A model generated the notes under the pieces. It was given only the letters and a program-made list of their open reading frames with translations, ran no database searches and was not told the origin of the DNA. A stretch of DNA of 64,000 bases from contig JAEUTH010000017.1 in the NCBI GenBank assembly GCA_016788165.1, forward strand, positions 124,001 to 188,000. The letters are read 5' to 3'. The DNA is from Bacteroidia bacterium (lineage in GTDB: Bacteria > Bacteroidota > Bacteroidia > AKYH767-A > OLB10). The stretch's first letter is position 1, and each line of letters opens with the position of its first letter. The position numbers and the translations under genes are program-made. Shown in pieces: positions 1 through 64,000 of this stretch.

Positions 1-93
1 GAAAACGCTTACCTGGTTATGAGTGATGAGGGTATAGTTCCCGTATCGAAAACCGGCCGCGATACCTTGCAACAATTTACAGGTATTGTTTAG
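1..93 (+). CDS. 3' end of an unidentified gene (partial)
   Basis: An open frame runs from the first base of the window to a TAG stop at 91-93, giving the last 30 residues of a protein (starts ENAYLVMSDEG, ends QQFTGIV). The stretch AYLVMSDEG loosely recalls the C-terminus of ApbE-type FMN transferases, but 30 residues are too few to assign a family, so no function is claimed. Coding status is inferred from the open frame only. The 289 bases that follow contain no further gene that I can see. Confidence 0.45.
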   Translation, partial: ENAYLVMSDEGIVPVSKTGRDTLQQFTGIV

Positions 94-347
94 TGTTAGC
101 ATATTCCTGCATGCTACTGTTTTATCGAAACACTTTAAACAAATTTTTTAAAATGTGTTGCCGGGTTGTACATTCTTTAATTGCATCTGTTAGCATGAAT
201 ATCAGAAAATACAATCAACTGTTATTGCATATAAATTGAATCGCTGCAAAAAAAGTATTGCCTTATATTAACAAAGTAAAACGGTTCATTCACAAAGCCA
301 TTTTGCTCAGAAACAAATCGGGCATGCCTTACGGCTTTCATAGTATT

Positions 348-355
348 TACGTTTG
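348..355 (+). promoter_or_regulatory. Candidate -7 box (TACGTTTG)
   Basis: TACGTTTG is an exact match to the Bacteroidota -7 consensus TAnnTTTG and lies 27 bases before the ATG at 383. No good -33 TTTG is found at the usual spacing, so this is a half-site prediction. Confidence 0.4.
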
Positions 356-382
356 ACTTAACAAATCAAACACTTAAATACT

Positions 383-1555
383 ATGAACTTACTTAAACAA
401 GCAACCGTTTCAACACTTATTGCATTACTTGCACAAACTGCCAATCTTTTAGCACAATCGGGGCCACCAACGCCTTGGGTATTAGAGGGTAATGCAAATG
501 TTAATCACCATATACATTGGTTAGGTACTACCAATACGCAAGATTTGGTTATAAAAACCAATTCGGTGCAACGCATGGTTGTAAATGGATTAAATGGCAA
601 TATTGGCATAGGTACCGGTGTGCCTGCTTACACATTGCACGTAACTAATGCCGATAATATCCGCACTGCCAGTTTCGAAAACACGGCTAATGGCACCGGC
701 AATCGTTCGGCAGTTTATGCCGAATCAAAAGGTGCCGGTACAGGTGCTAAATATGGGGGTTACTTTGAAGCCAAAAACGGAACAGGGTTAAATCATGGTG
801 TTTATGCGCGTGCCACAGGTACAGGTAACGCATACGGTGTACGTAGTGTGGCCAATGGACAGGCAACTAATTATGGCCTATATAGCGTTGCCCAAGGTAA
901 TGGTACCAATTATGCCGTATATGGCAAAGCCTTAGGCTTATTAGCAGGCTTAGGTTCAAATTATGCTATTTATGGCGAGGTAGATGCCAGTAACTTAACT
1001 GGATGGGCAGGCTATTTTAAAGGCCGCGGCTATTTTAGTGAGCGTGTAGGAATTGGCACCAATAATCCCGGGGCTTATCTACATGTTAATGCCGATGATG
1101 TAACCTTGCCATTTGCTGTACAGATAAACGGAGCTTCAAAATTAAAAACCAATACCAATGGCAGCGTGTCAATTGGTGGTGTACCATCGGGCCCAACCAA
1201 TGGATTATATGTAAATGGCGATGTAGTAATCGGAACTTCAACTCCGGCAGCAGGTTATAAGTTATCCGTAAACGGCAAGGTTATGTGTACAGAGTTACGC
1301 GTAGAGCTAAACAATAGCTGGCCTGATTATGTTTTTAATGACACCTACAAATTGCCAACTATTAAAGAGATGGAACAACATATTAATCAATATAAACATT
1401 TGCCAGGCATTCCTTCGGCTGCACAAATGGAAAGTAATGGTGGCTTTGATGTTGGTGTAATGCAAACTAAAATGATGGAGAAAATCGAAGAACTGTCGCT
1501 TTACATAATTCAATTGGAAAAGAAAATTGAAAAACTAGAAGCAACCCATCAGTGA
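383..1555 (+). CDS. Secreted fibre-like protein with C-terminal coiled coil
   Basis: 390 residues. Residues 1-25 form a signal peptide ending near LLAQ. The middle (about 80-215) holds imperfect repeats built on N-Y-G-[LV]-Y spaced by small and polar residues, the pattern seen in trimeric beta-rich fibre proteins. The last 75 residues match a C-terminal module common in Bacteroidota surface proteins: YKLPTIKEMEQHI, HLPGIPSA, then GVMQTKMMEKIEELSLYII running into a heptad coiled coil to the end. It resembles the tail region of S74-type phage fibre proteins, but I see no S74 chaperone catalytic motif. It probably acts at or outside the outer membrane. The M23 peptidase gene follows 46 bases later on the same strand, so the two may be co-transcribed. 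The exact role is unknown. Confidence 0.75.
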   Translation: MNLLKQATVSTLIALLAQTANLLAQSGPPTPWVLEGNANVNHHIHWLGTTNTQDLVIKTNSVQRMVVNGLNGNIGIGTGVPAYTLHVTNADNIRTASFENTANGTGNRSAVYAESKGAGTGAKYGGYFEAKNGTGLNHGVYARATGTGNAYGVRSVANGQATNYGLYSVAQGNGTNYAVYGKALGLLAGLGSNYAIYGEVDASNLTGWAGYFKGRGYFSERVGIGTNNPGAYLHVNADDVTLPFAVQINGASKLKTNTNGSVSIGGVPSGPTNGLYVNGDVVIGTSTPAAGYKLSVNGKVMCTELRVELNNSWPDYVFNDTYKLPTIKEMEQHINQYKHLPGIPSAAQMESNGGFDVGVMQTKMMEKIEELSLYIIQLEKKIEKLEATHQ

Positions 1556-1601
1556 TTTAAAATGAAAATTTTTAAAAATGTTCCATAACAAATACAGAAC
1601 T

Positions 1602-3254
1602 ATGAAATCACTAATTAAAAAATTGCACTTGTTTGCTTGTTTTGCACTAACGTTACATACAGGTTTAACAACAGCACAGTTAAACATAGAGCAGCCTGCC
1701 ATGGGCCACCGCATTATTGAACAATCACAACATTCATGCACTGCACATGAATTGTACGATGCATTAGATGCCGAAACAAATAGAAACATAACACAACTTA
1801 AAAGCGAAGGCAAACTTATTTTTAATGCAGGTAAAGTATTACTGCCACAAACGTTTGAATGGCCGCTAACGTATGAAACCAACTTTTTGGGAAACGATTA
1901 TTTCTTTATCCAAAACTATGTTGACCACGATACTACAACGGGCAGTATATCAGAATTTATGTGTGGTACACGATCATACGATTTGGCATCAGGCTACGAC
2001 CATCAGGGAACCGATATTTGCATTGGCCCATATTGGTGGAATATGATGGACGATATGAAAGTTAGAATTATTGCAGCCGCCCCAGGTCAAATTATCGGAA
2101 AAGCTGATGGTAACTTTGATAGAAATTGTGGTTTTGGAGCAGGCGCAGCCAATTCAATAACCATACAACATGCCGATGGCACACGTGCGCTTTACTTGCA
2201 CATGAAAAATGGCAGTGTTACAACTAAAGTTGTTGGCGATTATGTTGAAACAGGCGAATTTTTGGGCTACGTGGGTAGTTCGGGATCTTCTACCAATCCA
2301 CATTTACATTTCGAAGTTCGCAATGCTGCCAATCAATTTATAGACCCATGGGCCGGGCCATGTAATGATGATATAACTTCCAGCCTTTGGAATAATCAAA
2401 AACCGTATCCCAATAGTGGCATTATGAGCATACTTACCATGTCGGCTGTACCCACAGTGCCTGCATGCCCAAATCCGGAAACGGTGCCTTTAACCAATCA
2501 CTTCGAACCGGGCGACCCAATGCGCATCGAAATTCATTTGCGCGACTTAATGCCGGGCACGTCATTCGAACTAAACATTTTCGATCCCAATAATGTAATT
2601 ATTGATAATGCCACCGTTCAGATAGCTAATTTTTTGGCAGGAGGGTTTTATTTTACCACGCCTAACATTTCAAATAATGCCATACAAGGTACATATAGAG
2701 TAGAAGTTACATATCAAGGTAAACGTGCTGCACATTATTATACGGTAGGTTGCCCGGCTGCATATAATTTAAGCGGCTCAATAGGTGGTTTTCAGGGCTA
2801 TTTATCAGGCAGCAACATCACTTCTACACAAAGCATTTCCGGTTCGGGTGGTAATAACATTTGGTATGAGGCCGAAACTTATATTGAGGCAAAAACAGGA
2901 TTCAGAGCTAAAGCAGGTTGCCATTTCCGGGCAAGAATTGATAATTGTTCCAATAACGGCATTAGGCAAATAGATGAATTAAATGCAAATCCGATGTTAT
3001 CGTTACAAGCACATCCAACCATAACTGCTACAACAACCAAGTTGAAGGTAAGCACCAACAAAAACAGTAAATTAAATCTTGTAGTCTTTGATTTAACAGG
3101 CCGTCAGATAAAACCGGTTATCACAAATCAAAATTTACCTGATGGTGTGCATGAGTTCGAACTTAATACTACGGATATGGCTCCCGGTATTTATATTTGT
3201 ACTGCTGTTGTTGATGCATTAAAAACCACCTGCAAAATTATAGTGCAACGTTAA
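1602..3254 (+). CDS. Secreted M23 (LytM) metallopeptidase with T9SS sorting domain
   Basis: 550 residues from the ATG at 1602. An upstream ATG at 1578 adds 8 residues before a normal signal peptide (MKSLIKKLHLFACF...TTAQ) and is less likely. The M23 zinc-site residues are visible: H134 and D138 in HQGTD, and H236 in the HLHFEV motif, with YLHM between. These predict a Zn endopeptidase that cuts peptidoglycan cross-bridges or other peptides. After the catalytic domain comes a beta-sandwich region, then a YIEAKTGFRAKAGCHFRA motif typical of Bacteroidota extracellular proteins. The last 75 residues (FDLTGRQI, LPDGVHEF, APGIYIC, KIIVQR) form a type A T9SS C-terminal sorting domain, so export across the outer membrane is inferred. 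Confidence 0.88.
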   Translation: MKSLIKKLHLFACFALTLHTGLTTAQLNIEQPAMGHRIIEQSQHSCTAHELYDALDAETNRNITQLKSEGKLIFNAGKVLLPQTFEWPLTYETNFLGNDYFFIQNYVDHDTTTGSISEFMCGTRSYDLASGYDHQGTDICIGPYWWNMMDDMKVRIIAAAPGQIIGKADGNFDRNCGFGAGAANSITIQHADGTRALYLHMKNGSVTTKVVGDYVETGEFLGYVGSSGSSTNPHLHFEVRNAANQFIDPWAGPCNDDITSSLWNNQKPYPNSGIMSILTMSAVPTVPACPNPETVPLTNHFEPGDPMRIEIHLRDLMPGTSFELNIFDPNNVIIDNATVQIANFLAGGFYFTTPNISNNAIQGTYRVEVTYQGKRAAHYYTVGCPAAYNLSGSIGGFQGYLSGSNITSTQSISGSGGNNIWYEAETYIEAKTGFRAKAGCHFRARIDNCSNNGIRQIDELNANPMLSLQAHPTITATTTKLKVSTNKNSKLNLVVFDLTGRQIKPVITNQNLPDGVHEFELNTTDMAPGIYICTAVVDALKTTCKIIVQR

Positions 3255-3435
3255 TTTTAGCATTAGATGAAATTGTAAAGAGGCTGTGTTAGCATTAAAA
3301 GCTGATTCAGCCTTTTTAGGTTTACAGCTATCAATTAATAGCGATACACTTTTATGGAATGGTTTTGCAATTGCAAGCAACAGACTTGCAAGAGTTTTGC
3401 TTATTCAAATTAATATATTTCGCCAAAAAAAGAAT

Positions 3436-4044
3436 ATGCTTATTATAGGTATTGCAGGTGGTTCGGGCTCAGGTAAAACTACCGTTGTCAGGCAAATGAT
3501 GCACTCGTTTTCGGCTACACAGGTTGCACTTTTATCGCAGGATAGTTACTACCGCGATTTGGGACAATTAGAAGCCGACAAAAAACGAAAATTAAACTTC
3601 GACCATCCCGACAGTATTGAGTTTGATTTGCTGGTTAACCATATAAGCCAGTTGCGTAGTGGAAATATAATAAATCAGCCACTTTACGATTATATCACTT
3701 CATCGCGATTAGCCGAAACGGTTATTGTAAAACCGCATAATGTTGTAATTATAGAAGGCTTGTTGCTGTTTACCGACAAACGCATACGCGACCTTTGTGA
3801 TATTAAAGTATTTGTTGATGCCGAGCCCGATGACCGTTTGATTAGAATTATTGAACGTGATATGCGTGAGCGTGGCCGCGATGCGAAACAAGTTATCGAA
3901 CGTTATCAGGTGGTAAAAGAAATGCATCAACAATTTATTGAACCAACCAAACGCTTTGCCGATTTAATTATACCACAAGGTGGCGAAAATAAAGTGGCTA
4001 TTAATTTGTTGGTTGCCACCATCAGCTTAAAGCTTATGCAATAA
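3436..4044 (+). CDS. udk: Uridine kinase
   Basis: 202 residues. Phosphorylates uridine and cytidine with ATP or GTP in pyrimidine salvage; cytoplasmic. The Walker A motif GGSGSGKTT occupies residues 8-16, close to the N-terminus as in the family (E. coli Udk is about 213 residues). SQDSYYRDL, NFDHPDS and VIIEGLLLF are the usual substrate-site motifs, followed by ERDMRERGRD. The frame is open back to 3286, but the extra 50 residues do not look like this family, so the ATG at 3436 is chosen. The gene is convergent with the Spy-like gene at 4082, with 37 bases between them and no obvious terminator. Confidence 0.93.
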   Translation: MLIIGIAGGSGSGKTTVVRQMMHSFSATQVALLSQDSYYRDLGQLEADKKRKLNFDHPDSIEFDLLVNHISQLRSGNIINQPLYDYITSSRLAETVIVKPHNVVIIEGLLLFTDKRIRDLCDIKVFVDAEPDDRLIRIIERDMRERGRDAKQVIERYQVVKEMHQQFIEPTKRFADLIIPQGGENKVAINLLVATISLKLMQ

Positions 4045-4081
4045 TTTGAGATTTAATATAAAATAAAAACCTTGCTTGCAA

Positions 4082-4552
4082 TCAGGGCCTCCGGTTTTTA
4101 TAGGACTTGCCGGGCGGTGGTGCATCGTTTCTGTTTTTAATTTTTTGCAGCAATTCATGTTTAAAATCTTCCTGGGCACGCATTAGTAAGCCTACCTTGC
4201 GCATTGGCAACACTTGTTTGAACTGGGTTTGATACTTACGTATAACATCTACTTCCTTTTGCCTGCGGTTTATATCGTCATCAATAAATTTTTCGATATC
4301 CTTATCGCTAAGCGTTTCAAAATTGGGATTAGCCATTTTTCGTGATTCGCGTAAGGTTTTCATTTCTACTTCGAACTGATTAAAAACCGGCCAGAATTTT
4401 TGTGACTCATCGGGCGTTAGCGAAAGCTTATCGGTTAGGTAAGCTATTTTCATTGACTTTATTTTGTCGTCAAATTTTGGGTCGCGTGGTGTGTCCTGTG
4501 CAAATGTAAAGTTAGTTAACAGCAACAGGCAAATGCTTAAAATAATTTTCAT
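4082..4552 (-). CDS. Spy/CpxP-like periplasmic protein
   Basis: 156 residues with a signal peptide (MKIILSICLLLLTNFTFAQ). The remainder is helical and charged, with LTPDESQKFWPVFNQFE, a form of the LTxxQ/LTPxE helix seen in Spy/CpxP-like periplasmic chaperones and stress sensors. It ends in a basic, proline-rich tail. It is the third gene of an ECF sigma module (sigma factor, single-pass membrane protein, this protein) with only 8 bases to the gene before it. By context it is probably an envelope-stress effector or sensor of that sigma factor. Family placement is moderate; function is inferred. Confidence 0.7.
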   Translation of the reverse strand: MKIILSICLLLLTNFTFAQDTPRDPKFDDKIKSMKIAYLTDKLSLTPDESQKFWPVFNQFEVEMKTLRESRKMANPNFETLSDKDIEKFIDDDINRRQKEVDVIRKYQTQFKQVLPMRKVGLLMRAQEDFKHELLQKIKNRNDAPPPGKSYKNRRP

Positions 4553-4560
4553 GGTTTTTT

Positions 4561-4974
4561 TTAGTTAAGAGCATTTATTAATTCGTCTTCAGGTATATTA
4601 TTTTCTATCAGGTAATTTTCTATAGCTACAGTTTCGCTACTGGTATTTGTATTTTCAGTTAGTAAGGCCAATTCTTCAACATCCAAATCGGATATGATGG
4701 ATGATGCTAAAATTTCGTTTACAGTTATGGGTGCTAAGTTTTCAGTTGCAGGTTTATTAAACCACAGTACTGAAGCGATAATTGCTGCTGCAATGCTGGT
4801 GCTTACTGTAATACGTTTAATGCTTATTATTCTGGTTTGTTTCTGTTGGTTGCTAACAGCCTTTTGTATGTTATCAGGTAAAGTATTAAAGTAGCCATCA
4901 GGTACCTGATAGGGTGTTTGCTTTTTTAATCCAAATAAAAGCGGGGCTTCGTTTTCTATATCGTCCTTATCCAT
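4561..4974 (-). CDS. Small single-pass membrane protein, possible anti-sigma factor
   Basis: 137 residues: an acidic cytoplasmic N-terminus (about 1-50, with the motif YQVPDGYFNTLPDNI common to Bacteroidota proteins encoded next to ECF sigma factors), one membrane span at about 52-68 (VSTSIAAAIIASVLWF), and an acidic periplasmic tail. Its position directly downstream of an ECF sigma gene (42 bases) suggests it holds or senses for that sigma factor. No zinc anti-sigma HxxxCxxC motif is present, so an anti-sigma function is an inference from context only. Confidence 0.65.
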   Translation of the reverse strand: MDKDDIENEAPLLFGLKKQTPYQVPDGYFNTLPDNIQKAVSNQQKQTRIISIKRITVSTSIAAAIIASVLWFNKPATENLAPITVNEILASSIISDLDVEELALLTENTNTSSETVAIENYLIENNIPEDELINALN

Positions 4975-5016
4975 TTTGGCAGTATTATTTGTATGATGTT
5001 TTTTATATTATTTGGT

Positions 5017-5568
5017 TTAACGATTGGTTATAAACTTTTCGATTTTTTTAACAGCATGGTGATACGATGCTTTTAATGCACCGGCAGTTAACCCTGTAAT
5101 GGTAGCCATGTCTTCATACTTCAGTTCATCATAATACCGCATATTAAAAACGGCACGTTGCTGAGCAGGTAATTGCATAATGGCTTGTTGTAAGCGCATT
5201 TCGATATTGCCCGGTGTTAGTCCTTGTTGTGTTAATGCAGGTGTATAGTCAGCTGTAATTTCGTCAAAAGGAATGGCGTATTTGCTTTTCTTTTGTTTTA
5301 TAAAAGTTAGCGCTTCGTTAGTAGCAATTCGATAAAGCCAGGTAAAAAGTTGCGCATCTTCTCTAAAATTTGGCAAGCCGCGCCAGGCTTTAATAAAAGT
5401 GTTTTGTACCACATCATCGGCATCGTCATGGTCAATAACCAATCTGCGTATGTGATGGTATATTTTAATTTGATATTTCTCGACAATGTGCTTGAAGGCA
5501 TCATGGCTGGTTGTTTGGTTTTTAAACAACTCCAGCAATTGTGCATCAGAATAATGGTTTATACTCAT
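5017..5568 (-). CDS. ECF-type RNA polymerase sigma factor
   Basis: 183 residues, the usual size for a sigma-70 family group 4 factor. Region 2 is clear (DDADDVVQNTFIKAWRGL, then FTWLYRIATNEAL), with region 4 at the C-terminus (LPAQQRAVFNMRYYDELKYE, then MATITGLTAGALKASYHHA forming the helix-turn-helix). It directs RNA polymerase to a specific promoter set, probably envelope related given the two downstream envelope genes. It starts 33 bases after the transketolase C-half gene on the same strand, so it may be read from the upstream promoter as well as its own. The -35 and -10 specificity cannot be deduced here. Confidence 0.92.
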   Translation of the reverse strand: MSINHYSDAQLLELFKNQTTSHDAFKHIVEKYQIKIYHHIRRLVIDHDDADDVVQNTFIKAWRGLPNFREDAQLFTWLYRIATNEALTFIKQKKSKYAIPFDEITADYTPALTQQGLTPGNIEMRLQQAIMQLPAQQRAVFNMRYYDELKYEDMATITGLTAGALKASYHHAVKKIEKFITNR

Positions 5569-5601
5569 CTTGCACCGTAAGTATTAAAGATTGTTGAGTT
5601 T

Positions 5602-6558
5602 TTACATTTTACGCTTAATACTTTTAAGTGCAGCATTAACAATAGCTTGTGCATGTAAACCATATTTTTCGAGCAGTTCTTCGGGTTTGCCACTTTCGCC
5701 AAACGAATCGTTTACTCCCACCATTTCGATAGGGCGGGGTAGGTTGCAAACCAATGTTTGTGCTATGGCATCGCCTAAACCTCCATTTAGTTGATGTTCT
5801 TCGGCTGTAACTGCACAGCCTGTTTTTTTTACAGATTGTATGACTGTATTAACATCTAATGGTTTAATGGTGTGTATATTAATTATCTCGGCATCTATAC
5901 CTTGTTGGGCTAAAATATGGCCGGCTTCAATTGCTTTCCATACTAAATGGCCTGTTGCAAAAATAGAAACATCAGCGCCTGTATTAAGTGTTACGGCTTT
6001 ACCTATTTCAAAAATTTGATCCGGGCTTGTAAAGTTAGGTACTACCGGCCTGCCAAAGCGCAAATAAACAGGGCCTTGATGTTGTGCAATAGCAATTGTG
6101 GCTGCCATAGTTTGGTTATAATCGCATGGATTAATTACTACCATGCCCGGCAACATTCGCATCATACCTACGTCTTCCAATATCTGATGTGTGGCACCAT
6201 CTTCGCCAAGGGTTAAACCGGCATGTGAGGCACATATTTTTACGTTTTTACCCGAGTAAGCAATTGATTGACGTATTTGATCATAAACACGGCCTGTCGA
6301 AAAATTGGCAAATGTGCCCGTAAAAGGAATTTTGCCACCTATAGTTAAACCGGCTGCAATACCCATCATATTGGCTTCGGCTATACCTACCTGAAAAAAC
6401 CTGTCGGGATGGGCTTTGGCAAATGCATCCATTTTTAATGATCCGGTTAAATCGGCACATAGTGCAACCACATTTTTATTGGTTTTACCTAAGTATGTTA
6501 AACCGGCTCCAAAGCCTGAGCGCGTATCTTTTTTATCAAGTATGGTATAGGTTTGCAT
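5602..6558 (-). CDS. Transketolase, C-terminal subunit (pyrimidine-binding and C domains)
   Basis: 318 residues, the length of the C half of a split transketolase. TPP-pyrimidine domain signatures are visible: FFQVGIAEANMMGIAAGL (with the catalytic Glu), TFANFSTGRVYDQIRQSIAY, and SHAGLTLGEDGATHQ. The C-terminal domain carries AVTAEEHQLNGGLGDAIA. With the N half it should transfer two-carbon ketol units in the non-oxidative pentose phosphate pathway. Unusually, the two halves are not adjacent: a 466-residue VWA protein gene lies between them on the same strand (gaps 31 and 12 bases). Sequence assignment is secure; the partnership with the N half is inferred. Confidence 0.92.
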   Translation of the reverse strand: MQTYTILDKKDTRSGFGAGLTYLGKTNKNVVALCADLTGSLKMDAFAKAHPDRFFQVGIAEANMMGIAAGLTIGGKIPFTGTFANFSTGRVYDQIRQSIAYSGKNVKICASHAGLTLGEDGATHQILEDVGMMRMLPGMVVINPCDYNQTMAATIAIAQHQGPVYLRFGRPVVPNFTSPDQIFEIGKAVTLNTGADVSIFATGHLVWKAIEAGHILAQQGIDAEIINIHTIKPLDVNTVIQSVKKTGCAVTAEEHQLNGGLGDAIAQTLVCNLPRPIEMVGVNDSFGESGKPEELLEKYGLHAQAIVNAALKSIKRKM

Positions 6559-6589
6559 TTTACTTGTTCGAATATGTATTGGTGTTTAA

Positions 6590-7990
6590 TTAATTTATTG
6601 TTACCGACACCGAACTGCCCGATGCCACTTTAAATGATTTTTCGATGCTGTATTCGGCCTCAACAGCATTTTTGCTCCTAAATAGTACTCTATAATTGCC
6701 GGGTTGCAATACAAATGTTTGGCGCATTTGTAAGGCATCTAAATTTACAACCCATTTTAATTCATCTTTATCTTCCTGTACAATACAGCCATAACCTACT
6801 GTATTTAAAAGCATGGTTGCAATACCCGGATTGGGTATTTGCACCGTGGTTGTATGACTTTGCGAAATTACTACATCATTAATTTTAAAGCGAGGCAGGC
6901 ATAAAACTTCTAAGTCGTAATCGCCAATCAAATACCGCTCTTTTGTATTAAAGTCTTGTACATGTAAGGTTTCATTTTTTCCTTTTAACCTTACAATACA
7001 CTTTAAGTTTTTGTACTCGGAGTTGCCATCATATTTCAGCAACAGGTCGCCTTGGGGTGCATCAATGCCTATTGTTGTGTGTTTGCCAGGGGTAAGCTTA
7101 ACGGGTTGTGTAGTACTTACCGTAGGTATGGTGTGTGCAATAATGTTGTAGGTGGTAAGTGGGTCAATGCGCAAGGTATCGGGGTTGCCTTTGGCGTTGA
7201 GTGTATGCATAAAGTTATAGGCTACGGCACCGTTGTTGGCATTATAAAAAGTTAGGGCCACATTGGTTTCTGTAGGTTTTTGATTGGCATCGAGTAAATT
7301 AACCTGACAAGTTGTATTGTTTAGCGCTTGCGAAATAACTACATTTAATGCTGAGGCAAACTGGGCTTCGTTTTGTGCATCATAGAAGTTGCCAACACAT
7401 TCAAATTGTTTTAAGTAATCTTTATTTATGCCCAAACCAATAACAAAAGGTTTTAGAATGATGCCTTTCTTTTGTAAAGCTGCTGATACAGCGCATGGGT
7501 CGCCATTACATTCTTCAATACCATCGGTAATAAGTATGATGATATTGCGATAGTTGCCAAAGCTGAAATCGCCTGCACTGGCTTCTAATGAGCGTGCAAT
7601 AGGTGTAGTACCGCTGGGCTTTATTTCGTTTAGTTTGTTCTTAATTTTATCGAAATTGTTTTTTGCAAATGGTACTTCTAAACGCGTATCGTCACAATCT
7701 TGCGGTGGGTATCTTTTAGTATGACCAAATACACGCAATGCAAGCTCCAGGTTGGGCGTGGTTTTTAGGCTGTCTAATATAGCCGATACCATTCTTTTTG
7801 CTACTTCATAACGTGTGCCGGTTTCCCACTTAGCCAACATGCTTTGCGAGTCATCGTATAATAATAATATGCGTGTAACCTGAGTTTCGATTTTTTTTGC
7901 AGGCCGGGCAGTTTGTGCAGAGCATGAAAAGTGCAAATTGCTTAACAAGCAAAATATAAACAGCAGTAACGGTTTGAGACTAAACTTCAA
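6590..7990 (-). CDS. Secreted von Willebrand factor A domain protein
   Basis: 466 residues with a signal peptide (residues 1-25, ending FSCSAQ; the Cys could also make it a lipoprotein). The VWA domain spans about 38-225. Its MIDAS metal site is complete: D46-x-S48-x-S50 (DDSQS), the Thr of SGTTPIARS, and the Asp of LITDGIEECNGD. The C-terminal half is beta-rich, without enzyme motifs, and looks like carboxypeptidase-regulatory or Ig-like modules. It probably binds another protein or ligand in a metal-dependent way in the periplasm or at the cell surface. It lies between the two transketolase halves with short gaps, so it is probably co-transcribed; no metabolic link is obvious. Confidence 0.85.
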   Translation of the reverse strand: MKFSLKPLLLFIFCLLSNLHFSCSAQTARPAKKIETQVTRILLLYDDSQSMLAKWETGTRYEVAKRMVSAILDSLKTTPNLELALRVFGHTKRYPPQDCDDTRLEVPFAKNNFDKIKNKLNEIKPSGTTPIARSLEASAGDFSFGNYRNIIILITDGIEECNGDPCAVSAALQKKGIILKPFVIGLGINKDYLKQFECVGNFYDAQNEAQFASALNVVISQALNNTTCQVNLLDANQKPTETNVALTFYNANNGAVAYNFMHTLNAKGNPDTLRIDPLTTYNIIAHTIPTVSTTQPVKLTPGKHTTIGIDAPQGDLLLKYDGNSEYKNLKCIVRLKGKNETLHVQDFNTKERYLIGDYDLEVLCLPRFKINDVVISQSHTTTVQIPNPGIATMLLNTVGYGCIVQEDKDELKWVVNLDALQMRQTFVLQPGNYRVLFRSKNAVEAEYSIEKSFKVASGSSVSVTIN

Positions 7991-8002
7991 AATTATACAG
8001 GT

Positions 8003-8848
8003 TTAATAATCGCCAATGGTTTCGGGTAGTTGTTGCAGTGCTTGTTCAAGTTGGGCATCGTTAGGTGCAATACCGTGCCACTTGTGTGAGTGCATCATAA
8101 AATCAACACCATTGCCCATAACGGTATGCATCATAATAGCAATGGGTTTGCCTTGATTACATTGTAGTTTGGCTTTTTCTAAAACCTGAATAACTTCGGC
8201 AATATCACCTCCGTTTTTTATAGTTAATACTTGCCAGCCGAAAGCTTCAAACTTAAGTGCAATGTTTCCAAGTGGTAATACTTCATCGGTAGCGCCATCA
8301 ATTTGCTGCCCGTTTAAATCTACTGTTGCAATTATATTATCAACCTTTTTAGCGGCTGCATAAATAGCAGCTTCCCAAACCTGACCTTCGCCTAACTCGC
8401 CATCACCCATCAGAACATAAACTAATTTGTCATCGCCATTAAGTTTTTTACTTTGAGCAGCTCCCAAAGCAACAGATAAACCTTGGCCTAATGAGCCACT
8501 GGCTACACGTACACCCGGCAAATGTTCATGCGTGGTAGGGTGTCCTTGTAAGCGTGTATTTATAAACCTGAAGGTGGCTAACTCGGCTACATCAAAGTAT
8601 CCACTTCGTGCTAACACACTATACCATACCGGACTAATATGTCCGTTCGACAGAAAAAATAAATCCTGTCCAATACCATTCATATCAAACGGTTTCGGTT
8701 GATGATACATTATTTGGTTGTACAACGCTACCATAAACTCAACACAACCTAATGAACCACCGGGATGTCCTGATTGTGCACCATGTACCATACGTACAAT
8801 GTCGCGTCTGGTTTGTGTACAGATGTTTTTCAAATTTTCGGTTTCCAT
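8003..8848 (-). CDS. Transketolase, N-terminal subunit (TPP-diphosphate domain)
   Basis: 281 residues, the normal length of the N half of a split transketolase. Conserved motifs: VHGAQSGHPGGSLG near residue 20, FFLSNGHISPVWYS, VASGSLGQGLSVALGAA, and the TPP/metal motif GDGELGEGQVWEAA followed by DLNGQQIDG. The last residues are ETIGDY. It provides the diphosphate-binding half of the active site and needs the C half encoded at 5602-6558. It is the first gene of the apparent six-gene minus-strand operon. A candidate -7 box lies 69 bases upstream and a perfect inverted repeat lies between that box and the ATG. Confidence 0.92.
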   Translation of the reverse strand: METENLKNICTQTRRDIVRMVHGAQSGHPGGSLGCVEFMVALYNQIMYHQPKPFDMNGIGQDLFFLSNGHISPVWYSVLARSGYFDVAELATFRFINTRLQGHPTTHEHLPGVRVASGSLGQGLSVALGAAQSKKLNGDDKLVYVLMGDGELGEGQVWEAAIYAAAKKVDNIIATVDLNGQQIDGATDEVLPLGNIALKFEAFGWQVLTIKNGGDIAEVIQVLEKAKLQCNQGKPIAIMMHTVMGNGVDFMMHSHKWHGIAPNDAQLEQALQQLPETIGDY

Positions 8849-8882
8849 ATAAATGTCTGATGCTTAGCGTTTAATAATCTGG

Positions 8883-8913
8883 CGTATAAAGCAGCATATT
8901 TGGGCTTTATACG
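8883..8913. promoter_or_regulatory. Perfect 10-bp inverted repeat in the transketolase operon leader
   Basis: CGTATAAAGC at 8883-8892 is the exact reverse complement of GCTTTATACG at 8904-8913, with an 11-base spacer. On the minus strand it begins about five bases after the candidate -7 box, so it would cover the transcription start or form a hairpin at the 5' end of the mRNA. No T-run follows it, so it is not a terminator. It is either an operator for a dimeric regulator or a leader hairpin; the sequence cannot tell which. Confidence 0.65.
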
Positions 8914-8917
8914 GATG

Positions 8918-8925
8918 CAAAAGTA
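8918..8925 (-). promoter_or_regulatory. Candidate -7 box (TACTTTTG) of the transketolase operon
   Basis: Read on the minus strand the sequence is TACTTTTG, an exact TAnnTTTG match. The nearest TTTG upstream is 25 bases away (8951-8954), longer than the usual spacing of about 19. The predicted transcript would start near 8912 and have a leader of about 65 bases containing the inverted repeat. Confidence 0.4.
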
Positions 8926-8990
8926 TTTTTTAATTAGGGCCTGTTTAGCTCAAATTATTAACATTGCGTTGATAAGTGTTTTTAGAAAAG

Positions 8991-10865
8991 TTATTCTAAA
9001 GTTTTGTTATCTAACTTTTCATACATGCTGTTATTACTTTTATAATCAGGTACTATTTGTTTCATTAAAAAAACCAATGGTTCATTTACTCCTTCATTAA
9101 GTTTTATTTCTAATAGCGCTAATTGATGTTGTATATTATCAAATTGCGGGGGCGTTACTTTAGCAATCATAATTTTTTTATGCTGTGTGGCATTGGTGTT
9201 TTCATGGTCGTTAAGTAATTCTTCATACAGTTTTTCGCCCGGTCTTAAACCGGTGTAAACAATTTCAATATCCTTTCCTAAAGTAAGTCCTGATAGTTTA
9301 ATCATCTTTTGTGCTAAGTCGGCTATTTTTACGGGGATGCCCATGTCAAACACTAAAATTTCGCCCGTATTGCCCATGCTTGCTGCTTGCAAAACCAACT
9401 GACAGGCTTCGGGTATCGTCATAAAATAGCGTGTAATTTCGGGGTGGGTAACCGTTATGCTTTTACCGGCTTCTATTTGAGATTTAAAAATAGGTATAAC
9501 CGAGCCATTACTGCCCAATACATTGCCAAAACGTGTGGTAATAAATTTGGTTTTGCTTACAGTAGCTAACGATTGCACATACATTTCGGCAATGCGTTTA
9601 CTGGCGCCCATAATATTGGTTGGGTTTACAGCTTTGTCGGTACTGATGAGTACAAAAGTTTGCACATTATATTGATGGGCTAAATGTGCTACTATTTTTG
9701 TGCCTACTACATTGGTTCTGATGGCTTCGCTTGCATTGCTTTCCATTAAAGGTACGTGCTTGTAAGCAGCGGCATGAAAAACGATGTGTGGTTTAAATGT
9801 TTGAAAAACTTTTTCGACCCTGTTTTGATTTCTGATATTGCCAACAATGGTTTCGCAGATGGTTGCCCATGGTTGTAATTCTAATTCAATTGCATGCAGG
9901 GGCGACTCGGCACAATCAAACAATAGAATTTTGGCAGGATTAAACTTGAGTATTTGACGTACCAACTCGCTGCCAATACTACCGGCTGCACCGGTTACCA
10001 ATACCACTTTGTTCGATAATGTTTGCTGTAAATCGTGTAAGCTTAACTGAATAGGCTCGCGTTCCAACAAGTCTTCAACCTTTACATTCTTAATTTGGTT
10101 AAAGCTTAACTCCCCCTTAATCCAATTACCTACCGGAGGTACATTTAAAACGCTTGTATTATGTACCAAACAAGCTTCAATAATTTCGGCCTTGCGTTTG
10201 GCGCTTACATTTTGTATAGAAATAATTACATGGGCTACGTGGTTTTGTTTTAATAAGTCTTTTAAGCCATCGGTATCAATTATTTCAATGCCTTCTAATT
10301 TACGGTTTACTTTGTTTTTATCATCATCAACAAAAGCTAAAACTTTATACTTGCTACCGGCATCGCGGTCTAAGGTTCGTTTGGTAATAACACCACTTTG
10401 ACCCGCACCGTAAATTATAACATTGCTTTTTTGGCTCGATGGATTTGTAATTTCATTATAAGTAACTTTTACCGCCAAACGGCCGGCAACCATTACAAAC
10501 ACAGCAATAAAATAATCAATAATTAAAATTGAAAAAGGCACAACATACTTTTGTGTAAAAAAGTAACTCACTAAATTTATAAATGATAAAAATAAAGAGC
10601 CTGATGCCAGTGTGAGTAATATACGAAGCGAGTCGCGTGTGCTGGTGTATCTGATAATTCCAGCGTAAGTTTTGAAAATTAAAAAACATAAAATGCGAAC
10701 CGAAATAACAGCCGGAAACGTATAATGCCAGGTAGCTATTTCCTGCTCAGGTATTTTAAAATTGAACCTGAGTAAATACGCAGCCATTAGCGAACACAGA
10801 CAAATTGTAATGTCAATGATTAATACAATCCAACGGGGTGTGTTTTTAGCTAAAAGAAATTGCAC
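8991..10865 (-). CDS. Membrane-anchored nucleotide-sugar 4,6-dehydratase/epimerase (CapD/PglF/WbpM family)
   Basis: About 624 residues from a GTG at 10865. The frame stays open to an ATG at 10955, but those 30 residues do not resemble the family, whose members usually begin about ten residues before TPRW. Order: four membrane spans (first ~130 residues), a Rossmann-like domain (VIIYGAGQSGV), then a catalytic SDR domain (VVLVTGAAGSIGSELV) with STDKAVNPTNIMGASKR, where Met replaces the usual Tyr as in PglF-type UDP-GlcNAc 4,6-dehydratases. It should make a 4-keto-6-deoxy sugar for surface polysaccharide or glycan synthesis at the inner membrane. It is divergent from the epimerase gene at 11083. 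Confidence 0.88.
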   Translation of the reverse strand: MQFLLAKNTPRWIVLIIDITICLCSLMAAYLLRFNFKIPEQEIATWHYTFPAVISVRILCFLIFKTYAGIIRYTSTRDSLRILLTLASGSLFLSFINLVSYFFTQKYVVPFSILIIDYFIAVFVMVAGRLAVKVTYNEITNPSSQKSNVIIYGAGQSGVITKRTLDRDAGSKYKVLAFVDDDKNKVNRKLEGIEIIDTDGLKDLLKQNHVAHVIISIQNVSAKRKAEIIEACLVHNTSVLNVPPVGNWIKGELSFNQIKNVKVEDLLEREPIQLSLHDLQQTLSNKVVLVTGAAGSIGSELVRQILKFNPAKILLFDCAESPLHAIELELQPWATICETIVGNIRNQNRVEKVFQTFKPHIVFHAAAYKHVPLMESNASEAIRTNVVGTKIVAHLAHQYNVQTFVLISTDKAVNPTNIMGASKRIAEMYVQSLATVSKTKFITTRFGNVLGSNGSVIPIFKSQIEAGKSITVTHPEITRYFMTIPEACQLVLQAASMGNTGEILVFDMGIPVKIADLAQKMIKLSGLTLGKDIEIVYTGLRPGEKLYEELLNDHENTNATQHKKIMIAKVTPPQFDNIQHQLALLEIKLNEGVNEPLVFLMKQIVPDYKSNNSMYEKLDNKTLE

Positions 10866-11082
10866 AAGCAGTTTATTTTGAATGAGGCAAAGTAAAGAAC
10901 CAATTTTAAAGCAATGCAACAATGCTGCATAATTGTTTGGCTTTGAAAGTAACACTCACCAATAAAAAAGCGACTTTGGCAAAAATTATTGGTGTTGAGC
11001 TTTAATTCAATCTTGTAAAAGTTGCGGATATAAGTATTTTGCAAGCCCCCATATTTTTTTTTGACTATTTCTATAAGATTTT

Positions 11083-12075
11083 ATGAAAGTATTAGTAACC
11101 GGTGGTGCAGGTTTTATTGGTTCGCATGTTGCAAAACATTTGGTAAAGCAATATGATGAGGTTGTTGTATTGGACGATTTAAGCGGAGGCTTTGAAACTA
11201 ATGTGCCAGCAGGTGCTAAATTTATTGCCGGCAGTATTAATGATGCGGAATTAATCAGCACACTTTTCGATACCTATAAGTTTGATTATGTTTTTCATTT
11301 GGCTGCTTATGCTGCCGAAGGCTTAAGTCATTTCATCAAACGCTTTAATTATCAGAACAATTTAATAGGCAGTGTAAATTTGATTAACGAATCGGTTAAA
11401 CACCACGTTAAATGTTTTGTGTTTACATCATCTATTGCTGTGTATGGCGAAGGGCAATTACCCATGCGCGAAAATATGACGCCCATTCCCGAAGACCCTT
11501 ATGGAAATGCCAAACTTGCTGTTGAAAATGAATTGCGTATTACGCATGACATGTTTAATTTAAACTACGTTATTTTTAGGCCGCACAATGTGTATGGCGA
11601 AAATCAAAACTTAGGCGATCGCTATCGCAATGTTATTGGCATTTTTATGAATCAATTAATGCAAAACCTGCCACTTACTGTTTATGGCGATGGTGAGCAA
11701 ACCCGTGCTTTTAGTTACATTGACGATGTTGCGCCACATATTGCTAACTGTGTAAAAATACCTGCCGCTCAAAATCAGATTTTTAATATTGGTGCTGATA
11801 AGCATTGTACCGTAAATGAATTGGCACATTATGTAATGGATGCCATGCAGCAGAAAGGGACCATCAATTATTTACCTCACAGAAATGAGGTAATGCATGT
11901 TTTTTCTGACCATACCAAAGCACGCAAGGTTTTTGAATTAACCGACCCAATTACATTAGAAGCCGGTTTAGCAAGTATGGCTGCATGGGCAAAAAAAAAT
12001 GGTTCGCATAAAAGCAAACCATTTAAACATATCGAAATATATAAGAAACTGCCACCGCATTGGTTAGAGCAATAG
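11083..12075 (+). CDS. NAD-dependent nucleotide-sugar epimerase (GalE-like extended SDR)
   Basis: 330 residues. The NAD-binding motif GGAGFIGSHV is at residues 7-16. The SDR active site is visible as FTSSIAVYGEG followed by the catalytic EDPYGNAK (YxxxK). FRPHNVYGENQ and RAFSYIDDVA are typical of UDP-glucose/UDP-GlcNAc 4-epimerases and related enzymes; the exact substrate cannot be set. It is cytoplasmic and probably supplies precursors for surface glycans. It shares a 217-base divergent region (counted from the GTG at 10865) with the dehydratase on the other strand, which supports a joint role in nucleotide-sugar metabolism. Confidence 0.88.
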   Translation: MKVLVTGGAGFIGSHVAKHLVKQYDEVVVLDDLSGGFETNVPAGAKFIAGSINDAELISTLFDTYKFDYVFHLAAYAAEGLSHFIKRFNYQNNLIGSVNLINESVKHHVKCFVFTSSIAVYGEGQLPMRENMTPIPEDPYGNAKLAVENELRITHDMFNLNYVIFRPHNVYGENQNLGDRYRNVIGIFMNQLMQNLPLTVYGDGEQTRAFSYIDDVAPHIANCVKIPAAQNQIFNIGADKHCTVNELAHYVMDAMQQKGTINYLPHRNEVMHVFSDHTKARKVFELTDPITLEAGLASMAAWAKKNGSHKSKPFKHIEIYKKLPPHWLEQ

Positions 12076-12084
12076 TATTTGTAC

Positions 12085-12843
12085 TTATTTTACTTTGGCC
12101 AACAACTCCATTGTTTTTTTCTTAGTGCCCTCGTCATCAACATTATTTATCGGGCATTTTAGTGCACGCTCACACCACGACTTAACCTGAGCCATATCAT
12201 TTTGCGCATCGCGTTCATAATAAGTCATTGCCAATTCGTATTGATGTAAAATGTATTTGGGTTCAAGTGTAATGGCTTTACTAAAACTTTTAATAGCATC
12301 TTCATACGTACCGCCCGGAGGCACACCGCCAAAAAATGAATTTATCATAAAACGCTCTACACTGCTAAAACCTGCAATGGTGCGGTGCCAGCGTCCCATA
12401 ATGTGATAGGCACCGGCATAATTTGCATCAATACTTAAAGTCTTATCACATTCGGTTTTTATAGTTTTTGCATTGGCAATTTTTTGTTTGCTGCTTGCAA
12501 ATTCATTAATGCGGCCTAAGGCAAATGCATAAGCATAATGTGCATCGGCATTGTTGCTATTTGCTTTAATGGCTTTTAATGCCAGGTACGCACCTTTATG
12601 GTAGTAGGTTTGTTTTTGCGCATCCGATACTTGTCGTAAACCCATTTTACAATACAAAATACTGGTATTTGCCAGGTAAACCACATTGCCCGAATCGCTT
12701 TTTAGTAATTGCTGAAATATGGCTAAAGACTCGGGATATTTACTTTCGGCTTTTAATTGTAAAGCTGTGCTCAATTCATTGTTTTGTGCCCAAACGTTTA
12801 CAATAAGTACAAAGCATATTATGGAGCTGAATATTTTTTTCAT
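12085..12843 (-). CDS. Secreted TPR-repeat protein
   Basis: 252 residues with a signal peptide (MKKIFSSIICFVLIVNVWAQ). The rest is helical with recognisable TPR-like units (LQLKAESKYPESLAIFQQLL near 30-50, ADAHYAYAFALGRI, GAYHIMGRWH, YILHQYELAMTYYER). The pattern FSSVERFMINSFFGGVPPGG is often seen in Bacteroidota periplasmic TPR proteins resembling the regulator-of-microtubule-dynamics (RMD) type. It is likely periplasmic, with a scaffold role; partner unknown. It ends 9 bases from the stop of the convergent epimerase gene. Confidence 0.75.
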   Translation of the reverse strand: MKKIFSSIICFVLIVNVWAQNNELSTALQLKAESKYPESLAIFQQLLKSDSGNVVYLANTSILYCKMGLRQVSDAQKQTYYHKGAYLALKAIKANSNNADAHYAYAFALGRINEFASSKQKIANAKTIKTECDKTLSIDANYAGAYHIMGRWHRTIAGFSSVERFMINSFFGGVPPGGTYEDAIKSFSKAITLEPKYILHQYELAMTYYERDAQNDMAQVKSWCERALKCPINNVDDEGTKKKTMELLAKVK

Positions 12844-12977
12844 TATGGTTTAATGTTTTTTGTGAAGTACAACGATACTGATTTTTTATATCAAAGTTTA
12901 CTTACATTTTTAAACCATTGATAACAAAGCCAATTGTAATTTATAGTTTGGCGCACTCAAATTAAATCGTTTCAACA

Positions 12978-13874
12978 ATGGTAAAAGTGCTGCCTACAAC
13001 TCAGAATTTTTTGGGCATTGCCGAAAAAAAATTATCGGCTTACGAAAGTTCAAAATTTGTTATCCAACAAGTGCCTTATGAATATACATCCTCTTATTTA
13101 GCCGGATCGGCAAAAGGACCGGCTGCTATAGTGGCAGCTTCGCAATTTGTTGAATTGTATGACGAAGAGCTTGATATGGAAACTTACAAGCAATGTGGTA
13201 TTGCAACATTGCCATCAATGAAATTTGGCAAATCAGACATTAATGAAAAAGCGGTTTCGTTAATTGAAAATGCTACAGCAAAATTAATTGCCGATAATAA
13301 GACAGTTGTATCATTAGGTGCAGAGCATACCGTTACTTTGGGATTTGTAAGAGCGCATGCAGCTAAATATAAAAATTTATCGGTACTGCAATTGGATGCA
13401 CACAGCGATTTACGCGAAAGCTACCATAACAATAAATACAGCCATGCAAGTGTATTAAAACGTATTTATGATGATGGTCATAATATAGTGCAAGTAGGCA
13501 TAAGAGCGCAGTGTATTGAAGAAGCACAATTAATTAAAACGGCAAAGCGTATTACTACCTTTTATGCCCATGATGTTAGAAAAAATACCAAGTGGATGGA
13601 TAAAGCCATTGATGCATTAGGCAGCAATGTGTATCTGACAATTGATGCCGATGGTTTTGATCCTTCCACAATGCCTGCTGTTGGCACTGCAGAACCACGC
13701 GGTTTGTTTTGGGACGAAACATTAACTTTTTTACAAAAAGTGATTAAAAAGAAAAATGTGGTGGGTTTTGATATTGTTGAATGCGCTCCTACAAAAGGAA
13801 ACATATTGTCTGAATATACTTTAGCTAAATTAGCATACAGGCTAATGGGATATATGGTGCTAAAAAATAATTAA
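12978..13874 (+). CDS. speB: Agmatinase (arginase/ureohydrolase family)
   Basis: 298 residues. Hydrolyses agmatine to putrescine and urea using two Mn ions. The metal ligands can be read: H117 (in GAEH, where most relatives have GGDH), D140/H142/D144 (DAHSD), and D223/D225 (IDADGFDPS). SHASV and VGTAEPRGL follow the family pattern. An arginase cannot be fully excluded, but the size and the VPYEYTSSYLAGSAKGP start fit agmatinase. No arginine decarboxylase is in the window. The ATG at 12978 is about 130 bases from the divergent TPR gene. The GGDH-to-GAEH change affects a residue beside the metal His and may be lineage specific. Confidence 0.88.
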   Translation: MVKVLPTTQNFLGIAEKKLSAYESSKFVIQQVPYEYTSSYLAGSAKGPAAIVAASQFVELYDEELDMETYKQCGIATLPSMKFGKSDINEKAVSLIENATAKLIADNKTVVSLGAEHTVTLGFVRAHAAKYKNLSVLQLDAHSDLRESYHNNKYSHASVLKRIYDDGHNIVQVGIRAQCIEEAQLIKTAKRITTFYAHDVRKNTKWMDKAIDALGSNVYLTIDADGFDPSTMPAVGTAEPRGLFWDETLTFLQKVIKKKNVVGFDIVECAPTKGNILSEYTLAKLAYRLMGYMVLKNN

Positions 13875-13928
13875 ATCGCAAGCACATACTTTTTTGTTTG
13901 AGCATTGGTTTTTAATTTTGTGTTTGTA

Positions 13929-14570
13929 ATGGAAAAAAAGCAACCATTTGAAGTAAACAATAAAGGCTCTAAAACCATGTTTAAAAACGTGGTTTTAGAA
14001 AAACTTACCCGTACCCATTTTCTGGTACCTATAGTATTATACTCAGTTGTTTCGCTCTATTGTATGTGGGTTGCTAACAACGGTAGCATTGATTTGGTTT
14101 GGTGGATGCAATTGTTGTTATATGTAGCTGGCATTTTAATTTTTACGCTGGTTGAATACGCCATACATCGTTTTGTGTTTCATTTTAATGCCGAAACCGA
14201 ACAACAACAAAAAATTCAATACAATATTCATGGCGTGCATCATGAGTATCCACGTGATAAAGACCGATTGGTGATGCCTCCGGTAATTTCTGTTTTTTTA
14301 GCATTGTTTTTTTACTTTTTATTTTTCTTCTTATCCGGTAAATTTCATTTACCATTATTTGCCGGCTTTATTGAAGGCTATTGCGTTTACCTGTTTATAC
14401 ATTATGCAATACACCGGTTTCGAACCCCAAAGAATTTTTTAAAAATTTTATGGAAACACCATAGTTTGCACCATTATGGTAAATGCGATACTGCATTCGC
14501 TGTTTCGTTCCCGTTTTGGGATTATGTGTTTAATACGATGCCTGTATCACAAAAAACAAAAGAGTCATAA
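13929..14570 (+). CDS. Fatty acid 2-hydroxylase-like membrane di-iron enzyme
   Basis: 213 residues from the ATG at 13929; an upstream ATG at 13905 adds eight poor residues. Four hydrophobic spans. The histidine clusters of the fatty acid hydroxylase/sterol desaturase superfamily are complete: HRFVFH, HGVHH (H101-H105) within HGVHHEYPRDKDRLVMPP, HYAIHRF, and WKHHSLHHY. The long HGxHHxxPxDxxRLVxPP signature is that of FA2H/Scs7, which hydroxylates the alpha carbon of sphingolipid acyl chains. The cytochrome b5 domain of the eukaryotic enzyme is absent. A role in 2-hydroxy sphingolipid or sulfonolipid formation in the inner membrane is inferred; carotenoid hydroxylation is the alternative. It ends at a strong hairpin terminator. 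Confidence 0.85.
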   Translation: MEKKQPFEVNNKGSKTMFKNVVLEKLTRTHFLVPIVLYSVVSLYCMWVANNGSIDLVWWMQLLLYVAGILIFTLVEYAIHRFVFHFNAETEQQQKIQYNIHGVHHEYPRDKDRLVMPPVISVFLALFFYFLFFFLSGKFHLPLFAGFIEGYCVYLFIHYAIHRFRTPKNFLKILWKHHSLHHYGKCDTAFAVSFPFWDYVFNTMPVSQKTKES

Positions 14571-14600
14571 AAAACCGGCAATTTTTATTGCCGGTTTTTT
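14571..14600. terminator. Bidirectional intrinsic terminator
   Basis: A 12-bp stem (AAAACCGGCAAT with ATTGCCGGTTTT) around a four-base TTTT loop, with a T-run on the plus side and an A-run on the other. It lies just after the hydroxylase stop and just before the stop of the convergent gene at 14608, so it can serve both. Confidence 0.9.
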
Positions 14601-14607
14601 TATCAGT

Positions 14608-15003
14608 TTAGTTACGCTTTTTAAACAGATAACGCGTAATAAAAATGCCTGTACCACCTTTATCACCCGAACTTTGCACGCCCGATGTAACCTGACATAA
14701 CTCCCAGCCATCGGCTGTATATTCGTTTATCTTATCAACAATCAACTTATCGTTATTGGTTACATTACCAAAGTTAATACCGGTAAAACTGTAAAAGTTC
14801 ATCAGATCTTTTTCAACCGATGTGCCACTTGCATCAGTAGCTAAAATGCGCGAACGACCTAAGCCACCCGGCACCACCGATTCGATAGTAGAAAACTGCC
14901 TGTAGGTGTAAGTGCTTTCAGGTGCCGGTTTAAAACTGTAGCCAACCATTACAAAAAATGCAATGCTGAATGTGATAGCCAATACTCTAATTGTGTTTGT
15001 CAT
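14608..15003 (-). CDS. Small exported protein of unknown function (DUF4177-like tail)
   Basis: 131 residues with an N-terminal hydrophobic signal or anchor (about 5-24). The C-terminal half contains IVDKINEYTADGWELCQV, the helix-plus-GWEL pattern of small DUF4177-type proteins, and ends in the basic tail FKKRN. No catalytic motif is seen. It is convergent with the hydroxylase gene and divergent from the gene at 15072. Its function is not known. Confidence 0.6.
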   Translation of the reverse strand: MTNTIRVLAITFSIAFFVMVGYSFKPAPESTYTYRQFSTIESVVPGGLGRSRILATDASGTSVEKDLMNFYSFTGINFGNVTNNDKLIVDKINEYTADGWELCQVTSGVQSSGDKGGTGIFITRYLFKKRN

Positions 15004-15038
15004 TTGTTTTAAAGTTAATAGGGTTTAATTTGCTTCTT

Positions 15039-15046
15039 TATATTTG
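15039..15046 (+). promoter_or_regulatory. Candidate -7 box (TATATTTG)
   Basis: Exact TAnnTTTG match 25 bases before the ATG at 15072. It would drive the 15072-tpiA-barrel run. A clear -33 element is not evident. Confidence 0.4.
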
Positions 15047-15071
15047 CCCAAACAAAACAATTTAAACTAAC

Positions 15072-15518
15072 ATGAAGAAAATATTTTTGCTTTTATACGG
15101 ATGTATAATCACTACTTTATGTTATAGTCAAAACAAGGCTGCCATATTGCTAACCGATTTAAAAGTTCAGGTTGGGCAACAGTCGCTTATCGGGCCCGAT
15201 GTGCAAACCAATATGACTATGGGCAAATCAACGGATAGTTATATTTTGTTTCGAAACGATTCAATTTTAATAACGGCAGTTTATAAACTCACAGCTTTTA
15301 GTAGTCGCAGAAGCGAATTAAAAGACGGCACACTAAAATTAAAAATTGAATATGAATGTAAATACCTTTCAACTTCAACCAAAACTAAAGTTGAACGCAT
15401 GTATTATTTAGACGATAAACTGATGCTAAATGAAAAGCAATTACTCAATGTAAAACTGAGCAAGTTTAACAGCAAACAACTTTATATTTCTTATACCGGT
15501 AAAATAACTCCACAATAA
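15072..15518 (+). CDS. Small secreted protein of unknown function
   Basis: 148 residues with a signal peptide (MKKIFLLLYGCIITTLCYSQ). The mature part is beta-rich and polar, with ILLTDLKVQVGQQS and a basic C-terminal half. No known motif is recognised. The stop is five bases before the tpiA start, so it is probably co-transcribed with tpiA and the following barrel gene. Confidence 0.6.
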   Translation: MKKIFLLLYGCIITTLCYSQNKAAILLTDLKVQVGQQSLIGPDVQTNMTMGKSTDSYILFRNDSILITAVYKLTAFSSRRSELKDGTLKLKIEYECKYLSTSTKTKVERMYYLDDKLMLNEKQLLNVKLSKFNSKQLYISYTGKITPQ

Positions 15519-15523
15519 AAATT

Positions 15524-16288
15524 ATGGCGCATAAAATAGCAGCAGCAAACTGGAAAATGAATGGCGATTTAAATTTTGTGAAACAGCTTACACAAGAATT
15601 ATTGGCTAATCAAACAATTATAAATAGCAACCAAAGTTTATTACTGGCAAGCCCATTTCTTTATTTGCATGAGTTGGTTGAAGCAACTAAAAATTATAAG
15701 CAAATAAATATTGCTGCTCAAAACTGTGCGCAATATACTTCAGGAGCTTATACAGGCGAAGTAAGTGCCGATATGCTTGCTTCAATTGGCGTTACGCATG
15801 TAATTATTGGACATAGCGAGCGCAGAGCCCTATTTGGTGAAACCGATGCGCAGTTGGCCATAAAAGTTTTGCTGGCAATACAGAATAAACTGAAGCCTGT
15901 TTTTTGTATTGGCGAAACCTTGGCTCAAAGAGAAGCCAACAAACATTTTAATATAATAGAAGACCAGCTTTGGCATGGCTTGTTTCAATTAAGTGAAGCT
16001 GATTTTAGTCAATGTATTGTTGCCTATGAACCCGTGTGGGCAATTGGTACCGGTGTTACTGCCACACCGGAGCAAGCACAAGAAATGCATGCATACATAA
16101 GAGGTTTAATTGCCGAAAAATATAACGATGATGTTGCACAGGCAACTTCAATTTTATATGGTGGATCTTGTAATGAAAAAAATGCAGCTACATTGTTTTC
16201 ATTGCCCGATGTTGATGGTGGTTTGGTTGGAGGGGCATCATTAAAGGCAGAAAGTTTTGCCCAGATTGTAGCCGCATTAAATAAATGA
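15524..16288 (+). CDS. tpiA: Triosephosphate isomerase
   Basis: 254 residues, normal length. Interconverts dihydroxyacetone phosphate and glyceraldehyde-3-phosphate in glycolysis. Catalytic residues are in place: K11 (AANWKMN), H97 (IIGHSERR), E169 (AYEPVWAIGTG). The phosphate-binding ends YGGSCN and GGLVGGASL are intact. Its last four bases (ATGA) overlap the start of the next gene, so the two are translationally coupled, although that product is an outer-membrane protein with no evident link to glycolysis. Confidence 0.97.
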   Translation: MAHKIAAANWKMNGDLNFVKQLTQELLANQTIINSNQSLLLASPFLYLHELVEATKNYKQINIAAQNCAQYTSGAYTGEVSADMLASIGVTHVIIGHSERRALFGETDAQLAIKVLLAIQNKLKPVFCIGETLAQREANKHFNIIEDQLWHGLFQLSEADFSQCIVAYEPVWAIGTGVTATPEQAQEMHAYIRGLIAEKYNDDVAQATSILYGGSCNEKNAATLFSLPDVDGGLVGGASLKAESFAQIVAALNK

Positions 16289-17424
16289 AGTGGACTATTT
16301 GGATTTTTGCATTAATGCTTACGTTAAACATAAATGCGCAATCTAATATTACCATACAAACGGCACTAGGTGCTATCTCGGCTATATACCCTAATTTTCC
16401 GAAATCTGATAAAAGTACTTTTTCTGTTGCAGTGCAATTGAATAAGCAATGGCGTGGAAACAAATCGTGGCATAGCTACTACCGTTATCCTACATTAGGT
16501 TTGGGTATTTATTATTTAGAATCGGGTAGCGGGGCTTTAGGCCAATCGGTTGCACTGTGTCCGCAATTAGGTTTTAAGCAAAGCATTAACGGCAAACTTT
16601 CATTATTTGAAAATGGAGGTTTGGGTTTGGCAATGTTTAATAAACCTTATAATGAAATTAATAATCCACAAAACATTGCAGTAGGAAGCAAACTTACGGC
16701 ATTTGCAACTGCACAAATAGGTTTCATATATCAATACAACTCAAAACTAAACATACTTGCATTTGGCGGCTTAATGCATTACAGCAATGCACATGTGCAA
16801 TTACCCAATGTTGGTTTAAACGTTTTTAATGGAGGTATTGGTGTGAAATATTTTTTTAAAAATAATTCCAGTTTATTACCCGATACCACTAAACATTTTG
16901 ACAAAAAATGGCACTTTAATTTAAAAGTTGCATTGGGAATAAATGAGCAAGGCTCTTCCATAATTGCAGTTAATGGCCCCAAGTACCCAATTTATATTGC
17001 CTCGGTTTTTCTGGCTCGTAAATTTAGTTACATCAATAAAGTTCAGGTTGGCGTTGAGGTAATGCGCAACATGGGTTTTTATGATTTTATGGTGGCACAA
17101 AAACTTTATGCCCCTAAACAAAAACAAAAATCATACACGGCCCATGTATTTGCCGGGCATGAGTTTTTAATGGGCCATGTAAGTCTTTTAACTTTGGCAG
17201 GTATATACGTTTATAACCCATTTTATAAAGCGCAACATGATTTGTATTATAAAGATGACTTTAAAGGCGCATTAAAAAATTATGTAACTCTAAAATTAGG
17301 CTTGCAGTTTTACTTGTTTAATACGCATAACAAAACCAGCAATCAATGCTATGTGGGCAGTTATGTAAAAACCAATTTTGGTCAGGCTGATTATTGGGAA
17401 AACGCAATTGGCTTTCAGTTTTAA
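16285..17424 (+). CDS. PagL-like acyloxyacyl hydrolase/lipid A deacylase-type outer-membrane barrel
   Basis: 379 residues with a signal peptide (MKWTIWIFALMLTLNINAQ). Residues about 20-195 are a beta-barrel with the PagL-type motif HYSN followed by PNVGLN; H165 and S167 would be the catalytic His and Ser. The position of the PagL catalytic Glu appears to be Asn, though an alignment is needed. A second beta-rich half (200-379) ends in NFGQADYWENAIGFQF, a closing strand also common in Bacteroidota members. It may remove an acyl chain from lipid A in the outer membrane. The start overlaps the tpiA stop; the 3' end overlaps the convergent gene at 17421 by four bases. Confidence 0.65.
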   Translation: MKWTIWIFALMLTLNINAQSNITIQTALGAISAIYPNFPKSDKSTFSVAVQLNKQWRGNKSWHSYYRYPTLGLGIYYLESGSGALGQSVALCPQLGFKQSINGKLSLFENGGLGLAMFNKPYNEINNPQNIAVGSKLTAFATAQIGFIYQYNSKLNILAFGGLMHYSNAHVQLPNVGLNVFNGGIGVKYFFKNNSSLLPDTTKHFDKKWHFNLKVALGINEQGSSIIAVNGPKYPIYIASVFLARKFSYINKVQVGVEVMRNMGFYDFMVAQKLYAPKQKQKSYTAHVFAGHEFLMGHVSLLTLAGIYVYNPFYKAQHDLYYKDDFKGALKNYVTLKLGLQFYLFNTHNKTSNQCYVGSYVKTNFGQADYWENAIGFQF

Positions 17425-17975
17425 GGTTTGGGTTTAGACGAAAAACAAATTACCACTCTTAATCCATTGCTTGCAGGTGCATTTCCAATTGTTGCTAATA
17501 AAGGGTAGTTAGCATATAACTCAACCCCTAAACCTAAATCGCCCAATGGCCTGTAATGCAATTGCAACGTGCTATTAATGCCAAAAGCCCTATAAGATTT
17601 TCCATTAACAGCATCACCACTCATATAACCTCCGCCAATACTTAATGCCATTAAATTATTTTTGCCCAAGCCTTTAGCGTAACCCGGAGCAAAGTTTAAA
17701 GCAAATAAAGAAGGTAAATCATTATAAATGGTTCCTTGTATATTGCCTTGTACAAACAAACCTTTTGAGCCAATAGTTCGGTTATACGCTACACCAAAGC
17801 TTCGTGTAGTAACATCGCTTCCCAATTCATCTAAGCCAAAGCCCATACCTAACGAACCCCATTCATAATTTTTATTTTTTTTATCCTGGCCGTTAGCTGC
17901 TAAAGATAAAATTAATGCTGCTATCAGTACGTTGCCTTTTAAAAATGGGAAATTATTTTTTTTAAATCTCTGCAT
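17421..17975 (-). CDS. Outer-membrane beta-barrel protein of unknown function
   Basis: 184 residues. A basic start and hydrophobic stretch (GNVLIAALILSLAANGQ) form a signal peptide. The rest has alternating hydrophobic strands rich in Gly and aromatics (WGSLGMGFGLDEL, LHYRPLGDLGLGVELYANYP) as in small eight-stranded barrels. No specific family is recognised. The start codon touches the stop of the preceding beta-helix lipoprotein gene (shared base 17975), so the two are coupled. Confidence 0.6.
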   Translation of the reverse strand: MQRFKKNNFPFLKGNVLIAALILSLAANGQDKKNKNYEWGSLGMGFGLDELGSDVTTRSFGVAYNRTIGSKGLFVQGNIQGTIYNDLPSLFALNFAPGYAKGLGKNNLMALSIGGGYMSGDAVNGKSYRAFGINSTLQLHYRPLGDLGLGVELYANYPLLATIGNAPASNGLRVVICFSSKPKP

Positions 17976-19426
17976 TACTCTGTTCTTTCGTAAGTGCCCA
18001 GGTCGGGGTTTAAAAAATTGAAACGATTAACTCCTTTAATATCAAATGGCAAAATGGTATTTACATTGAGCAGCGCTGCATCGCCTTTGTTTTGTGCAAA
18101 TGCCAAGGTGTCTAAAGTAAAATCGCCTTCATTGGTATTTTTAAAATTAGGGTTGTTGTTTTTGTAAATATTGTTGTAATGTAAAGGGTTGGTAACATCC
18201 GTACTTGCTTTAACTTTTAATATGCTATGATCAAATAAAAAGTTGGCTGCGCTGCCGGTTAAAAAATCGGTTTCAAATTCGTTTTCTTCATTACCATATA
18301 ATATACAGTTTTTAAAATCGGCTTTATCTAAATTAACACCAACAGGCATATTATTTTGATTAACCAAATAATTATTTAAATACACACTGGGTGTGCTGCG
18401 TTTACCAAAGCGCCAAAAGTTAGCCATGGTGCAATGGTTAAAAGCATAGTTGCCACCTTGTGTTAAAGCAGCTAAGTAACTGCCGCAATTACTAATTTCA
18501 CAATTATTAAATACAGCGTTGTAGCCACGTGTAAGTACACCTACACCATTCATGTTTTTAATAACCGTATTGTTTACAATAATATTTTTGGGTAAGCCCG
18601 GTTCAAATAACTCTTCAAGTTGCAATCCAATAAAACCATTTTTAATTATGGCATAATCTATTTGATTTGAACCACCTTCGTTAATCCATATCCTGTCCCA
18701 TTGATTAGGAGTGTTTTGATAGTTTGCTTCTAACCGGCTGCCTTGAAAAACTACAGGATGCGCCAATGTACCTGTAACCTGCAAATTACCACCACTAAAA
18801 ACCCAAAGGCCTGAACTGTTATAAAAATAAATTTTAGTGCCCTCTTTAATAGTTAGCGAACAGCCCGAATCAACAACAGCATAGCCATAAATAACATAAG
18901 GCAAAACACTATCCCAAACGGCATTGCAGGGTATAATGCTGTAATCGGGTAAACCAGGTTGCGAGTTGGTAGGCTTAAAAAAATGTGCATTTTGACCCCA
19001 GGCTACCAATTGTACTTTTTGCAAATTTCCATTGGTTTCAAATACAATTGAGTCGGCAACAATAAATGGCAAATTGGTTGTGTTTGGATTAATTGTTACT
19101 TCAACAAAAACCCATAACGAGTCGTTTGCCGGAATTTCGACATCATTAAAATTAATGCCCGGTAAGCCATCTACATTAAGCCGATAAACTGATGCCGCAC
19201 CACCCGATAACCTGATGTTACTAATTTTTAATGCATCGTTATTACGGTTATGTATGGTAAACTGCTTGTTTGTTGAACCCATTGTTACAAAAACGGTATC
19301 AAACAATACAGTATCGCTGCTAAAATCAAGCTTGGCCGAGGCATCGGTTGTAAAATTTTCTTTACGGCACTGCGTAAAAAATATTAAAATAAGTAAACCG
19401 GCATTGGCAGTAATTAGCTTTATCAT
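17975..19426 (-). CDS. Lipoprotein with right-handed parallel beta-helix
   Basis: 483 residues. The N-terminus MIKLITANAGLLILIFFTQC is a lipoprotein signal with the lipobox Cys at residue 20. Residues about 30-150 form an Ig-like domain (LDFSSDTVLFDTVFVTMGST). From about 190, turns such as LTIKEGTKIYF, GNLQVTGTLAHPVVFQG and repeated hydrophobic-Asn rungs indicate a parallel beta-helix. It is probably attached to the outer membrane and may bind carbohydrate or protein. It is a paralogue of the lipoprotein at 27682-28896, which shares the LTI-E-G / L-GT--NPV--G pattern. On the minus strand TACGTTTG (19441-19434) sits only eight bases before the ATG. Confidence 0.75.
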   Translation of the reverse strand: MIKLITANAGLLILIFFTQCRKENFTTDASAKLDFSSDTVLFDTVFVTMGSTNKQFTIHNRNNDALKISNIRLSGGAASVYRLNVDGLPGINFNDVEIPANDSLWVFVEVTINPNTTNLPFIVADSIVFETNGNLQKVQLVAWGQNAHFFKPTNSQPGLPDYSIIPCNAVWDSVLPYVIYGYAVVDSGCSLTIKEGTKIYFYNSSGLWVFSGGNLQVTGTLAHPVVFQGSRLEANYQNTPNQWDRIWINEGGSNQIDYAIIKNGFIGLQLEELFEPGLPKNIIVNNTVIKNMNGVGVLTRGYNAVFNNCEISNCGSYLAALTQGGNYAFNHCTMANFWRFGKRSTPSVYLNNYLVNQNNMPVGVNLDKADFKNCILYGNEENEFETDFLTGSAANFLFDHSILKVKASTDVTNPLHYNNIYKNNNPNFKNTNEGDFTLDTLAFAQNKGDAALLNVNTILPFDIKGVNRFNFLNPDLGTYERTE

Positions 19427-19589
19427 GAAGCAGCAAACGTAGTTTATTTACACAAATGGTAAAATATGTTACAAATAGTTTTGACGTAAAAACAACAACG
19501 TAAATTTTAATGATAAAGTTTGAAAATTAAAATTAGGTGCATTGATTTACGGTATTTTAGTTTTACACCTTTCAATTTATAGTTAAAGA

Positions 19590-20792
19590 ATGATTAGAAT
19601 TTGGTTGTTGTTTTTGATTTTGAGTTTACCACATGAACTTTTAGCGCAACAATGTGGCACCAATACCATTCATAAAATGTTGCAGCAAAAGGGATTGTGG
19701 CCCCAGAATAAGGCGAGCCATAACACAACATCCTGGCCAACAGATAGCATTTATACCATACCTGTAGTAATTCATGTTATTTATGCCACCAATGCACAAA
19801 ATGTACAAGACCTTCAGATTGAATCGCAAGTTGAAGTTTTAAACGAAGATTATGCTGGTCTTAATTTAGACGCCATTCTTATTCCTCAACCCTTTAAACA
19901 ATTTAAATCAGGCGATGTGGGCATCAGGTTTTGTTTGGCTTCAGTTGATCCACAAAATAATCCTACCACCGGTATTACACGAACTTTTACGCAGGTAAAT
20001 TCATTTGCTCTGAATGATGAAATGAAATATGCAACAACTGGCGGGCATGATGCCTGGCCAACCGATAAATATTTAAATATATGGGTTTGTAATTTAGATG
20101 GCAATGTATTGGGTTATGCGCAATATCCGGGCGGTCCGCCCGAAACCGATGGTGTTGTAATTTACTATAAAGCTTTTGGTAAAAACGGCACGGCTGCCAA
20201 ACCCTATAATAAAGGACGCACAGCCACACATGAAGTAGGGCATTGGCTTAACCTGCAGCATATATGGGGCGATGACGGCAATGCATGCAATGGCTCTGAT
20301 GAAGTAGCCGACACACCCAATCAGGCAAATAGCAGCAGTGGTTGCCCGGTTTTTCCGAGCATATCGTGCAACAATGGACCGCATGGCGATATGTATGTTA
20401 ATTACATGGATTATACCAACGACTCTTGTATGTTTATGTTTACACAAGGACAAAAAGAACGTATGCAAACGGCTATCGAAAACTATCGCCCTTTAATGAA
20501 AAACACCTCCACCAATTGTGCGCCATTATATCAAACAATTGATTATAGTACTACAATTATACCCAATCCAAGCACAGGCCGGTTTATGATAAAATTTAAA
20601 AATGCAATCCCACCCACATGCCTTTTGCAAATGTTCGATTTAACAGGCAAAACTATTTACAGCTACCAGGTTTCGGGGTTAGAAAGCCGCTATTTAAATA
20701 TAGACCTGGGCAACGTGTCTAACGGACTATACTTTTTAAAAACCGAAATTGCCGGCAAAACCTATGTAAATAAATTGATGGTTTTCAGATAG
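19590..20792 (+). CDS. Secreted M43 (pappalysin/cytophagalysin) zinc metalloprotease with T9SS domain
   Basis: 400 residues with a signal peptide (MIRIWLLFLILSLPHELLAQ). The zinc motif HEVGHWLNLQH gives H214, E215, H218 and H224. The Met-turn is VNYMDYTND, with the family's conserved Cys residues nearby. The last 75 residues (IIPNPSTGRF, FDLTGKTIY, NVSNGLYFLK, YVNKLMVFR) form a type A T9SS sorting domain. It is predicted to be exported across the outer membrane and to degrade extracellular protein. It stands alone between a divergent lipoprotein gene and the PHA synthase promoter. Confidence 0.92.
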   Translation: MIRIWLLFLILSLPHELLAQQCGTNTIHKMLQQKGLWPQNKASHNTTSWPTDSIYTIPVVIHVIYATNAQNVQDLQIESQVEVLNEDYAGLNLDAILIPQPFKQFKSGDVGIRFCLASVDPQNNPTTGITRTFTQVNSFALNDEMKYATTGGHDAWPTDKYLNIWVCNLDGNVLGYAQYPGGPPETDGVVIYYKAFGKNGTAAKPYNKGRTATHEVGHWLNLQHIWGDDGNACNGSDEVADTPNQANSSSGCPVFPSISCNNGPHGDMYVNYMDYTNDSCMFMFTQGQKERMQTAIENYRPLMKNTSTNCAPLYQTIDYSTTIIPNPSTGRFMIKFKNAIPPTCLLQMFDLTGKTIYSYQVSGLESRYLNIDLGNVSNGLYFLKTEIAGKTYVNKLMVFR

Positions 20793-20815
20793 TATGCATT
20801 TAATTGATGGATGTT

Positions 20816-20845
20816 TTTGCATCTGCAATGCAAAACGTACATTTG
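20816..20845 (+). promoter_or_regulatory. Bacteroidota-type promoter of the PHA synthase gene
   Basis: TTTG at 20816-20819 (-33) and TACATTTG at 20838-20845 (-7), separated by 18 bases: a full match to the TTTG/TAnnTTTG consensus. The ATG of the next gene is 38 bases further on. This is the best complete promoter in the window. Confidence 0.65.
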
Positions 20846-20883
20846 CGGCCTCAAAAATTTAAACTTATTTATTCCAATAAAAA

Positions 20884-21933
20884 ATGATTACGTCAAACGA
20901 CTTAGTAAATGATTTAAAAAACACCTCCGAAAAACTTTCGAAAGGTTACAATGTGCTGCAATCTATTGATAAGGTTGAAGTTGGCACTACACCAAAAACA
21001 TTGGTATGGCACATTGATAAAGTGAAACTTTACCACTACGACCGCGAAACCCCGGCTAAATGCAAAATACCGGTGTTGGTATCGTTTGCAATTATGAACA
21101 GACATGATGTGTTGGATTTACAACCCGATCGTTCGTTAATGAAAAAATTGTTAGAAGAAGGTTTGGATATTTATATCATGGACTGGGGCTATCCTACCAA
21201 ACAAGACCGATACCTTACCATGGAAGACTATATCTTAGGATATATGAACGATGCCGTTGACTTTATCCGTAAAACAAATGGAGTTGATCAAATTCATAAA
21301 ATGGGCATTTGCCAGGCCGGTACTTTCTCTACCATTTATGCTTCAATTTTTCCGGAGAAATTAAAATCGTTAACCACTTATGTAGCACCTTACGATTTCG
21401 ACATCGAAAACAATATGCTTTACAAATGGACTAAGTATATAGATGTAGATACCATGGTTGATAGTTATGGCGTTATTCCGGCCGACCTTCTTAATATGGC
21501 TTTTGGCATGTTAAAGCCCAGTATGGATGTGAGCAAGTATATTGGTGTTATGGATTCGTTAGATGATAAAGAAAAGTTGCTCAACTTTTTGCGTATGGAA
21601 CACTGGAAAGGCGATTGCCCTGATTTGGCAGGCGAAATGTTTCGTAAGTATATCAAAGATTTATTCAGAGATAATAAACTGATTAAAGGCGAATTTACGT
21701 TGGGCAATCATAAAGTAAATCTTAAAAATCTGACTATGCCTTTTTTAAATGTGTATGCTACCGAGGATAACATTATCCCAAATGAATCTACCATGCCAAT
21801 AAATAAATATATTGGCAGTAAAGACAAAGAGTTGTATGCATTTCCGGGTGGTCACATTGGTGTTTTTGTTGGCAACAAATCACAAAAAGAATTAGCGCCT
21901 AAAGTTGCACAATGGGTAATGGCACGTTCCTAA
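20884..21933 (+). CDS. phaC: Class III-type poly(R)-hydroxyalkanoate synthase subunit PhaC
   Basis: 349 residues, the short class III/IV PhaC length. Alpha/beta hydrolase fold: lipase-like box GICQAG with nucleophile C143, D295 in ATEDNIIP, H324 in PGGHIGVF. VLVSFAIMNRHDVLDLQPDRSL and DIYIMDWGYP are strongly PhaC-like. The canonical box is GxCxGG; here the fifth residue is Ala. Class III enzymes need PhaE and class IV need PhaR, and neither is nearby, nor are phaA or phaB, so in vivo polymer synthesis is uncertain. It has its own promoter and a strong terminator, making a single-gene unit. Confidence 0.85.
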   Translation: MITSNDLVNDLKNTSEKLSKGYNVLQSIDKVEVGTTPKTLVWHIDKVKLYHYDRETPAKCKIPVLVSFAIMNRHDVLDLQPDRSLMKKLLEEGLDIYIMDWGYPTKQDRYLTMEDYILGYMNDAVDFIRKTNGVDQIHKMGICQAGTFSTIYASIFPEKLKSLTTYVAPYDFDIENNMLYKWTKYIDVDTMVDSYGVIPADLLNMAFGMLKPSMDVSKYIGVMDSLDDKEKLLNFLRMEHWKGDCPDLAGEMFRKYIKDLFRDNKLIKGEFTLGNHKVNLKNLTMPFLNVYATEDNIIPNESTMPINKYIGSKDKELYAFPGGHIGVFVGNKSQKELAPKVAQWVMARS

Positions 21934-21951
21934 ATTATTTTTAAAAATCAC

Positions 21952-21990
21952 AAGCCTCAGTTATTCTAAACAAATAGCTGAGGCTTTTTT
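21952..21990 (+). terminator. Intrinsic terminator after phaC
   Basis: AAGCCTCAG (21952-21960) pairs with CTGAGGCTT (21978-21986), extended by about five inner pairs, and is followed by a run of T. It ends the phaC transcript before the rhodanese-thioredoxin gene. Confidence 0.9.
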
Positions 21991-22010
21991 ATTATTAAAC
22001 ACAAACAAAC

Positions 22011-22733
22011 ATGATGAGAACTAAAAATTTAATTGGTATCGTATTTATACTTTTTAGTGTAGCCTGTAACCAGGTAGCATCGCAACAACATCAGTTAGAT
22101 GCACAAACATTTTACAAAGATGCATCAGCACCAAACGTGCAATTGCTTGATGTACGAACACCGGAAGAATTTAATGAAGGTTATATACCCGGTGCAAAAA
22201 ATATAGATTACCACAACGAAAATTTTAAAGCACAGGTTGCCGCCTTAGATAAAAGTAAAGCTACGTATGTGTACTGTTTATCAGGTGCACGCAGTGCCGA
22301 TGCCGCTGCTTACATGCGTAGCGAGGGTTTTTCAAACGTGCTCGAATTGCAAGGAGGCATGTTAGCATATCGTAAGGCAAATTTAGCCATCACATCACCC
22401 CAAAATGGCAAGGCAAATACTAATGGCATGGATGTTACGCAGTTTGCAAAAGTAGTTGGCGATACCGGTTTGGTTTTAGTTGATTTTTATGCTCCATGGT
22501 GTGGCCCTTGTAAAAAACTGGCACCCATACTTGACGAAGTTATTTCTGAACAAAATGGGGCTGTGCAATTAAGTAAAGTAGATATTGATAAAAATCCGGT
22601 GTTGGCGCAAAGCATGAATATTCAATCAATACCATTACTGCACTTATATAAGGATGGCAAATTAGTATGGACCAATTTAGGCTTCGTTGATAAAGGTACT
22701 ATCGAATCTGCAATTTCATCTGCTATTAAATAG
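22011..22733 (+). CDS. Rhodanese-thioredoxin fusion lipoprotein
   Basis: 240 residues. Lipoprotein signal with lipobox ending at C19 (LFSVAC). Residues about 30-125 are a rhodanese domain (LLDVRTPEEFNEGYIPGA; active-site C89 in YCLSGARS). Residues about 140-240 are a thioredoxin domain with the redox motif W-C164-G-P-C167 and the cis-Pro in SIPLLHL. It should act on the periplasmic side of a membrane, combining sulfane-sulfur transfer with thiol-disulfide exchange. The natural substrate is unknown. It sits alone between phaC and the amylase unit. Confidence 0.9.
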   Translation: MMRTKNLIGIVFILFSVACNQVASQQHQLDAQTFYKDASAPNVQLLDVRTPEEFNEGYIPGAKNIDYHNENFKAQVAALDKSKATYVYCLSGARSADAAAYMRSEGFSNVLELQGGMLAYRKANLAITSPQNGKANTNGMDVTQFAKVVGDTGLVLVDFYAPWCGPCKKLAPILDEVISEQNGAVQLSKVDIDKNPVLAQSMNIQSIPLLHLYKDGKLVWTNLGFVDKGTIESAISSAIK

Positions 22734-22775
22734 ATGCTTTTCAGAAACAACCTTTTTTATTCTCAACCATTCATT

Positions 22776-22783
22776 TAGGTTTG
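22776..22783 (+). promoter_or_regulatory. Candidate -7 box (TAGGTTTG) of the GH13-pgmB-GH65 unit
   Basis: Exact TAnnTTTG match 19 bases before the ATG at 22803. At the expected -33 position (22753-22756) there is TTTT, three of four bases. The short distance implies a very short 5' leader. Confidence 0.5.
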
Positions 22784-22797
22784 TGTCATTAATACAC
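22783..22797. promoter_or_regulatory. Candidate operator, GTGT-N7-ACAC inverted repeat (site 1)
   Basis: GTGTCATTAATACAC overlaps the end of the -7 box and the expected start of transcription of the glucan unit, the classic place for a repressor. It matches 12 of 15 positions of the inverted repeat upstream of the second glucan unit (30001-30015). No regulator gene is encoded nearby, so this is inference from placement and similarity. Confidence 0.45.
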
Positions 22798-22802
22798 TAA
22801 GT

Positions 22803-24659
22803 ATGCTTAATAGAAATTACCTGCTCTGTTTTTTGTTTGTATATGCAACACATCCATTTTTAAAAGCGCAGGATAAGGACATAGTACGCATTGACCCACC
22901 TTATTGGTTTACCATGATGAGCAATACAAAAATGCAATTGTGTATGTATGGCCCAAAACTGTCGCAGTATGAAGTTAGTGCACAATATGAAGGTGTAGTA
23001 ATAGACAAAGTAAATAAGGTAGAAAATGTAAATTACCTTTTTGTTGATTTGGATATTAGCCTCAGCACTAAACCGGGTGTTATTAATTTTCAGTTTACCA
23101 AGGGCAAAAAAAAGTTCAGCTATCCTTATGAACTTCGCAGCCGTACGGTAGCAAAAAACCGCGCAGCAGGCGTTACTGCTTCCGACTTTATATACCTAAC
23201 CATGCCCGATAGATTTGCAAATGGCGATACTACCAATGACGTGGTGCCGGGCATGCAGGAGAAAGCCGTAAATCGCGACTCATTAACCTATAGACATGGT
23301 GGCGATTTAATGGGTATAATTAAAAACATGCCCTATTTAAAATTCAGTGGATTTACTGCTTTGTGGTTAACTCCGGTTCAGGAAAACGACCAACTTCGCG
23401 AATCCTATCATGGTTATGCCATTACCGATCATTACAAAATTGACAGACGCCTGGGTACTAACGAAAACTATGAGCAATTGGTTACCGTTGCACACAGCAT
23501 AGGCTTAAAAGTAATTATGGATGTGGTGCTTAACCATGTAGGCGATAGACATTGGTTTATACAGGATTTACCTTCAAAAGACTGGATACATCAATGGCCA
23601 ACCTATACACGCACTACCTACAAGGATGGAACTTTAATGGACCCCTATGCTGCCGATGCCGACAAAAAACGGATGACTGATGGATGGTTCGATACACACA
23701 TGCCCGACTTAAATCAAAAAAATCCATTTGTTGCCAATTACCTGTTGCAAAATTATTTATGGTGGATTGAAACCACAGGCATTGATGGATTCAGGATAGA
23801 TACCTATGCTTATGCCGATCAGGACTTTGCCCGTAAGTGGGTAAATTATATAAAAGCCTCTTATCCAAACTTCTCATTTTTTGCCGAAACCTGGGTACAC
23901 GGTGTTACCAACCAAAGTTTTTTTGCGAAAAACATTTACAATAAAGCAGGTTATCAGGGAACAGTGCCCGGTGTTACCGATTTTCAACTATACTATGCTA
24001 TTAATGATGCCCTTAATCAAAAATTTGGTTGGACTGAAGGTGTAAACAGATTGTATCATACACTTTGTTCAGATTGGGTTTACCAAAACCCCATGCAAAA
24101 TGTAGTGTTTCTCGACAATCATGACCTCAGTCGTTTTTATTCAGTTGTGGGTAAGGATATTAAAAAGTGGAAAATGGGCATTACGTTTTTATTAACCACA
24201 CGGGGCATACCCATGCTGTATTATGGAACCGAATTGCTGATGCATAATTTTTCGAACGATGGATCGAGCAATGTGCGTGACGATTTTCCGGGAGGTTGGC
24301 CAAACGATACGATAAATAAATTTTTACCGCAAGGACGTAACGAATCAGAAAAAGAAGCACATAATTTTATAAGTAAATTAGCGCTTTGGCGTCAGTACAG
24401 GCCTGCTATACAAAATGGCAAACTGATGCAATTTGTACCCGAAGATGGTGTATATGTTTATTTCAGGTACGATGATAAAGCTACCATTATGATGGTGATG
24501 AATGCGAATGAAAAAGCGATTACATTAAATACAAAACGATTTGCCGAACGTGTTGGCAGTTACACAAAAGGTTATGAAGTAATATCCAACAAAACATTAA
24601 ACCAGATTGAAAATATTGAAGTTGAAGCTATGTCGGCACAAATAATTGAACTTAAGTAA
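22803..24659 (+). CDS. Exported GH13 alpha-amylase/cyclomaltodextrinase-like enzyme
   Basis: 618 residues with a signal peptide (first ~23, ending LKAQ). An N-terminal beta domain (about 25-120) like that of cyclomaltodextrinases is followed by the GH13 (beta/alpha)8 barrel and a C-terminal beta domain. Catalytic residues: nucleophile D333 (GFRIDTYAY), acid/base E362 (FFAETW), stabiliser D441 (DNHDLSRF); region I is DVVLNH. It hydrolyses alpha-1,4 glucans or cyclic dextrins in the periplasm or at the surface, giving maltose and oligosaccharides for the GH65 enzyme. First gene of the unit; 21 bases separate it from pgmB. Confidence 0.92.
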   Translation: MLNRNYLLCFLFVYATHPFLKAQDKDIVRIDPPYWFTMMSNTKMQLCMYGPKLSQYEVSAQYEGVVIDKVNKVENVNYLFVDLDISLSTKPGVINFQFTKGKKKFSYPYELRSRTVAKNRAAGVTASDFIYLTMPDRFANGDTTNDVVPGMQEKAVNRDSLTYRHGGDLMGIIKNMPYLKFSGFTALWLTPVQENDQLRESYHGYAITDHYKIDRRLGTNENYEQLVTVAHSIGLKVIMDVVLNHVGDRHWFIQDLPSKDWIHQWPTYTRTTYKDGTLMDPYAADADKKRMTDGWFDTHMPDLNQKNPFVANYLLQNYLWWIETTGIDGFRIDTYAYADQDFARKWVNYIKASYPNFSFFAETWVHGVTNQSFFAKNIYNKAGYQGTVPGVTDFQLYYAINDALNQKFGWTEGVNRLYHTLCSDWVYQNPMQNVVFLDNHDLSRFYSVVGKDIKKWKMGITFLLTTRGIPMLYYGTELLMHNFSNDGSSNVRDDFPGGWPNDTINKFLPQGRNESEKEAHNFISKLALWRQYRPAIQNGKLMQFVPEDGVYVYFRYDDKATIMMVMNANEKAITLNTKRFAERVGSYTKGYEVISNKTLNQIENIEVEAMSAQIIELK

Positions 24660-24680
24660 AATCACATTAAAACATAATAA

Positions 24681-25340
24681 ATGCTTCAAGCTTGTATTTT
24701 CGATTTAGATGGTGTTGTAGTTGATACAGCCAAATATCATTACCTGGCATGGAAAAGATTGGCAAATAGTTTTGGAGCCGACTTTAATGAATTGCAAAAC
24801 GAAAAACTGAAAGGTGTAAGCCGCATCCAATCGCTAGAACTTATTTTACAATGGGCCGGTATCACTTTATCAGAAACCGAAAAAGCTGTAGCAGCGCAAC
24901 AAAAGAACGATTGGTATTTAGAATATATAAATCAAATGCAACCAAACGAAATATTGCCGGGCGTTGCTGTTTTTTTTGAAGAGTTAAAAAGTAATAATAT
25001 TAAAATTGTCTTAGGTAGTGCCAGTAAAAATGCCATACACTGTTTGCAAAAAATTAATATGCTTCATTATTTCGATGCTATTGTTGACGGCAATGTGGTT
25101 AGCGAAGCTAAGCCCAATCCTGCAGTGTTTATTACTGCAGCAGCAAAAATTAACGTACTACCCGTTAACGCTGTTGTTTTTGAAGACGCTCAGGTAGGCA
25201 TTGATGCTGCCTTAAATGGTGGATTTTTTACTGTTGGAGTAGGGCAAGCCGATGTTTTAAGTAATGCACATTTAGTTATCCACACTTTTAAACAAATTAA
25301 TTTACAAAAATTACAAGCAGCATTCGGTTGCAAAATTTAA
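24681..25340 (+). CDS. pgmB: Beta-phosphoglucomutase
   Basis: 219 residues, HAD superfamily. Nucleophile D8 and acid/base D10 lie in FDLDGVVVDTA; the cap-domain motif LKGVSRIQSLE and the late motifs LGSASKNA and VFEDAQVGIDAA fit beta-PGM. It converts beta-glucose-1-phosphate, the product of maltose phosphorolysis, to glucose-6-phosphate in the cytoplasm. It is encoded between GH13 and GH65 with gaps of 21 and 18 bases, an arrangement known from other maltose loci. Confidence 0.93.
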   Translation: MLQACIFDLDGVVVDTAKYHYLAWKRLANSFGADFNELQNEKLKGVSRIQSLELILQWAGITLSETEKAVAAQQKNDWYLEYINQMQPNEILPGVAVFFEELKSNNIKIVLGSASKNAIHCLQKINMLHYFDAIVDGNVVSEAKPNPAVFITAAAKINVLPVNAVVFEDAQVGIDAALNGGFFTVGVGQADVLSNAHLVIHTFKQINLQKLQAAFGCKI

Positions 25341-25358
25341 TTTAGAATTAATCATCTT

Positions 25359-27656
25359 ATGAAACAATATATTAAACATCACCCCTGGCACATTATCGAA
25401 GAAGGTTTTGATGCACATTTAAATAAAATCAGCGAAAGCTTATGCAGCATTGGCAACGGCCGTATGGGACAACGGGCTAACTTTGAAGAGCATTACAGTG
25501 GCGAAACATTACAAGGAACTTACCTGGCAGGCGTTTATTATCCCGATAAAACGCGCGTTGGTTGGTGGAAAAACGGCTATCCCGAATATTTTGCCAAAGT
25601 GCTAAATGCACCAAATATTATTGGCATTGATGTAACTATAAATGGTACCAGATTAGATTTGGCTCACTGCAATATTAAATCGTTTAACCGTACGTTAGAT
25701 ATGAAAGCCGGTTTGCTAAACCGAAACTTTGTTGCAACCATGCCAAATGGTGTAACAGTTACTGTAAGTGCGCAGCGCCTGTTCAGTGTTGTTGATGATG
25801 AATGTGCGGCTATTGAATATAGTTTACAAACCGATGTTGATGCAACTGTTAGCGTAAAACCTTTTGTTGATGGCGATGTAAGTAATGCCGATTCGAATTA
25901 TGCCGAAAAATTTTGGAATATTTTGCAAACAGTTTCCGATATTAAATCAAGCTATGTATTAGCCGAAACCAAAAAAACGCAATTTAGAGTTTGTGCTGCT
26001 TTTAAGTCATCGGTAAAAGTTGATACGCAAAATATTGAAGCACAGCATTACTCAAACGCTACATCTGCAGGTTGTACCTATGCGTTTGCGCTTGCTGCGC
26101 ATACTACGGCTGTTATTTATAAATTTTGTACAGTAACAACCAGCCAAAATTATAATGCCGATGCATTAGATGGCAAGGCCATTGTTAACCTGCAACGTAT
26201 TGTTGAAAAGGGCTATGTAAAAATGGTAGATGAGCAAAAACAAGCCTGGTTTAAAAAATGGACAACAAGCGATATTGTTATCGAAGGCGATGTAGCTGCA
26301 CAGCAAGGTATCCGATTTAATATTTTTCAGCTCAATCAAACTTACACCGGTTTAGATGAACGTTTAAACATAGGGCCTAAAGGCTTTACAGGCGAAAAAT
26401 ATGGTGGCAGTACTTATTGGGATACAGAAGCATATTGTATTCCCTTTTACTTGAGTACGGCCAATCAGGCAGTATCTCGAAATTTATTGGTTTATCGTTA
26501 CAAGCATCTTCAAAAAGCTATTGAAAATGCTGCTAAACTGGGATTTAAAAACGGAGCTGCTTTATATCCTATGGTTACCATGAATGGCGAAGAGTGCCAT
26601 AATGAATGGGAAATTACTTTCGAAGAAATTCATCGCAACGGTGCCATAGCTTATGCCATTTATAATTACATAAACTACACCAGCGATATTGATTACTTAG
26701 CCGAATATGGTTTAGAAGTATTGATTGGTATTGCACGTTTTTGGGCACAACGTGTTAATTACAGCACACATAAAAAGAAATATGTAATGTTAGGCGTTAC
26801 CGGCCCTAATGAATATGAAAACAATGTAAACAACAATTGGTACACCAATTATCTGGCAAGCTGGTGTTTAAAATATACTATAGAAGCTATTGATTATGTA
26901 AAGAGCAACCATAAGAAAGCATTTAAACAAATTGTTGCAACCACAACTTTTGATGCAAAGGTTGAAACAACTTTATGGAAGGATATTATTAAAAAAATGT
27001 ACTACCCGGTTGATAAAGAGCTAAACATCATTTTGCAACAAGAGGGTTACTTGGATAAAGAACAGATTTTAGTTGCCGATTTGCCTGCTGCTGATCGGCC
27101 ATTAAATCAAAAATGGAGTTGGGACAGAATTTTACGCTCCTGCTTTATCAAACAAGCTGATGTATTGCAAGGCATTTATTTTTTTCAAGATGAGTTTGAT
27201 AACGATACCATTACACGTAATTTCGACTTTTACGAAAAACGCACCGTACACGAATCATCACTCTCACCATGTGTGCATAGTATTTTGGCTTGCCGAATAG
27301 GAAGAATTGATAAAGCCTATGAAATGTACCTGCGTACAGCACGCTTAGATTTAGACGATTATAATAATGATACCGAAGATGGCTGTCATACTACCAGTAT
27401 GGCCGGCACCTGGATGAGTATTGTTGAAGGTTTTGGAGGTATGCTTGTACGTAATAATGTGTTGCATTTTAACCCATTAATACCGGCACAATGGAAATCG
27501 CTTTCATTTAAAATTACATATCGCAGGGCATTACTTCAAGTTACAATTGAAGGTAAAAAGGTAACCATCGAAAATCAAAGCGGGCAAACAATACAACTTT
27601 CAGTAAACAGCACCTTACATCAACTAAAGGCAATGGAAACTTATAGCAATAACTAA
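25359..27656 (+). CDS. GH65 disaccharide phosphorylase (maltose phosphorylase-like)
   Basis: 765 residues, full length for GH65, no signal peptide. N-terminal beta-sandwich (HPWHIIEEGFD, SICSIGNGRMG-like start), then the (alpha/alpha)6 barrel. The stretch NEWEITFEEIHRNG (about residues 413-427) is the conserved site carrying the probable general acid. HESSLSPCVHSI is the phosphate-binding signature and DDYNNDTEDGCHTTSMAGTW closes the barrel. It should split maltose with phosphate to glucose and beta-glucose-1-phosphate. Kojibiose or trehalose phosphorylase are the alternatives, but the pgmB and amylase neighbours favour maltose. Confidence 0.9.
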   Translation: MKQYIKHHPWHIIEEGFDAHLNKISESLCSIGNGRMGQRANFEEHYSGETLQGTYLAGVYYPDKTRVGWWKNGYPEYFAKVLNAPNIIGIDVTINGTRLDLAHCNIKSFNRTLDMKAGLLNRNFVATMPNGVTVTVSAQRLFSVVDDECAAIEYSLQTDVDATVSVKPFVDGDVSNADSNYAEKFWNILQTVSDIKSSYVLAETKKTQFRVCAAFKSSVKVDTQNIEAQHYSNATSAGCTYAFALAAHTTAVIYKFCTVTTSQNYNADALDGKAIVNLQRIVEKGYVKMVDEQKQAWFKKWTTSDIVIEGDVAAQQGIRFNIFQLNQTYTGLDERLNIGPKGFTGEKYGGSTYWDTEAYCIPFYLSTANQAVSRNLLVYRYKHLQKAIENAAKLGFKNGAALYPMVTMNGEECHNEWEITFEEIHRNGAIAYAIYNYINYTSDIDYLAEYGLEVLIGIARFWAQRVNYSTHKKKYVMLGVTGPNEYENNVNNNWYTNYLASWCLKYTIEAIDYVKSNHKKAFKQIVATTTFDAKVETTLWKDIIKKMYYPVDKELNIILQQEGYLDKEQILVADLPAADRPLNQKWSWDRILRSCFIKQADVLQGIYFFQDEFDNDTITRNFDFYEKRTVHESSLSPCVHSILACRIGRIDKAYEMYLRTARLDLDDYNNDTEDGCHTTSMAGTWMSIVEGFGGMLVRNNVLHFNPLIPAQWKSLSFKITYRRALLQVTIEGKKVTIENQSGQTIQLSVNSTLHQLKAMETYSNN

Positions 27657-27681
27657 GGCTTACTTTACTTGTATTACTGTA

Positions 27682-28896
27682 TTAGTAATATACTACAGGC
27701 AAGTTTTTAATATTGATAAAGGTATTTATTGTTTCAATGTTACTGTTGTAGTTTACAGCAGCCGTGTCAATGATTATGCCGTTGAAAAATGCATTTTCGA
27801 TAGTGCAATTTTCAACTAATAAATTGCCGGGTTGCCCGCCCGATACCATTAATGCAGCGCCACTGCCTTGGTATCCAAAATCGGCAGCAGTACCTGCTCC
27901 CACGATGCGGCAGTAGTTTAACTGCACCTGCCCACCTGCATGCATTACAATACCTTGCCAATAACCACTATCCGGTTTCTCGCCTTCAATACGTATAGGT
28001 TGTGTAAATGTACCGCTGCCAATTATTGCAGCGTTACCGGCATCGTTATTAAAATAAAAACTCGATAACTTGCCCATAATTAATCGGGTGTTTGGCGCTA
28101 ATGTTAATGCCGATGCATAACGTGCCGTGCCAGTAATCAGATAGGGCAAATCAGTATAAGTAATTTGCTGGTTTAGGTTACCGGTTACGTTGGCAATACT
28201 ACGTACCAGTATTTTATCATTTCCGTTACCCAATAAATTGCAGTTAGTTGCATGCAGCATAAAGTTTACATGCGTTGCCAATACCGGATTACTGTCGTTG
28301 GCTGTTATAGTGCAGCTTTCTAAGTTTAAAACCGAAGTGCTGTCGAAACTTACACCGTATATTTTATTGTTACGAATACTTGCATTGTTAAGTTGTACAT
28401 GGGCATTTACCAAGGCTAAAGCTGCACTGTAAAACATATTGCTCGTGGTATTGCCTCCGGCATACTCAATAACTACATGGTTTAATTCATTGGATGGATT
28501 GCTTGTGTTTTCGAAAATAATTCCATTCCAAAAACCTTTTGTTTTCGACTGGCCTGTAATGTTCACCGGATTAGTTGCAGTGCCCAATATTTTTAGTGCA
28601 GCACCATCGCTAACAAATATGCCGCCATTTTGAACCACCTGTAAATTTACACCGGCTTCTATGGTTAGTGTGGCACCATTGCTTATGCGCCACATATTCA
28701 TTATACGGTAATCAGTAGTGCTGCCACTATAAATATTTTTTATAATGGTATCGCTGGTTATTTCACGGTAAAGCGTTTTTACACTATCGGGAGTGGTAAA
28801 TACGGCAACTGCCTTAGGCTCGGGTATATTCCTTTCCTGACAAGCAATTACACTTATGCCTATACATAAAATTAGTATGCGTAAAATATTTTGCAT
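27682..28896 (-). CDS. Beta-helix lipoprotein
   Basis: 404 residues. Lipoprotein signal with lipobox ending at C19 (SVIAC). Most of the protein is a parallel beta-helix, with rungs such as LTIEAGVNLQVVQNGGIF, LKILGTATNPVNITG, GFWNGIIFENT and SELNHVVIEYAG. It is a paralogue of the lipoprotein at 17975. It lies 13 bases after the lipoprotein gene at 28910 on the same strand, so the pair is an operon inserted, in reverse orientation, between the two glucan units. It may bind or display something at the surface; no enzyme motif is recognised. Confidence 0.75.
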   Translation of the reverse strand: MQNILRILILCIGISVIACQERNIPEPKAVAVFTTPDSVKTLYREITSDTIIKNIYSGSTTDYRIMNMWRISNGATLTIEAGVNLQVVQNGGIFVSDGAALKILGTATNPVNITGQSKTKGFWNGIIFENTSNPSNELNHVVIEYAGGNTTSNMFYSAALALVNAHVQLNNASIRNNKIYGVSFDSTSVLNLESCTITANDSNPVLATHVNFMLHATNCNLLGNGNDKILVRSIANVTGNLNQQITYTDLPYLITGTARYASALTLAPNTRLIMGKLSSFYFNNDAGNAAIIGSGTFTQPIRIEGEKPDSGYWQGIVMHAGGQVQLNYCRIVGAGTAADFGYQGSGAALMVSGGQPGNLLVENCTIENAFFNGIIIDTAAVNYNSNIETINTFINIKNLPVVYY

Positions 28897-28909
28897 AAAT
28901 AGTTGATGA

Positions 28910-29893
28910 TTAAAAACCTAAATCGTTTGTAAAACGGCCAAATGAAAGTGAGTCTAAACTTCCTTGCGTAAGCGTGCGATCGTATATTATCTGCACATAG
29001 CGACTGCCAAATACGCCTAAGCCATTGGTAACATTGGTTAAAGTTGGGTTGTTTAATGCCAGCGAATTGCCGTAATTATTCACTTGATAATAATCGTATA
29101 AGGTTTGATTGCCTGCAATAAAATGGATGTCAATTTTACCGGCATACCGGGTGGTATTGGGCAATGGTGCTAATTTATTGCCTACGTATGCATAAAAATC
29201 GTCCGGAAAAATTTTTACGTTTAGTTGTTCGCCAACCAAAGCACTGCTCCCTAAAACTTCGCCTAAATCCCAGTCAAGTGTTTTGTTAACGGTATTACCG
29301 GTTACGGTATTCGTTTCCGAATAATGAAAAACAAATTTTACACGATAAAAAGCCCCATCGCGTGCATTAAACCAAATTACTTTATAAGGATTTTGCAACA
29401 TGTTTACATAAGCCTCAACACTGTTATACATAAAAAATTTGTCAATAACACTCGTGGTTGCATACGTAATCAGGCCGGTTTTGGTGTTTCTTATCACCAA
29501 TCGGTAATCACTATCGGCATAAATGCTGTCGTTGTTAATAGTTTTGTATGTAATGTTTGGGGCATTGGCAAAAATGCCACTATCCATTAAAATACTGCTA
29601 TCACGTACGCATTGAATTATGCCGGCTAAGGTGTTGTTTTTCCAACGTTCAATAGTTACATCTAAAACATTTTGATGGTAAAACGAATCGGTTGAAGCAG
29701 CCATTTCATAAGCATTTGCATCGCCCAAAAAGGTTTTGTAAATCTTAACGTATTGCACACTATCGCTTGGGTTTAACAAGCCATACACAATGCTGGTTTC
29801 TTTATAATCTGCCGTAATATCAATGTCGTTTTTACATCCGTTTAGTAATGCCATACAGCAAACCAATAGCCCCAAGCGCAAAGTTGAAATCAT
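28910..29893 (-). CDS. Lipoprotein of unknown function
   Basis: 327 residues. Lipoprotein signal with lipobox ending at C20 (LLNGC). The mature start, with SIVYGLLNPSDSVQYVKIYKTFLGD, is a pattern found in a family of Bacteroidota lipoproteins of unknown role (DUF4249-like, placement not certain). The rest is beta-rich, with NLDWDLGEVLG-like and YDYYQVNNYGNSLALNNP segments. No catalytic residues are recognised. It is first of a two-gene minus-strand operon with the beta-helix lipoprotein. Confidence 0.65.
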   Translation of the reverse strand: MISTLRLGLLVCCMALLNGCKNDIDITADYKETSIVYGLLNPSDSVQYVKIYKTFLGDANAYEMAASTDSFYHQNVLDVTIERWKNNTLAGIIQCVRDSSILMDSGIFANAPNITYKTINNDSIYADSDYRLVIRNTKTGLITYATTSVIDKFFMYNSVEAYVNMLQNPYKVIWFNARDGAFYRVKFVFHYSETNTVTGNTVNKTLDWDLGEVLGSSALVGEQLNVKIFPDDFYAYVGNKLAPLPNTTRYAGKIDIHFIAGNQTLYDYYQVNNYGNSLALNNPTLTNVTNGLGVFGSRYVQIIYDRTLTQGSLDSLSFGRFTNDLGF

Positions 29894-29997
29894 ACCTGTT
29901 TTTAAAAATTTGGCCGAAATTAATTTTATCTTTTAAATCAACATTATTACCTTAAAACTTTACCAAACAAATACAAGCATTGCCGCTTAACTAAATC

Positions 29998-30018
29998 AAA
30001 GTGTAATTTTTACACTTT
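29998..30018. promoter_or_regulatory. Inverted repeat upstream of the second glucan unit (site 2)
   Basis: AAAGTGTAA (29998-30006) and TTACACTTT (30010-30018) form a perfect 9-bp inverted repeat with a three-base spacer, 48 bases before the ATG at 30067. Its core GTGTAATTTTTACAC shares 12 of 15 bases with site 1 at 22783. The right arm merges into TACACTTTG, a -7-like sequence with one extra base. A regulator binding here could control the GH13 and MFS genes. Confidence 0.55.
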
Positions 30019-30066
30019 GTATAAATTTCTACATTAGCACGCGCCTAAACCCCAATAAGTTTATCT

Positions 30067-31887
30067 ATGAAAATATTTTTACCACTGCTATTTATTAGTT
30101 GTTTGGCAATGGCATGTAGCAACAAATCCAATCAAGTTATGAATCAAACTGAAATTATAAACGATTCAAATACCACCTCCGAAAAAATTACCAATCATAA
30201 AATACTCATCTATCAAGTAATGACCCGATTGCTGGGTAATAAACAAACCAACCTTATACCTTATGGCACCATTGCGCAAAACGGTGTTGGTAAGTTTAAT
30301 GATATTAATGATGCCGCATTAATGAGTTTAAAGGGCATGGGCTTTACACACTTGTGGTACACGGGTATAATTGAACATGCAACCCTTACCGATTATAGTG
30401 CTTTTGGTATAGTGGCCGATGATCCTGATGTTGTAAAAGGCAGGGCAGGGTCGGCCTATTCGATTAAAGATTATTATGATGTAAACCCAGATTTAGCAGT
30501 AGATGTTAAAAACCGAATGGCTGAATTTGAAAGTTTGGTTATGCGCACACATAAAAATAATTTAAAAGTGTTGATTGATTTTGTGCCTAATCATGTAGCA
30601 CGTGGTTACAAGAGCGATATGCTGCCAAAAGGTATAGTTGATTTGGGCGCCAATGATGATAAAACAAAAGCATTTAATGCGCAAAACAACTTTTATTATT
30701 TACCGGGTAAATCATTTGTGGTACCGGCTAATTACAAACCTGTTGGCGAACAAACTTTGCCAGGCTTAGATGGTAAGTATAATGAAACACCTGCCAAGGT
30801 TACGGGTAACGATGTATTTAATGAAGCGCCTTCGGTAAATGATTGGTTTGAAGCAGCCAAACTTAATTATGGTGTTGATTATCAAAATAACAAACAACAG
30901 CACTTTGAACCCATTCCCGATACATGGATAAAAATGAAAGATATTTTAATGTATTGGGCTGCAAAAAAGGTAGATGGATTTAGATGCGATATGGCCGAAA
31001 TGGTGCCTGTTGCATTTTGGAACTATGCCATTAACGAAGTTAAAAAATCATACCCTAATGTAATTTTTATTGCCGAAATTTATGCGCCTAATGCATACAA
31101 TGATTTTGTTAAACAAGGCCGGTTTGATTATTTATACGATAAAGTTGGTGTGTATGATGCCGTCAGACGTTTAACCACCGGAAATGGAAATACCAAAGAT
31201 CTTACGCATTGCTGGAAACATGAAAGCCGTGATATTTCTAACAACATGTTGCGTTTTATGGAAAACCATGACGAACAACGTATTGCTTCTAAATATTTTG
31301 CAGGCAATGCCATGAAAGCCATACCCGGTATGGTACTATCAGCAACTATGGGCAGTGGTCCTTTGCTTGTTTATTTTGGACAGGAGTTAGGTGAGCCTGC
31401 AACCATGGCCGAAGGGTTTAGTGGTGATGATGGCCGTACCTCCATATTTGATTATTGCCATGTGCCTGCTATACAGGCATGGATGAACGATGGAAAATTT
31501 GATGGTGGGCGATTAAATGCCGATCAGGCTTTTTTACGAACTTTTTATGCAGCATTGCTAAGTGTTTGCAATAATAATGAAGCCGTACAAAAGGGAAAAT
31601 TTTATGAACTTCAAGAAGCCCAAAAAGGGAATATAGCGTATAACGATTCGTTGATGTATGCTTTTGCGCGTTTTACACCCAATGAAAAAGTGATTGTGGT
31701 TTGTAATTTTCAGAATAAAAATTTTGATGGCACCATACAGTTACCCGAGGTTTTAAAATCGGCTTTACACGTTTCTGAAAAAACCGATGCTATAGATTTA
31801 TTATCGGGCGCTAAATTTAAGTGTAATACAAGTGGCTTGCATTTAAAACTTCCCGGAATGAGTGCCGTAATAATCAGATTATATTAA
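30067..31887 (+). CDS. GH13 alpha-amylase family lipoprotein
   Basis: 606 residues. Lipoprotein signal with lipobox ending at C17 (LAMAC). GH13 motifs: LIDFVPNHV (region I), nucleophile D308 (DGFRCDMAE), acid/base E337 (FIAEIY), stabiliser D402 (MENHDEQR). It ends in a beta domain. It differs clearly from the GH13 enzyme at 22803 (no N-terminal cyclomaltodextrinase domain), so the two probably act on different glucans. As a lipoprotein it likely faces the periplasm or cell surface and feeds products to the MFS transporter encoded 21 bases downstream. Confidence 0.92.
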   Translation: MKIFLPLLFISCLAMACSNKSNQVMNQTEIINDSNTTSEKITNHKILIYQVMTRLLGNKQTNLIPYGTIAQNGVGKFNDINDAALMSLKGMGFTHLWYTGIIEHATLTDYSAFGIVADDPDVVKGRAGSAYSIKDYYDVNPDLAVDVKNRMAEFESLVMRTHKNNLKVLIDFVPNHVARGYKSDMLPKGIVDLGANDDKTKAFNAQNNFYYLPGKSFVVPANYKPVGEQTLPGLDGKYNETPAKVTGNDVFNEAPSVNDWFEAAKLNYGVDYQNNKQQHFEPIPDTWIKMKDILMYWAAKKVDGFRCDMAEMVPVAFWNYAINEVKKSYPNVIFIAEIYAPNAYNDFVKQGRFDYLYDKVGVYDAVRRLTTGNGNTKDLTHCWKHESRDISNNMLRFMENHDEQRIASKYFAGNAMKAIPGMVLSATMGSGPLLVYFGQELGEPATMAEGFSGDDGRTSIFDYCHVPAIQAWMNDGKFDGGRLNADQAFLRTFYAALLSVCNNNEAVQKGKFYELQEAQKGNIAYNDSLMYAFARFTPNEKVIVVCNFQNKNFDGTIQLPEVLKSALHVSEKTDAIDLLSGAKFKCNTSGLHLKLPGMSAVIIRLY

Positions 31888-31908
31888 GCTTTTAATTAGA
31901 TAAACTTT

Positions 31909-33234
31909 ATGAGCAACACGGATAAACCACTATTAAAGTTTTCGCAAATCTTTAATATGAGCTTTGGTTTCTTAGGCATTCAATTTGGTTTTGCACTGCA
32001 AAACTCAAATGTAAGCCGCATTTTCCAAACATTGGGTGCAAACCAGGATGAGATACCTATATTATGGATTGCTGCACCGGTTACCGGGTTGTTAGTACAG
32101 CCCATTGTTGGCCATATTAGCGATAGTACCTGGCATAAGCGATGGGGCAGACGCAGACCTTTTTTCTTCTTAGGGGCATTATTGGCTGCATTTGCATTAA
32201 TTTTTATGCCTAACTCCAACGCATTGTGGATTGCCGGTGCTTTATTATGGTTAATGGATGCATCCATTAATATTTCGATGGAGCCATTTAGAGCTTTTGT
32301 TGGTGATATGCTGCCCAGCAGGCAACGCACATTGGGTTTTGCTACACAAAGTTTTTTTATTGGCATTGGTGCTGTGGTAGCAAGTATGTTGCCCTGGATG
32401 TTTACCAATTGGTTCCTTGTAAGTAATACAGCGGCCGAAGGGATTATTCCCGATTCGGTAAAGTACTCGTTTTATATAGGTGCAATTGTTTTTTTAATGG
32501 CTGTATTGTACACCGTTTTTACAACTAAAGAGTATGAACCGGGCACCCATGGTATGCCACCTTTGGATGAATATAAACCAAGTATAGCACAGTCGTTAGC
32601 CGATTCGTTTAAAGGTGTAATGCAAATGCCCAAAACCATGAAACAATTAGCAGTGGTACAGTTTTTTACCTGGTATGCTTTGTTTTGTATGTGGATTTAT
32701 ACTACCACAGCAGTAACCAGCAGCATATATAAAACCAGCGATACTACTTCGGCTGCATATAATGAAGGTGCCGATTGGGTGGGCATTTGTTTTGCTGCTT
32801 ATAGTGGTGTTGCAGCATTAGTTGCATTTTTTTTACCGCCATTGGCAAAATTATTTTCGCGAAGAATAACTTACATCATCTGCCTTATAAGTGGTGCTGC
32901 CGGATTAGTTTCTATAGCCTACATACAAAACCCCGATTTATTGCTATTGAGCATGATAGGTGTAGGTGTGGCATGGGCAGGTATTTTATCAATGCCTTAC
33001 GCCATACTTGCCGGGTCTTTACCGGCCGGTAAGATGGGTTACTTTATGGGCGTGTTTAATTTTTTTATTGTAATTCCACAAATTGTTGCCTCGTTTTCAT
33101 TAGGTCCCATTTTAAAATATGTTTTCAATAATGAAGCACAATACATGTTATTGTTAGGTGGCCTTTCGATGATTATTGCCGCTGTTATTTGTACACGTGT
33201 GCAAGATAGTGATGATAAAAAGTTAGGCGTATAA
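31909..33234 (+). CDS. MFS sugar transporter (SLC45/maltose-type, GPH-like)
   Basis: 441 residues with about 12 membrane spans. The loop after the second span is [13 protein letters not shown], the signature of the SLC45/plant sucrose-type transporters, and [17 protein letters not shown] is typical of Bacteroidota maltose transporters. It should import maltose or maltodextrin with a cation across the inner membrane for phosphorolysis by GH65. It is co-transcribed with the GH13 lipoprotein. The stop is one base from the stop of the convergent TPR gene. Confidence 0.88.
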
Positions 33235-33235
33235 A

Positions 33236-35215
33236 TTAGTTTGTTGGCATACCTGTGGTTGCTGCAGCTTGATTTTTAAAATTAATGGTTAAGTCTAAAA
33301 ATCTTTTTATATCGGCATCATTTGGCGATAACGATAGTGCGTTTGAAAAGGCGTCAATAGATTTATCATAATCTTTTATACTACCATAACTGCTACCTAA
33401 ATTTTTCCATGCATCAACGTAATTGGGGCTCAGTTCAATGGTTTTTAAATAATACTTAATTGCATTATTGTAATCGCCTTTTCCAAAATATGCCGACCCT
33501 AAGTTATTATATGCATCAGCATAATCAGGCATTAAAACAATCGCTTTTTGAAGAACGGTAATTGCACTGTCATACTGTTGCACTTTAAAGTACATATTGC
33601 CTAAGTTGTTATATCCCAAAGCTAAGTTTGGCATACGTTGCACTATGGTTTTATAATAATACATGGCCTGTTTCATGTCGTTTCGCTGCACATACAAATC
33701 ACCCAAGCCAAAATAGGCTTCAAAATAATCAGGATGTATTTCAATACATTTTTTTAATTGCGTTTCGGCAATGCTGTAGTATTCAACGGTTTTTTCGGGG
33801 CCTACTTTTTTTTGTTTCACATCCTGTATCATGTGATTGCCATATAAAAAGCGCAAACGTGAGCTGTTAGGTTCGTGTTCAACATCGGCACTAAATATGG
33901 AAGTATCGTTTTTCCAATCTTTATTTCGACTCCAAGTTTTTCCAAAACATAAAACCAATATGATAGTTAATGCATAACTAAATGTTTTATTAAACTGAAG
34001 TAAATGGTTTAACGAGCCAAAAGTAATTTTGGTAAAAGAGAGCTTGCTAATCTTTGCAAGCATTAAAATCAATATCAAAATAAAACCTAATGATGGCATG
34101 TATAAAAATCTGTCGGCCATTGTGCTTCTTGTCAAAAACAAAACATTCGCCACTACACTTATGGTAGCCAGATAAAACAAAATGCCAAATGCATAGGCGT
34201 TTCTTTTGGGCAACAAATACAAAGCATAAATACCCGCTGCAACATGTAATATAAGGGCTGTAAGTGCAAGCAGATTACTAAAACCAACCAATGGTATGGC
34301 ATTAAAACTATAATCGCTGCTCATAGGGTGTGGAAAAAACAAGAGCAGTATATAGCGGCCTAAAATGTAAAATGCAGTGCCCTTTTCTAGGTTAAAATCG
34401 CCTTTGGCACCAACTAACGAATTATCAATAATAGGTATGGCATCGCCTAAATTTAACTGACTGGTTAAAACCAATCCCCGTATAAAAATATACAATGCTG
34501 CAGGTATTAACGTTATACATGTTAGTGTTATACATGTTTTAATGGTGGCATTTTTAAAGCACCATAACATTAAGGGTGTTGCTGCTAAAATGGTAATGCC
34601 ACTTTCTTTACTCATCAATGCTAAAAAGAAATATAAACAGGCTAACAATAAATTATAGATCTGTTTGTTTTCGAAATATTTTAAAATTTGATGCAGGTAT
34701 AAAACTGAAAACAGAAAGCACATTAATTCATCACGGCTTTTAATGTTAGCTACAACCTCGGTATGTATGGGATGTGCAAGCCAAAGCACTGTGATACCTA
34801 ATGGAATTAAAATGTTGTAATTGCTTAAAAGATCCAATAAAAATCGAAACAAAAAAAATCCGGTTAAAGCGTAAACCAAAACATTTACCCAATGGCTTAA
34901 TGCAGGTTTGTTTGGCGCCAAGCCCCATTCAGTTGCAAACATTACCATACTTAATGGCCTGTAAAGCCAATCGTTTTTGCCATCTAAACCATACCAAAAA
35001 GCTGTTTTTAATAAAGTAGGAATTCCGGCAAAGCCCATCATGGTTATTCTGTTACCGTAAATGGTTGGAAAATCATCAAAAGCATATTCATGATTTAATG
35101 TATTGGCATATAGCATAAAACCAATTAAGGCACATGTTACACTTAGTATAAATACAAACTGATTGGTTGGTGCTGCTTTTTTTGTTGCAGGCTTTTGCTG
35201 CTTATCCTTTTTCAT
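33236..35215 (-). CDS. TMTC-like membrane glycosyltransferase with TPR repeats
   Basis: 659 residues. A basic, Lys-rich N-terminus is followed by about ten membrane spans to residue ~420. The first periplasmic loop has HEYAFDDFPTIYG; the DD pair is the usual GT-C catalytic motif. The last 200 residues are four to five TPR units (AYFGLGDLYVQRNDMKQAM, GYNNLGNMYFKVQQYDSAI, AYNNLGSAYFGKGDYNNAI, AWKNLGSSYGSIKDYDKSI). This architecture is that of the TMTC/PMT-like O-mannosyltransferases, so protein or lipid glycosylation on the periplasmic side using a lipid-linked sugar is inferred. The acceptor is unknown. Confidence 0.8.
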   Translation of the reverse strand: MKKDKQQKPATKKAAPTNQFVFILSVTCALIGFMLYANTLNHEYAFDDFPTIYGNRITMMGFAGIPTLLKTAFWYGLDGKNDWLYRPLSMVMFATEWGLAPNKPALSHWVNVLVYALTGFFLFRFLLDLLSNYNILIPLGITVLWLAHPIHTEVVANIKSRDELMCFLFSVLYLHQILKYFENKQIYNLLLACLYFFLALMSKESGITILAATPLMLWCFKNATIKTCITLTCITLIPAALYIFIRGLVLTSQLNLGDAIPIIDNSLVGAKGDFNLEKGTAFYILGRYILLLFFPHPMSSDYSFNAIPLVGFSNLLALTALILHVAAGIYALYLLPKRNAYAFGILFYLATISVVANVLFLTRSTMADRFLYMPSLGFILILILMLAKISKLSFTKITFGSLNHLLQFNKTFSYALTIILVLCFGKTWSRNKDWKNDTSIFSADVEHEPNSSRLRFLYGNHMIQDVKQKKVGPEKTVEYYSIAETQLKKCIEIHPDYFEAYFGLGDLYVQRNDMKQAMYYYKTIVQRMPNLALGYNNLGNMYFKVQQYDSAITVLQKAIVLMPDYADAYNNLGSAYFGKGDYNNAIKYYLKTIELSPNYVDAWKNLGSSYGSIKDYDKSIDAFSNALSLSPNDADIKRFLDLTINFKNQAAATTGMPTN

Positions 35216-35368
35216 TTTAGGCTGCGGTTTTTTGAGGTGCCTAAACTAACAAACGATAACCAACTTTTGGAAACATGTATAAAGGAAATCCTAAATATCA
35301 GAAAACCAACTGGCATTTCATGGCGTAGATATGTTCAAAATATTTAAACAAAAAAAGCAAATCAAATT

Positions 35369-35944
35369 ATGAAAAAGACTTTAGTATTAGCTATCACCAT
35401 TACATTTTGTACATTTCAAAGCCAGGCTCAAATGCGCGATTCTGATAAAGCAGCAACCACTGTAACAGTAGGAGGTGAGTTGATGTATGCCAAAAAGAAC
35501 ATTGTTGAAAATGCAGTAAACTCGAAAGATCATACCACTTTGGTGGCTGCTGTAAAAGCTGCCGGCCTGGTAGAAACTTTAATGGGCAAAGGACCTTTTA
35601 CGGTTTTAGCTCCTGTTAATAATGCATTTGAAGACTTGCCTGCAGGTACTGTTGAAACGCTGCTTAAGCCTGAAAACAAAGGCACCTTAACGGCTGTACT
35701 TACGTATCATGTGCTTAGTGGTAATTATAGCTTTAATGATATTGCAGCCGCAATAAAAAAGGGTAATGGCAAAGCAGTTATGAAAACGGTACAGGGCCAG
35801 GAACTTACTTTTTGGATGAATGGCATGCATAACATATCTGTAACAGATGCTACCGGAGCTACCGCAAATATTGCTACTTATGATGTAATGCAGTCAAACG
35901 GTGTAATACATGTTTTGGATAAAGTGTTAATGCCAAAAATGTAA
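35369..35944 (+). CDS. Secreted fasciclin (FAS1) domain protein
   Basis: 191 residues with a signal peptide (ending QSQAQ near residue 21). One FAS1 domain spans about 50-190: NIVENAVNSKDHTTLVAAVK, LMGKGPFTVLAPVNNAFEDLP, LTYHVLSGNY, and the H2 motif SNGVIHVLDKVLMP. It is likely an adhesion or matrix protein in the envelope. It is monocistronic and followed by a hairpin terminator. Confidence 0.93.
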   Translation: MKKTLVLAITITFCTFQSQAQMRDSDKAATTVTVGGELMYAKKNIVENAVNSKDHTTLVAAVKAAGLVETLMGKGPFTVLAPVNNAFEDLPAGTVETLLKPENKGTLTAVLTYHVLSGNYSFNDIAAAIKKGNGKAVMKTVQGQELTFWMNGMHNISVTDATGATANIATYDVMQSNGVIHVLDKVLMPKM

Positions 35945-36016
35945 ATAGATTACTGCAACTTATCAGCAATAATTAAAAGGGGTGTGTAATTATTGAAATA
36001 GGTGTAAGTAAAAAGG

Positions 36017-36043
36017 GTGTAGGCATAATGCCTGCACTTTTTT
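36017..36043 (+). terminator. Intrinsic terminator after the fasciclin gene
   Basis: GTGTAGGC (36017-36024) pairs with GCCTGCAC (36030-36037) with one T-G wobble and a five-base loop, followed by six T. It ends just before the stop codon of the convergent porin gene. Confidence 0.85.
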
Positions 36044-36051
36044 ATTTTAAT

Positions 36052-37263
36052 TTAAAAATTTAATTGTGCTTGCAAGCGAAGCAAACTTCCATCTTGTTTA
36101 TTTGATGGTAGTAAATGGTCTTCATACCTTCTGTTACTGATGGTGTACATGGCAGTTAGTTCAAAGTTTTTACTGGCCTGCCATTCAATACCCAATTCGC
36201 TATCATTAACGGAATAACTGCGGGCATCGCGCTCATGTTTTTTGCCACCACTGTAATATTGCATTCTTACAAAAGGAGTTATAACATGGCTTTTAATTCG
36301 TGTCATATAACAAAGTGTTATAAAGCCACCGGTTAAGTCTTTGGTTTCAATCGAGTCGGTTACCGAATTGTATTCAGGGCCTTTGCCCATATTATACTCG
36401 GCTAATACACCAAATGGTTTGGGATATAAAACAAATGAAACAGCAGCTCTTTGATCGGTATATGACAGGTCGGACTTGTATTTAACACCACTGCTTAAAT
36501 TACTCTTAGGCAAAATAAATTTTCCGTTATAGGCTTGTACACTACCTTCTATAATTTGGTTTTTAATTTTTACCGGGTAGCTAATGCGGGCTGCAACATG
36601 GTTGTCGTTATTCAAGTCATATTGATTAGCGGTTTGGCCATTGTATGCCCCAACGCCAATTACACCATAATCACCACTTCCTTTTAATCCACTACGAACC
36701 AGTTCGCTATACAAGGTTCGTATATGGCTTGGTGCCCAATAAAAGAAAATACCTAAATCGCGTTCATTAGCCACACCACTGTTTGTTGCATCGGCACGGT
36801 CTAATGGCAATCGGTTTTGACTCGACTGCATGTTTTCGAAACCGTATGGTACTTTACTTTGACCTATTCTGAATCGGAATTCATTTTTACTATCTAATCC
36901 AACATCTATATAAGCATCACGCAACTGTGCAAAGTGTTGTTTGTCGGTACTTGCTGCGCTTGCAAAATCAGGTTGCACATAAAAATATACCTGCTTACTT
37001 AACTGGCCAAAGAAAATTATTCGCATACGTCTGATAAAAAAGCCACCATTGCCACCCCATGATTTATCACACTGCTCACAACCTAAATCGTTATTTGTTT
37101 CGAGTAAACGGTTGTATCGCAATTGCATGTAGCCTCTAACTGAAATGCTTTCGAACCATTTTTTTTCAGGCTTATTTTCTTTCGGTTTGATACTATCGGT
37201 TGTTGTGTTCTGTGCCGTTGCTGTTATACTTAAAAACAGTAAAGCTGCTAATATTGCCCGCAT
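36052..37263 (-). CDS. OprO/OprP-type phosphate-selective porin
   Basis: 403 residues with a signal peptide (MRAILAALLFLSITATAQ). The mature start SVRGYMQLRYNRLLETNND and FIRRMRIIFFGQLSKQVYFYVQPDFA, with FRIGQSKVPYGFENMQSSQNR, are hallmarks of the Porin_O_P family. It ends LLRLQAQLNF with a terminal Phe as expected for an outer-membrane barrel. It forms a 16-stranded anion pore in the outer membrane, usually for phosphate. No phosphate regulator or pst gene is in the window, so specificity is by family only. Confidence 0.9.
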   Translation of the reverse strand: MRAILAALLFLSITATAQNTTTDSIKPKENKPEKKWFESISVRGYMQLRYNRLLETNNDLGCEQCDKSWGGNGGFFIRRMRIIFFGQLSKQVYFYVQPDFASAASTDKQHFAQLRDAYIDVGLDSKNEFRFRIGQSKVPYGFENMQSSQNRLPLDRADATNSGVANERDLGIFFYWAPSHIRTLYSELVRSGLKGSGDYGVIGVGAYNGQTANQYDLNNDNHVAARISYPVKIKNQIIEGSVQAYNGKFILPKSNLSSGVKYKSDLSYTDQRAAVSFVLYPKPFGVLAEYNMGKGPEYNSVTDSIETKDLTGGFITLCYMTRIKSHVITPFVRMQYYSGGKKHERDARSYSVNDSELGIEWQASKNFELTAMYTISNRRYEDHLLPSNKQDGSLLRLQAQLNF

Positions 37264-37576
37264 TGATTAATTTTTATGGGGCAAAAGTGTTATCGCAGCA
37301 TTACTATAAAGTTAACGCATCTTGCTGTTATATTATCATAATGTTAATTCGTAACACAAACAAAACATCCCATTTATCTCTTATTATTAGTTACGTGTAA
37401 TCACTTCCATTACTAAAGCAATGCATAAAATATAATGCTACACTAACCAATGCTAATTTTATACTTGTGATACCCCAAATGATTTAGAAACTACTTAATA
37501 AAACAATGTTAATAATCTATGTATGAGTTAAAGTGTATTATAATTCGCTTAATTGGTCAGTTATATATTTAATAAA
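37264..37576. other. Divergent intergenic region, no gene seen
   Basis: 313 AT-rich bases between the porin (minus) and the sortilin-like gene (plus). On the minus strand CACTTTTG (37289-37282) is a one-mismatch -7 box for the porin. No RNA gene, long repeat or further ORF is evident. Confidence 0.5.
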
Positions 37577-40500
37577 ATGAGAAGTTACATTTACATGTTA
37601 TCGGTTTTAATTTTTTCAAATTGGCTTTCAGGCACTTTGGTTCAATGTCAAAGTTTAGATACTGTGCAACTTAATGCCATGCAATACCGCTGCATTGGCC
37701 CATACAGAGGTGGCCGCAGTTGTGCTGTTGTTGGTGTAAACGACCAACGTAATGTGTTTTATATGGGCGCAACCGGTGGTGGGGTTTTTAAAACAACTGA
37801 TGGCGGCAGTAATTGGAAAAACGTGTCTGATGGTTATTTCGGAGGAAGCATTGGCGCAATAGCAATTAGTAATACGGATAAAGATGTAATTTATGTTGGG
37901 CAAGGCGAGCAAACAGTAAGAGGAAATGTTAGCGAGGGCTTTGGTATGTGGAAAAGCACTGATGCCGGCCGAACCTGGTTGGCGTGTGGATTAACGGATA
38001 CGCGCCATATCAATAAAATTGTAATTCATCCCAAAAATGCTGATGTTGTTTATGTTGCTGCATTGGGTCATTTATTTGGCAAGAATACAGAACGCGGTAT
38101 TTTTAAAACAACAGATGGTGGCAAAAGTTGGAAAAAAATTCTTTACGTAAATGATAGTGTGGGCGCAAGCGATATTTGTATGGATCCCAACAATCCGATG
38201 ATTTTATATGCAGGCATGTGGCATGTAAAACGTACACCATATAGTTTCGAAAGTGGTGGGCCCGGTTCAGGATTGTATAAAAGTATAGATGGTGGCGAAA
38301 CCTGGAAAAACATTTCCGGTAGTGATGGATTGCCCACCGATACATTAGGTATTGTGATGATTGCTGTTTCGCCCGTAAACAGTAACAGGGTTTGGGCTAT
38401 GATAGAAGCGCCCGAAGGTGGTTTGTTTAAAAGCGATGATGGCGGCCAAAGTTTTAGCCGCATTAATGATGAGCGTAAAATCAGGCAACGTGCCTGGTAT
38501 TATTCACGCATTTTTGCCGATACAAAAAATCAAAATACGGTTTATGCATTGAATGTTGAGTTCTATAAAAGTACCGATAGCGGTAAAAATTTTAAAGCCA
38601 TTAGCACACCACATGCCGATCATCATGATTTATGGATTGACCCAATTGATAACCAGCGAATGATTGTAGCTGATGATGGTGGCGCACAAATTTCGTTTGA
38701 TGGTGGCGACAACTGGAGTACATATTATAACCAGCCTACCATGCAGTTTTACCGGGTTAATACCGATAATCATTTCCCATACCGCATTTATGGCGCCCAG
38801 CAAGACAACAGTAGTATTCGTATTTTAAGTCGCAGTAACAATCAAAGCATAACTAACAACGATTGGGAAAATACAGCCGGTGGCGAAAGCGGACATCATG
38901 CCATTGACCCAACCAACGACAATATTGTATATGGTGGTAATTATGGAGGTTACTTAGAGCGTTTAAATCATTTAACCGGTGAAAGCAGAAATGTATCCGT
39001 ATGGCCCGATTCGCCCATCGGCTGGGGAGCCGATAGTTTGAAATATCGCTTTCAATGGAACTTTCCCGTGTTTTTTTCGCCACATCAAAAAAATAAATTG
39101 TATGCAGCAGGTAACCAACTTTTTACCAGTAACAATGAAGGCCAAAGCTGGACTGCAATAAGTCCCGACCTAACGCGCAACAATAAATCAACACAACGTG
39201 CAAGCGGTGGCATAATAACAAAAGACAATACAACCGTTGAATATTATGCAACAATTTTTGCAGCCGTTGAATCGGCTTATGAACCAAATTTATTATGGTG
39301 TGGCAGCGATGATGGGCTTATCCATGTAAGTAAAAACGGTGGGGCAAACTGGCTAAATGTTACACCTGCTAATTTACCAAAATGGGTTCTGATAAATCAA
39401 ATTGAAGTTGATCCATTTAATAAAGGAGGCTTATATGTTGCAGCAACCAACTATAAAAACGATGATTTTAAACCCTATTTATTACACACTACCGATTATG
39501 GTAAAACCTGGCAAGCTATTACCAATGGTATAAACAACATGCACTTTACCCGTGTTATAAAGGCCGATCCGAAACGAAAAGGTTTGTTATATGCAGGTAC
39601 TGAATATGGCATGTACATATCATTTAACGATGGAAAAAACTGGCAAACATTTCAGCAGAATTTACCCATAGTGCCTATTACCGATCTGGCAATAAAAGAT
39701 GATGACTTAATAGTTGCTACACAAGGCCGTAGCTTTTGGATTTTAGACAATCTTACTTTATTACATCAGATGGAAGCTATGGATATGCAGCAAAAAATAA
39801 AGCTATACAAGCCTCGTAATACATACTTATTCCAGCATGGTTACACCGCCAAGCCTGTAAATGCCGGTGCTAACCCACAAGCCGGTGTCGAAATTCCTTT
39901 TTACCTTAAAACAATTGAAAAAAGTACTACTGTTACTATACATGTACTTTATGCCGATACGGTTATAAAAAGTTTCAACAGTCAGGCCAGTACCGAAAGT
40001 GATAAATGGAAACTGAAACAAGGCTTAAATAAAGTTGTGTGGGATATGACCTATCCCGAAGCTTATAAGTTTGATGGAATGGTTACATGGGCGGGTACTG
40101 GTGGCAAGGTACTTGCATGCCCGGGCAATTATAAAGTAAGATTAATATCAGGTATGGATACATTATCAACAGGTTTTGAATTATTAAAAGTGCCTTATTG
40201 GGATGCAACCGATGCCGATCTGAAAGCACGAACTGATTTTTTACTGGCATGTCGCAATAAATTAACCGAAACCAATAAATCAATAACTAACATCAGAGAT
40301 ATACGTTATCAACTTAATACGGTTTCGAAAAGGATGGATGCGGCCACTATTGATTCAACAGAAAGGATTAAAATTGAAGATGAAAAACGTGCTATTGAAA
40401 AAAAATTAGCGGTGATTGAAGAAACATTATATCAAACCCGAACACGAGCAGTACAAGATGTTTTAAACTTTCCGATTAAGCTAAATGATAAACTTGCCGA

Positions 40501-40693
40501 TTTAATGAATAATGTATCACAAGGTAATACAGCGCCATCCCAGCAGGCAAAGGATTTTTATAATGAAATTGCAACTCAGATAGATTTGCAGCTTCATGCA
40601 TTTAACAACCTGATTAAAAACGATATAAAACAGTTTAATACCCATGTTAATGCAGCGCAAGTACCGGCTGTACAATTGCAACCCATAAAATAA
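37577..40693 (+). CDS. Large secreted sortilin/VPS10-like BNR beta-propeller protein
   Basis: 1038 residues from the ATG at 37577; the in-frame ATG at 37553 adds eight residues that spoil the signal peptide. Signal MRSYIYMLSVLIFSNW... is followed by YRCIGPYRGGRSCAVVGV, the start motif of a Bacteroidota family often labelled glycosyl hydrolase or VPS10/sortilin. Many BNR/Asp-box units (KTTDGGSNWKNV, KSTDAGRTWLA, KTTDGGKSWKKI, SFDGGDNWSTYY, HTTDYGKTWQAI) span about 60-720 and form one or two propellers. The last 200 residues are helical and charged. It is probably a periplasmic or secreted binding or protease-like protein; no catalytic site is assigned. No T9SS domain is visible. Confidence 0.82.
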   Translation: MRSYIYMLSVLIFSNWLSGTLVQCQSLDTVQLNAMQYRCIGPYRGGRSCAVVGVNDQRNVFYMGATGGGVFKTTDGGSNWKNVSDGYFGGSIGAIAISNTDKDVIYVGQGEQTVRGNVSEGFGMWKSTDAGRTWLACGLTDTRHINKIVIHPKNADVVYVAALGHLFGKNTERGIFKTTDGGKSWKKILYVNDSVGASDICMDPNNPMILYAGMWHVKRTPYSFESGGPGSGLYKSIDGGETWKNISGSDGLPTDTLGIVMIAVSPVNSNRVWAMIEAPEGGLFKSDDGGQSFSRINDERKIRQRAWYYSRIFADTKNQNTVYALNVEFYKSTDSGKNFKAISTPHADHHDLWIDPIDNQRMIVADDGGAQISFDGGDNWSTYYNQPTMQFYRVNTDNHFPYRIYGAQQDNSSIRILSRSNNQSITNNDWENTAGGESGHHAIDPTNDNIVYGGNYGGYLERLNHLTGESRNVSVWPDSPIGWGADSLKYRFQWNFPVFFSPHQKNKLYAAGNQLFTSNNEGQSWTAISPDLTRNNKSTQRASGGIITKDNTTVEYYATIFAAVESAYEPNLLWCGSDDGLIHVSKNGGANWLNVTPANLPKWVLINQIEVDPFNKGGLYVAATNYKNDDFKPYLLHTTDYGKTWQAITNGINNMHFTRVIKADPKRKGLLYAGTEYGMYISFNDGKNWQTFQQNLPIVPITDLAIKDDDLIVATQGRSFWILDNLTLLHQMEAMDMQQKIKLYKPRNTYLFQHGYTAKPVNAGANPQAGVEIPFYLKTIEKSTTVTIHVLYADTVIKSFNSQASTESDKWKLKQGLNKVVWDMTYPEAYKFDGMVTWAGTGGKVLACPGNYKVRLISGMDTLSTGFELLKVPYWDATDADLKARTDFLLACRNKLTETNKSITNIRDIRYQLNTVSKRMDAATIDSTERIKIEDEKRAIEKKLAVIEETLYQTRTRAVQDVLNFPIKLNDKLADLMNNVSQGNTAPSQQAKDFYNEIATQIDLQLHAFNNLIKNDIKQFNTHVNAAQVPAVQLQPIK

Positions 40694-40769
40694 TTTATTA
40701 TTGTCATTCGTTGCTTCACATCAGAATAATTACAATTCCAAAATCAAGTTCAATTTAAATATTAATCAA

Positions 40770-41939
40770 ATGAAAAAATCAATTTTAGGTATAAGCATTA
40801 TAATTTTCTGCCAGATATTTTCGGCTTGCAATGTACCTGCACAATCAAATTCGAAACCCAAAAACAAAGGCGAAGGAGGTGGTAAAGGCAAATCAAAAAA
40901 TTTAAACCTGGCGCAGGTACCCAGTAAATTTCCGGCTATAATTGTTGATGATAACGGCAGCAAACCCGCAATGCTTAAAGGCTTACATATTGCAACAAAA
41001 TGGCGTCATGAGTTAGATCAAAAGGCATTAAACAATCCGGATGTTACATCTGTAACGCTTTATGGATGGTGGATGGATATGAATCCACAAAAGGGTGTTT
41101 ACGATTGGAGTCGTTTAGATGGAGAGTTAACACGCTTTACAAATGCAGGCAAAAATATTGGTTTAATGTTGGCCGGTGGTATGCGTTGCCCGGCCTGGAT
41201 TTTTGATGAAGGTGTGCGACACTTTACCATTGTAGAGTTTAAGCATGGTGGCAAAGGCAAAGAGTTTTCGCATGAGCAACCGGTAGTTTATGACAGAGCT
41301 TACATTGATAACTTCAACACGTTTGTAAAAGCCCTGGCTGCTCACATGAAAACCATGCCTTACTGGAATAAACTAACGCACGTTTCGATAACAGGTGTTA
41401 ACCGCACCACTGCAGAATTTAGGTTGCCTGCACAAAGTAATATGGAGGTTGATGGCGTAACCAGTACCGATGCAACTGATCTTTGGAAAAAAAATGGATA
41501 TAGTGCTACTGTAGTTTTAAAAGCATTTGAAGAGATAACCAACGTTGTTGCAACTGCTTTCCCAAATCGTTATTTGATAATTCCAATCATAAATAATACA
41601 GCAAGTGCTTTTCCGGATATTGATAAAGTAAATATACCAACCGAAGGTTTAAAGTGGCTCAAACAAAAATACCCCAACCATGCTGCTGCACAATACACAG
41701 CACTTACACCAAACTTTAATGGATTGGGATTTGTGCAAACAGTACGCGAAATGGGCATTCCAATTGGTTATGAATTAAACGAAAGTAAAAACCGTTTAAA
41801 CGAAGATGAAAAGTTTTTTAAAGATGGCGTTCAAAAAGGTATTGATGCCAAGGCTTTGTATATCGAAATATTTCCGGAAAATGCCATACGTTTTACGCAA
41901 GCTACTACCACATTAAGCCCTAAAATAAATATGCAATAG
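40770..41939 (+). CDS. Lipoprotein with GH-like TIM barrel
   Basis: 389 residues from the ATG at 40770 (an earlier ATG at 40701 lies upstream of a proper lipoprotein signal). Lipobox IFSAC puts the acylated Cys at residue 20. A Lys/Gly-rich linker (KPKNKGEGGGKGKSKN) is followed by a domain resembling GH42/GH5-type barrels: VTLYGWWMDMNPQKGVYDWSRL, NIGLMLAGGMRCPAWI, HVSITGVNRTT, and IGYELNESKNRL. The usual acid/base and nucleophile Glu pair cannot be placed with confidence. It follows the sortilin-like gene by 76 bases and ends at a terminator, so the two probably form an operon. Confidence 0.65.
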   Translation: MKKSILGISIIIFCQIFSACNVPAQSNSKPKNKGEGGGKGKSKNLNLAQVPSKFPAIIVDDNGSKPAMLKGLHIATKWRHELDQKALNNPDVTSVTLYGWWMDMNPQKGVYDWSRLDGELTRFTNAGKNIGLMLAGGMRCPAWIFDEGVRHFTIVEFKHGGKGKEFSHEQPVVYDRAYIDNFNTFVKALAAHMKTMPYWNKLTHVSITGVNRTTAEFRLPAQSNMEVDGVTSTDATDLWKKNGYSATVVLKAFEEITNVVATAFPNRYLIIPIINNTASAFPDIDKVNIPTEGLKWLKQKYPNHAAAQYTALTPNFNGLGFVQTVREMGIPIGYELNESKNRLNEDEKFFKDGVQKGIDAKALYIEIFPENAIRFTQATTTLSPKINMQ

Positions 41940-41970
41940 TTTTTAAAAATCATTTTTAAGCCCATAAAAA

Positions 41971-42004
41971 AAGCCGAAACGTAAAAGTGTTTCGGCTTTT
42001 TTTA
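41971..42004 (+). terminator. Intrinsic terminator
   Basis: AAAGCCGAAAC (41971-41981) pairs with GTTTCGGCTTT (41990-42000) around an eight-base loop, then a T-run. It ends the lipoprotein transcript ahead of the convergent tRNA gene. Confidence 0.92.
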
Positions 42005-42018
42005 TTTTAATATTTAGG

Positions 42019-42098
42019 TGCCCGAGACGAGATTCGAACTCGTACGTTTGCACGCCACCCCCTCAAGATGGTGCGTCTACCAATTTCGCCACCCGGGC
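42019..42098 (-). tRNA. tRNA-Leu (anticodon GAG)
   Basis: 80 bases on the minus strand, beginning GCCCGGGTGGCGAAATTGG. The acceptor stem GCCCGGG pairs with CTCGGGC (one G-U), the anticodon stem CCATC/GGTGG encloses loop TTGAGGG with anticodon GAG, a long variable arm marks a class II tRNA, and the T arm ACGAG-TTCGAAT-CTCGT is canonical. Discriminator is A. CCA is not encoded (CCT follows). It reads CUC and CUU. Confidence 0.97.
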
Positions 42099-42109
42099 AT
42101 TGAAGCCGC

Positions 42110-42117
42110 CAAAACTA
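42110..42117 (-). promoter_or_regulatory. Candidate -7 box (TAGTTTTG) of the tRNA-Leu gene
   Basis: On the minus strand TAGTTTTG is an exact TAnnTTTG match, 11 bases before the tRNA 5' end. TTTC lies at the -33 position with an 18-base spacer (three of four bases). Placement and distance fit a tRNA promoter. Confidence 0.55.
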
Positions 42118-42188
42118 CAATATTTAAACCGGTCTGAAAATTTGTTGACTATATTTTCAATACAAAATATTTATCTTCACACAAACAC

Positions 42189-42578
42189 ATGGAACAAAAA
42201 CAAAACATAATTTGGTTACTCATTGTAATGGCGCTAATAGCTTTGTTATATGTAAACACGTGTGGCAAAAGCAAACCTGATGATTTACTTAACAAAGCAT
42301 TACTCGAACTTGACAGCGCTCAAAAAAATTTAGACACAGCTTTAGCACATATTGACTCGACCAGATTGATAATTGATAGTATGCAGCGACATTTTAATAG
42401 CTTTCAAAGCTCGGTTAATGCCATGCGTTTAGATGTACAGCAATTAAACAAAAAGAGCAGTGATAATTCCGCGGTGTTTAACAGTGCGCTTAAAGATTTA
42501 AAAATGCGCAATCAAAAAATATTGGAACAATTAAAAGTTAGACGTGACACATTGCCCGAAATAAAAATTATTAACTAA
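42189..42578 (+). CDS. Small membrane-anchored coiled-coil protein
   Basis: 129 residues. A short N-terminus, one membrane span at about 9-23 (IIWLLIVMALIALLYV), then a long coiled coil (about 35-115: LLNKALLELDSAQKNLDTAL, MQRHFNSFQSSVNAMRLDV). The C-terminus is basic. A Cys (NTCGKS) directly follows the span. No known family is recognised. The next gene starts four bases after the stop and also encodes an envelope coiled-coil protein, so the two probably work as a pair. Confidence 0.6.
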   Translation: MEQKQNIIWLLIVMALIALLYVNTCGKSKPDDLLNKALLELDSAQKNLDTALAHIDSTRLIIDSMQRHFNSFQSSVNAMRLDVQQLNKKSSDNSAVFNSALKDLKMRNQKILEQLKVRRDTLPEIKIIN

Positions 42579-42582
42579 ACCA

Positions 42583-43134
42583 ATGCGCTTCATAATTTTA
42601 CTGGTAATAATTTGCATAACCTCATTTAACACGCACGCCCAAGTGGCCGATTGTGACAGTAATGCCTATGCCGTTTTTAGAAAATATAAAGGCAACTTGG
42701 TACCTATAACTTGCGATACGATGTATTTGCTTAATAAGTTTACTTTTAAATTAATGCATGAAACCTATAACATGTATAGGCAACAAAATTTATTGCTCGG
42801 TCAATATCAATTGGTAAACGATAGTATAGCATCATTGTATGAGCTGCAATTAGATACACAACGGATGTATTTTGATACGCTGAATGCCTATTTTCAAAAA
42901 CTGGCAAATACGGCCGATACTTTGGTAAGTAACTCTAAAAATCAATTGGGTTCTATAACCAAAAACCTTAATGTGATTGAGAAACAAGTAAACGCTGCGA
43001 AAACGAATATCAGCGATGCAAGCAATAATATTATCGAAGCCAAAAAACAAATGCGTAAACAACGATTAAAGTGGGCTGTAGGCGGTTTTGCCATTGGTGC
43101 CGGAGCTACTTTTTTGGCTACACTCATTTTATAG
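42583..43134 (+). CDS. Exported coiled-coil protein with C-terminal membrane span
   Basis: 183 residues. Signal peptide (about 1-20, ending NTHAQ), a periplasmic coiled-coil region (about 60-150, with LGSITKNLNVIEKQVNAAK), a basic stop-transfer stretch (KKQMRKQRLK) and a final membrane span GGFAIGAGATFLATLIL. Topology is therefore periplasmic with a C-terminal anchor, complementary to the N-terminally anchored partner encoded just upstream. Function is unknown. Confidence 0.6.
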   Translation: MRFIILLVIICITSFNTHAQVADCDSNAYAVFRKYKGNLVPITCDTMYLLNKFTFKLMHETYNMYRQQNLLLGQYQLVNDSIASLYELQLDTQRMYFDTLNAYFQKLANTADTLVSNSKNQLGSITKNLNVIEKQVNAAKTNISDASNNIIEAKKQMRKQRLKWAVGGFAIGAGATFLATLIL

Positions 43135-43226
43135 CGAAAATAAATTGGTCCGCTGTTATCAAATTCAATTCAAATAAATGTGAGTGCGGTAATGTTTTGT
43201 AAATACGAATGATTTGATTTGCGCCA

Positions 43227-43844
43227 ATGGAAGAATCATTAAAAAGCTGTATTGTTTTTCCGATAACAACATTTGGGCCTACAGTAGTTTTTACCGAAAT
43301 AATAAAACACCAACAAGTTTACATTGAAGTAAACGAGAATTTTATAAAACAAACCTGGCGTTCGCGCTATGTAATTGCCGGTGCCAATGGTGCGCAAACA
43401 TTAGTGGTTCCGGTGCAAAAAGCCAACAGCAAACAATTGATGAGGGATGTAAAAATTGATAATACGGTGCCTTGGCAACGTAACCATTGGCGAAGTATTG
43501 AAGCTGCTTACAACAAATCGGCTTTTTTCGAATATTATAAAGATTTATTGCTGCCCCTGTTTACTGATAAGTTTGATTTGTTGATTGACTATAATTGGGC
43601 TACTTTATTGTATTTACACAAGCATTTACAAATAAATACCGTATTGCTGAAAACCATTATGTATGAAACCGATTATGATTTTGATTATCGGAATTTTGAG
43701 CAAATAAAATTTGTTGAGCCCATTCCATACAATCAGGTTTTTATGTACAAGCGCAAATTTATTCCATACACAAGTGCATTGGATTTATTGTTCAGTTTGG
43801 GGCCTAAGTCTTCGCAATATTTAACCAACTCAGCGTTGCACTAA
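43227..43844 (+). CDS. WbqC-like family protein
   Basis: 205 residues, no signal peptide. VFPITTFGPTVVFTEII at the start and FIKQTWRSRYVIAGANGAQTLVVPV, then WQRNHWRSIEAAYNKSAFFEYY, are the signature of the WbqC family, whose members lie in polysaccharide loci and are thought to assist sugar transfer or modification. The molecular role is not established. The last four bases overlap the end of the convergent gene at 43841. Confidence 0.85.
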   Translation: MEESLKSCIVFPITTFGPTVVFTEIIKHQQVYIEVNENFIKQTWRSRYVIAGANGAQTLVVPVQKANSKQLMRDVKIDNTVPWQRNHWRSIEAAYNKSAFFEYYKDLLLPLFTDKFDLLIDYNWATLLYLHKHLQINTVLLKTIMYETDYDFDYRNFEQIKFVEPIPYNQVFMYKRKFIPYTSALDLLFSLGPKSSQYLTNSALH

Positions 43845-44407
43845 TTAAGGCGTTTATTTACTAAGGCATTAGCCAGCTCAAACAATTGATTAGGCGAAAG
43901 TTTGCGCCAATTTACCTGGTTAAGTTCACCGCCAAACACCAAATAGTAATCAATATTATTTTTGATAAATTCATTCAATACATGTTCTCTGAAATTGATA
44001 GCTACAATCCATCCATCTTCAATATCATCGAACCACTCCTGATAGTAACAGTCATCACTTGCATGATAATTTAAAACATTTTCGCCTATTAATATAAACT
44101 TGTTTATCCCCTCAAGGGTTAATACATCTATTATATCACGTTTTAACAGCATGATGTCGTTGTTTATGGCATCATTCCACTCGCCAATAAATTCAATAAC
44201 AGCAAAACCTGTTTCGTAATCGGCATAAATAATTTTAAGGTACAGTGTGTTGCTTCCAAAATCATCCCACTGCGGGTGTATGTAGTAATTGTATATTTTA
44301 TTACTGTATTCAAACTCGCTGTATTCCTGGCCATAAAAAGGCGAAAGCGCATCTTCATTAGCCACATATAAATCGCGCCAACGATAAAAAGGTTCTAAAT
44401 CTTGCAT
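43841..44407 (-). CDS. Acidic, aromatic-rich cytoplasmic protein of unknown function
   Basis: 188 residues from the ATG at 44407, which lies just after the murQ stop; the frame extends to 44437 inside murQ, which is less likely. No signal peptide or membrane span. The sequence is rich in Asp, Glu, Tyr and Trp (YYIHPQWDDFGSNTLYLK, CYYQEWFDDIEDGW). I do not recognise the family. It is tightly linked to murQ on the same strand, so co-expression is likely; any functional link is unknown. Confidence 0.6.
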   Translation of the reverse strand: MQDLEPFYRWRDLYVANEDALSPFYGQEYSEFEYSNKIYNYYIHPQWDDFGSNTLYLKIIYADYETGFAVIEFIGEWNDAINNDIMLLKRDIIDVLTLEGINKFILIGENVLNYHASDDCYYQEWFDDIEDGWIVAINFREHVLNEFIKNNIDYYLVFGGELNQVNWRKLSPNQLFELANALVNKRLN

Positions 44408-44408
44408 C

Positions 44409-45221
44409 TTATTTTTTATTAAAAGCTGCTGCAGCATTTCTTACATTGCCATGTAAGTTTAATAAATTTTGTGCTGTAGCCTGATCAACATTAATTTCTT
44501 CCATCAACATATTAACGGCACGGCTTACTAATTTGTTGTTTGACAACTGCATATCAAACATTTTGTTTCCTTTTACTTTCCCCAATCCTATCATAACCGA
44601 TGTGCTTATCATATTTAAAATTAATTTTTGTGCAGTGCCGGCTTTCATACGCGTACTACCGGTAACAAACTCGGGTCCAACCACACATTCAATTTTATAA
44701 GTAGCTTGTGCTGCTACTGCCGTACGTGTATTGCAAACTATGCATGCTGTAGTAATCCCATTTGCATTGCATTTGGCTAAAGCGCCCACCACATAAGGTG
44801 TACTGCCCGATGCAGCTATGCCTACTACAATATCTTTTTGGTTTACGTTGTACAATTTCAAATCAGTAAAGCCTTGTTCTGTATCGTCTTCGGCAAACTC
44901 AACAGCTTTTCGTATGGCACTATCGCCACCGGCTATTATGCCTATAACCATGCCTTGCGGTATGCCGTAGGTTGGCGGACATTCGCTTGCATCAACAATA
45001 CCTAAGCGGCCACTGGTACCTGCACCAATGTAAAATAAACGACCACCTTGCTTCATTTTTTCAATGATGTTTACAACCAATGCTTCAATATTAGGTATGC
45101 ATAATGCAACGGCTTTTGGTACACTGGTATCTAAGTAATTTATGGATGTAAGCAATTGGCTTATGCTCATTTTTTCCAAATCGTTGTAATTTGAATTTTG
45201 CTCGGTAATGCGATTATCCAT
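44409..45221 (-). CDS. murQ: N-acetylmuramic acid 6-phosphate etherase
   Basis: 270 residues, a little shorter than the ~298 of E. coli MurQ but typical for this phylum. SIS-domain motifs: FYIGAGTSGRLGIVDASECP (with the catalytic Glu E80), IAGGDSAIRKAVEFAEDD, GIAASGSTPYVVGAL, and EFVTGSTRMKAGTAQK. It cleaves the lactyl ether of MurNAc-6-phosphate to GlcNAc-6-phosphate and D-lactate in cell-wall recycling. No MurNAc kinase or anhydro-MurNAc kinase gene is nearby. Confidence 0.95.
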   Translation of the reverse strand: MDNRITEQNSNYNDLEKMSISQLLTSINYLDTSVPKAVALCIPNIEALVVNIIEKMKQGGRLFYIGAGTSGRLGIVDASECPPTYGIPQGMVIGIIAGGDSAIRKAVEFAEDDTEQGFTDLKLYNVNQKDIVVGIAASGSTPYVVGALAKCNANGITTACIVCNTRTAVAAQATYKIECVVGPEFVTGSTRMKAGTAQKLILNMISTSVMIGLGKVKGNKMFDMQLSNNKLVSRAVNMLMEEINVDQATAQNLLNLHGNVRNAAAAFNKK

Positions 45222-45265
45222 TCTTTTTTTTAATGAATTTTAAGTATAACTTGTAAAGTAAGCGC

Positions 45266-45294
45266 AAAAAAAAAACCTCAGCAATGAGGTTTTT
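45266..45294 (-). terminator. Intrinsic terminator for the 45303-47288 operon
   Basis: AAAACCTCA and TGAGGTTTT pair around GCAA; on the minus strand the stem is followed by a run of ten T (plus-strand A-run at 45266-45275). It separates the operon from murQ. Confidence 0.85.
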
Positions 45295-45302
45295 AAAATG
45301 TG

Positions 45303-45749
45303 TTAATCAATTATTGCAAACACAATATTTGGTAGTTTTTGATTTTGATTCTGCTCATCAACATACATTATATTTTTCAGAAAAACGGAATCGCCACCTT
45401 TCGATTTTTGAATGGCCTTGTATGCTAATATGGGCATACCGCCTTCGGCTATGCCAAAATCCTGACTTAAAAATGGTTCTTTTTGAATTACCATTACATC
45501 AAAGCTTTTAAGTTTATATATAATGCCATTATCGCCACGTGCCAATAATGGCATGCTATCGCACCAGGCTGTAGCCTCGGTAACCTTTAACTGTGATTTT
45601 GGCTGACCTTGGAAATAAACTGTGCATTTGGTTGCCGGTTTAATTTTTGGTTTTGGTGCCGGTTTTTTTCCACTGTTTTGCGCATGCGATAGCACAGTTG
45701 TAAACAATAAACAAATGAATAGTACTGATTTTATGGTTTGCTTTTTCAT
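45303..45749 (-). CDS. Small exported protein of unknown function
   Basis: 148 residues with a signal peptide (ending LSHAQ, residue ~24), then a Lys/Pro-rich stretch (KKPAPKPKIKPATK) and a beta-rich domain of about 100 residues (KCTVYFQGQPKSQLKVTEA). No family is recognised. It is last in a three-gene minus-strand run after the GT2 gene (19 bases), ending at a terminator. Confidence 0.6.
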   Translation of the reverse strand: MKKQTIKSVLFICLLFTTVLSHAQNSGKKPAPKPKIKPATKCTVYFQGQPKSQLKVTEATAWCDSMPLLARGDNGIIYKLKSFDVMVIQKEPFLSQDFGIAEGGMPILAYKAIQKSKGGDSVFLKNIMYVDEQNQNQKLPNIVFAIID

Positions 45750-45768
45750 GATGGTATTTGGTTTTAAA

Positions 45769-46731
45769 TTATGATAGTCCTATTTTTTTTTCGATTTGAT
45801 ATGTATTACGAGTTGAGGAGTTGCGTGCAATAAGCTCGCCTAAAAAGCCTGCTAAAAATAATTGTGTTCCCAATACCATACAAACCAAGGCAATGTAAAA
45901 TGAGGGTCGTTGGGTTAATAATCGTGCAGGCACATCGTTATACACATCCCACAATTTTGCACATCCTAAATATAAAGTGGTAATCAAGCCAACAAAAAAT
46001 ACAATGGAGCCAATTGTACCAAAAAGGTGCATGGGTCTTTTGCCAAATTTGCCAATAAAGCTAATGGATAGGAGGTCTAAAAATCCGTTTATAAAACGCT
46101 CTAAACCAAATTTGGTAACGCCATATTTGCGGGCACGGTGTTGCACTATTTTTTCTGTTATGCGCGGAAAGCCATGCCACTTAGCAATAACGGGTATGTA
46201 GCGGTGCATTTCGCCATACACTTCTATATTTTTTACTACATCGCTCCGATACGATTTAAGGCCGCAATTAAAATCATGCAGATTGTTTATGCCCGACATT
46301 TTTCGTGTTGCCCAGTTAAAAAACTTGCTGGGTATGGTTTTCATTAAGGGATCGTATCGTTTGGCTTTCCAACCCGAAACAATATCCCAACCATCATTAT
46401 TAATCATTTTATACAAATCGGGTATTTCATCAGGCGAGTCTTGCATATCGGCATCCATGGTTATAACCACTTGGCCTAAAGCCGCTTCAAAGCCTTTTTG
46501 CAAAGCAGCACTTTTTCCATAATTGCGCCTAAACTTAATGCCTTTAAAGCAGGCGTTGTTTTGTGTGATATTTTCAATAACCTGCCACGATTTGTCTTTG
46601 CTGCCATCATCAATAAATATTACTTCATAGGTAAAGTTATTTGCTACCATTACACGTGTTATCCAAGCCGATAACTCGGGTAGCGATTCGTCTTCATTAT
46701 ATAAGGGTATTACTACTGAAATGTCAATCAT
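45769..46731 (-). CDS. GT2 glycosyltransferase (polyprenyl-phosphate sugar transferase type)
   Basis: 320 residues. N-terminal GT-A domain: ISVVIPLYNEDESLPELSAW, YEVIFIDDGSKDKSW, and the metal motif ITMDADMQDSPDEIP. NCGLKSYRSDV and RARKYGVTKFGLERF follow. Two membrane spans near 230-255 and 275-300 (GSIVFFVGLITTLYLG, ALVCMVLGTQLFLAGFLGEL) are as in GtrB/ArnC/DPM1-type enzymes. It probably loads a sugar onto undecaprenyl phosphate at the cytoplasmic face of the inner membrane. It could supply the lipid-linked donor needed by a GT-C such as the TMTC-like protein, though the two are not adjacent. A DUF4199 gene precedes it. Confidence 0.9.
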   Translation of the reverse strand: MIDISVVIPLYNEDESLPELSAWITRVMVANNFTYEVIFIDDGSKDKSWQVIENITQNNACFKGIKFRRNYGKSAALQKGFEAALGQVVITMDADMQDSPDEIPDLYKMINNDGWDIVSGWKAKRYDPLMKTIPSKFFNWATRKMSGINNLHDFNCGLKSYRSDVVKNIEVYGEMHRYIPVIAKWHGFPRITEKIVQHRARKYGVTKFGLERFINGFLDLLSISFIGKFGKRPMHLFGTIGSIVFFVGLITTLYLGCAKLWDVYNDVPARLLTQRPSFYIALVCMVLGTQLFLAGFLGELIARNSSTRNTYQIEKKIGLS

Positions 46732-46742
46732 CTTGTAATTAT

Positions 46743-47288
46743 TTATTGTACATCGTTTGATGTAGCAGAGGAAGTACTGTTAGGAATATTTCTTTTATAT
46801 ATGGCAGCCATTATTAACGAAACAATTGCACCTCCAATTATTTTATTAAAGTAATCGCCCATTAAAGCATTGCCTAAACTGGTTTGATTTATACTATCAA
46901 CCATTTTTTCCAACCAGCTTTCGCTTATTATTTGCATTGTGGCAATTTGTTCCACATCAGCAATCGAACTGCTTTTATAATTGTCGAGCATTTGGGGAAC
47001 TACCAAACTACCATACATGTAAACCATCAAACCATAAAGTACACCACCGCAAACAATGGTATAAAATCCGGTACGGAAAGCTTCACCAAAACTTATAAAT
47101 CCGTCATGTATTTTACGATGCATTAATATAGAGCGGGCAATAAAAAGTATCGGAATCCAAACACCAAACCAACTGGCAGGCCCTAACGGATTACCCACCA
47201 TGGCCGTAATTATAACGGCAAAGGCAAAGGCTGCAACACCATAATAGGCACCAAACCTTAGTGATGTTTGAAAATAATTGTGTAACAT
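46743..47288 (-). CDS. DUF4199-type four-span membrane protein
   Basis: 181 residues with about four membrane spans (GAYYGVAAFAFAVIITAMVG, WIPILFIARSILMH, GFYTIVCGGVLYGLMVYMYG, IIGGAIVSLIMAAIY). FISFGEAFRTGFYTIVCGG fits the DUF4199 family of Bacteroidota. Function is unknown. It starts the three-gene minus-strand operon and is encoded next to the GT2 gene, an association I recall from other members of the phylum. TAAATTTG (47347-47340, minus) is a candidate -7 box upstream. Confidence 0.75.
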   Translation of the reverse strand: MLHNYFQTSLRFGAYYGVAAFAFAVIITAMVGNPLGPASWFGVWIPILFIARSILMHRKIHDGFISFGEAFRTGFYTIVCGGVLYGLMVYMYGSLVVPQMLDNYKSSSIADVEQIATMQIISESWLEKMVDSINQTSLGNALMGDYFNKIIGGAIVSLIMAAIYKRNIPNSTSSATSNDVQ

Positions 47289-47339
47289 GGGTTAATTAAA
47301 AGCAGTGCAAGAATGCAAAAAATAATTTGCCGTTTGTTG

Positions 47340-47347
47340 CAAATTTA
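47340..47347 (-). promoter_or_regulatory. Candidate -7 box (TAAATTTG) of the DUF4199-GT2 operon
   Basis: Exact TAnnTTTG match on the minus strand, 51 bases before the start at 47288. A -33 element at standard spacing is not seen. Confidence 0.35.
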
Positions 47348-47382
47348 TTTCAGTGCAAGGTTACTTTTTATAAAATCAATTT

Positions 47383-47390
47383 TACATTTG
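47383..47390 (+). promoter_or_regulatory. Candidate -7 box (TACATTTG) of the SRP RNA gene
   Basis: Exact TAnnTTTG match ending four bases before the predicted RNA 5' end at 47395. The same octamer occurs in the phaC promoter. The -33 position holds TTAC rather than TTTG. Confidence 0.6.
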
Positions 47391-47394
47391 TGCC

Positions 47395-47489
47395 GGGTAA
47401 GTCTTATACGACCAGCTCCTATGAACCTCCCCAGGACAGGAATGTAGCAAGGATAAATGGTTGAGCGGTGCGATGTAAGTAGCTTACCC
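47395..47489 (+). ncRNA. ffs: Signal recognition particle RNA (small bacterial type)
   Basis: About 95 bases. The ends GGGTAAG (47395-47401) and CTTACCC (47483-47489) pair, and the conserved central hairpin contains CAGGACAGGAATGTAGCAAGG, here noted only as the AGGAA and AGCAAGG elements of the Ffh-binding domain. A run of six T at 47491-47496 follows the closing stem and acts as terminator. It forms the SRP with Ffh for co-translational targeting. Confidence 0.93.
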
Positions 47490-47560
47490 ATTTTTTATTT
47501 AATGGTTTTGTGGTTTTCTGATTAGGGTTCCTATTTTTGGCCACTCAAAAAATAAATAAC

Positions 47561-48214
47561 ATGAAATTCTTTATTGATACTGCCAACCTTCAGCAAATTA
47601 GCGAGGCAAACGATTTAGGTGTTTTAGATGGTGTTACAACCAACCCATCGCTTATGGCAAAAGAAGGCATTACCGGCCACGATAATGTGATTAAACACTA
47701 CCTGGCTATTTGCAATATGGTTACAGGCGATGTTAGTGCCGAAGTTATTTCGACCGACTTTGCCGGTATTGTTAAGGAAGGTGAAGCGCTGGCCGCATTA
47801 CACCCACAAATTGTGGTTAAGGTACCAATGATTAAAGAAGGTGTAAAAGCATTAAAGTATTTTACTGATAAGGGAATTAAAACCAATTGCACATTAGTTT
47901 TTTCGGCAGGGCAGGCCTTGCTGGCAGCTAAAGCCGGTGCCACATACGTATCGCCATTTATTGGTCGTTTGGATGATGTAAGTACGGATGGTATGCGCTT
48001 GATTGAAGATATCAGAACCATTTATGATAATTATGGTTATCAAACACAAATATTAGCAGCATCGGTAAGACATGCCATGCACATAATACACTGTGCCCAA
48101 GCCGGTGCCGATGTAGCTACCTGTCCGCTTAGCGCCATACTCGACTTACTTAAACATCCACTAACCGATATAGGTTTAGCCAAGTTTTTGGCCGATCATG
48201 CAAAGGGCAAATAA
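47561..48214 (+). CDS. fsa: Fructose-6-phosphate aldolase / short transaldolase
   Basis: 217 residues from the ATG at 47561 (an earlier in-frame start at 47537 overlaps the SRP RNA trailing region and is unlikely). [26 protein letters not shown], the Schiff-base Lys in [14 protein letters not shown], and [13 protein letters not shown] are characteristic of TalC/MipB/FSA proteins of about 215-220 residues. It cleaves fructose-6-phosphate or acts as a short transaldolase in the pentose phosphate pathway, completing the sugar shuttle with the split transketolase. True transaldolase activity versus FSA activity cannot be separated from sequence alone. Confidence 0.92.
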
Positions 48215-48245
48215 ACATCCTTTACAACTGTTTATATAAAAAGTA

Positions 48246-49007
48246 GTGGTTAATAATTTACAATCCGTTAAACTGCGTATTGCGGCCTATTTATTTAAGT
48301 ATGCTTACCCGGTTTACAAAGTTTTGTATTATAATTTTAAGCAAGATAAGGATGCCTTTAATTTAAAATTTATTAAAGGCATATTAAAGCCCGGTGATAT
48401 TGCTGTTGATGTAGGAGCTAATATTGGTTTTTATACACAGTACCTGGCAAAATGTGTTGGTGCAACGGGCAAAGTTTGGGCCTTCGAACCCGATGCCATT
48501 AATTTTAAGCACCTAACCAATGCTGTTAAAAATTGGCCGCAGGTTATTTGCAAAAATCAGGCAGTTGCCGCACAAAACGGAAACCTGATACTATATGCCT
48601 CTGGCTTATTAAATATAGACCACCGTACCTATCAGCCGGCATCGTTTACGCACAGTTATTCCGTTAATAAAATTGCACTCGACCATGAGTTAAGTAATTG
48701 TACAGTGCGCTTAATTAAAATGGACATACAAGGATTTGAAATGGATGCATTGCAGGGAATGAAAAATTTATTGATGCAACCTGATGTTATTTTAATTAGT
48801 GAATTGTGGCCTTATGGTTTAAATGAAGCCGGAAGTAGTGCCATAGCCATGTTTGAATTTTTAAAAAATTTAGGTTTCGGAATTTATACAGAAAATAAAG
48901 GCAAACTACACCCGATTACGGGTAAAGAGGTAATGGAAATAAAGATTGATTTTATGGTGGATACCAATATTATTGCGGCTCGAAATATACCACCTGAGTT
49001 TTTATAA
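48246..49007 (+). CDS. FkbM-family methyltransferase
   Basis: 253 residues from a GTG start at 48246. SAM-binding motif I is DIAVDVGANIGFYTQYLAKC; WAFEPDAINFKHL and IKMDIQGFEMDALQGM are FkbM signatures. It probably O-methylates a sugar or other small hydroxyl compound. Its stop overlaps the start of the next methyltransferase by one base (TAATG), so the two are translationally coupled. Confidence 0.88.
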   Translation: MVNNLQSVKLRIAAYLFKYAYPVYKVLYYNFKQDKDAFNLKFIKGILKPGDIAVDVGANIGFYTQYLAKCVGATGKVWAFEPDAINFKHLTNAVKNWPQVICKNQAVAAQNGNLILYASGLLNIDHRTYQPASFTHSYSVNKIALDHELSNCTVRLIKMDIQGFEMDALQGMKNLLMQPDVILISELWPYGLNEAGSSAIAMFEFLKNLGFGIYTENKGKLHPITGKEVMEIKIDFMVDTNIIAARNIPPEFL

Positions 49008-49735
49008 TGATGAGTAAAAGACTTGAAAATGAAATTGCACACGGCAAAAAATTAAAAGCCGAGGGTGCAGAAAGTATTTGGAACTGGGAAAGTGCTGCCG
49101 GTAAAGCACGTGCTAACAGGCGTGCCAATTATTTTATTGAGTTAGCGCGTGTAAAGCCGTCAGACGAAGTATTGGAAATAGGTTGTGGTACCGGATTGTT
49201 TACACGTAAATTTTATGAAGCCACAAAGGCAAACATAACAGCTATTGATATTTCGGAGGATTTGTTAGATACAGCAAGCGCATTATTACCTCAAGCAAAG
49301 TTTATGATTGATGATGCCATGAAACTGAAACAAAGCGATGGGAAATTTGACGTTGTTTTTGGTAGTTCGGTGTTGCACCATTTAGAATTTGAAGCATCAT
49401 TAAACGAAATTTACAGAGTTTTAAAACCGGGTGGCCGCATGGTTTTTGCCGAACCTAATATGCTGAATCCCCAAATTTTTATTCAAAAAAATGTACCTTT
49501 TATAAAAACATGGTTAGGCGATTCGCCTGATGAAACAGCAATTGTACGCTGGCAGTTTGCTAATTTATTGAAGACGCATGGTTTTAAAAATGTAGAAATT
49601 TTTCCTTACGATTTTTTGCATCCCATTGTGCCAAAGCCTTTAATTAATGTAGTTAATGGCATAGGCAAGTTTATTGAAAAGGTGCCCGTATTAAAGGAAA
49701 TTGCCGGCTCGGTAATTATCTATGCCGAAAAATAG
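49007..49735 (+). CDS. Class I SAM-dependent methyltransferase
   Basis: 242 residues. Motif I: VLEIGCGTGLFTRKF; acidic motif ITAIDISEDLLDTA; late motif FDVVFGSSVLHHLEFE, then EIYRVLKPGGRMVFAEPN. It belongs to the Methyltransf_11/25 group; substrate unknown. It starts within the stop of the FkbM gene, suggesting successive methylation of one product, perhaps a surface glycan or lipid. Confidence 0.9.
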   Translation: MMSKRLENEIAHGKKLKAEGAESIWNWESAAGKARANRRANYFIELARVKPSDEVLEIGCGTGLFTRKFYEATKANITAIDISEDLLDTASALLPQAKFMIDDAMKLKQSDGKFDVVFGSSVLHHLEFEASLNEIYRVLKPGGRMVFAEPNMLNPQIFIQKNVPFIKTWLGDSPDETAIVRWQFANLLKTHGFKNVEIFPYDFLHPIVPKPLINVVNGIGKFIEKVPVLKEIAGSVIIYAEK

Positions 49736-49744
49736 AATTGCGTT

Positions 49745-50239
49745 TTATTGCTTTTTGTTTCGCAAGCTTTCTATTAACGCATCTTCAATAGGGGCTTTTA
49801 TTTTTATTGCTGCATCAATACAATCATTAGGTACTGTAACCGATAATACATACTGAACCAGTTGCCATTGATTGTTTGTTTTTAATAAGACACCCGAACC
49901 GCGGCAAATTTTCATTTGTGTTTGCAACAATTCATCAAACCAGGCGTAATTACCATCGCTGGTTACATAAACTTTTCGCTCAAGTGTGGTAAAACTCCAG
50001 GCTTTGCCTTTATCAAAATAGGGTTTGGCAAATGCTTTAAATGCGGCCATATCCCAACGTTCAGTAGCATCGGTGCCCATAAAAATAAAATCCTTATGCA
50101 AGGGCTTAAAGTAATTTTCAAATTGAGCTTGTGCGGCTGCAGCATGCCATTGGTTTAATAAAGCATGGATATTGGTTTCAGCATTTTGAGCATGTGCTGT
50201 TTGCAAAAACAATACAAAAATCAACATTCTTTTAATCAT
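49745..50239 (-). CDS. Secreted SnoaL/NTF2-like protein
   Basis: 164 residues from the ATG at 50239, which gives a clean signal peptide (MIKRMLIFVLFLQTAHAQ); an ATG at 50272 is less likely. The mature part has the cone-shaped NTF2-like pattern: HALLNQWHAAAAQAQFENYF, DFIFMGTDATERWDMAAFKA, WFDELLQTQM. Such domains bind small molecules or act as chaperone-like enzymes; no active site is assigned. Convergent with the methyltransferase gene at 49735. Confidence 0.75.
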   Translation of the reverse strand: MIKRMLIFVLFLQTAHAQNAETNIHALLNQWHAAAAQAQFENYFKPLHKDFIFMGTDATERWDMAAFKAFAKPYFDKGKAWSFTTLERKVYVTSDGNYAWFDELLQTQMKICRGSGVLLKTNNQWQLVQYVLSVTVPNDCIDAAIKIKAPIEDALIESLRNKKQ

Positions 50240-50299
50240 AGGGCTATACGATTTAATCAGTAAGTTAAACAATTAGCATAAGTGCAATTTTGAAGCAGA

Positions 50300-50818
50300 T
50301 TAATCATTTATGCTAAATAAAATTTTTTCGAAATCGTTACGGTACAAATCTTTATTATCCGTAGTGGTCCAGCAAAGCATTTTATAAAAGGCATCTTTTG
50401 TTTCGGCAATACCAACAAAATAGGTAATCATACTTTTGGCCTCTTTATCATAATACGAAACTTCGTTGTAAATAAATTTAACATCACCAGTTTTGTTTTC
50501 AGTTGGCAGCGTTGAAGTTCGTTTTTTTTCATCCGCCAAAAAGTCTTTGCTGAAATCAATATAAAATTCATTAATAGATGCATAAACAATTTCGGCCAAT
50601 TCCATTTCGGCTTTATTGTCTTCAATTATAAAACCGTAAACATCTTTAACACTGTTTTTAAATTGAATAGCGGCATCGTCATTGTATCCTATGGTGCGTT
50701 TCATGTAATTGGGCAAGCTCACTTTAAACACATGCCCGGCAACATAAGGTTTCATTTCTGTTTGTGCATGTAAGCAATTTGTTATAAAGCATAGCATGAC
50801 TAACGTAATTAATTTCAT
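50300..50818 (-). CDS. Secreted protein of unknown function
   Basis: 172 residues with a signal peptide (MKLITLVMLCFITNCLHAQ). The mature part is mixed alpha/beta with no recognised motif (GHVFKVSLPNYMKRTIGYND, YDKEAKSMITYFVGIAETKD); the pattern of a beta-sheet start and a kinked FYKMLCWT helix resembles small lipid- or ligand-binding domains of DcrB/PsbP type, but this is weak. It precedes the SnoaL-like gene by 60 bases on the same strand. Confidence 0.6.
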   Translation of the reverse strand: MKLITLVMLCFITNCLHAQTEMKPYVAGHVFKVSLPNYMKRTIGYNDDAAIQFKNSVKDVYGFIIEDNKAEMELAEIVYASINEFYIDFSKDFLADEKKRTSTLPTENKTGDVKFIYNEVSYYDKEAKSMITYFVGIAETKDAFYKMLCWTTTDNKDLYRNDFEKILFSIND

Positions 50819-50947
50819 AACAATTAAAGTTTGCGTGTAAACTTAGAACAAAATATTATGTATTGGCAACAATGCTTGGTAGTTAGGTGTGATTAGTAAT
50901 TGCATGCATTTTATTTTTAATTCGCAGCAATTATAAATTTTATTCAC

Positions 50948-52354
50948 TTGCGATACTTAGCTTATTTTGATGCATTGGCTGCAAAGCGCATTGCTTTGCG
51001 AAAACGAAATGCATATTACTGGAACGACATTACCCGCTATTGCAATTACTTTTCGCATGATGATTATAATGTGTTGGAAATTGGCTGCGGTACAGGCGAA
51101 CTGATACATGAAATAAAAGGCCGAAATAAAACAGGCATCGACTTTAGTGCTGCAATGATTGAACAAGCAAAAGCACAGTTTGATGATGTATCATTTTATC
51201 AAATGCCTGCCGAACAAATTACATTAAATCAAACCTATGATTTGGTAATTGTATCAAACCTAATTGGTTTTGTAGATGATGTACAAAAGGTGTTTGAACA
51301 ACTGCGTTTGGTATGCCATGCCAACACTAAAATTATCATAACTTATTACAATTATTTTTGGGAGCCTTTTATAAAATTTGCTGAAGTTATTGGCCTAAAA
51401 ACCAATACACCTAATCAAAACTGGTTAAGTCAGGCTGATATTAAAAACTTACTTTCATTAGCCGGTTTCGATACCTATCGCAGGGTAAACAGCATGTTGT
51501 TGCCATTTAATGTACCATTAATATCATGGACATTGAACCGATTTTTAGTGCGCTTGCCTTTTTTTAAATTGTTTGCACTTAACATGTATTCGTTTGCAAC
51601 TTTAAAACCCGAAGCAAAAGCAAACAATGAGCAATACAGTGTAAGCATAGTAATACCTGCACGCAACGAAGCCGGAAATATTGAAAATGCAATTACGCGT
51701 TTACCCAAGTTTGGTAAGCATCAGGAAATAATTTTTATAGAAGGCAACTCAACCGATAATACCTGGCAGGTAATACAAACCATTGCTCAAAAATATGCAG
51801 CAACACATACGATAAAAATCGGACAACAAACGGGTAGGGGTAAAAATGATGCGGTAAAAAAAGGGTTTGCAATGGCTACTGGTGACATATTGATGATATT
51901 AGATGCCGATTTAACAGTGCCGCCCGAAGACTTGCCTAAATTTTATTATGCTATTGCTAATGGCCATGGCGACTTTATTAATGGATCTCGACTGGTGTAT
52001 CAAATGGATAAGGAGGCAATGCGTTTTTTAAACTTGTTGGGTAATAAATTTTTTAGTCTTGCCTTTTCATGGCTGCTCGAACAACCTTTTAAAGACACAC
52101 TCTGTGGCACTAAAGTTATTTTCAGACACGATTATTATCGCTTAGTGAGTAACCAGGCTTATTTCGGCAACTTCGACCCTTTTGGTGATTTTGATTTAAT
52201 ATTTGGTGCCTATAAATTAAACCTGCGTATTGTAGAAATTCCGATTCGTTACCGCGAGCGAACTTATGGCAGTACCAATATATCAAGGTTTAAACATGGT
52301 ATTATTTTGTTACGCATGTGTTTTTTTGCAGCACGTAAAATAAAGTTTGTGTAG
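50948..52354 (+). CDS. Methyltransferase-GT2 glycosyltransferase fusion
   Basis: 468 residues from a TTG at 50948; no ATG fits the first methyltransferase motif. Residues about 35-160 are a class I SAM methyltransferase (VLEIGCGTGELIHEI, then KTGIDFSAAMIEQAK, LVIVSNLIGFVDDV). Residues about 228-440 are a GT2 domain (VSIVIPARNEAGNIENAI, EIIFIEGNSTDNTW, DILMILDADLTVPPEDLP, DTLCGTKVIF), of the polyprenyl-phosphate sugar transferase kind but without clear C-terminal membrane spans. One protein could glycosylate a carrier and methylate the sugar or a linked group. Acceptors are unknown. Confidence 0.85.
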   Translation: MRYLAYFDALAAKRIALRKRNAYYWNDITRYCNYFSHDDYNVLEIGCGTGELIHEIKGRNKTGIDFSAAMIEQAKAQFDDVSFYQMPAEQITLNQTYDLVIVSNLIGFVDDVQKVFEQLRLVCHANTKIIITYYNYFWEPFIKFAEVIGLKTNTPNQNWLSQADIKNLLSLAGFDTYRRVNSMLLPFNVPLISWTLNRFLVRLPFFKLFALNMYSFATLKPEAKANNEQYSVSIVIPARNEAGNIENAITRLPKFGKHQEIIFIEGNSTDNTWQVIQTIAQKYAATHTIKIGQQTGRGKNDAVKKGFAMATGDILMILDADLTVPPEDLPKFYYAIANGHGDFINGSRLVYQMDKEAMRFLNLLGNKFFSLAFSWLLEQPFKDTLCGTKVIFRHDYYRLVSNQAYFGNFDPFGDFDLIFGAYKLNLRIVEIPIRYRERTYGSTNISRFKHGIILLRMCFFAARKIKFV

Positions 52355-52364
52355 CGTGTAACGG

Positions 52365-53405
52365 CTACAATACATGAATAGTTTTTTCCTTTCTTGCTGT
52401 AAAACTGCCAATAGGTTGCCAAAAAATTTCATCTAAGCCATTACTTTTAGCCAATTCAATATAGTCTTGTTTATGTGCTGCATCAACCGCTATTAAAAGT
52501 CCACCGTTAGTTTGCGGGTCGCATAATATTAAAAGTTGCTCGGCAGTTAATGTGGTAACCTGGTTTTGGTATGACTGGAAATTTTTTGTAGTCATATCAG
52601 GATACACAAATTGTTGCAAGCATGTTGCAACACCATCAAAACAATTGATATTATTATAAAGCAATTCAATACTGAGGTTGCTTGCATTGGCCATTTCAAT
52701 ACAATGGCCTAACAAGCCAAAGCCGGTTACATCGGTTAATGCAGTTACCCAAGGTTGCCGGCCCAATTCATATCCCAAACTGTTTATTTGACACATGCTT
52801 TTAATTGCTTGCTGTAAAAAATTGGTAGCAATTAAATTACGTTTATATGCAGCAGTAATCATTCCGTTACCTATGGGTTTGGTAATAAACAACAAATCAC
52901 CGGGATTGGCAGTACGGTTTTTTTTCAAATTTTTGTTGGCAACCAAACCGTTTACAGTTAATCCAAAAAATGGTTCTGTACTATCAATGCTATGCCCACC
53001 AGCTAATGATATAGCAATACTGTTGCATGCTTTTCGTGCACCGGCTAATACTTGTTGGGCAAGGCTAACCGGTAACTTGTTAACCGGCCATCCTAAAATT
53101 GCCAATGCCAATATAGGTTTGCCGCCCATAGCATATACATCGCTTAATGCATTAGCTGCTGCTATTTGGCCATAATCAAATGCATCATCTACAACGGGCA
53201 TAAAAAAATCGGTAGTGCTTATCAGGCATTTGTCGGTTAATTGATATACGGCTGCATCGTCATTATGCGTATTGCCAACAATCAGTTTTTCATCAACAAA
53301 ATTTTTATTGCCGGCAATAATCTGTGCCAGTACATCAGGGGCTATCTTGCAGCCGCAACCACTGCTTTTGCTAAAATGTGTAAGTTTATATTCTAGGTTA
53401 TCCAT
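52365..53405 (-). CDS. selD: Selenide, water dikinase (selenophosphate synthetase)
   Basis: 346 residues, standard length. Catalytic pair C17 and K20 in SSGCGCKI: a Cys form rather than selenocysteine. NTHNDDAAVYQL, ISTTDFFMPVVDDAFDYGQI, AANALSDVYAMGG and TDVTGFGLLGHCIEMA are family motifs for ATP and metal binding. It makes selenophosphate from selenide and ATP. It lies 9 bases downstream of mnmH on the same strand, which points to selenium use in tRNA 2-selenouridine; selA and selB are not in the window. Confidence 0.96.
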   Translation of the reverse strand: MDNLEYKLTHFSKSSGCGCKIAPDVLAQIIAGNKNFVDEKLIVGNTHNDDAAVYQLTDKCLISTTDFFMPVVDDAFDYGQIAAANALSDVYAMGGKPILALAILGWPVNKLPVSLAQQVLAGARKACNSIAISLAGGHSIDSTEPFFGLTVNGLVANKNLKKNRTANPGDLLFITKPIGNGMITAAYKRNLIATNFLQQAIKSMCQINSLGYELGRQPWVTALTDVTGFGLLGHCIEMANASNLSIELLYNNINCFDGVATCLQQFVYPDMTTKNFQSYQNQVTTLTAEQLLILCDPQTNGGLLIAVDAAHKQDYIELAKSNGLDEIFWQPIGSFTARKEKTIHVL

Positions 53406-53414
53406 CTTGATTAA

Positions 53415-54416
53415 TCAAAAAAAATAAGGTGTTAGTTGGTGAAACACGTCATCAAATTGCGTAGCATCAATTACCGTAATATCCTGGCTGTTACGTTGTA
53501 AATTGCCATGCAAGTAGCTTTTATCATAGTAGCCTAACAAAATAACAATCCAAAGTTTTAAATCATTTTGTTGTAATGCATGCAAAGCATTTTTTAGCTG
53601 AAGGCCGCCCAAACGCTTGCTTAACTCAGTTGTTTGTTTGGCCAGCACATCAGTTTCGAATCTGCCATATTCATTTAATATTCTTTCTATACGGCATTCT
53701 AATGATAAATTTATATGGAATACAGGTGCTTGGCGCATGGCATTAAAAACAGGTGCCGGTATAACATTTCGTCCAATTTTTCTGCTTTCGTTTTCTAACC
53801 AAACGCATCCTTGCATTTGGTGTAACTGCCATGCAAAATTATTTTCAAATTGCTCTTGTGTACTTTGTGGTAACTGACCTAAAGCACCAAATGCCGAACC
53901 TTTATGATGTGCTAAATGTTCGAGATCAATAACAGGTTGGCCGCTTTTTTTAAGTGCTTGAATTATTGCTGTTTTGCCACTACCGGTTGGACCACCGATA
54001 ACTTTTATTTGCATCGGACTTTCGAACACTTGCACGGTCCAATTACGGTAGCTCTTATAACCCTTTTCTAAAACTTTAATTTTAAAACCGGCTAAGCTTA
54101 ATACCCATGCCATAATTTGGCTACGCATACCACCACGCCAACAATAAATGTTTAGTTCTTTTTCATGTGCAATTTTTTGAGCCTCCTTAATAAATTCCGA
54201 AAACTTGGGGCCTACTAATTCAAAACCTAATGTAACCGCTGCTTCTTGCCCATTTTGTTTATAACATGTGCCAACTGCTTTTCGGACCTCATTATTTAAA
54301 ATGGGCAAATTAATAGCACCGGGTATATGACCTTGCAAATACTCGTTTTCGCTTCTAACATCAATAATGGTATGTCCGTTAGAAATGAAATTTAGTAGCG
54401 TGCATGTTTCAATCAT
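53415..54416 (-). CDS. mnmH: tRNA 2-selenouridine synthase
   Basis: 333 residues. N-terminal rhodanese domain with active-site C92 in YCWRGGMRSQ, then a P-loop domain with GGPTGSGKT at 141-149. LIDVRSENEYLQGHIPGAIN-type start is typical. It first geranylates and then selenates 2-thiouridine at the wobble position of tRNAs for Lys, Glu and Gln using selenophosphate. It is the middle gene of a yqgE-mnmH-selD run (gaps 15 and 9 bases). Confidence 0.95.
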   Translation of the reverse strand: MIETCTLLNFISNGHTIIDVRSENEYLQGHIPGAINLPILNNEVRKAVGTCYKQNGQEAAVTLGFELVGPKFSEFIKEAQKIAHEKELNIYCWRGGMRSQIMAWVLSLAGFKIKVLEKGYKSYRNWTVQVFESPMQIKVIGGPTGSGKTAIIQALKKSGQPVIDLEHLAHHKGSAFGALGQLPQSTQEQFENNFAWQLHQMQGCVWLENESRKIGRNVIPAPVFNAMRQAPVFHINLSLECRIERILNEYGRFETDVLAKQTTELSKRLGGLQLKNALHALQQNDLKLWIVILLGYYDKSYLHGNLQRNSQDITVIDATQFDDVFHQLTPYFF

Positions 54417-54431
54417 TTAAAAGCCATCATG

Positions 54432-54998
54432 TTAATTTAAGCTGGGATACTCGGGCGAGTTAGCTACCAATGTGTAATCTTTACCCATGCCTTTTACGTA
54501 GTTGCTCCAAAGCGTTTCGTTATCAGCGTTTATGCCCAATTCGTTTTTAAAATCGGTTACCATCCATGTAAGCTCATTCATTTCCGATTCTAATTGATTG
54601 GCTACCCATCCCGAGTAACCAATAAAAAATTTTACTTGATAGGTTTTAAGTTGCTTGGTATCAATTAAAAATTTAAGCGTATCAAAATTTCCGCCTACGT
54701 AATAGCCGGGTAAAAAATGTTCGGCACCTTCAATTAATTTGCCGGCTGTATGGATAAAAAACAACGAATCGGTTTCAACAGGGCCTCCATAAAACACAGG
54801 TATATCAAACATTGGAAAATCGTCAATTAATTTATTGAGTTTGATATTGGTTTGTTTATTAAGTATAAATCCACGACTTCCGTTTTCATCATGATTGGTA
54901 AGCCATATTACCGAACGCTTAAAACTTTTGTCGTGTAAAAATGGCTCTGCAATCAAAATGTTTCCGGTTTGCGGCTTACGTTTAAAGGCAGGTAACAT
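54432..54998 (-). CDS. YqgE/AlgH family protein
   Basis: 188 residues. GNILIAEPFLHDKSFKRSVI, LTNHDENGSRGFILNKQTN, VFYGGPVETDSLFFIH, and YSGWVANQLESEM are the YqgE/AlgH signature. Members are small cytoplasmic proteins once thought to regulate alginate synthesis; the biochemical function is not settled. It is first of the operon with mnmH and selD and divergent from pdxH. Confidence 0.93.
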   Translation of the reverse strand: MLPAFKRKPQTGNILIAEPFLHDKSFKRSVIWLTNHDENGSRGFILNKQTNIKLNKLIDDFPMFDIPVFYGGPVETDSLFFIHTAGKLIEGAEHFLPGYYVGGNFDTLKFLIDTKQLKTYQVKFFIGYSGWVANQLESEMNELTWMVTDFKNELGINADNETLWSNYVKGMGKDYTLVANSPEYPSLN

Positions 54999-55132
54999 AA
55001 TTTTGTATTTGATGCGATATTAGAATGTTTTACTATTATTAAAAACATCAATTTGTAAAAACCTTTTAATAAAGATTTTAATGAATACTATTTTGCATTT
55101 TGCGAACTACCTATCTTTAAAAAAAAAATATA

Positions 55133-55777
55133 ATGGCCTTAGATGATTTTATTTACAACAGCAGACGCGATTATAATAAGAGCGACTTACATGAGGATAT
55201 GATGCACCACTCGCCATTCGAACAGTTTAAAACGTGGTTTGAGTTAGCTGTAGCCAAAAATTATGACGAGCCTTATGCTATGAATTTATGTACAATAGGT
55301 AACGGCTTTCCCTCATCACGTATAGTTTTAATGCGAAGTTTTGATGAGAACGGTTTTACATTTTTTACAAATTATTTAAGTGAAAAGGGACAACAAATTG
55401 CCGTTAATAATAAGGTTGCTCTAAATTTTTTTTGGCAATCGCTCGAAAAACAAATTCGAATAACAGGTTTGGCTTTTAAGCTGCCCGAAGCTGATAGCGA
55501 TGCTTATTTTAAAACCCGTCCGCGCGAAAGCCAACTGGGTGCATGTGCCAGCAGTCAAAGTCAAAAACTGATTAGCAGAAAATGGTTAGAAGACAAATTA
55601 GTTGAACTGGAGCTTATTTACAAGGACAAAGAAATACCACGCCCGGCTTATTGGGGCGGCTATGTGGTTAAGCCTTTGTTATTTGAATTTTGGCAGGGCA
55701 GAAGCAGCCGCTTACATGATAGATTTTTGTATGAACTGCAAGGCGATAGCTGGGTTTGTAATCGTTTAATGCCGTAG
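55133..55777 (+). CDS. pdxH: Pyridoxamine 5'-phosphate oxidase
   Basis: 214 residues, standard length. FMN-dependent oxidation of PNP or PMP to pyridoxal 5'-phosphate. Motifs: PYAMNLCTIGNGFPSSRIVL, FFTNYLSEKGQQI, FFWQSLEKQIRITG, and the C-terminal substrate-site region FWQGRSSRLHDRFLYEL. Monocistronic by spacing. Confidence 0.96.
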   Translation: MALDDFIYNSRRDYNKSDLHEDMMHHSPFEQFKTWFELAVAKNYDEPYAMNLCTIGNGFPSSRIVLMRSFDENGFTFFTNYLSEKGQQIAVNNKVALNFFWQSLEKQIRITGLAFKLPEADSDAYFKTRPRESQLGACASSQSQKLISRKWLEDKLVELELIYKDKEIPRPAYWGGYVVKPLLFEFWQGRSSRLHDRFLYELQGDSWVCNRLMP

Positions 55778-55842
55778 TTTATTTTTATACAATATTACAG
55801 CGCATTCAAACGACATGCTTGTTTGCAAGTTATTTCAAATAT

Positions 55843-57093
55843 ATGTTCCGCATTTTTTTACTGATTGTTTTTTTATTTCTGATTGATATTTATGCATATC
55901 AGGCAGTTAAGCATGTTTTTAAATCGGGCAATTGGATTAGTTTAAAACAAGCCACTATTACTTTTTGGTTAGTTGCGTCAATTTGCTATTTGATTTTGTT
56001 CGCATCACAAATTTATGAGGTACAACATTGGAGCAAGTTTGTAAGAACCTACGCTTTTGCATTTGTGTTTATATGTTATTTATCAAAAATATTTATTGTA
56101 CTTTTTTTGGTAATTGACGATTTGTGGCGTGTGGCACAATGGGCATATACATATATAGCCGGCAAGGGTGCAACTAACACAGCCGGTAATAATGAGATAC
56201 ATATTTCGAGATCTGATTTTTTAAACAAGGCAGCGTTATTTGCGGCTGCAATTCCGTTTGTATCGCTCATTTATGGAATGATAAAAGGCGCATATAATTT
56301 TACCATACACAATGTAAAAATTCCGGTAAAAAATTTGCCGGAAGCTTTTAATGGATACAAAATTGTTCAGATAAGCGATATACATGCCGGAAGTTTTACG
56401 GTAACGCATCCCATAAACCAAGCTGTTGATTTAATACAAAAGCAAGGTGCTGATGTTATATTTTTTACAGGCGATTTAGTAAACAATTTGGCCGAAGAGG
56501 TGGAGCCATTTTTAAATGTTTTTAGTAAACTGCAAGCAAGGCATGGTGTGTTTAGTATATTAGGTAATCATGATTATGGTGATTATATTGCTTGGGAAAG
56601 TGCAACTGAGAAGAATGAAAATCTTAATCGCATAAAATCCTATCATCAGCAAATGGGTTGGCAATTGTTACTTGACGATTATACCTATATTGAAAATGAT
56701 GGCCATCAAATTGGTTTAATAGGTGTGCAGAATTGGAGTACACATTTGCGGTTTCCAAAATATGGCAATTTGCAAAAGGCAACAGCAAATTATAAACCTA
56801 CGGCTTTTAATATTTTGCTTTCGCATGACCCATCGCATTGGCAAGGTGAAGTTTTATCGAAGTACCCATTTATCGATCTAACTTTATCAGGGCATACACA
56901 TGGTTTTCAGTTTGGTATTGAAGTACCCGGTATAAAATGGAGCCCGGTGCAATATGTTTACAAACAATGGGCGGGCTTATATAATAAAGGCCACCAATAT
57001 TTATATGTAAACCGGGGATTTGGTTTTTTAGGATATCCGGGTAGGGTAGGCATTTCGCCCGAAATTACAGTTATCGAATTGCAAAAAGCTTAA
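55843..57093 (+). CDS. Membrane-anchored metallophosphoesterase (YkuE-like)
   Basis: 416 residues from the ATG at 55843 (an ATG at 55819 adds eight residues). Three to four membrane spans in the first ~145 residues, then a calcineurin-like phosphoesterase domain with all five metal motifs: QISDIHAG, FFTGDLVNN, GNHDYGDY, LLSHDPSHW, SGHTHGFQF. It probably hydrolyses a phosphodiester or phosphomonoester, for example a lipid headgroup as in LpxH/YkuE-type enzymes; substrate uncertain. It is a stand-alone gene between pdxH and the OmpH-like gene. Confidence 0.9.
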   Translation: MFRIFLLIVFLFLIDIYAYQAVKHVFKSGNWISLKQATITFWLVASICYLILFASQIYEVQHWSKFVRTYAFAFVFICYLSKIFIVLFLVIDDLWRVAQWAYTYIAGKGATNTAGNNEIHISRSDFLNKAALFAAAIPFVSLIYGMIKGAYNFTIHNVKIPVKNLPEAFNGYKIVQISDIHAGSFTVTHPINQAVDLIQKQGADVIFFTGDLVNNLAEEVEPFLNVFSKLQARHGVFSILGNHDYGDYIAWESATEKNENLNRIKSYHQQMGWQLLLDDYTYIENDGHQIGLIGVQNWSTHLRFPKYGNLQKATANYKPTAFNILLSHDPSHWQGEVLSKYPFIDLTLSGHTHGFQFGIEVPGIKWSPVQYVYKQWAGLYNKGHQYLYVNRGFGFLGYPGRVGISPEITVIELQKA

Positions 57094-57131
57094 GGCATTG
57101 TTATCAGTGTAGCATAGCCATATTCAAAAAT

Positions 57132-57139
57132 TACATTTG
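57132..57139 (+). promoter_or_regulatory. Candidate -7 box (TACATTTG)
   Basis: Exact TAnnTTTG match 27 bases before the ATG at 57167. It shares TACATTTGCGGC with the phaC promoter. No -33 TTTG at standard distance. Confidence 0.45.
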
Positions 57140-57166
57140 CGGCTATTATCAATAAAACAAAATTAA

Positions 57167-57730
57167 ATGAAACAAGCATCTCTTATTTTAAACAGTATTT
57201 TACTGGTAGCAGTAGCATTACTTTTTTATAAAGTATATAATCAGCCATCACCGGTAGCTGCATTGCCTGCCAAGGCTGCCAACAATAGCACCGGTATTTA
57301 TTATGTGGATGCCGATTCGCTTTTCGAAAAATATAATTACTATAAAAACTCAAAATCGTTATTAGAAAAAAAGGAAGACAGCATTAAAACGCTTCTTGAA
57401 AAACGCAGTGAGGCATTACAAAACGAAGCAGCGCAATACCAGGAAAAAGCACAGGGTATGACTGACGCACAACGTCAACAAACCGAGGCGGCATTAATGG
57501 CTAAACAACAAACACTGGTGACTTTAAAAGATAATTTACTAGCTAAGCTTCAGGATGAGCAAAATGCATTAAACGATTCGGTAAATAACCACATGCAACA
57601 AAAAATGAAAGCATTTGTTAAAGGTAAAAACATAGCTTACATCGTTGGTTACCACCGCTCGGGCGAAGTACTTTACGCAAACGATTCGCTAAATATTACC
57701 GATGCAGTTTTATTGGATTTAAATAAGTAA
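57167..57730 (+). CDS. OmpH/Skp-like periplasmic chaperone
   Basis: 187 residues with an N-terminal signal or anchor (about 5-24). IYYVDADSLFEKYNYYKNSK starts the OmpH domain, then a long coiled coil (SLLEKKEDSIKTLLEKRSEA to about 140) and the closing strand GKNIAYIVGYHRSGEVLYAN. Family members form trimers that carry unfolded outer-membrane proteins. Convergent with the lipoprotein gene at 57731, with which it abuts directly. Confidence 0.88.
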   Translation: MKQASLILNSILLVAVALLFYKVYNQPSPVAALPAKAANNSTGIYYVDADSLFEKYNYYKNSKSLLEKKEDSIKTLLEKRSEALQNEAAQYQEKAQGMTDAQRQQTEAALMAKQQTLVTLKDNLLAKLQDEQNALNDSVNNHMQQKMKAFVKGKNIAYIVGYHRSGEVLYANDSLNITDAVLLDLNK

Positions 57731-58963
57731 CTATTGCTTTTGAAGCGAAAAATTGTTATACAACAAAAAGTAGGTTTCAGTATTGAAGTAGCCGTTAAAA
57801 GGTTGATTAGAGCTGAACTTAAAAGTATGCCCATTTAAAACTTCCTGTAGTTTTTGATTACCCCATTCGGTTTTAATTTGTATATAGTTCAATAAGATGT
57901 TTTTGGTTAAATAAAATCCCTGATAGGAAGGATAGCTCAAATCACATTTATATTTATTAATAAAAGTTTTTCGAAGTTTTTGTATTTCTAAATCTTTAAA
58001 ATTTAAATAGTCGTTGTTAAAAATTATGGTTTGTAATAATTGCAAGTCAGTAAAGCTTAGCGATTCATAGTTTTCCCAGGTAGGTAATCCAATAATTTGA
58101 ATTTTTAATTTGTTGTCAGATGCCATTTCATGAATTAAAGGCGCAATAAAAGCTTCATCATTGGAGGCAATTAACACGATACTTTTTTGTTGTTTATCCA
58201 ACTTCTGCAGTACTTGTTGTTTTAAACTACTGTGATCAAACATCGAAGTTTTGTACAAACTGTTTTTAAATGACAAAGCACTGTCTATTTCTGTTTGAAT
58301 CCATTTTGCTAACTCTTTTTCCTTTTTCTGGTTTCGAAAAATAATTGCTACCGGCATATTTTTTTCTGCAATAAATAGGGCCAGTTGCTTAATCATAGCC
58401 TGATTTGTAGGTTGGCATACAGCTAAATTTTTATGTGCTATAGCAACCGGTTGTATGCAAAAATATTTTGGTGTCGGACTTTGAATCAACAATTCTCTTA
58501 AAGGTGCCAGACTGGTAGTAAAAATAAAATCATTATTGTTTACTTGTTTATCGTTGGTAATTTTTAATGATAGCGTTGAGTCGGCCAAGTCGTAAGCATT
58601 ACAAACCACTTTTAAATTTTCGTTTGTAAACGAATCAATGGCTAATTGTGCACCTTGAAAAAAAGATAATGCACTTAATGATTGAGGCTCAATAGTGGGC
58701 TTATCGTCAGTAAGTATTGGCAATGCATTTGTTTCAAAATAAAATGGCATTATGTAGCCCAGGTTTAAAATGTTTTTTTGCTTTTCAATTTCTTTTGGTA
58801 TAACTGAATCGGTTTTTACATCCGGTTTTGTTGCAATGGGAATATGTTGCTGTGGTGATTGAACTACCGGTTGTGTGGTTTTGCAAGCAGTACAAAACAG
58901 CAGCATAATCAGTATGCTGTTTTTGCAACGCAAATAGTTTATAGCAGCATGAAGTTGCATCAT
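57731..58963 (-). CDS. Periplasmic-binding-like lipoprotein (LppC/type 1 PBP fold)
   Basis: 410 residues from the ATG at 58963, which sits two bases after the tamB stop; the frame is open to 59056 inside tamB, but the lipoprotein signal (ILIMLLFCTAC, Cys ~29) fits the later start. The mature part has a type 1 periplasmic-binding pattern: NLGYIMPFYFETN, LSFFQGAQLAIDSF, LVQ-type strands, VAIIFRNQKKEKELA, YQGFYLTKNIL. It resembles the LppC/LpoA group and ABC-type solute receptors; ligand unknown. It is coupled to tamB, so an outer-membrane assembly role is possible. Confidence 0.75.
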   Translation of the reverse strand: MMQLHAAINYLRCKNSILIMLLFCTACKTTQPVVQSPQQHIPIATKPDVKTDSVIPKEIEKQKNILNLGYIMPFYFETNALPILTDDKPTIEPQSLSALSFFQGAQLAIDSFTNENLKVVCNAYDLADSTLSLKITNDKQVNNNDFIFTTSLAPLRELLIQSPTPKYFCIQPVAIAHKNLAVCQPTNQAMIKQLALFIAEKNMPVAIIFRNQKKEKELAKWIQTEIDSALSFKNSLYKTSMFDHSSLKQQVLQKLDKQQKSIVLIASNDEAFIAPLIHEMASDNKLKIQIIGLPTWENYESLSFTDLQLLQTIIFNNDYLNFKDLEIQKLRKTFINKYKCDLSYPSYQGFYLTKNILLNYIQIKTEWGNQKLQEVLNGHTFKFSSNQPFNGYFNTETYFLLYNNFSLQKQ

Positions 58964-58964
58964 C

Positions 58965-61900
58965 TTATTTAATAACATTTTTGTCGGTTGCTTTAGGTTT
59001 TGCCTTAAATAGGTCGCTAAACTTATCAAACTCTTTCCGATAAAACCAACCCACACCTTGTGTATATGGCGATATGGATGAGTTTATTAATGAGTTGTTG
59101 TTTGATTTATTGAAGGCTCTTACTTTAAAACGACCATCTTTACTTACATCTACTTCAACTAAAAAATCGCCAACTACATTGGTTGTATTGTTGCTACTGC
59201 TGCTACTGCTGTTATTGTTATTGCCATAACCTACCGTACCTGTAAGTTTCACCCTGTCGTCAAGCAATTTGGTGCTTACTGCAATATCGTATTGTTCATT
59301 GGTAACCACATCTCCGGGTGTGTATGAAAAATCAACATTAAAATTACTGTTTATTTGAGAAGCCCAATTGCTCAATTGTTGCGTAACAAATTCGCTAAGG
59401 CTTGCACCCACATTTGCAGAATTAGAAAATGTGCTACTTCCTTCTAATAGCGATGGCGTAGCAAACTTGTTAAACACAATTAAGCTCATGGCCTGCTTAT
59501 TAATTTCTTCTTCGCTGTTCAAATATCGTTGTATCAGGTTGGCAGTGTTTGCATCAACATCAGGCACATTTATTTTGAAAGAAATATCGGGGTTAAGCAA
59601 TTGATTTTTTAAAAGTAATGAAACCTCTACAGGTACTTTTCGTTTGTACTGTGCACTGGTATCTTGAAGTAAATCATATAATCCTGCATTGCGGGTATAG
59701 CGCGCCTGCATATCAACAATACCTTGGTATGGATCGCCAATCCATTTAACCGAACCACCTTTTATCAGCTGAAAATATTTTCCAAACAGGTTTTGCATGG
59801 TAAAGTAATAACTGCCTTTGTCAATTATGTAATTTCCAAATAAATTAAAGGTTCCATCATTACTTACCGTAATACGTAAATCACCGTTACCAATACCATT
59901 TATTACATCGCCTATTTTCGAGTCGAATATCAATCTTATCTCTGCATCATTGGTTATAGCCAGTTCCAAGTCAATATTCATTCCTAATAAGTCATTATTT
60001 ACTTTAATTGGATTTGTTTTTATCGTATCATGTTTGATAAAAGTAATAAACCCGCTTTGGCCAACTTCTTCAGGTGTTGATAGCGGTAGATTAATACTTG
60101 TGCCTTTATTTGACTCTAAAACAATTTTCATATTAATAAGGTCAAATGTACCTGTAATGTCCACTTTGCCGCTTGCATAAGCCGTTCCATAAAACAAATT
60201 GTTTTGCCATTCCTGTGTGTTAAGTACTAATATGTTTTTAGGAAGCAGATGAATATCCAAAACAAAATCATCTAAGAAGTTGTGATAAATGGTGCCATTT
60301 AAAACTGCCGTATTTCCTTTCGAATCATACAAGGTCATATTATCGAAGCGGATTTGATCTTTGGTCAATTCAAAATCATCAGATACAGTATAACGTGTGT
60401 TTAAGTAATCAATAGTAAATGAAGCTTTTTGCAAATTGCCTTTTCCGGTAAGCAGTGGTTTTTTTGGCGTGCCGCGTAAAGCAATATCGGCCGACACCAT
60501 ACCATTTAACTTGCTTGCCAATCCTTCCAAATAATGTTCGAACATGGATATGTTCGTGCGTTTTAATTTGAAGTCAAAATGTAATTCATCTTCTTGCTTG
60601 TCTTTTCCAAGTTGATAATAGCCCGATACAGTTACATTTTTGGTAGCAGAACCGGTTATATTCCCATTTACAACAATTCTGTTATTTATAAAGTCGAAAG
60701 CTGAACTTACATCGGCATGACCTAGGGTATCATTAAAAACCGACAAAGTATCAATACTTAAATTGCTACCAATATCTAATTTGTTGTTGGTGTTGCTGTA
60801 TAGTATATCTCCATTAACAATACCGCCTAAAGCAACATCGTAAGTTTTTAAAATGGGGTTAAGCAAACTTATATCAAATTGTTGAAACGTAAGTTTAAGC
60901 TTATCATTAAAATTTGGGCTGCCAATTAATCCTTCTAAGTTTAGTTGTTGATTTTTATTATTGCTTAAAAAGAAATTATTAAACCTAACTCCTTCAAATA
61001 AGTGTATCGTGTTTTGCGGATTGATATGCCAAGCATTGTTGCGCAATAAAATTTTACTGCTGCTATCAATTTGTATGCTGGTATTGTTTGTGTAGAATGC
61101 AGCATTTGCTGTAACATTAAGGTTAATACTGGTACTATCGGGTGTTGCCATAATTAATGTAAGGCTTGCCGAATCGCGTGTTGAGGTGAGATGTGTGTTT
61201 AGTGCTTTTAGATGCAGGCTATCATCAAAAATAAATTTTTCGGAACTTAATTTCATAAGTAGTTTTTGGTTAGCCGATTCGGCACTTACCATTAAGTTTT
61301 CGAACCCTAATAAGTTATGTTTTACCTGCGGGCTTATTGCAACCATTTTAATCTGTGCATTAAATGCATTAATACTTCCTTCGATTGTTGTGCCGGAGGC
61401 AATAGTTAAATCGGGATAAAATATGGCTAATGTTGGATTGGCATCTTTAATACTTATTTTAAAATTACCGATTTCAGGTTTTACGGCAACACTTCTTTTG
61501 GTTGCTGCAACCGGAAAATAATTTTCGACCACATTTTGAATAGAGCGTGCCAGTGTACTTAAACGACTGATACCAACTATGTCTGCATCTACAATATTTG
61601 AAGTAAGTAAAAAGTGCTTTTTGTTTTTGTCGTCAAATGCATCAAAACTTAAGTCATCTAAATATATGTGCTTTCCTGCTTCGCTATAATGCAGTTCGCT
61701 AATGTTTAGGGCTCCATACATATTATCAATATCATCGCCACTCAAATTAAAATTTAAATTGCCCGATACAACTGCGCTTGTATCTCTGTCAACTAAATTT
61801 AATTTGCTTAAATAGCCTTGGGCTATAACTGCATTACCAATAAAAATTGGTTCGGCTTTGGTGTAATCAACGCTTCCGGCAAATTGTAGGTCTAAGTTTT

Positions 61901-63392
61901 TATCATCAATATCTAATGCACCTTTAAACTTTTTGCGTGCCAACTCGCCTTGTACGTTAATATTTGAATAGTTATAATTATTAAAATTAATTGCCAATAC
62001 ATCGCCTTTTATACTTGCAACTAAATTATCGAATTTAAAACCCTGACCTTGTATATTACAGTTAACAGTAGCTTTACCAAGTAGTTGGCTTTGGCCAATA
62101 AATTTGCCGATATCAAATTGGTTGGTTGAAACGTGGCCCGAGTAAGTTTCGCGTTGCTGGCCGGTTTTTAAATTTATATCTGTAGAAATAAAGCCTAACG
62201 CTGTGTGCACATTACCATATGCTACAAAGTCGGTTAAAAAGCCTGTAAATTTTCCTTTAATCGAACAGGTTTCTAGCAAGGCAAAATTATCGGGCAGCCT
62301 AATTTTTTGATTTTTGTTGAAAGGAAATTCCGGAATTTTTTCAATGTCTTCTTTGTTCGACACAAATTCATCTACCAATACATTAAAAAAAGTTTGCTCA
62401 ACATTTGGTAAACCATCCATGGTTGCCGAGCCTTTAAACCTTGTAACATTGTGGCAGGATACATCTAAATTTTTTAATTTTAAATGATTAACCGTTCCGC
62501 GCGCTACACCACTAATTTTTAATGTAGTATTAAGGCCGAATAGTTCTTTGGCAAAGTATTGTATATCATTAGATGATACGGTGCTGGGTTTAAATTCAGC
62601 ACGCATAAATACCTTGTCTATGTAATCATTAAAATCATTATAAGAAGTAAATTCCATCCGGTAATGGCCATCAATTTTACTGTTAGGGGTTGTAATGCTC
62701 AGGTTTCGTAAACGTATCAAAGTATCGGCAATTACTGCATCGGCTTGCAGGTTGTTTACTACAAATCCGCTTTTCTCATGCAATGAAATTTGATTAATTT
62801 TTAATGCAACAGAATCTTTATATAATACAATATCGTTGGCAATAACATTTAGGTTTGTTAGGTAGATGTCTTCAAAATTTATACAGGGCGTTGTATCGTT
62901 GTAGCGATAATCTTTATAACTAAATGTTTGATTTATGAGGGCAATTTTTTCGAGTTTAATGTCCCATGCACTTGGTGTTGAAGTTGTATCGTTAGATTGT
63001 AGTGCATTTATAATAAAATCGAAATTGTAATCACCACTGCCTGCAAATCGTTTAAGCCCAATACGTCCATTGTTTAAGTTAATATCGCTTATGGTAACTT
63101 TTTGTTGATTAAACTTTAGCAGCGATATTTTAGCTGTAACACTGTTTGCAAATAATAAAGTGTCGTTTTGTTGATCTGCAATAAAAACCTGTTGCAATTC
63201 AACAGCGTTAAAAAATTTAATATTTACATGTTGAATGCTTACTTGTGTATTTAGTTTTTGTGACAACTGCTTTGTAGCAAATTGAACCAATTTTGTTTGA
63301 ATGGCCGGAATTTGAATTGAAATACCAATTGCAACCATCAATAACAAAATGGTTGTGAAAATATAAAGCAATATTTTAATGGTACGCTTAAT
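58965..63392 (-). CDS. tamB: TamB-like translocation/assembly protein with an unusual start codon
   Basis: About 1475 residues if translation begins at the ATT at 63392 (reading I-K-R-T-I-K-I-L-L-Y-I-F); 1468 from a TTG at 63371. No in-frame ATG or GTG occurs between the upstream stop (63407-63405) and the TTG. An N-terminal anchor (about 5-30, LLLMVAIGISIQIPAIQTKL) is followed by a long beta-rich AsmA/TamB-like body (VSIQHVNIKFFNAVELQQV, repeated beta strands) and the C-terminal DUF490/TamB domain (RYTRNAGLYDLLQ, LLKNQLLNPDISFKIN, FNVDFSYTPGDVVTNEQYDI). It spans the periplasm and helps lipid transport or outer-membrane assembly. TamA is not in the window. The start codon question is unresolved. 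Confidence 0.88.
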   Translation of the reverse strand: MKRTIKILLYIFTTILLLMVAIGISIQIPAIQTKLVQFATKQLSQKLNTQVSIQHVNIKFFNAVELQQVFIADQQNDTLLFANSVTAKISLLKFNQQKVTISDINLNNGRIGLKRFAGSGDYNFDFIINALQSNDTTSTPSAWDIKLEKIALINQTFSYKDYRYNDTTPCINFEDIYLTNLNVIANDIVLYKDSVALKINQISLHEKSGFVVNNLQADAVIADTLIRLRNLSITTPNSKIDGHYRMEFTSYNDFNDYIDKVFMRAEFKPSTVSSNDIQYFAKELFGLNTTLKISGVARGTVNHLKLKNLDVSCHNVTRFKGSATMDGLPNVEQTFFNVLVDEFVSNKEDIEKIPEFPFNKNQKIRLPDNFALLETCSIKGKFTGFLTDFVAYGNVHTALGFISTDINLKTGQQRETYSGHVSTNQFDIGKFIGQSQLLGKATVNCNIQGQGFKFDNLVASIKGDVLAINFNNYNYSNINVQGELARKKFKGALDIDDKNLDLQFAGSVDYTKAEPIFIGNAVIAQGYLSKLNLVDRDTSAVVSGNLNFNLSGDDIDNMYGALNISELHYSEAGKHIYLDDLSFDAFDDKNKKHFLLTSNIVDADIVGISRLSTLARSIQNVVENYFPVAATKRSVAVKPEIGNFKISIKDANPTLAIFYPDLTIASGTTIEGSINAFNAQIKMVAISPQVKHNLLGFENLMVSAESANQKLLMKLSSEKFIFDDSLHLKALNTHLTSTRDSASLTLIMATPDSTSINLNVTANAAFYTNNTSIQIDSSSKILLRNNAWHINPQNTIHLFEGVRFNNFFLSNNKNQQLNLEGLIGSPNFNDKLKLTFQQFDISLLNPILKTYDVALGGIVNGDILYSNTNNKLDIGSNLSIDTLSVFNDTLGHADVSSAFDFINNRIVVNGNITGSATKNVTVSGYYQLGKDKQEDELHFDFKLKRTNISMFEHYLEGLASKLNGMVSADIALRGTPKKPLLTGKGNLQKASFTIDYLNTRYTVSDDFELTKDQIRFDNMTLYDSKGNTAVLNGTIYHNFLDDFVLDIHLLPKNILVLNTQEWQNNLFYGTAYASGKVDITGTFDLINMKIVLESNKGTSINLPLSTPEEVGQSGFITFIKHDTIKTNPIKVNNDLLGMNIDLELAITNDAEIRLIFDSKIGDVINGIGNGDLRITVSNDGTFNLFGNYIIDKGSYYFTMQNLFGKYFQLIKGGSVKWIGDPYQGIVDMQARYTRNAGLYDLLQDTSAQYKRKVPVEVSLLLKNQLLNPDISFKINVPDVDANTANLIQRYLNSEEEINKQAMSLIVFNKFATPSLLEGSSTFSNSANVGASLSEFVTQQLSNWASQINSNFNVDFSYTPGDVVTNEQYDIAVSTKLLDDRVKLTGTVGYGNNNNSSSSSSNNTTNVVGDFLVEVDVSKDGRFKVRAFNKSNNNSLINSSISPYTQGVGWFYRKEFDKFSDLFKAKPKATDKNVIK

Positions 63393-63394
63393 AA

Positions 63395-63424
63395 TTAAAG
63401 TTGATTAATGGTTTTTCTTTTCAT
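63395..63424 (-). CDS. Possible nine-codon leader ORF before tamB
   Basis: ATG at 63424 opens a nine-codon frame (MKRKTINQL) whose TAA shares its last base with an ATT in the tamB frame. The leader codes K-R-K-T-I and the tamB start codes K-R-T-I-K, about 30 bases apart and out of frame. It may couple translation of tamB, or reflect a small duplication or a base error; evidence is the sequence only. Confidence 0.3.
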   Translation of the reverse strand: MKRKTINQL

Positions 63425-63507
63425 TTTTGCCCTAATGTAACCGCATAGTTTGCAAAGTTAACTTTATAGATAATAGCCAAACGATTAGCGAAACAATAAA
63501 AGTGTGT

Positions 63508-64000
63508 ATGAAAAATGAAGTACTGATTTTAGCTATAGAATCATCATGTGATGAGACTTCATGTGCCGTATCAATAAACGACAAAATTCTTGCCAATGTT
63601 ACGGCAACACAGGCTATACACGCAAGTTATGGAGGTGTAGTGCCCGAGCTTGCATCAAGGGCACATCAAATACATATTTTGCCTGTTGTGCATGAAGCTT
63701 TAAAGCAAGCCGGTATTAATAAAAATGCAATACATGCTGTTGCTTTTACGCAAGGGCCAGGTTTGTTAGGTTCTTTGTTAGTGGGTGGCAGTTTTGCAAA
63801 ATCGTTTGCACAAGCTTTGCAATTGCCATTACTTGCTGTTAATCATATGCAAGCGCATGTGCTAGCACATTTTATTCGGCATAGCAATAACCAACAAATG
63901 CCGCAGTTTCCGTTTTTATGTTTAACCGTATCGGGTGGCCACACGCAAATAGTACTTGTAAAGGATTATTTGCAAATGGAAGTAATAGGACAAACATTAG
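63508..64000 (+). CDS. tsaD: tRNA N6-adenosine threonylcarbamoyltransferase, 5' part
   Basis: First 164 residues from the ATG at 63508; the gene runs off the window. ILAIESSCDETSCAVSI and ASYGGVVPELASRAHQ, then FTQGPGLLGSLLVG and the metal-binding HMQAHVLAH, are diagnostic of TsaD/Gcp/Kae1. It transfers threonylcarbamoyl to A37 of ANN-decoding tRNAs with TsaB, TsaE and TsaC. Divergent from tamB. Confidence 0.96.
   Translation, partial: MKNEVLILAIESSCDETSCAVSINDKILANVTATQAIHASYGGVVPELASRAHQIHILPVVHEALKQAGINKNAIHAVAFTQGPGLLGSLLVGGSFAKSFAQALQLPLLAVNHMQAHVLAHFIRHSNNQQMPQFPFLCLTVSGGHTQIVLVKDYLQMEVIGQTL

What the first reader, a model, noticed from the sequence alone, without database searches (positions are those of the whole stretch)
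8883..8925. Perfect 10-bp inverted repeat at the start of the transketolase operon
CGTATAAAGC-N11-GCTTTATACG lies directly after a TACTTTTG -7 box, so it would occupy the transcription start region or the first 31 bases of the mRNA. It is the strongest non-coding inverted repeat I found that is not a terminator. It could be an operator or a 5' hairpin that affects stability or translation.
Basis: seen in the sequence. Interest (0 to 1): 0.55.

Follow-up and report, generated by a model that had tools for sequence, protein, structure and literature searches.

The report
Lineage-specific 5' hairpin before transketolase operon
The mirror-image repeat is real and sits where the transketolase messenger RNA should begin, but it was not seen in any of the relatives examined; the shared signal of this promoter is a short DNA-box element a little further upstream.

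Summary
CGTATAAAGC-N11-GCTTTATACG lies exactly at 8883-8913 (-), four bases after a TACTTTTG -7 box. By the Flavobacterium box-to-start spacing its first base (8913) is the predicted +1, so it would be the 5'-terminal hairpin of the tktN-VWA-tktC mRNA. Such a repeat is rare in leaders (0.1% of shuffles; the only non-terminator case among 103 leaders on 0.975 Mb of this genome), but one per genome could still be luck. It has no second copy, no Rfam match and no T-run. In the 85 other tktN leaders that could be measured, no repeat exceeds 6 bp and leaders are mostly about 25 nt (own: 69). No same-genus genome was available. Most likely: a lineage-specific 5'-terminal stem affecting mRNA stability, or a neutral repeat; operator and start-codon-switch readings are weaker.

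Unexpected: tktN promoters share a DnaA-box-like 9-mer, TTWTYMACA, mostly 35-63 bp before the -7 box. A scan of 149 genomes for two boxes plus -7 box gave 21 matches, all directly upstream of tktN, 17 of them outside the set the motif came from. The strict pattern misses the other 128 genomes, this one included; the window carries an inverted variant at 8955-8975.

The parts
8883..8913 (-). perfect inverted repeat CGTATAAAGC-N11-GCTTTATACG; predicted 5'-terminal hairpin of the tkt mRNA
   Evidence: (hairpin alone -10.1 kcal/mol)
8918..8925 (-). TACTTTTG, sigma-A -7 box (TAnnTTTG)
   Evidence: TAnnTTTG within the last 130 nt in 86 of 110 tktN upstream regions
8913..8913 (-). predicted transcription start (+1), by transfer of the F. 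psychrophilum spacing
   Evidence: inference and coordinates; not mapped
8955..8975 (-). inverted pair TTATCAAC-GCAAT-GTTAATAA: local form of the TTWTYMACA element of tktN promoters (one half an exact 9-mer)
8840..8848 (-). start-codon region able to pair with the 5' arm of the repeat in an alternative fold
   Evidence: not beyond chance
8003..8848 (-). tktN, transketolase N-terminal half
   Evidence: Transketolase_N, 1.4e-48
6590..7990 (-). VWA-domain protein between the transketolase halves
   Evidence: found in 49 of 110 tktN loci, own included, within the fetched flanks
5602..6558 (-). tktC, transketolase C-terminal half
   Evidence: Transket_pyr, Transketolase_C

Best explanation
The repeat is a lineage-specific stem-loop that forms the very 5' end of the tktN-VWA-tktC mRNA. 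Transcription from the TACTTTTG promoter is predicted to start at its first base. The nascent RNA would then begin with a 9-10 bp stem with no or almost no unpaired 5' nucleotide, 34 nt before the start codon. Its most likely effect is on the mRNA 5' end: it would hinder 5'-end-dependent decay (RppH/RNase E/J type entry). Shown: the repeat, the box, the position, its rarity among leaders, and its absence in the relatives measured. Inferred: the start site, the fold in the cell, that the three genes share one mRNA, and any effect. Promoter control proper more likely acts through the TTWTYMACA element upstream than through the repeat (inference).
For: The box-to-start spacing puts +1 at the repeat's first base. 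Starting at C8913 or G8912, the hairpin is predicted with probability 0.99-1.0. It is the only >=10-bp, non-terminator repeat in 103 leaders on 0.975 Mb, with a shuffle frequency of 0.1%. No terminator call at this place, no other dyad copy at <=2 mismatches in the own genome, no Rfam match here. B. subtilis RppH requires at least two unpaired 5' nucleotides in vitro (PMC3997798, passage), so a flush stem would plausibly protect. Own leader is 69 nt against a median of 25.
Against: No repeat above 6 bp in any of the 85 other measurable leaders. 0.1% per leader times a few hundred leaders leaves a fair chance (my estimate, about 20-30%) of one such repeat somewhere in the genome by luck. If transcription starts two or more bases earlier, another fold wins and the hairpin drops to 12-14%. 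Even with the hairpin the start codon is predicted only 38-39% open. RNA decay enzymes of this organism were not examined.
Confidence: 0.4

Rival explanations
1. Chance: a neutral repeat in an unusually long leader, noticed because all repeats in the window were inspected.
For: Absent in the 85 other measurable leaders; ten-bp repeats of any kind are expected about 3 times per 64 kb; no second copy.
Against: About 0.1% per leader, 1 of 103 after setting terminators aside, and it coincides with the predicted +1.
Confidence: 0.33
2. Operator: a dimeric regulator binds the dyad (arm centres 21 bp apart, two helical turns) over +1 and blocks transcription.
For: Perfect symmetry at the predicted start site and same-face geometry (sequence).
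Against: One site at <=2 mismatches in the own genome and one more at 3, where the reversed control has none; in the 23 other family genomes 22 matches at 3 mismatches against 27 for the reversed control. Of the five neighbouring proteins scanned, the only DNA-binding regulator is the ECF sigma factor after tktC; regulators elsewhere were not searched.
Confidence: 0.15
3. Start-site switch: mRNAs starting at UCC fold the 5' arm onto the start codon (off), mRNAs starting at C or G form the hairpin (on), similar to the textbook E. coli pyrC scheme (recalled).
For: Predicted start-codon openness changes from 0.05 to 0.38-0.39 when the start moves from T8915 to C8913 or G8912; MFE -14.4 for the closed form.
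Against: With the repeat kept and the spacer shuffled, 59% of 500 sequences fold at least as well and 12.7% of 300 hide the start codon nearly as much; z only -1.75; no phylogenetic support.
Confidence: 0.06
4. Terminator or processing hairpin of the upstream polysaccharide gene.
For: It begins 77 nt after that gene's end, same strand.
Against: No T-run follows and the terminator scan finds none here; a promoter box lies between.
Confidence: 0.04

Closest known systems
5'-terminal stabilising stem-loops (E. coli ompA/papA, B. subtilis aprE leaders; titles seen in the reference list of PMC3997798)
   Same: stem at the predicted extreme 5' end, few or no unpaired 5' nucleotides, spaced from the start codon
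   Different: start site, half-life and the decay enzymes are unknown here; not conserved in the relatives measured; A+T-rich stem
Bacteroidota sigma-A promoter (TAnnTTTG at -7, TTTG near -33; PMC7366714 and PMC9723704, passages)
   Same: exact TACTTTTG box with a predicted start 5 nt on
   Different: no TTG 18-21 nt before the box here (not among the matches); a TTWTYMACA-type element lies further up
DnaA box (consensus TTWTNCACA, recalled)
   Same: the tktN element includes exact TTATCCACA/TTATTCACA in 8 of 44 collected 9-mers
   Different: 33 of the 44 end in AACA instead of CACA; one or two copies at promoter-locked spacing, no origin-like cluster in the 0.975 Mb examined; GC skew of contig C46 shows no switch

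Membership tests
5'-terminal stabilising stem-loop | stem begins within about 0-4 nt of the mRNA 5' end | tested here: inconclusive
   predicted +1 = 8913 = first stem base; not mapped
5'-terminal stabilising stem-loop | stem is stable and leaves the start codon open | tested here: inconclusive
   hairpin 0.99-1.0 and start codon 0.38-0.39 open for starts at 8913/8912; hairpin 0.12-0.14 and start codon 0.05-0.06 open for starts at 8915 or earlier
5'-terminal stabilising stem-loop | loss of pairing shortens mRNA half-life | not testable with these tools
   experiment needed
Operator of a dimeric regulator | dyad overlapping the promoter or start | tested here: met
   the start is predicted, not mapped
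Operator of a dimeric regulator | further sites in the genome or at orthologous promoters | tested here: not met
Known cis-regulatory RNA (Rfam) | covariance-model match at gathering score | tested here: not met
   the only listed match in the window is the SRP RNA at 47388-47493
Intrinsic terminator | G+C-rich stem followed by a T-run | tested here: not met
Bacteroidota sigma-A promoter | TAnnTTTG -7 box | tested here: met
Bacteroidota sigma-A promoter | TTG of the -33 element at 18-21 nt spacing | tested here: not met
   this promoter is not among the matches; published spacing is variable
DnaA-regulated promoter (for the upstream element) | DnaA binds the boxes | not testable with these tools
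   experiment needed; a tandem TTATNCACA scan of 21 genomes gave 3 matches (reversed control also 3) and no origin to compare with

The most novel reading that the evidence does not exclude
The transketolase N-half promoter, in much of the class this bacterium belongs to, is controlled through a dedicated site: one or two copies of a DnaA-box-like 9-mer, TTWTYMACA, held at preferred distances (about -35, -46 to -48, -56 and -63 from the start of the -7 box). The 9-mer alone is common, but the two-box-plus-promoter arrangement was found only before this one gene. A regulator would thus watch the pentose-phosphate branch alone; if it were DnaA (my guess about 1 in 8), nucleotide-precursor supply would be tied to replication initiation. 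The window's hairpin would be a recent, lineage-specific addition to that promoter.
Probability: 0.5. Interest if true: 0.55.

Novelty: new member of a known kind. Interest (0 to 1): 0.35.

Why it matters
The hairpin itself would be one more example of a 5'-end stem tuning a metabolic operon, in a phylum whose members naturally lack Shine-Dalgarno sequences (PMC6847099, abstract start in a search listing). The by-product is worth more: a promoter arrangement that a genome-scale pattern scan finds only upstream of transketolase, in 21 genomes of nine families. It points to an unidentified regulator of the pentose-phosphate pathway, and the binding protein can be sought directly.

Tried and rejected
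Replication origin at tktN: not supported for this genome. GC skew is positive in 36 of 43 five-kb bins of the 215-kb contig with no lasting switch, no box cluster exceeds two per 250 bp in the 0.975 Mb examined, and tandem TTATNCACA gave 3 matches in 21 genomes, as many as the reversed control.

Start-codon sequestration fold: looked attractive but is matched by shuffles.

Repeat as a mobile or repeated element: no other copy found. The 20/21 match at C46:97053 was printed and I took it, by eye and without a gene call, for coding sequence and a chance match.

5'-terminal hairpins as a general habit of this genome: the other strong, G+C-containing leader repeats, at C7:139146 and C22:114867, are followed by T-rich runs and look like terminators of the gene before.

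Results against the upstream element: a loose 8-mer version hits 42 of 72 tktN promoters but also 10 of 31 control promoters in the flanks and 4 of 24 own-contig promoters, tktN included. The 9-mer alone occurs 158 times on 0.975 Mb of the own genome. In the own genome the palindromic form TTATNAAC-N3-20-GTTNATAA occurs at 2 places while the reversed control has 4. In two GC-rich genomes GTTATCCACA occurs 2 and 4 times, one each at tktN, and reversed controls occur 4 and 9 times. Of the 6 hits of the second pattern one is not at tktN, and the five that are were in the set the pattern was drawn from. The tpiA control may be unfair: tpiA can lie inside operons without a promoter of its own.

Literature: the searches listed no paper that I recognised as dealing with this element or repeat. 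The listings are capped (for instance 10 of 242 and 8 of 3,685), the library is open-licence only, and one search returned unrelated papers, so the pyrC analogy is recalled. I make no claim that the element is absent from print.

Full report
What is there. On the minus strand the 142-bp gap before tktN reads: inverted box pair (8975-8955), TACTTTTG (8925-8918), CATC, then CGTATAAAGC-CCAAATATGCT-GCTTTATACG (8913-8883), 34 more bases, ATG at 8848. The arms are perfect and unique in the window. The genes are the N half of transketolase, a VWA-domain protein, the C half of transketolase and an ECF sigma factor. The start codon is firm: only a few codons of open frame precede it (286 against 281 aa).

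Is it more than chance? Counting all perfect >=10-bp repeats with 3-20 nt loops, the window has 9 where first-order random sequence gives 2.85 +/- 1.7, so the bare existence of a 10-bp repeat says little. Its place says more. Shuffles of the own 69-nt leader reach 10 bp in 0.1% of 12,000 trials, pooled leaders of contig C46 in 0.07% of 3,000. On 0.975 Mb of this genome (one whole contig and parts of four) I found 103 leaders of at least 25 nt between the last TAnnTTTG and an ATG, by a rough ORF call. Two carry 10-bp repeats, and the other one (C7:139146) is followed by TTTTCATTTT and reads as the terminator of the gene before. So it is the single non-terminator case of 103, but with a few hundred leaders in the genome one such repeat by luck is not excluded.

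Where would transcription start? In Flavobacterium psychrophilum the TAnnTTTG box occupies -12 to -5 and the median 5' UTR is 24 bp (PMC9723704, passages). Applied here, +1 is base 8913, the first base of the repeat. The RNA would then begin with the stem. Folding from 8913 or 8912 gives the hairpin with probability 0.99-1.0; from 8915 or earlier the 5' arm prefers the start-codon region (hairpin 0.12-0.14), and 8914 is mixed (0.65); from 8911 it is 0.74 and from 8910 0.31. The start-codon fold is not better than shuffled spacers allow (59% of 500 fold as well, 12.7% of 300 leave the start codon 5% open or less), so I do not build on it.

Is it conserved? In one search all 61 genomes have some match to the protein; 57 have a strong one (E <= 1e-100), the other four only weaker ones (G021, G034, G042, G057). 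I read 110 upstream regions: the 30 best loci (own included) and the 80 loci kept of 594 (itself a capped list). Two of the 110, L021 and L073, appear to be the same contig (equal contig length). In 86 a TAnnTTTG lies within 130 nt of the ATG; the other 24 were not measurable by this rule. The own leader is 69 nt with a 10-bp repeat; over the 86 the median is 25 nt, and the other 85 have no repeat above 6 bp. A DNA search of the 24-genome family finds the whole region only in the own genome. The dyad with up to 3 mismatches occurs 22 times in the 23 other family genomes against 27 for the reversed control. No genome of the same genus is among those searched, so the repeat could be conserved among closer relatives that I cannot see. 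On this evidence it is a lineage-specific feature, in a leader that is longer than usual.

Best reading. A 5'-terminal stem-loop that may slow 5'-end-dependent decay is the simplest mechanism fitting position and shape. A review states that purified B. subtilis RppH requires at least two unpaired 5' nucleotides (PMC3997798, passage), and the predicted RNA has none. This is inference; the decay machinery of this organism was not studied. Chance is nearly as likely. An operator is less likely because the dyad has no close second copy in the genome.

What turned up instead. The tktN upstream regions share two things: the -7 box and a 9-mer TTWTYMACA on either strand (TTTTCAACA 16, TTATTAACA 9, TTATCAACA 5, TTATCCACA 4, TTATTCACA 4 and rarer forms, 44 in all). 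Among 96 non-redundant regions the top 8-mers are the -7 box, then a TATCTTTG/GCAAAGAT family that I did not pursue, then GTTAATAA (26 against 2.9 expected) and GTTGAAAA (20 against 2.5). In 28 of 72 promoters with a usable -7 box an exact 9-mer lies at -70 to -25, where shuffles give 1.04 +/- 1.0 (maximum 4 over 200 rounds). Positions pile up at -35 to -37, -55 to -58 and -62 to -63, and the shorter form also at -46 to -48. Within 200 bp upstream it is found in 26 of 30 tktN loci and 2 of 30 tpiA loci; each set is the 30 best loci of a search of the same 61 genomes, so the genomes overlap but are not identical. The motif was drawn from tktN loci, so that comparison favours tktN, and tpiA may lack a promoter of its own.

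The cleaner test is a genome-wide pattern scan: TTTTCAACA, 9-13 bases, TTWTYAACA, 22-28 bases, TANNTTTG, in 149 genomes of the class. It found 21 matches in 21 genomes (nine families, ten genera) and none with the reversed control. All 21 have tktN directly downstream (12 loci, the other 9). A second pattern gave 6 matches in 61 genomes: 5 at tktN, all from the set it was drawn from, and 1 elsewhere.

Limits. The strict pattern misses 128 of 149 genomes, the own genome included; 44 of 72 usable promoters lack an exact 9-mer in the interval; the 9-mer alone is common (158 on 0.975 Mb); and the loose form also occurs at 10 of 31 control promoters. The window's own form is an inverted pair, TTATCAAC-GCAAT-GTTAATAA, whose lower edge is 29 bp before the -7 box and in which one half is an exact 9-mer; its belonging to the same element is inference from letters and place. 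Whether the binder is DnaA, whose box it resembles, is open: contig C46 shows no origin and I found no origin to compare with.

Verdict. The wider lead at this promoter is the transketolase-associated upstream element.

Noticed in passing
8955-8975, and tktN promoters of many related genomes: DnaA-box-like element TTWTYMACA at preferred spacings before the -7 box; a two-box pattern scan of 149 genomes hit only tktN promoters, 21 of 21.
   Followed up: partly
5602-8848: A VWA-domain gene sits between the two transketolase halves, and a VWA relative near tktN is found in 49 of 110 loci, own included, within the fetched flanks; why it travels with transketolase is unclear.
   Followed up: partly
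48352-48382: Perfect 11-bp inverted repeat ATGCCTTTAAT/ATTAAAGGCAT overlapping no ATG-started ORF of 90 aa or more.
   Followed up: no
47388-47493: Bacteroidales-type small SRP RNA (RF04183, 95 bits).
   Followed up: no
upstream regions of tktN in related loci: A second enriched word, GCAAAGAT(A)/TATCTTTG (23 and 18 of 96 regions against about 1 expected); it may be the -7 box of a divergent gene.
   Followed up: no
8991-10955: The polysaccharide gene upstream of tktN is found next to tktN in this genome only (1 of 110 loci, within the fetched flanks).
   Followed up: no
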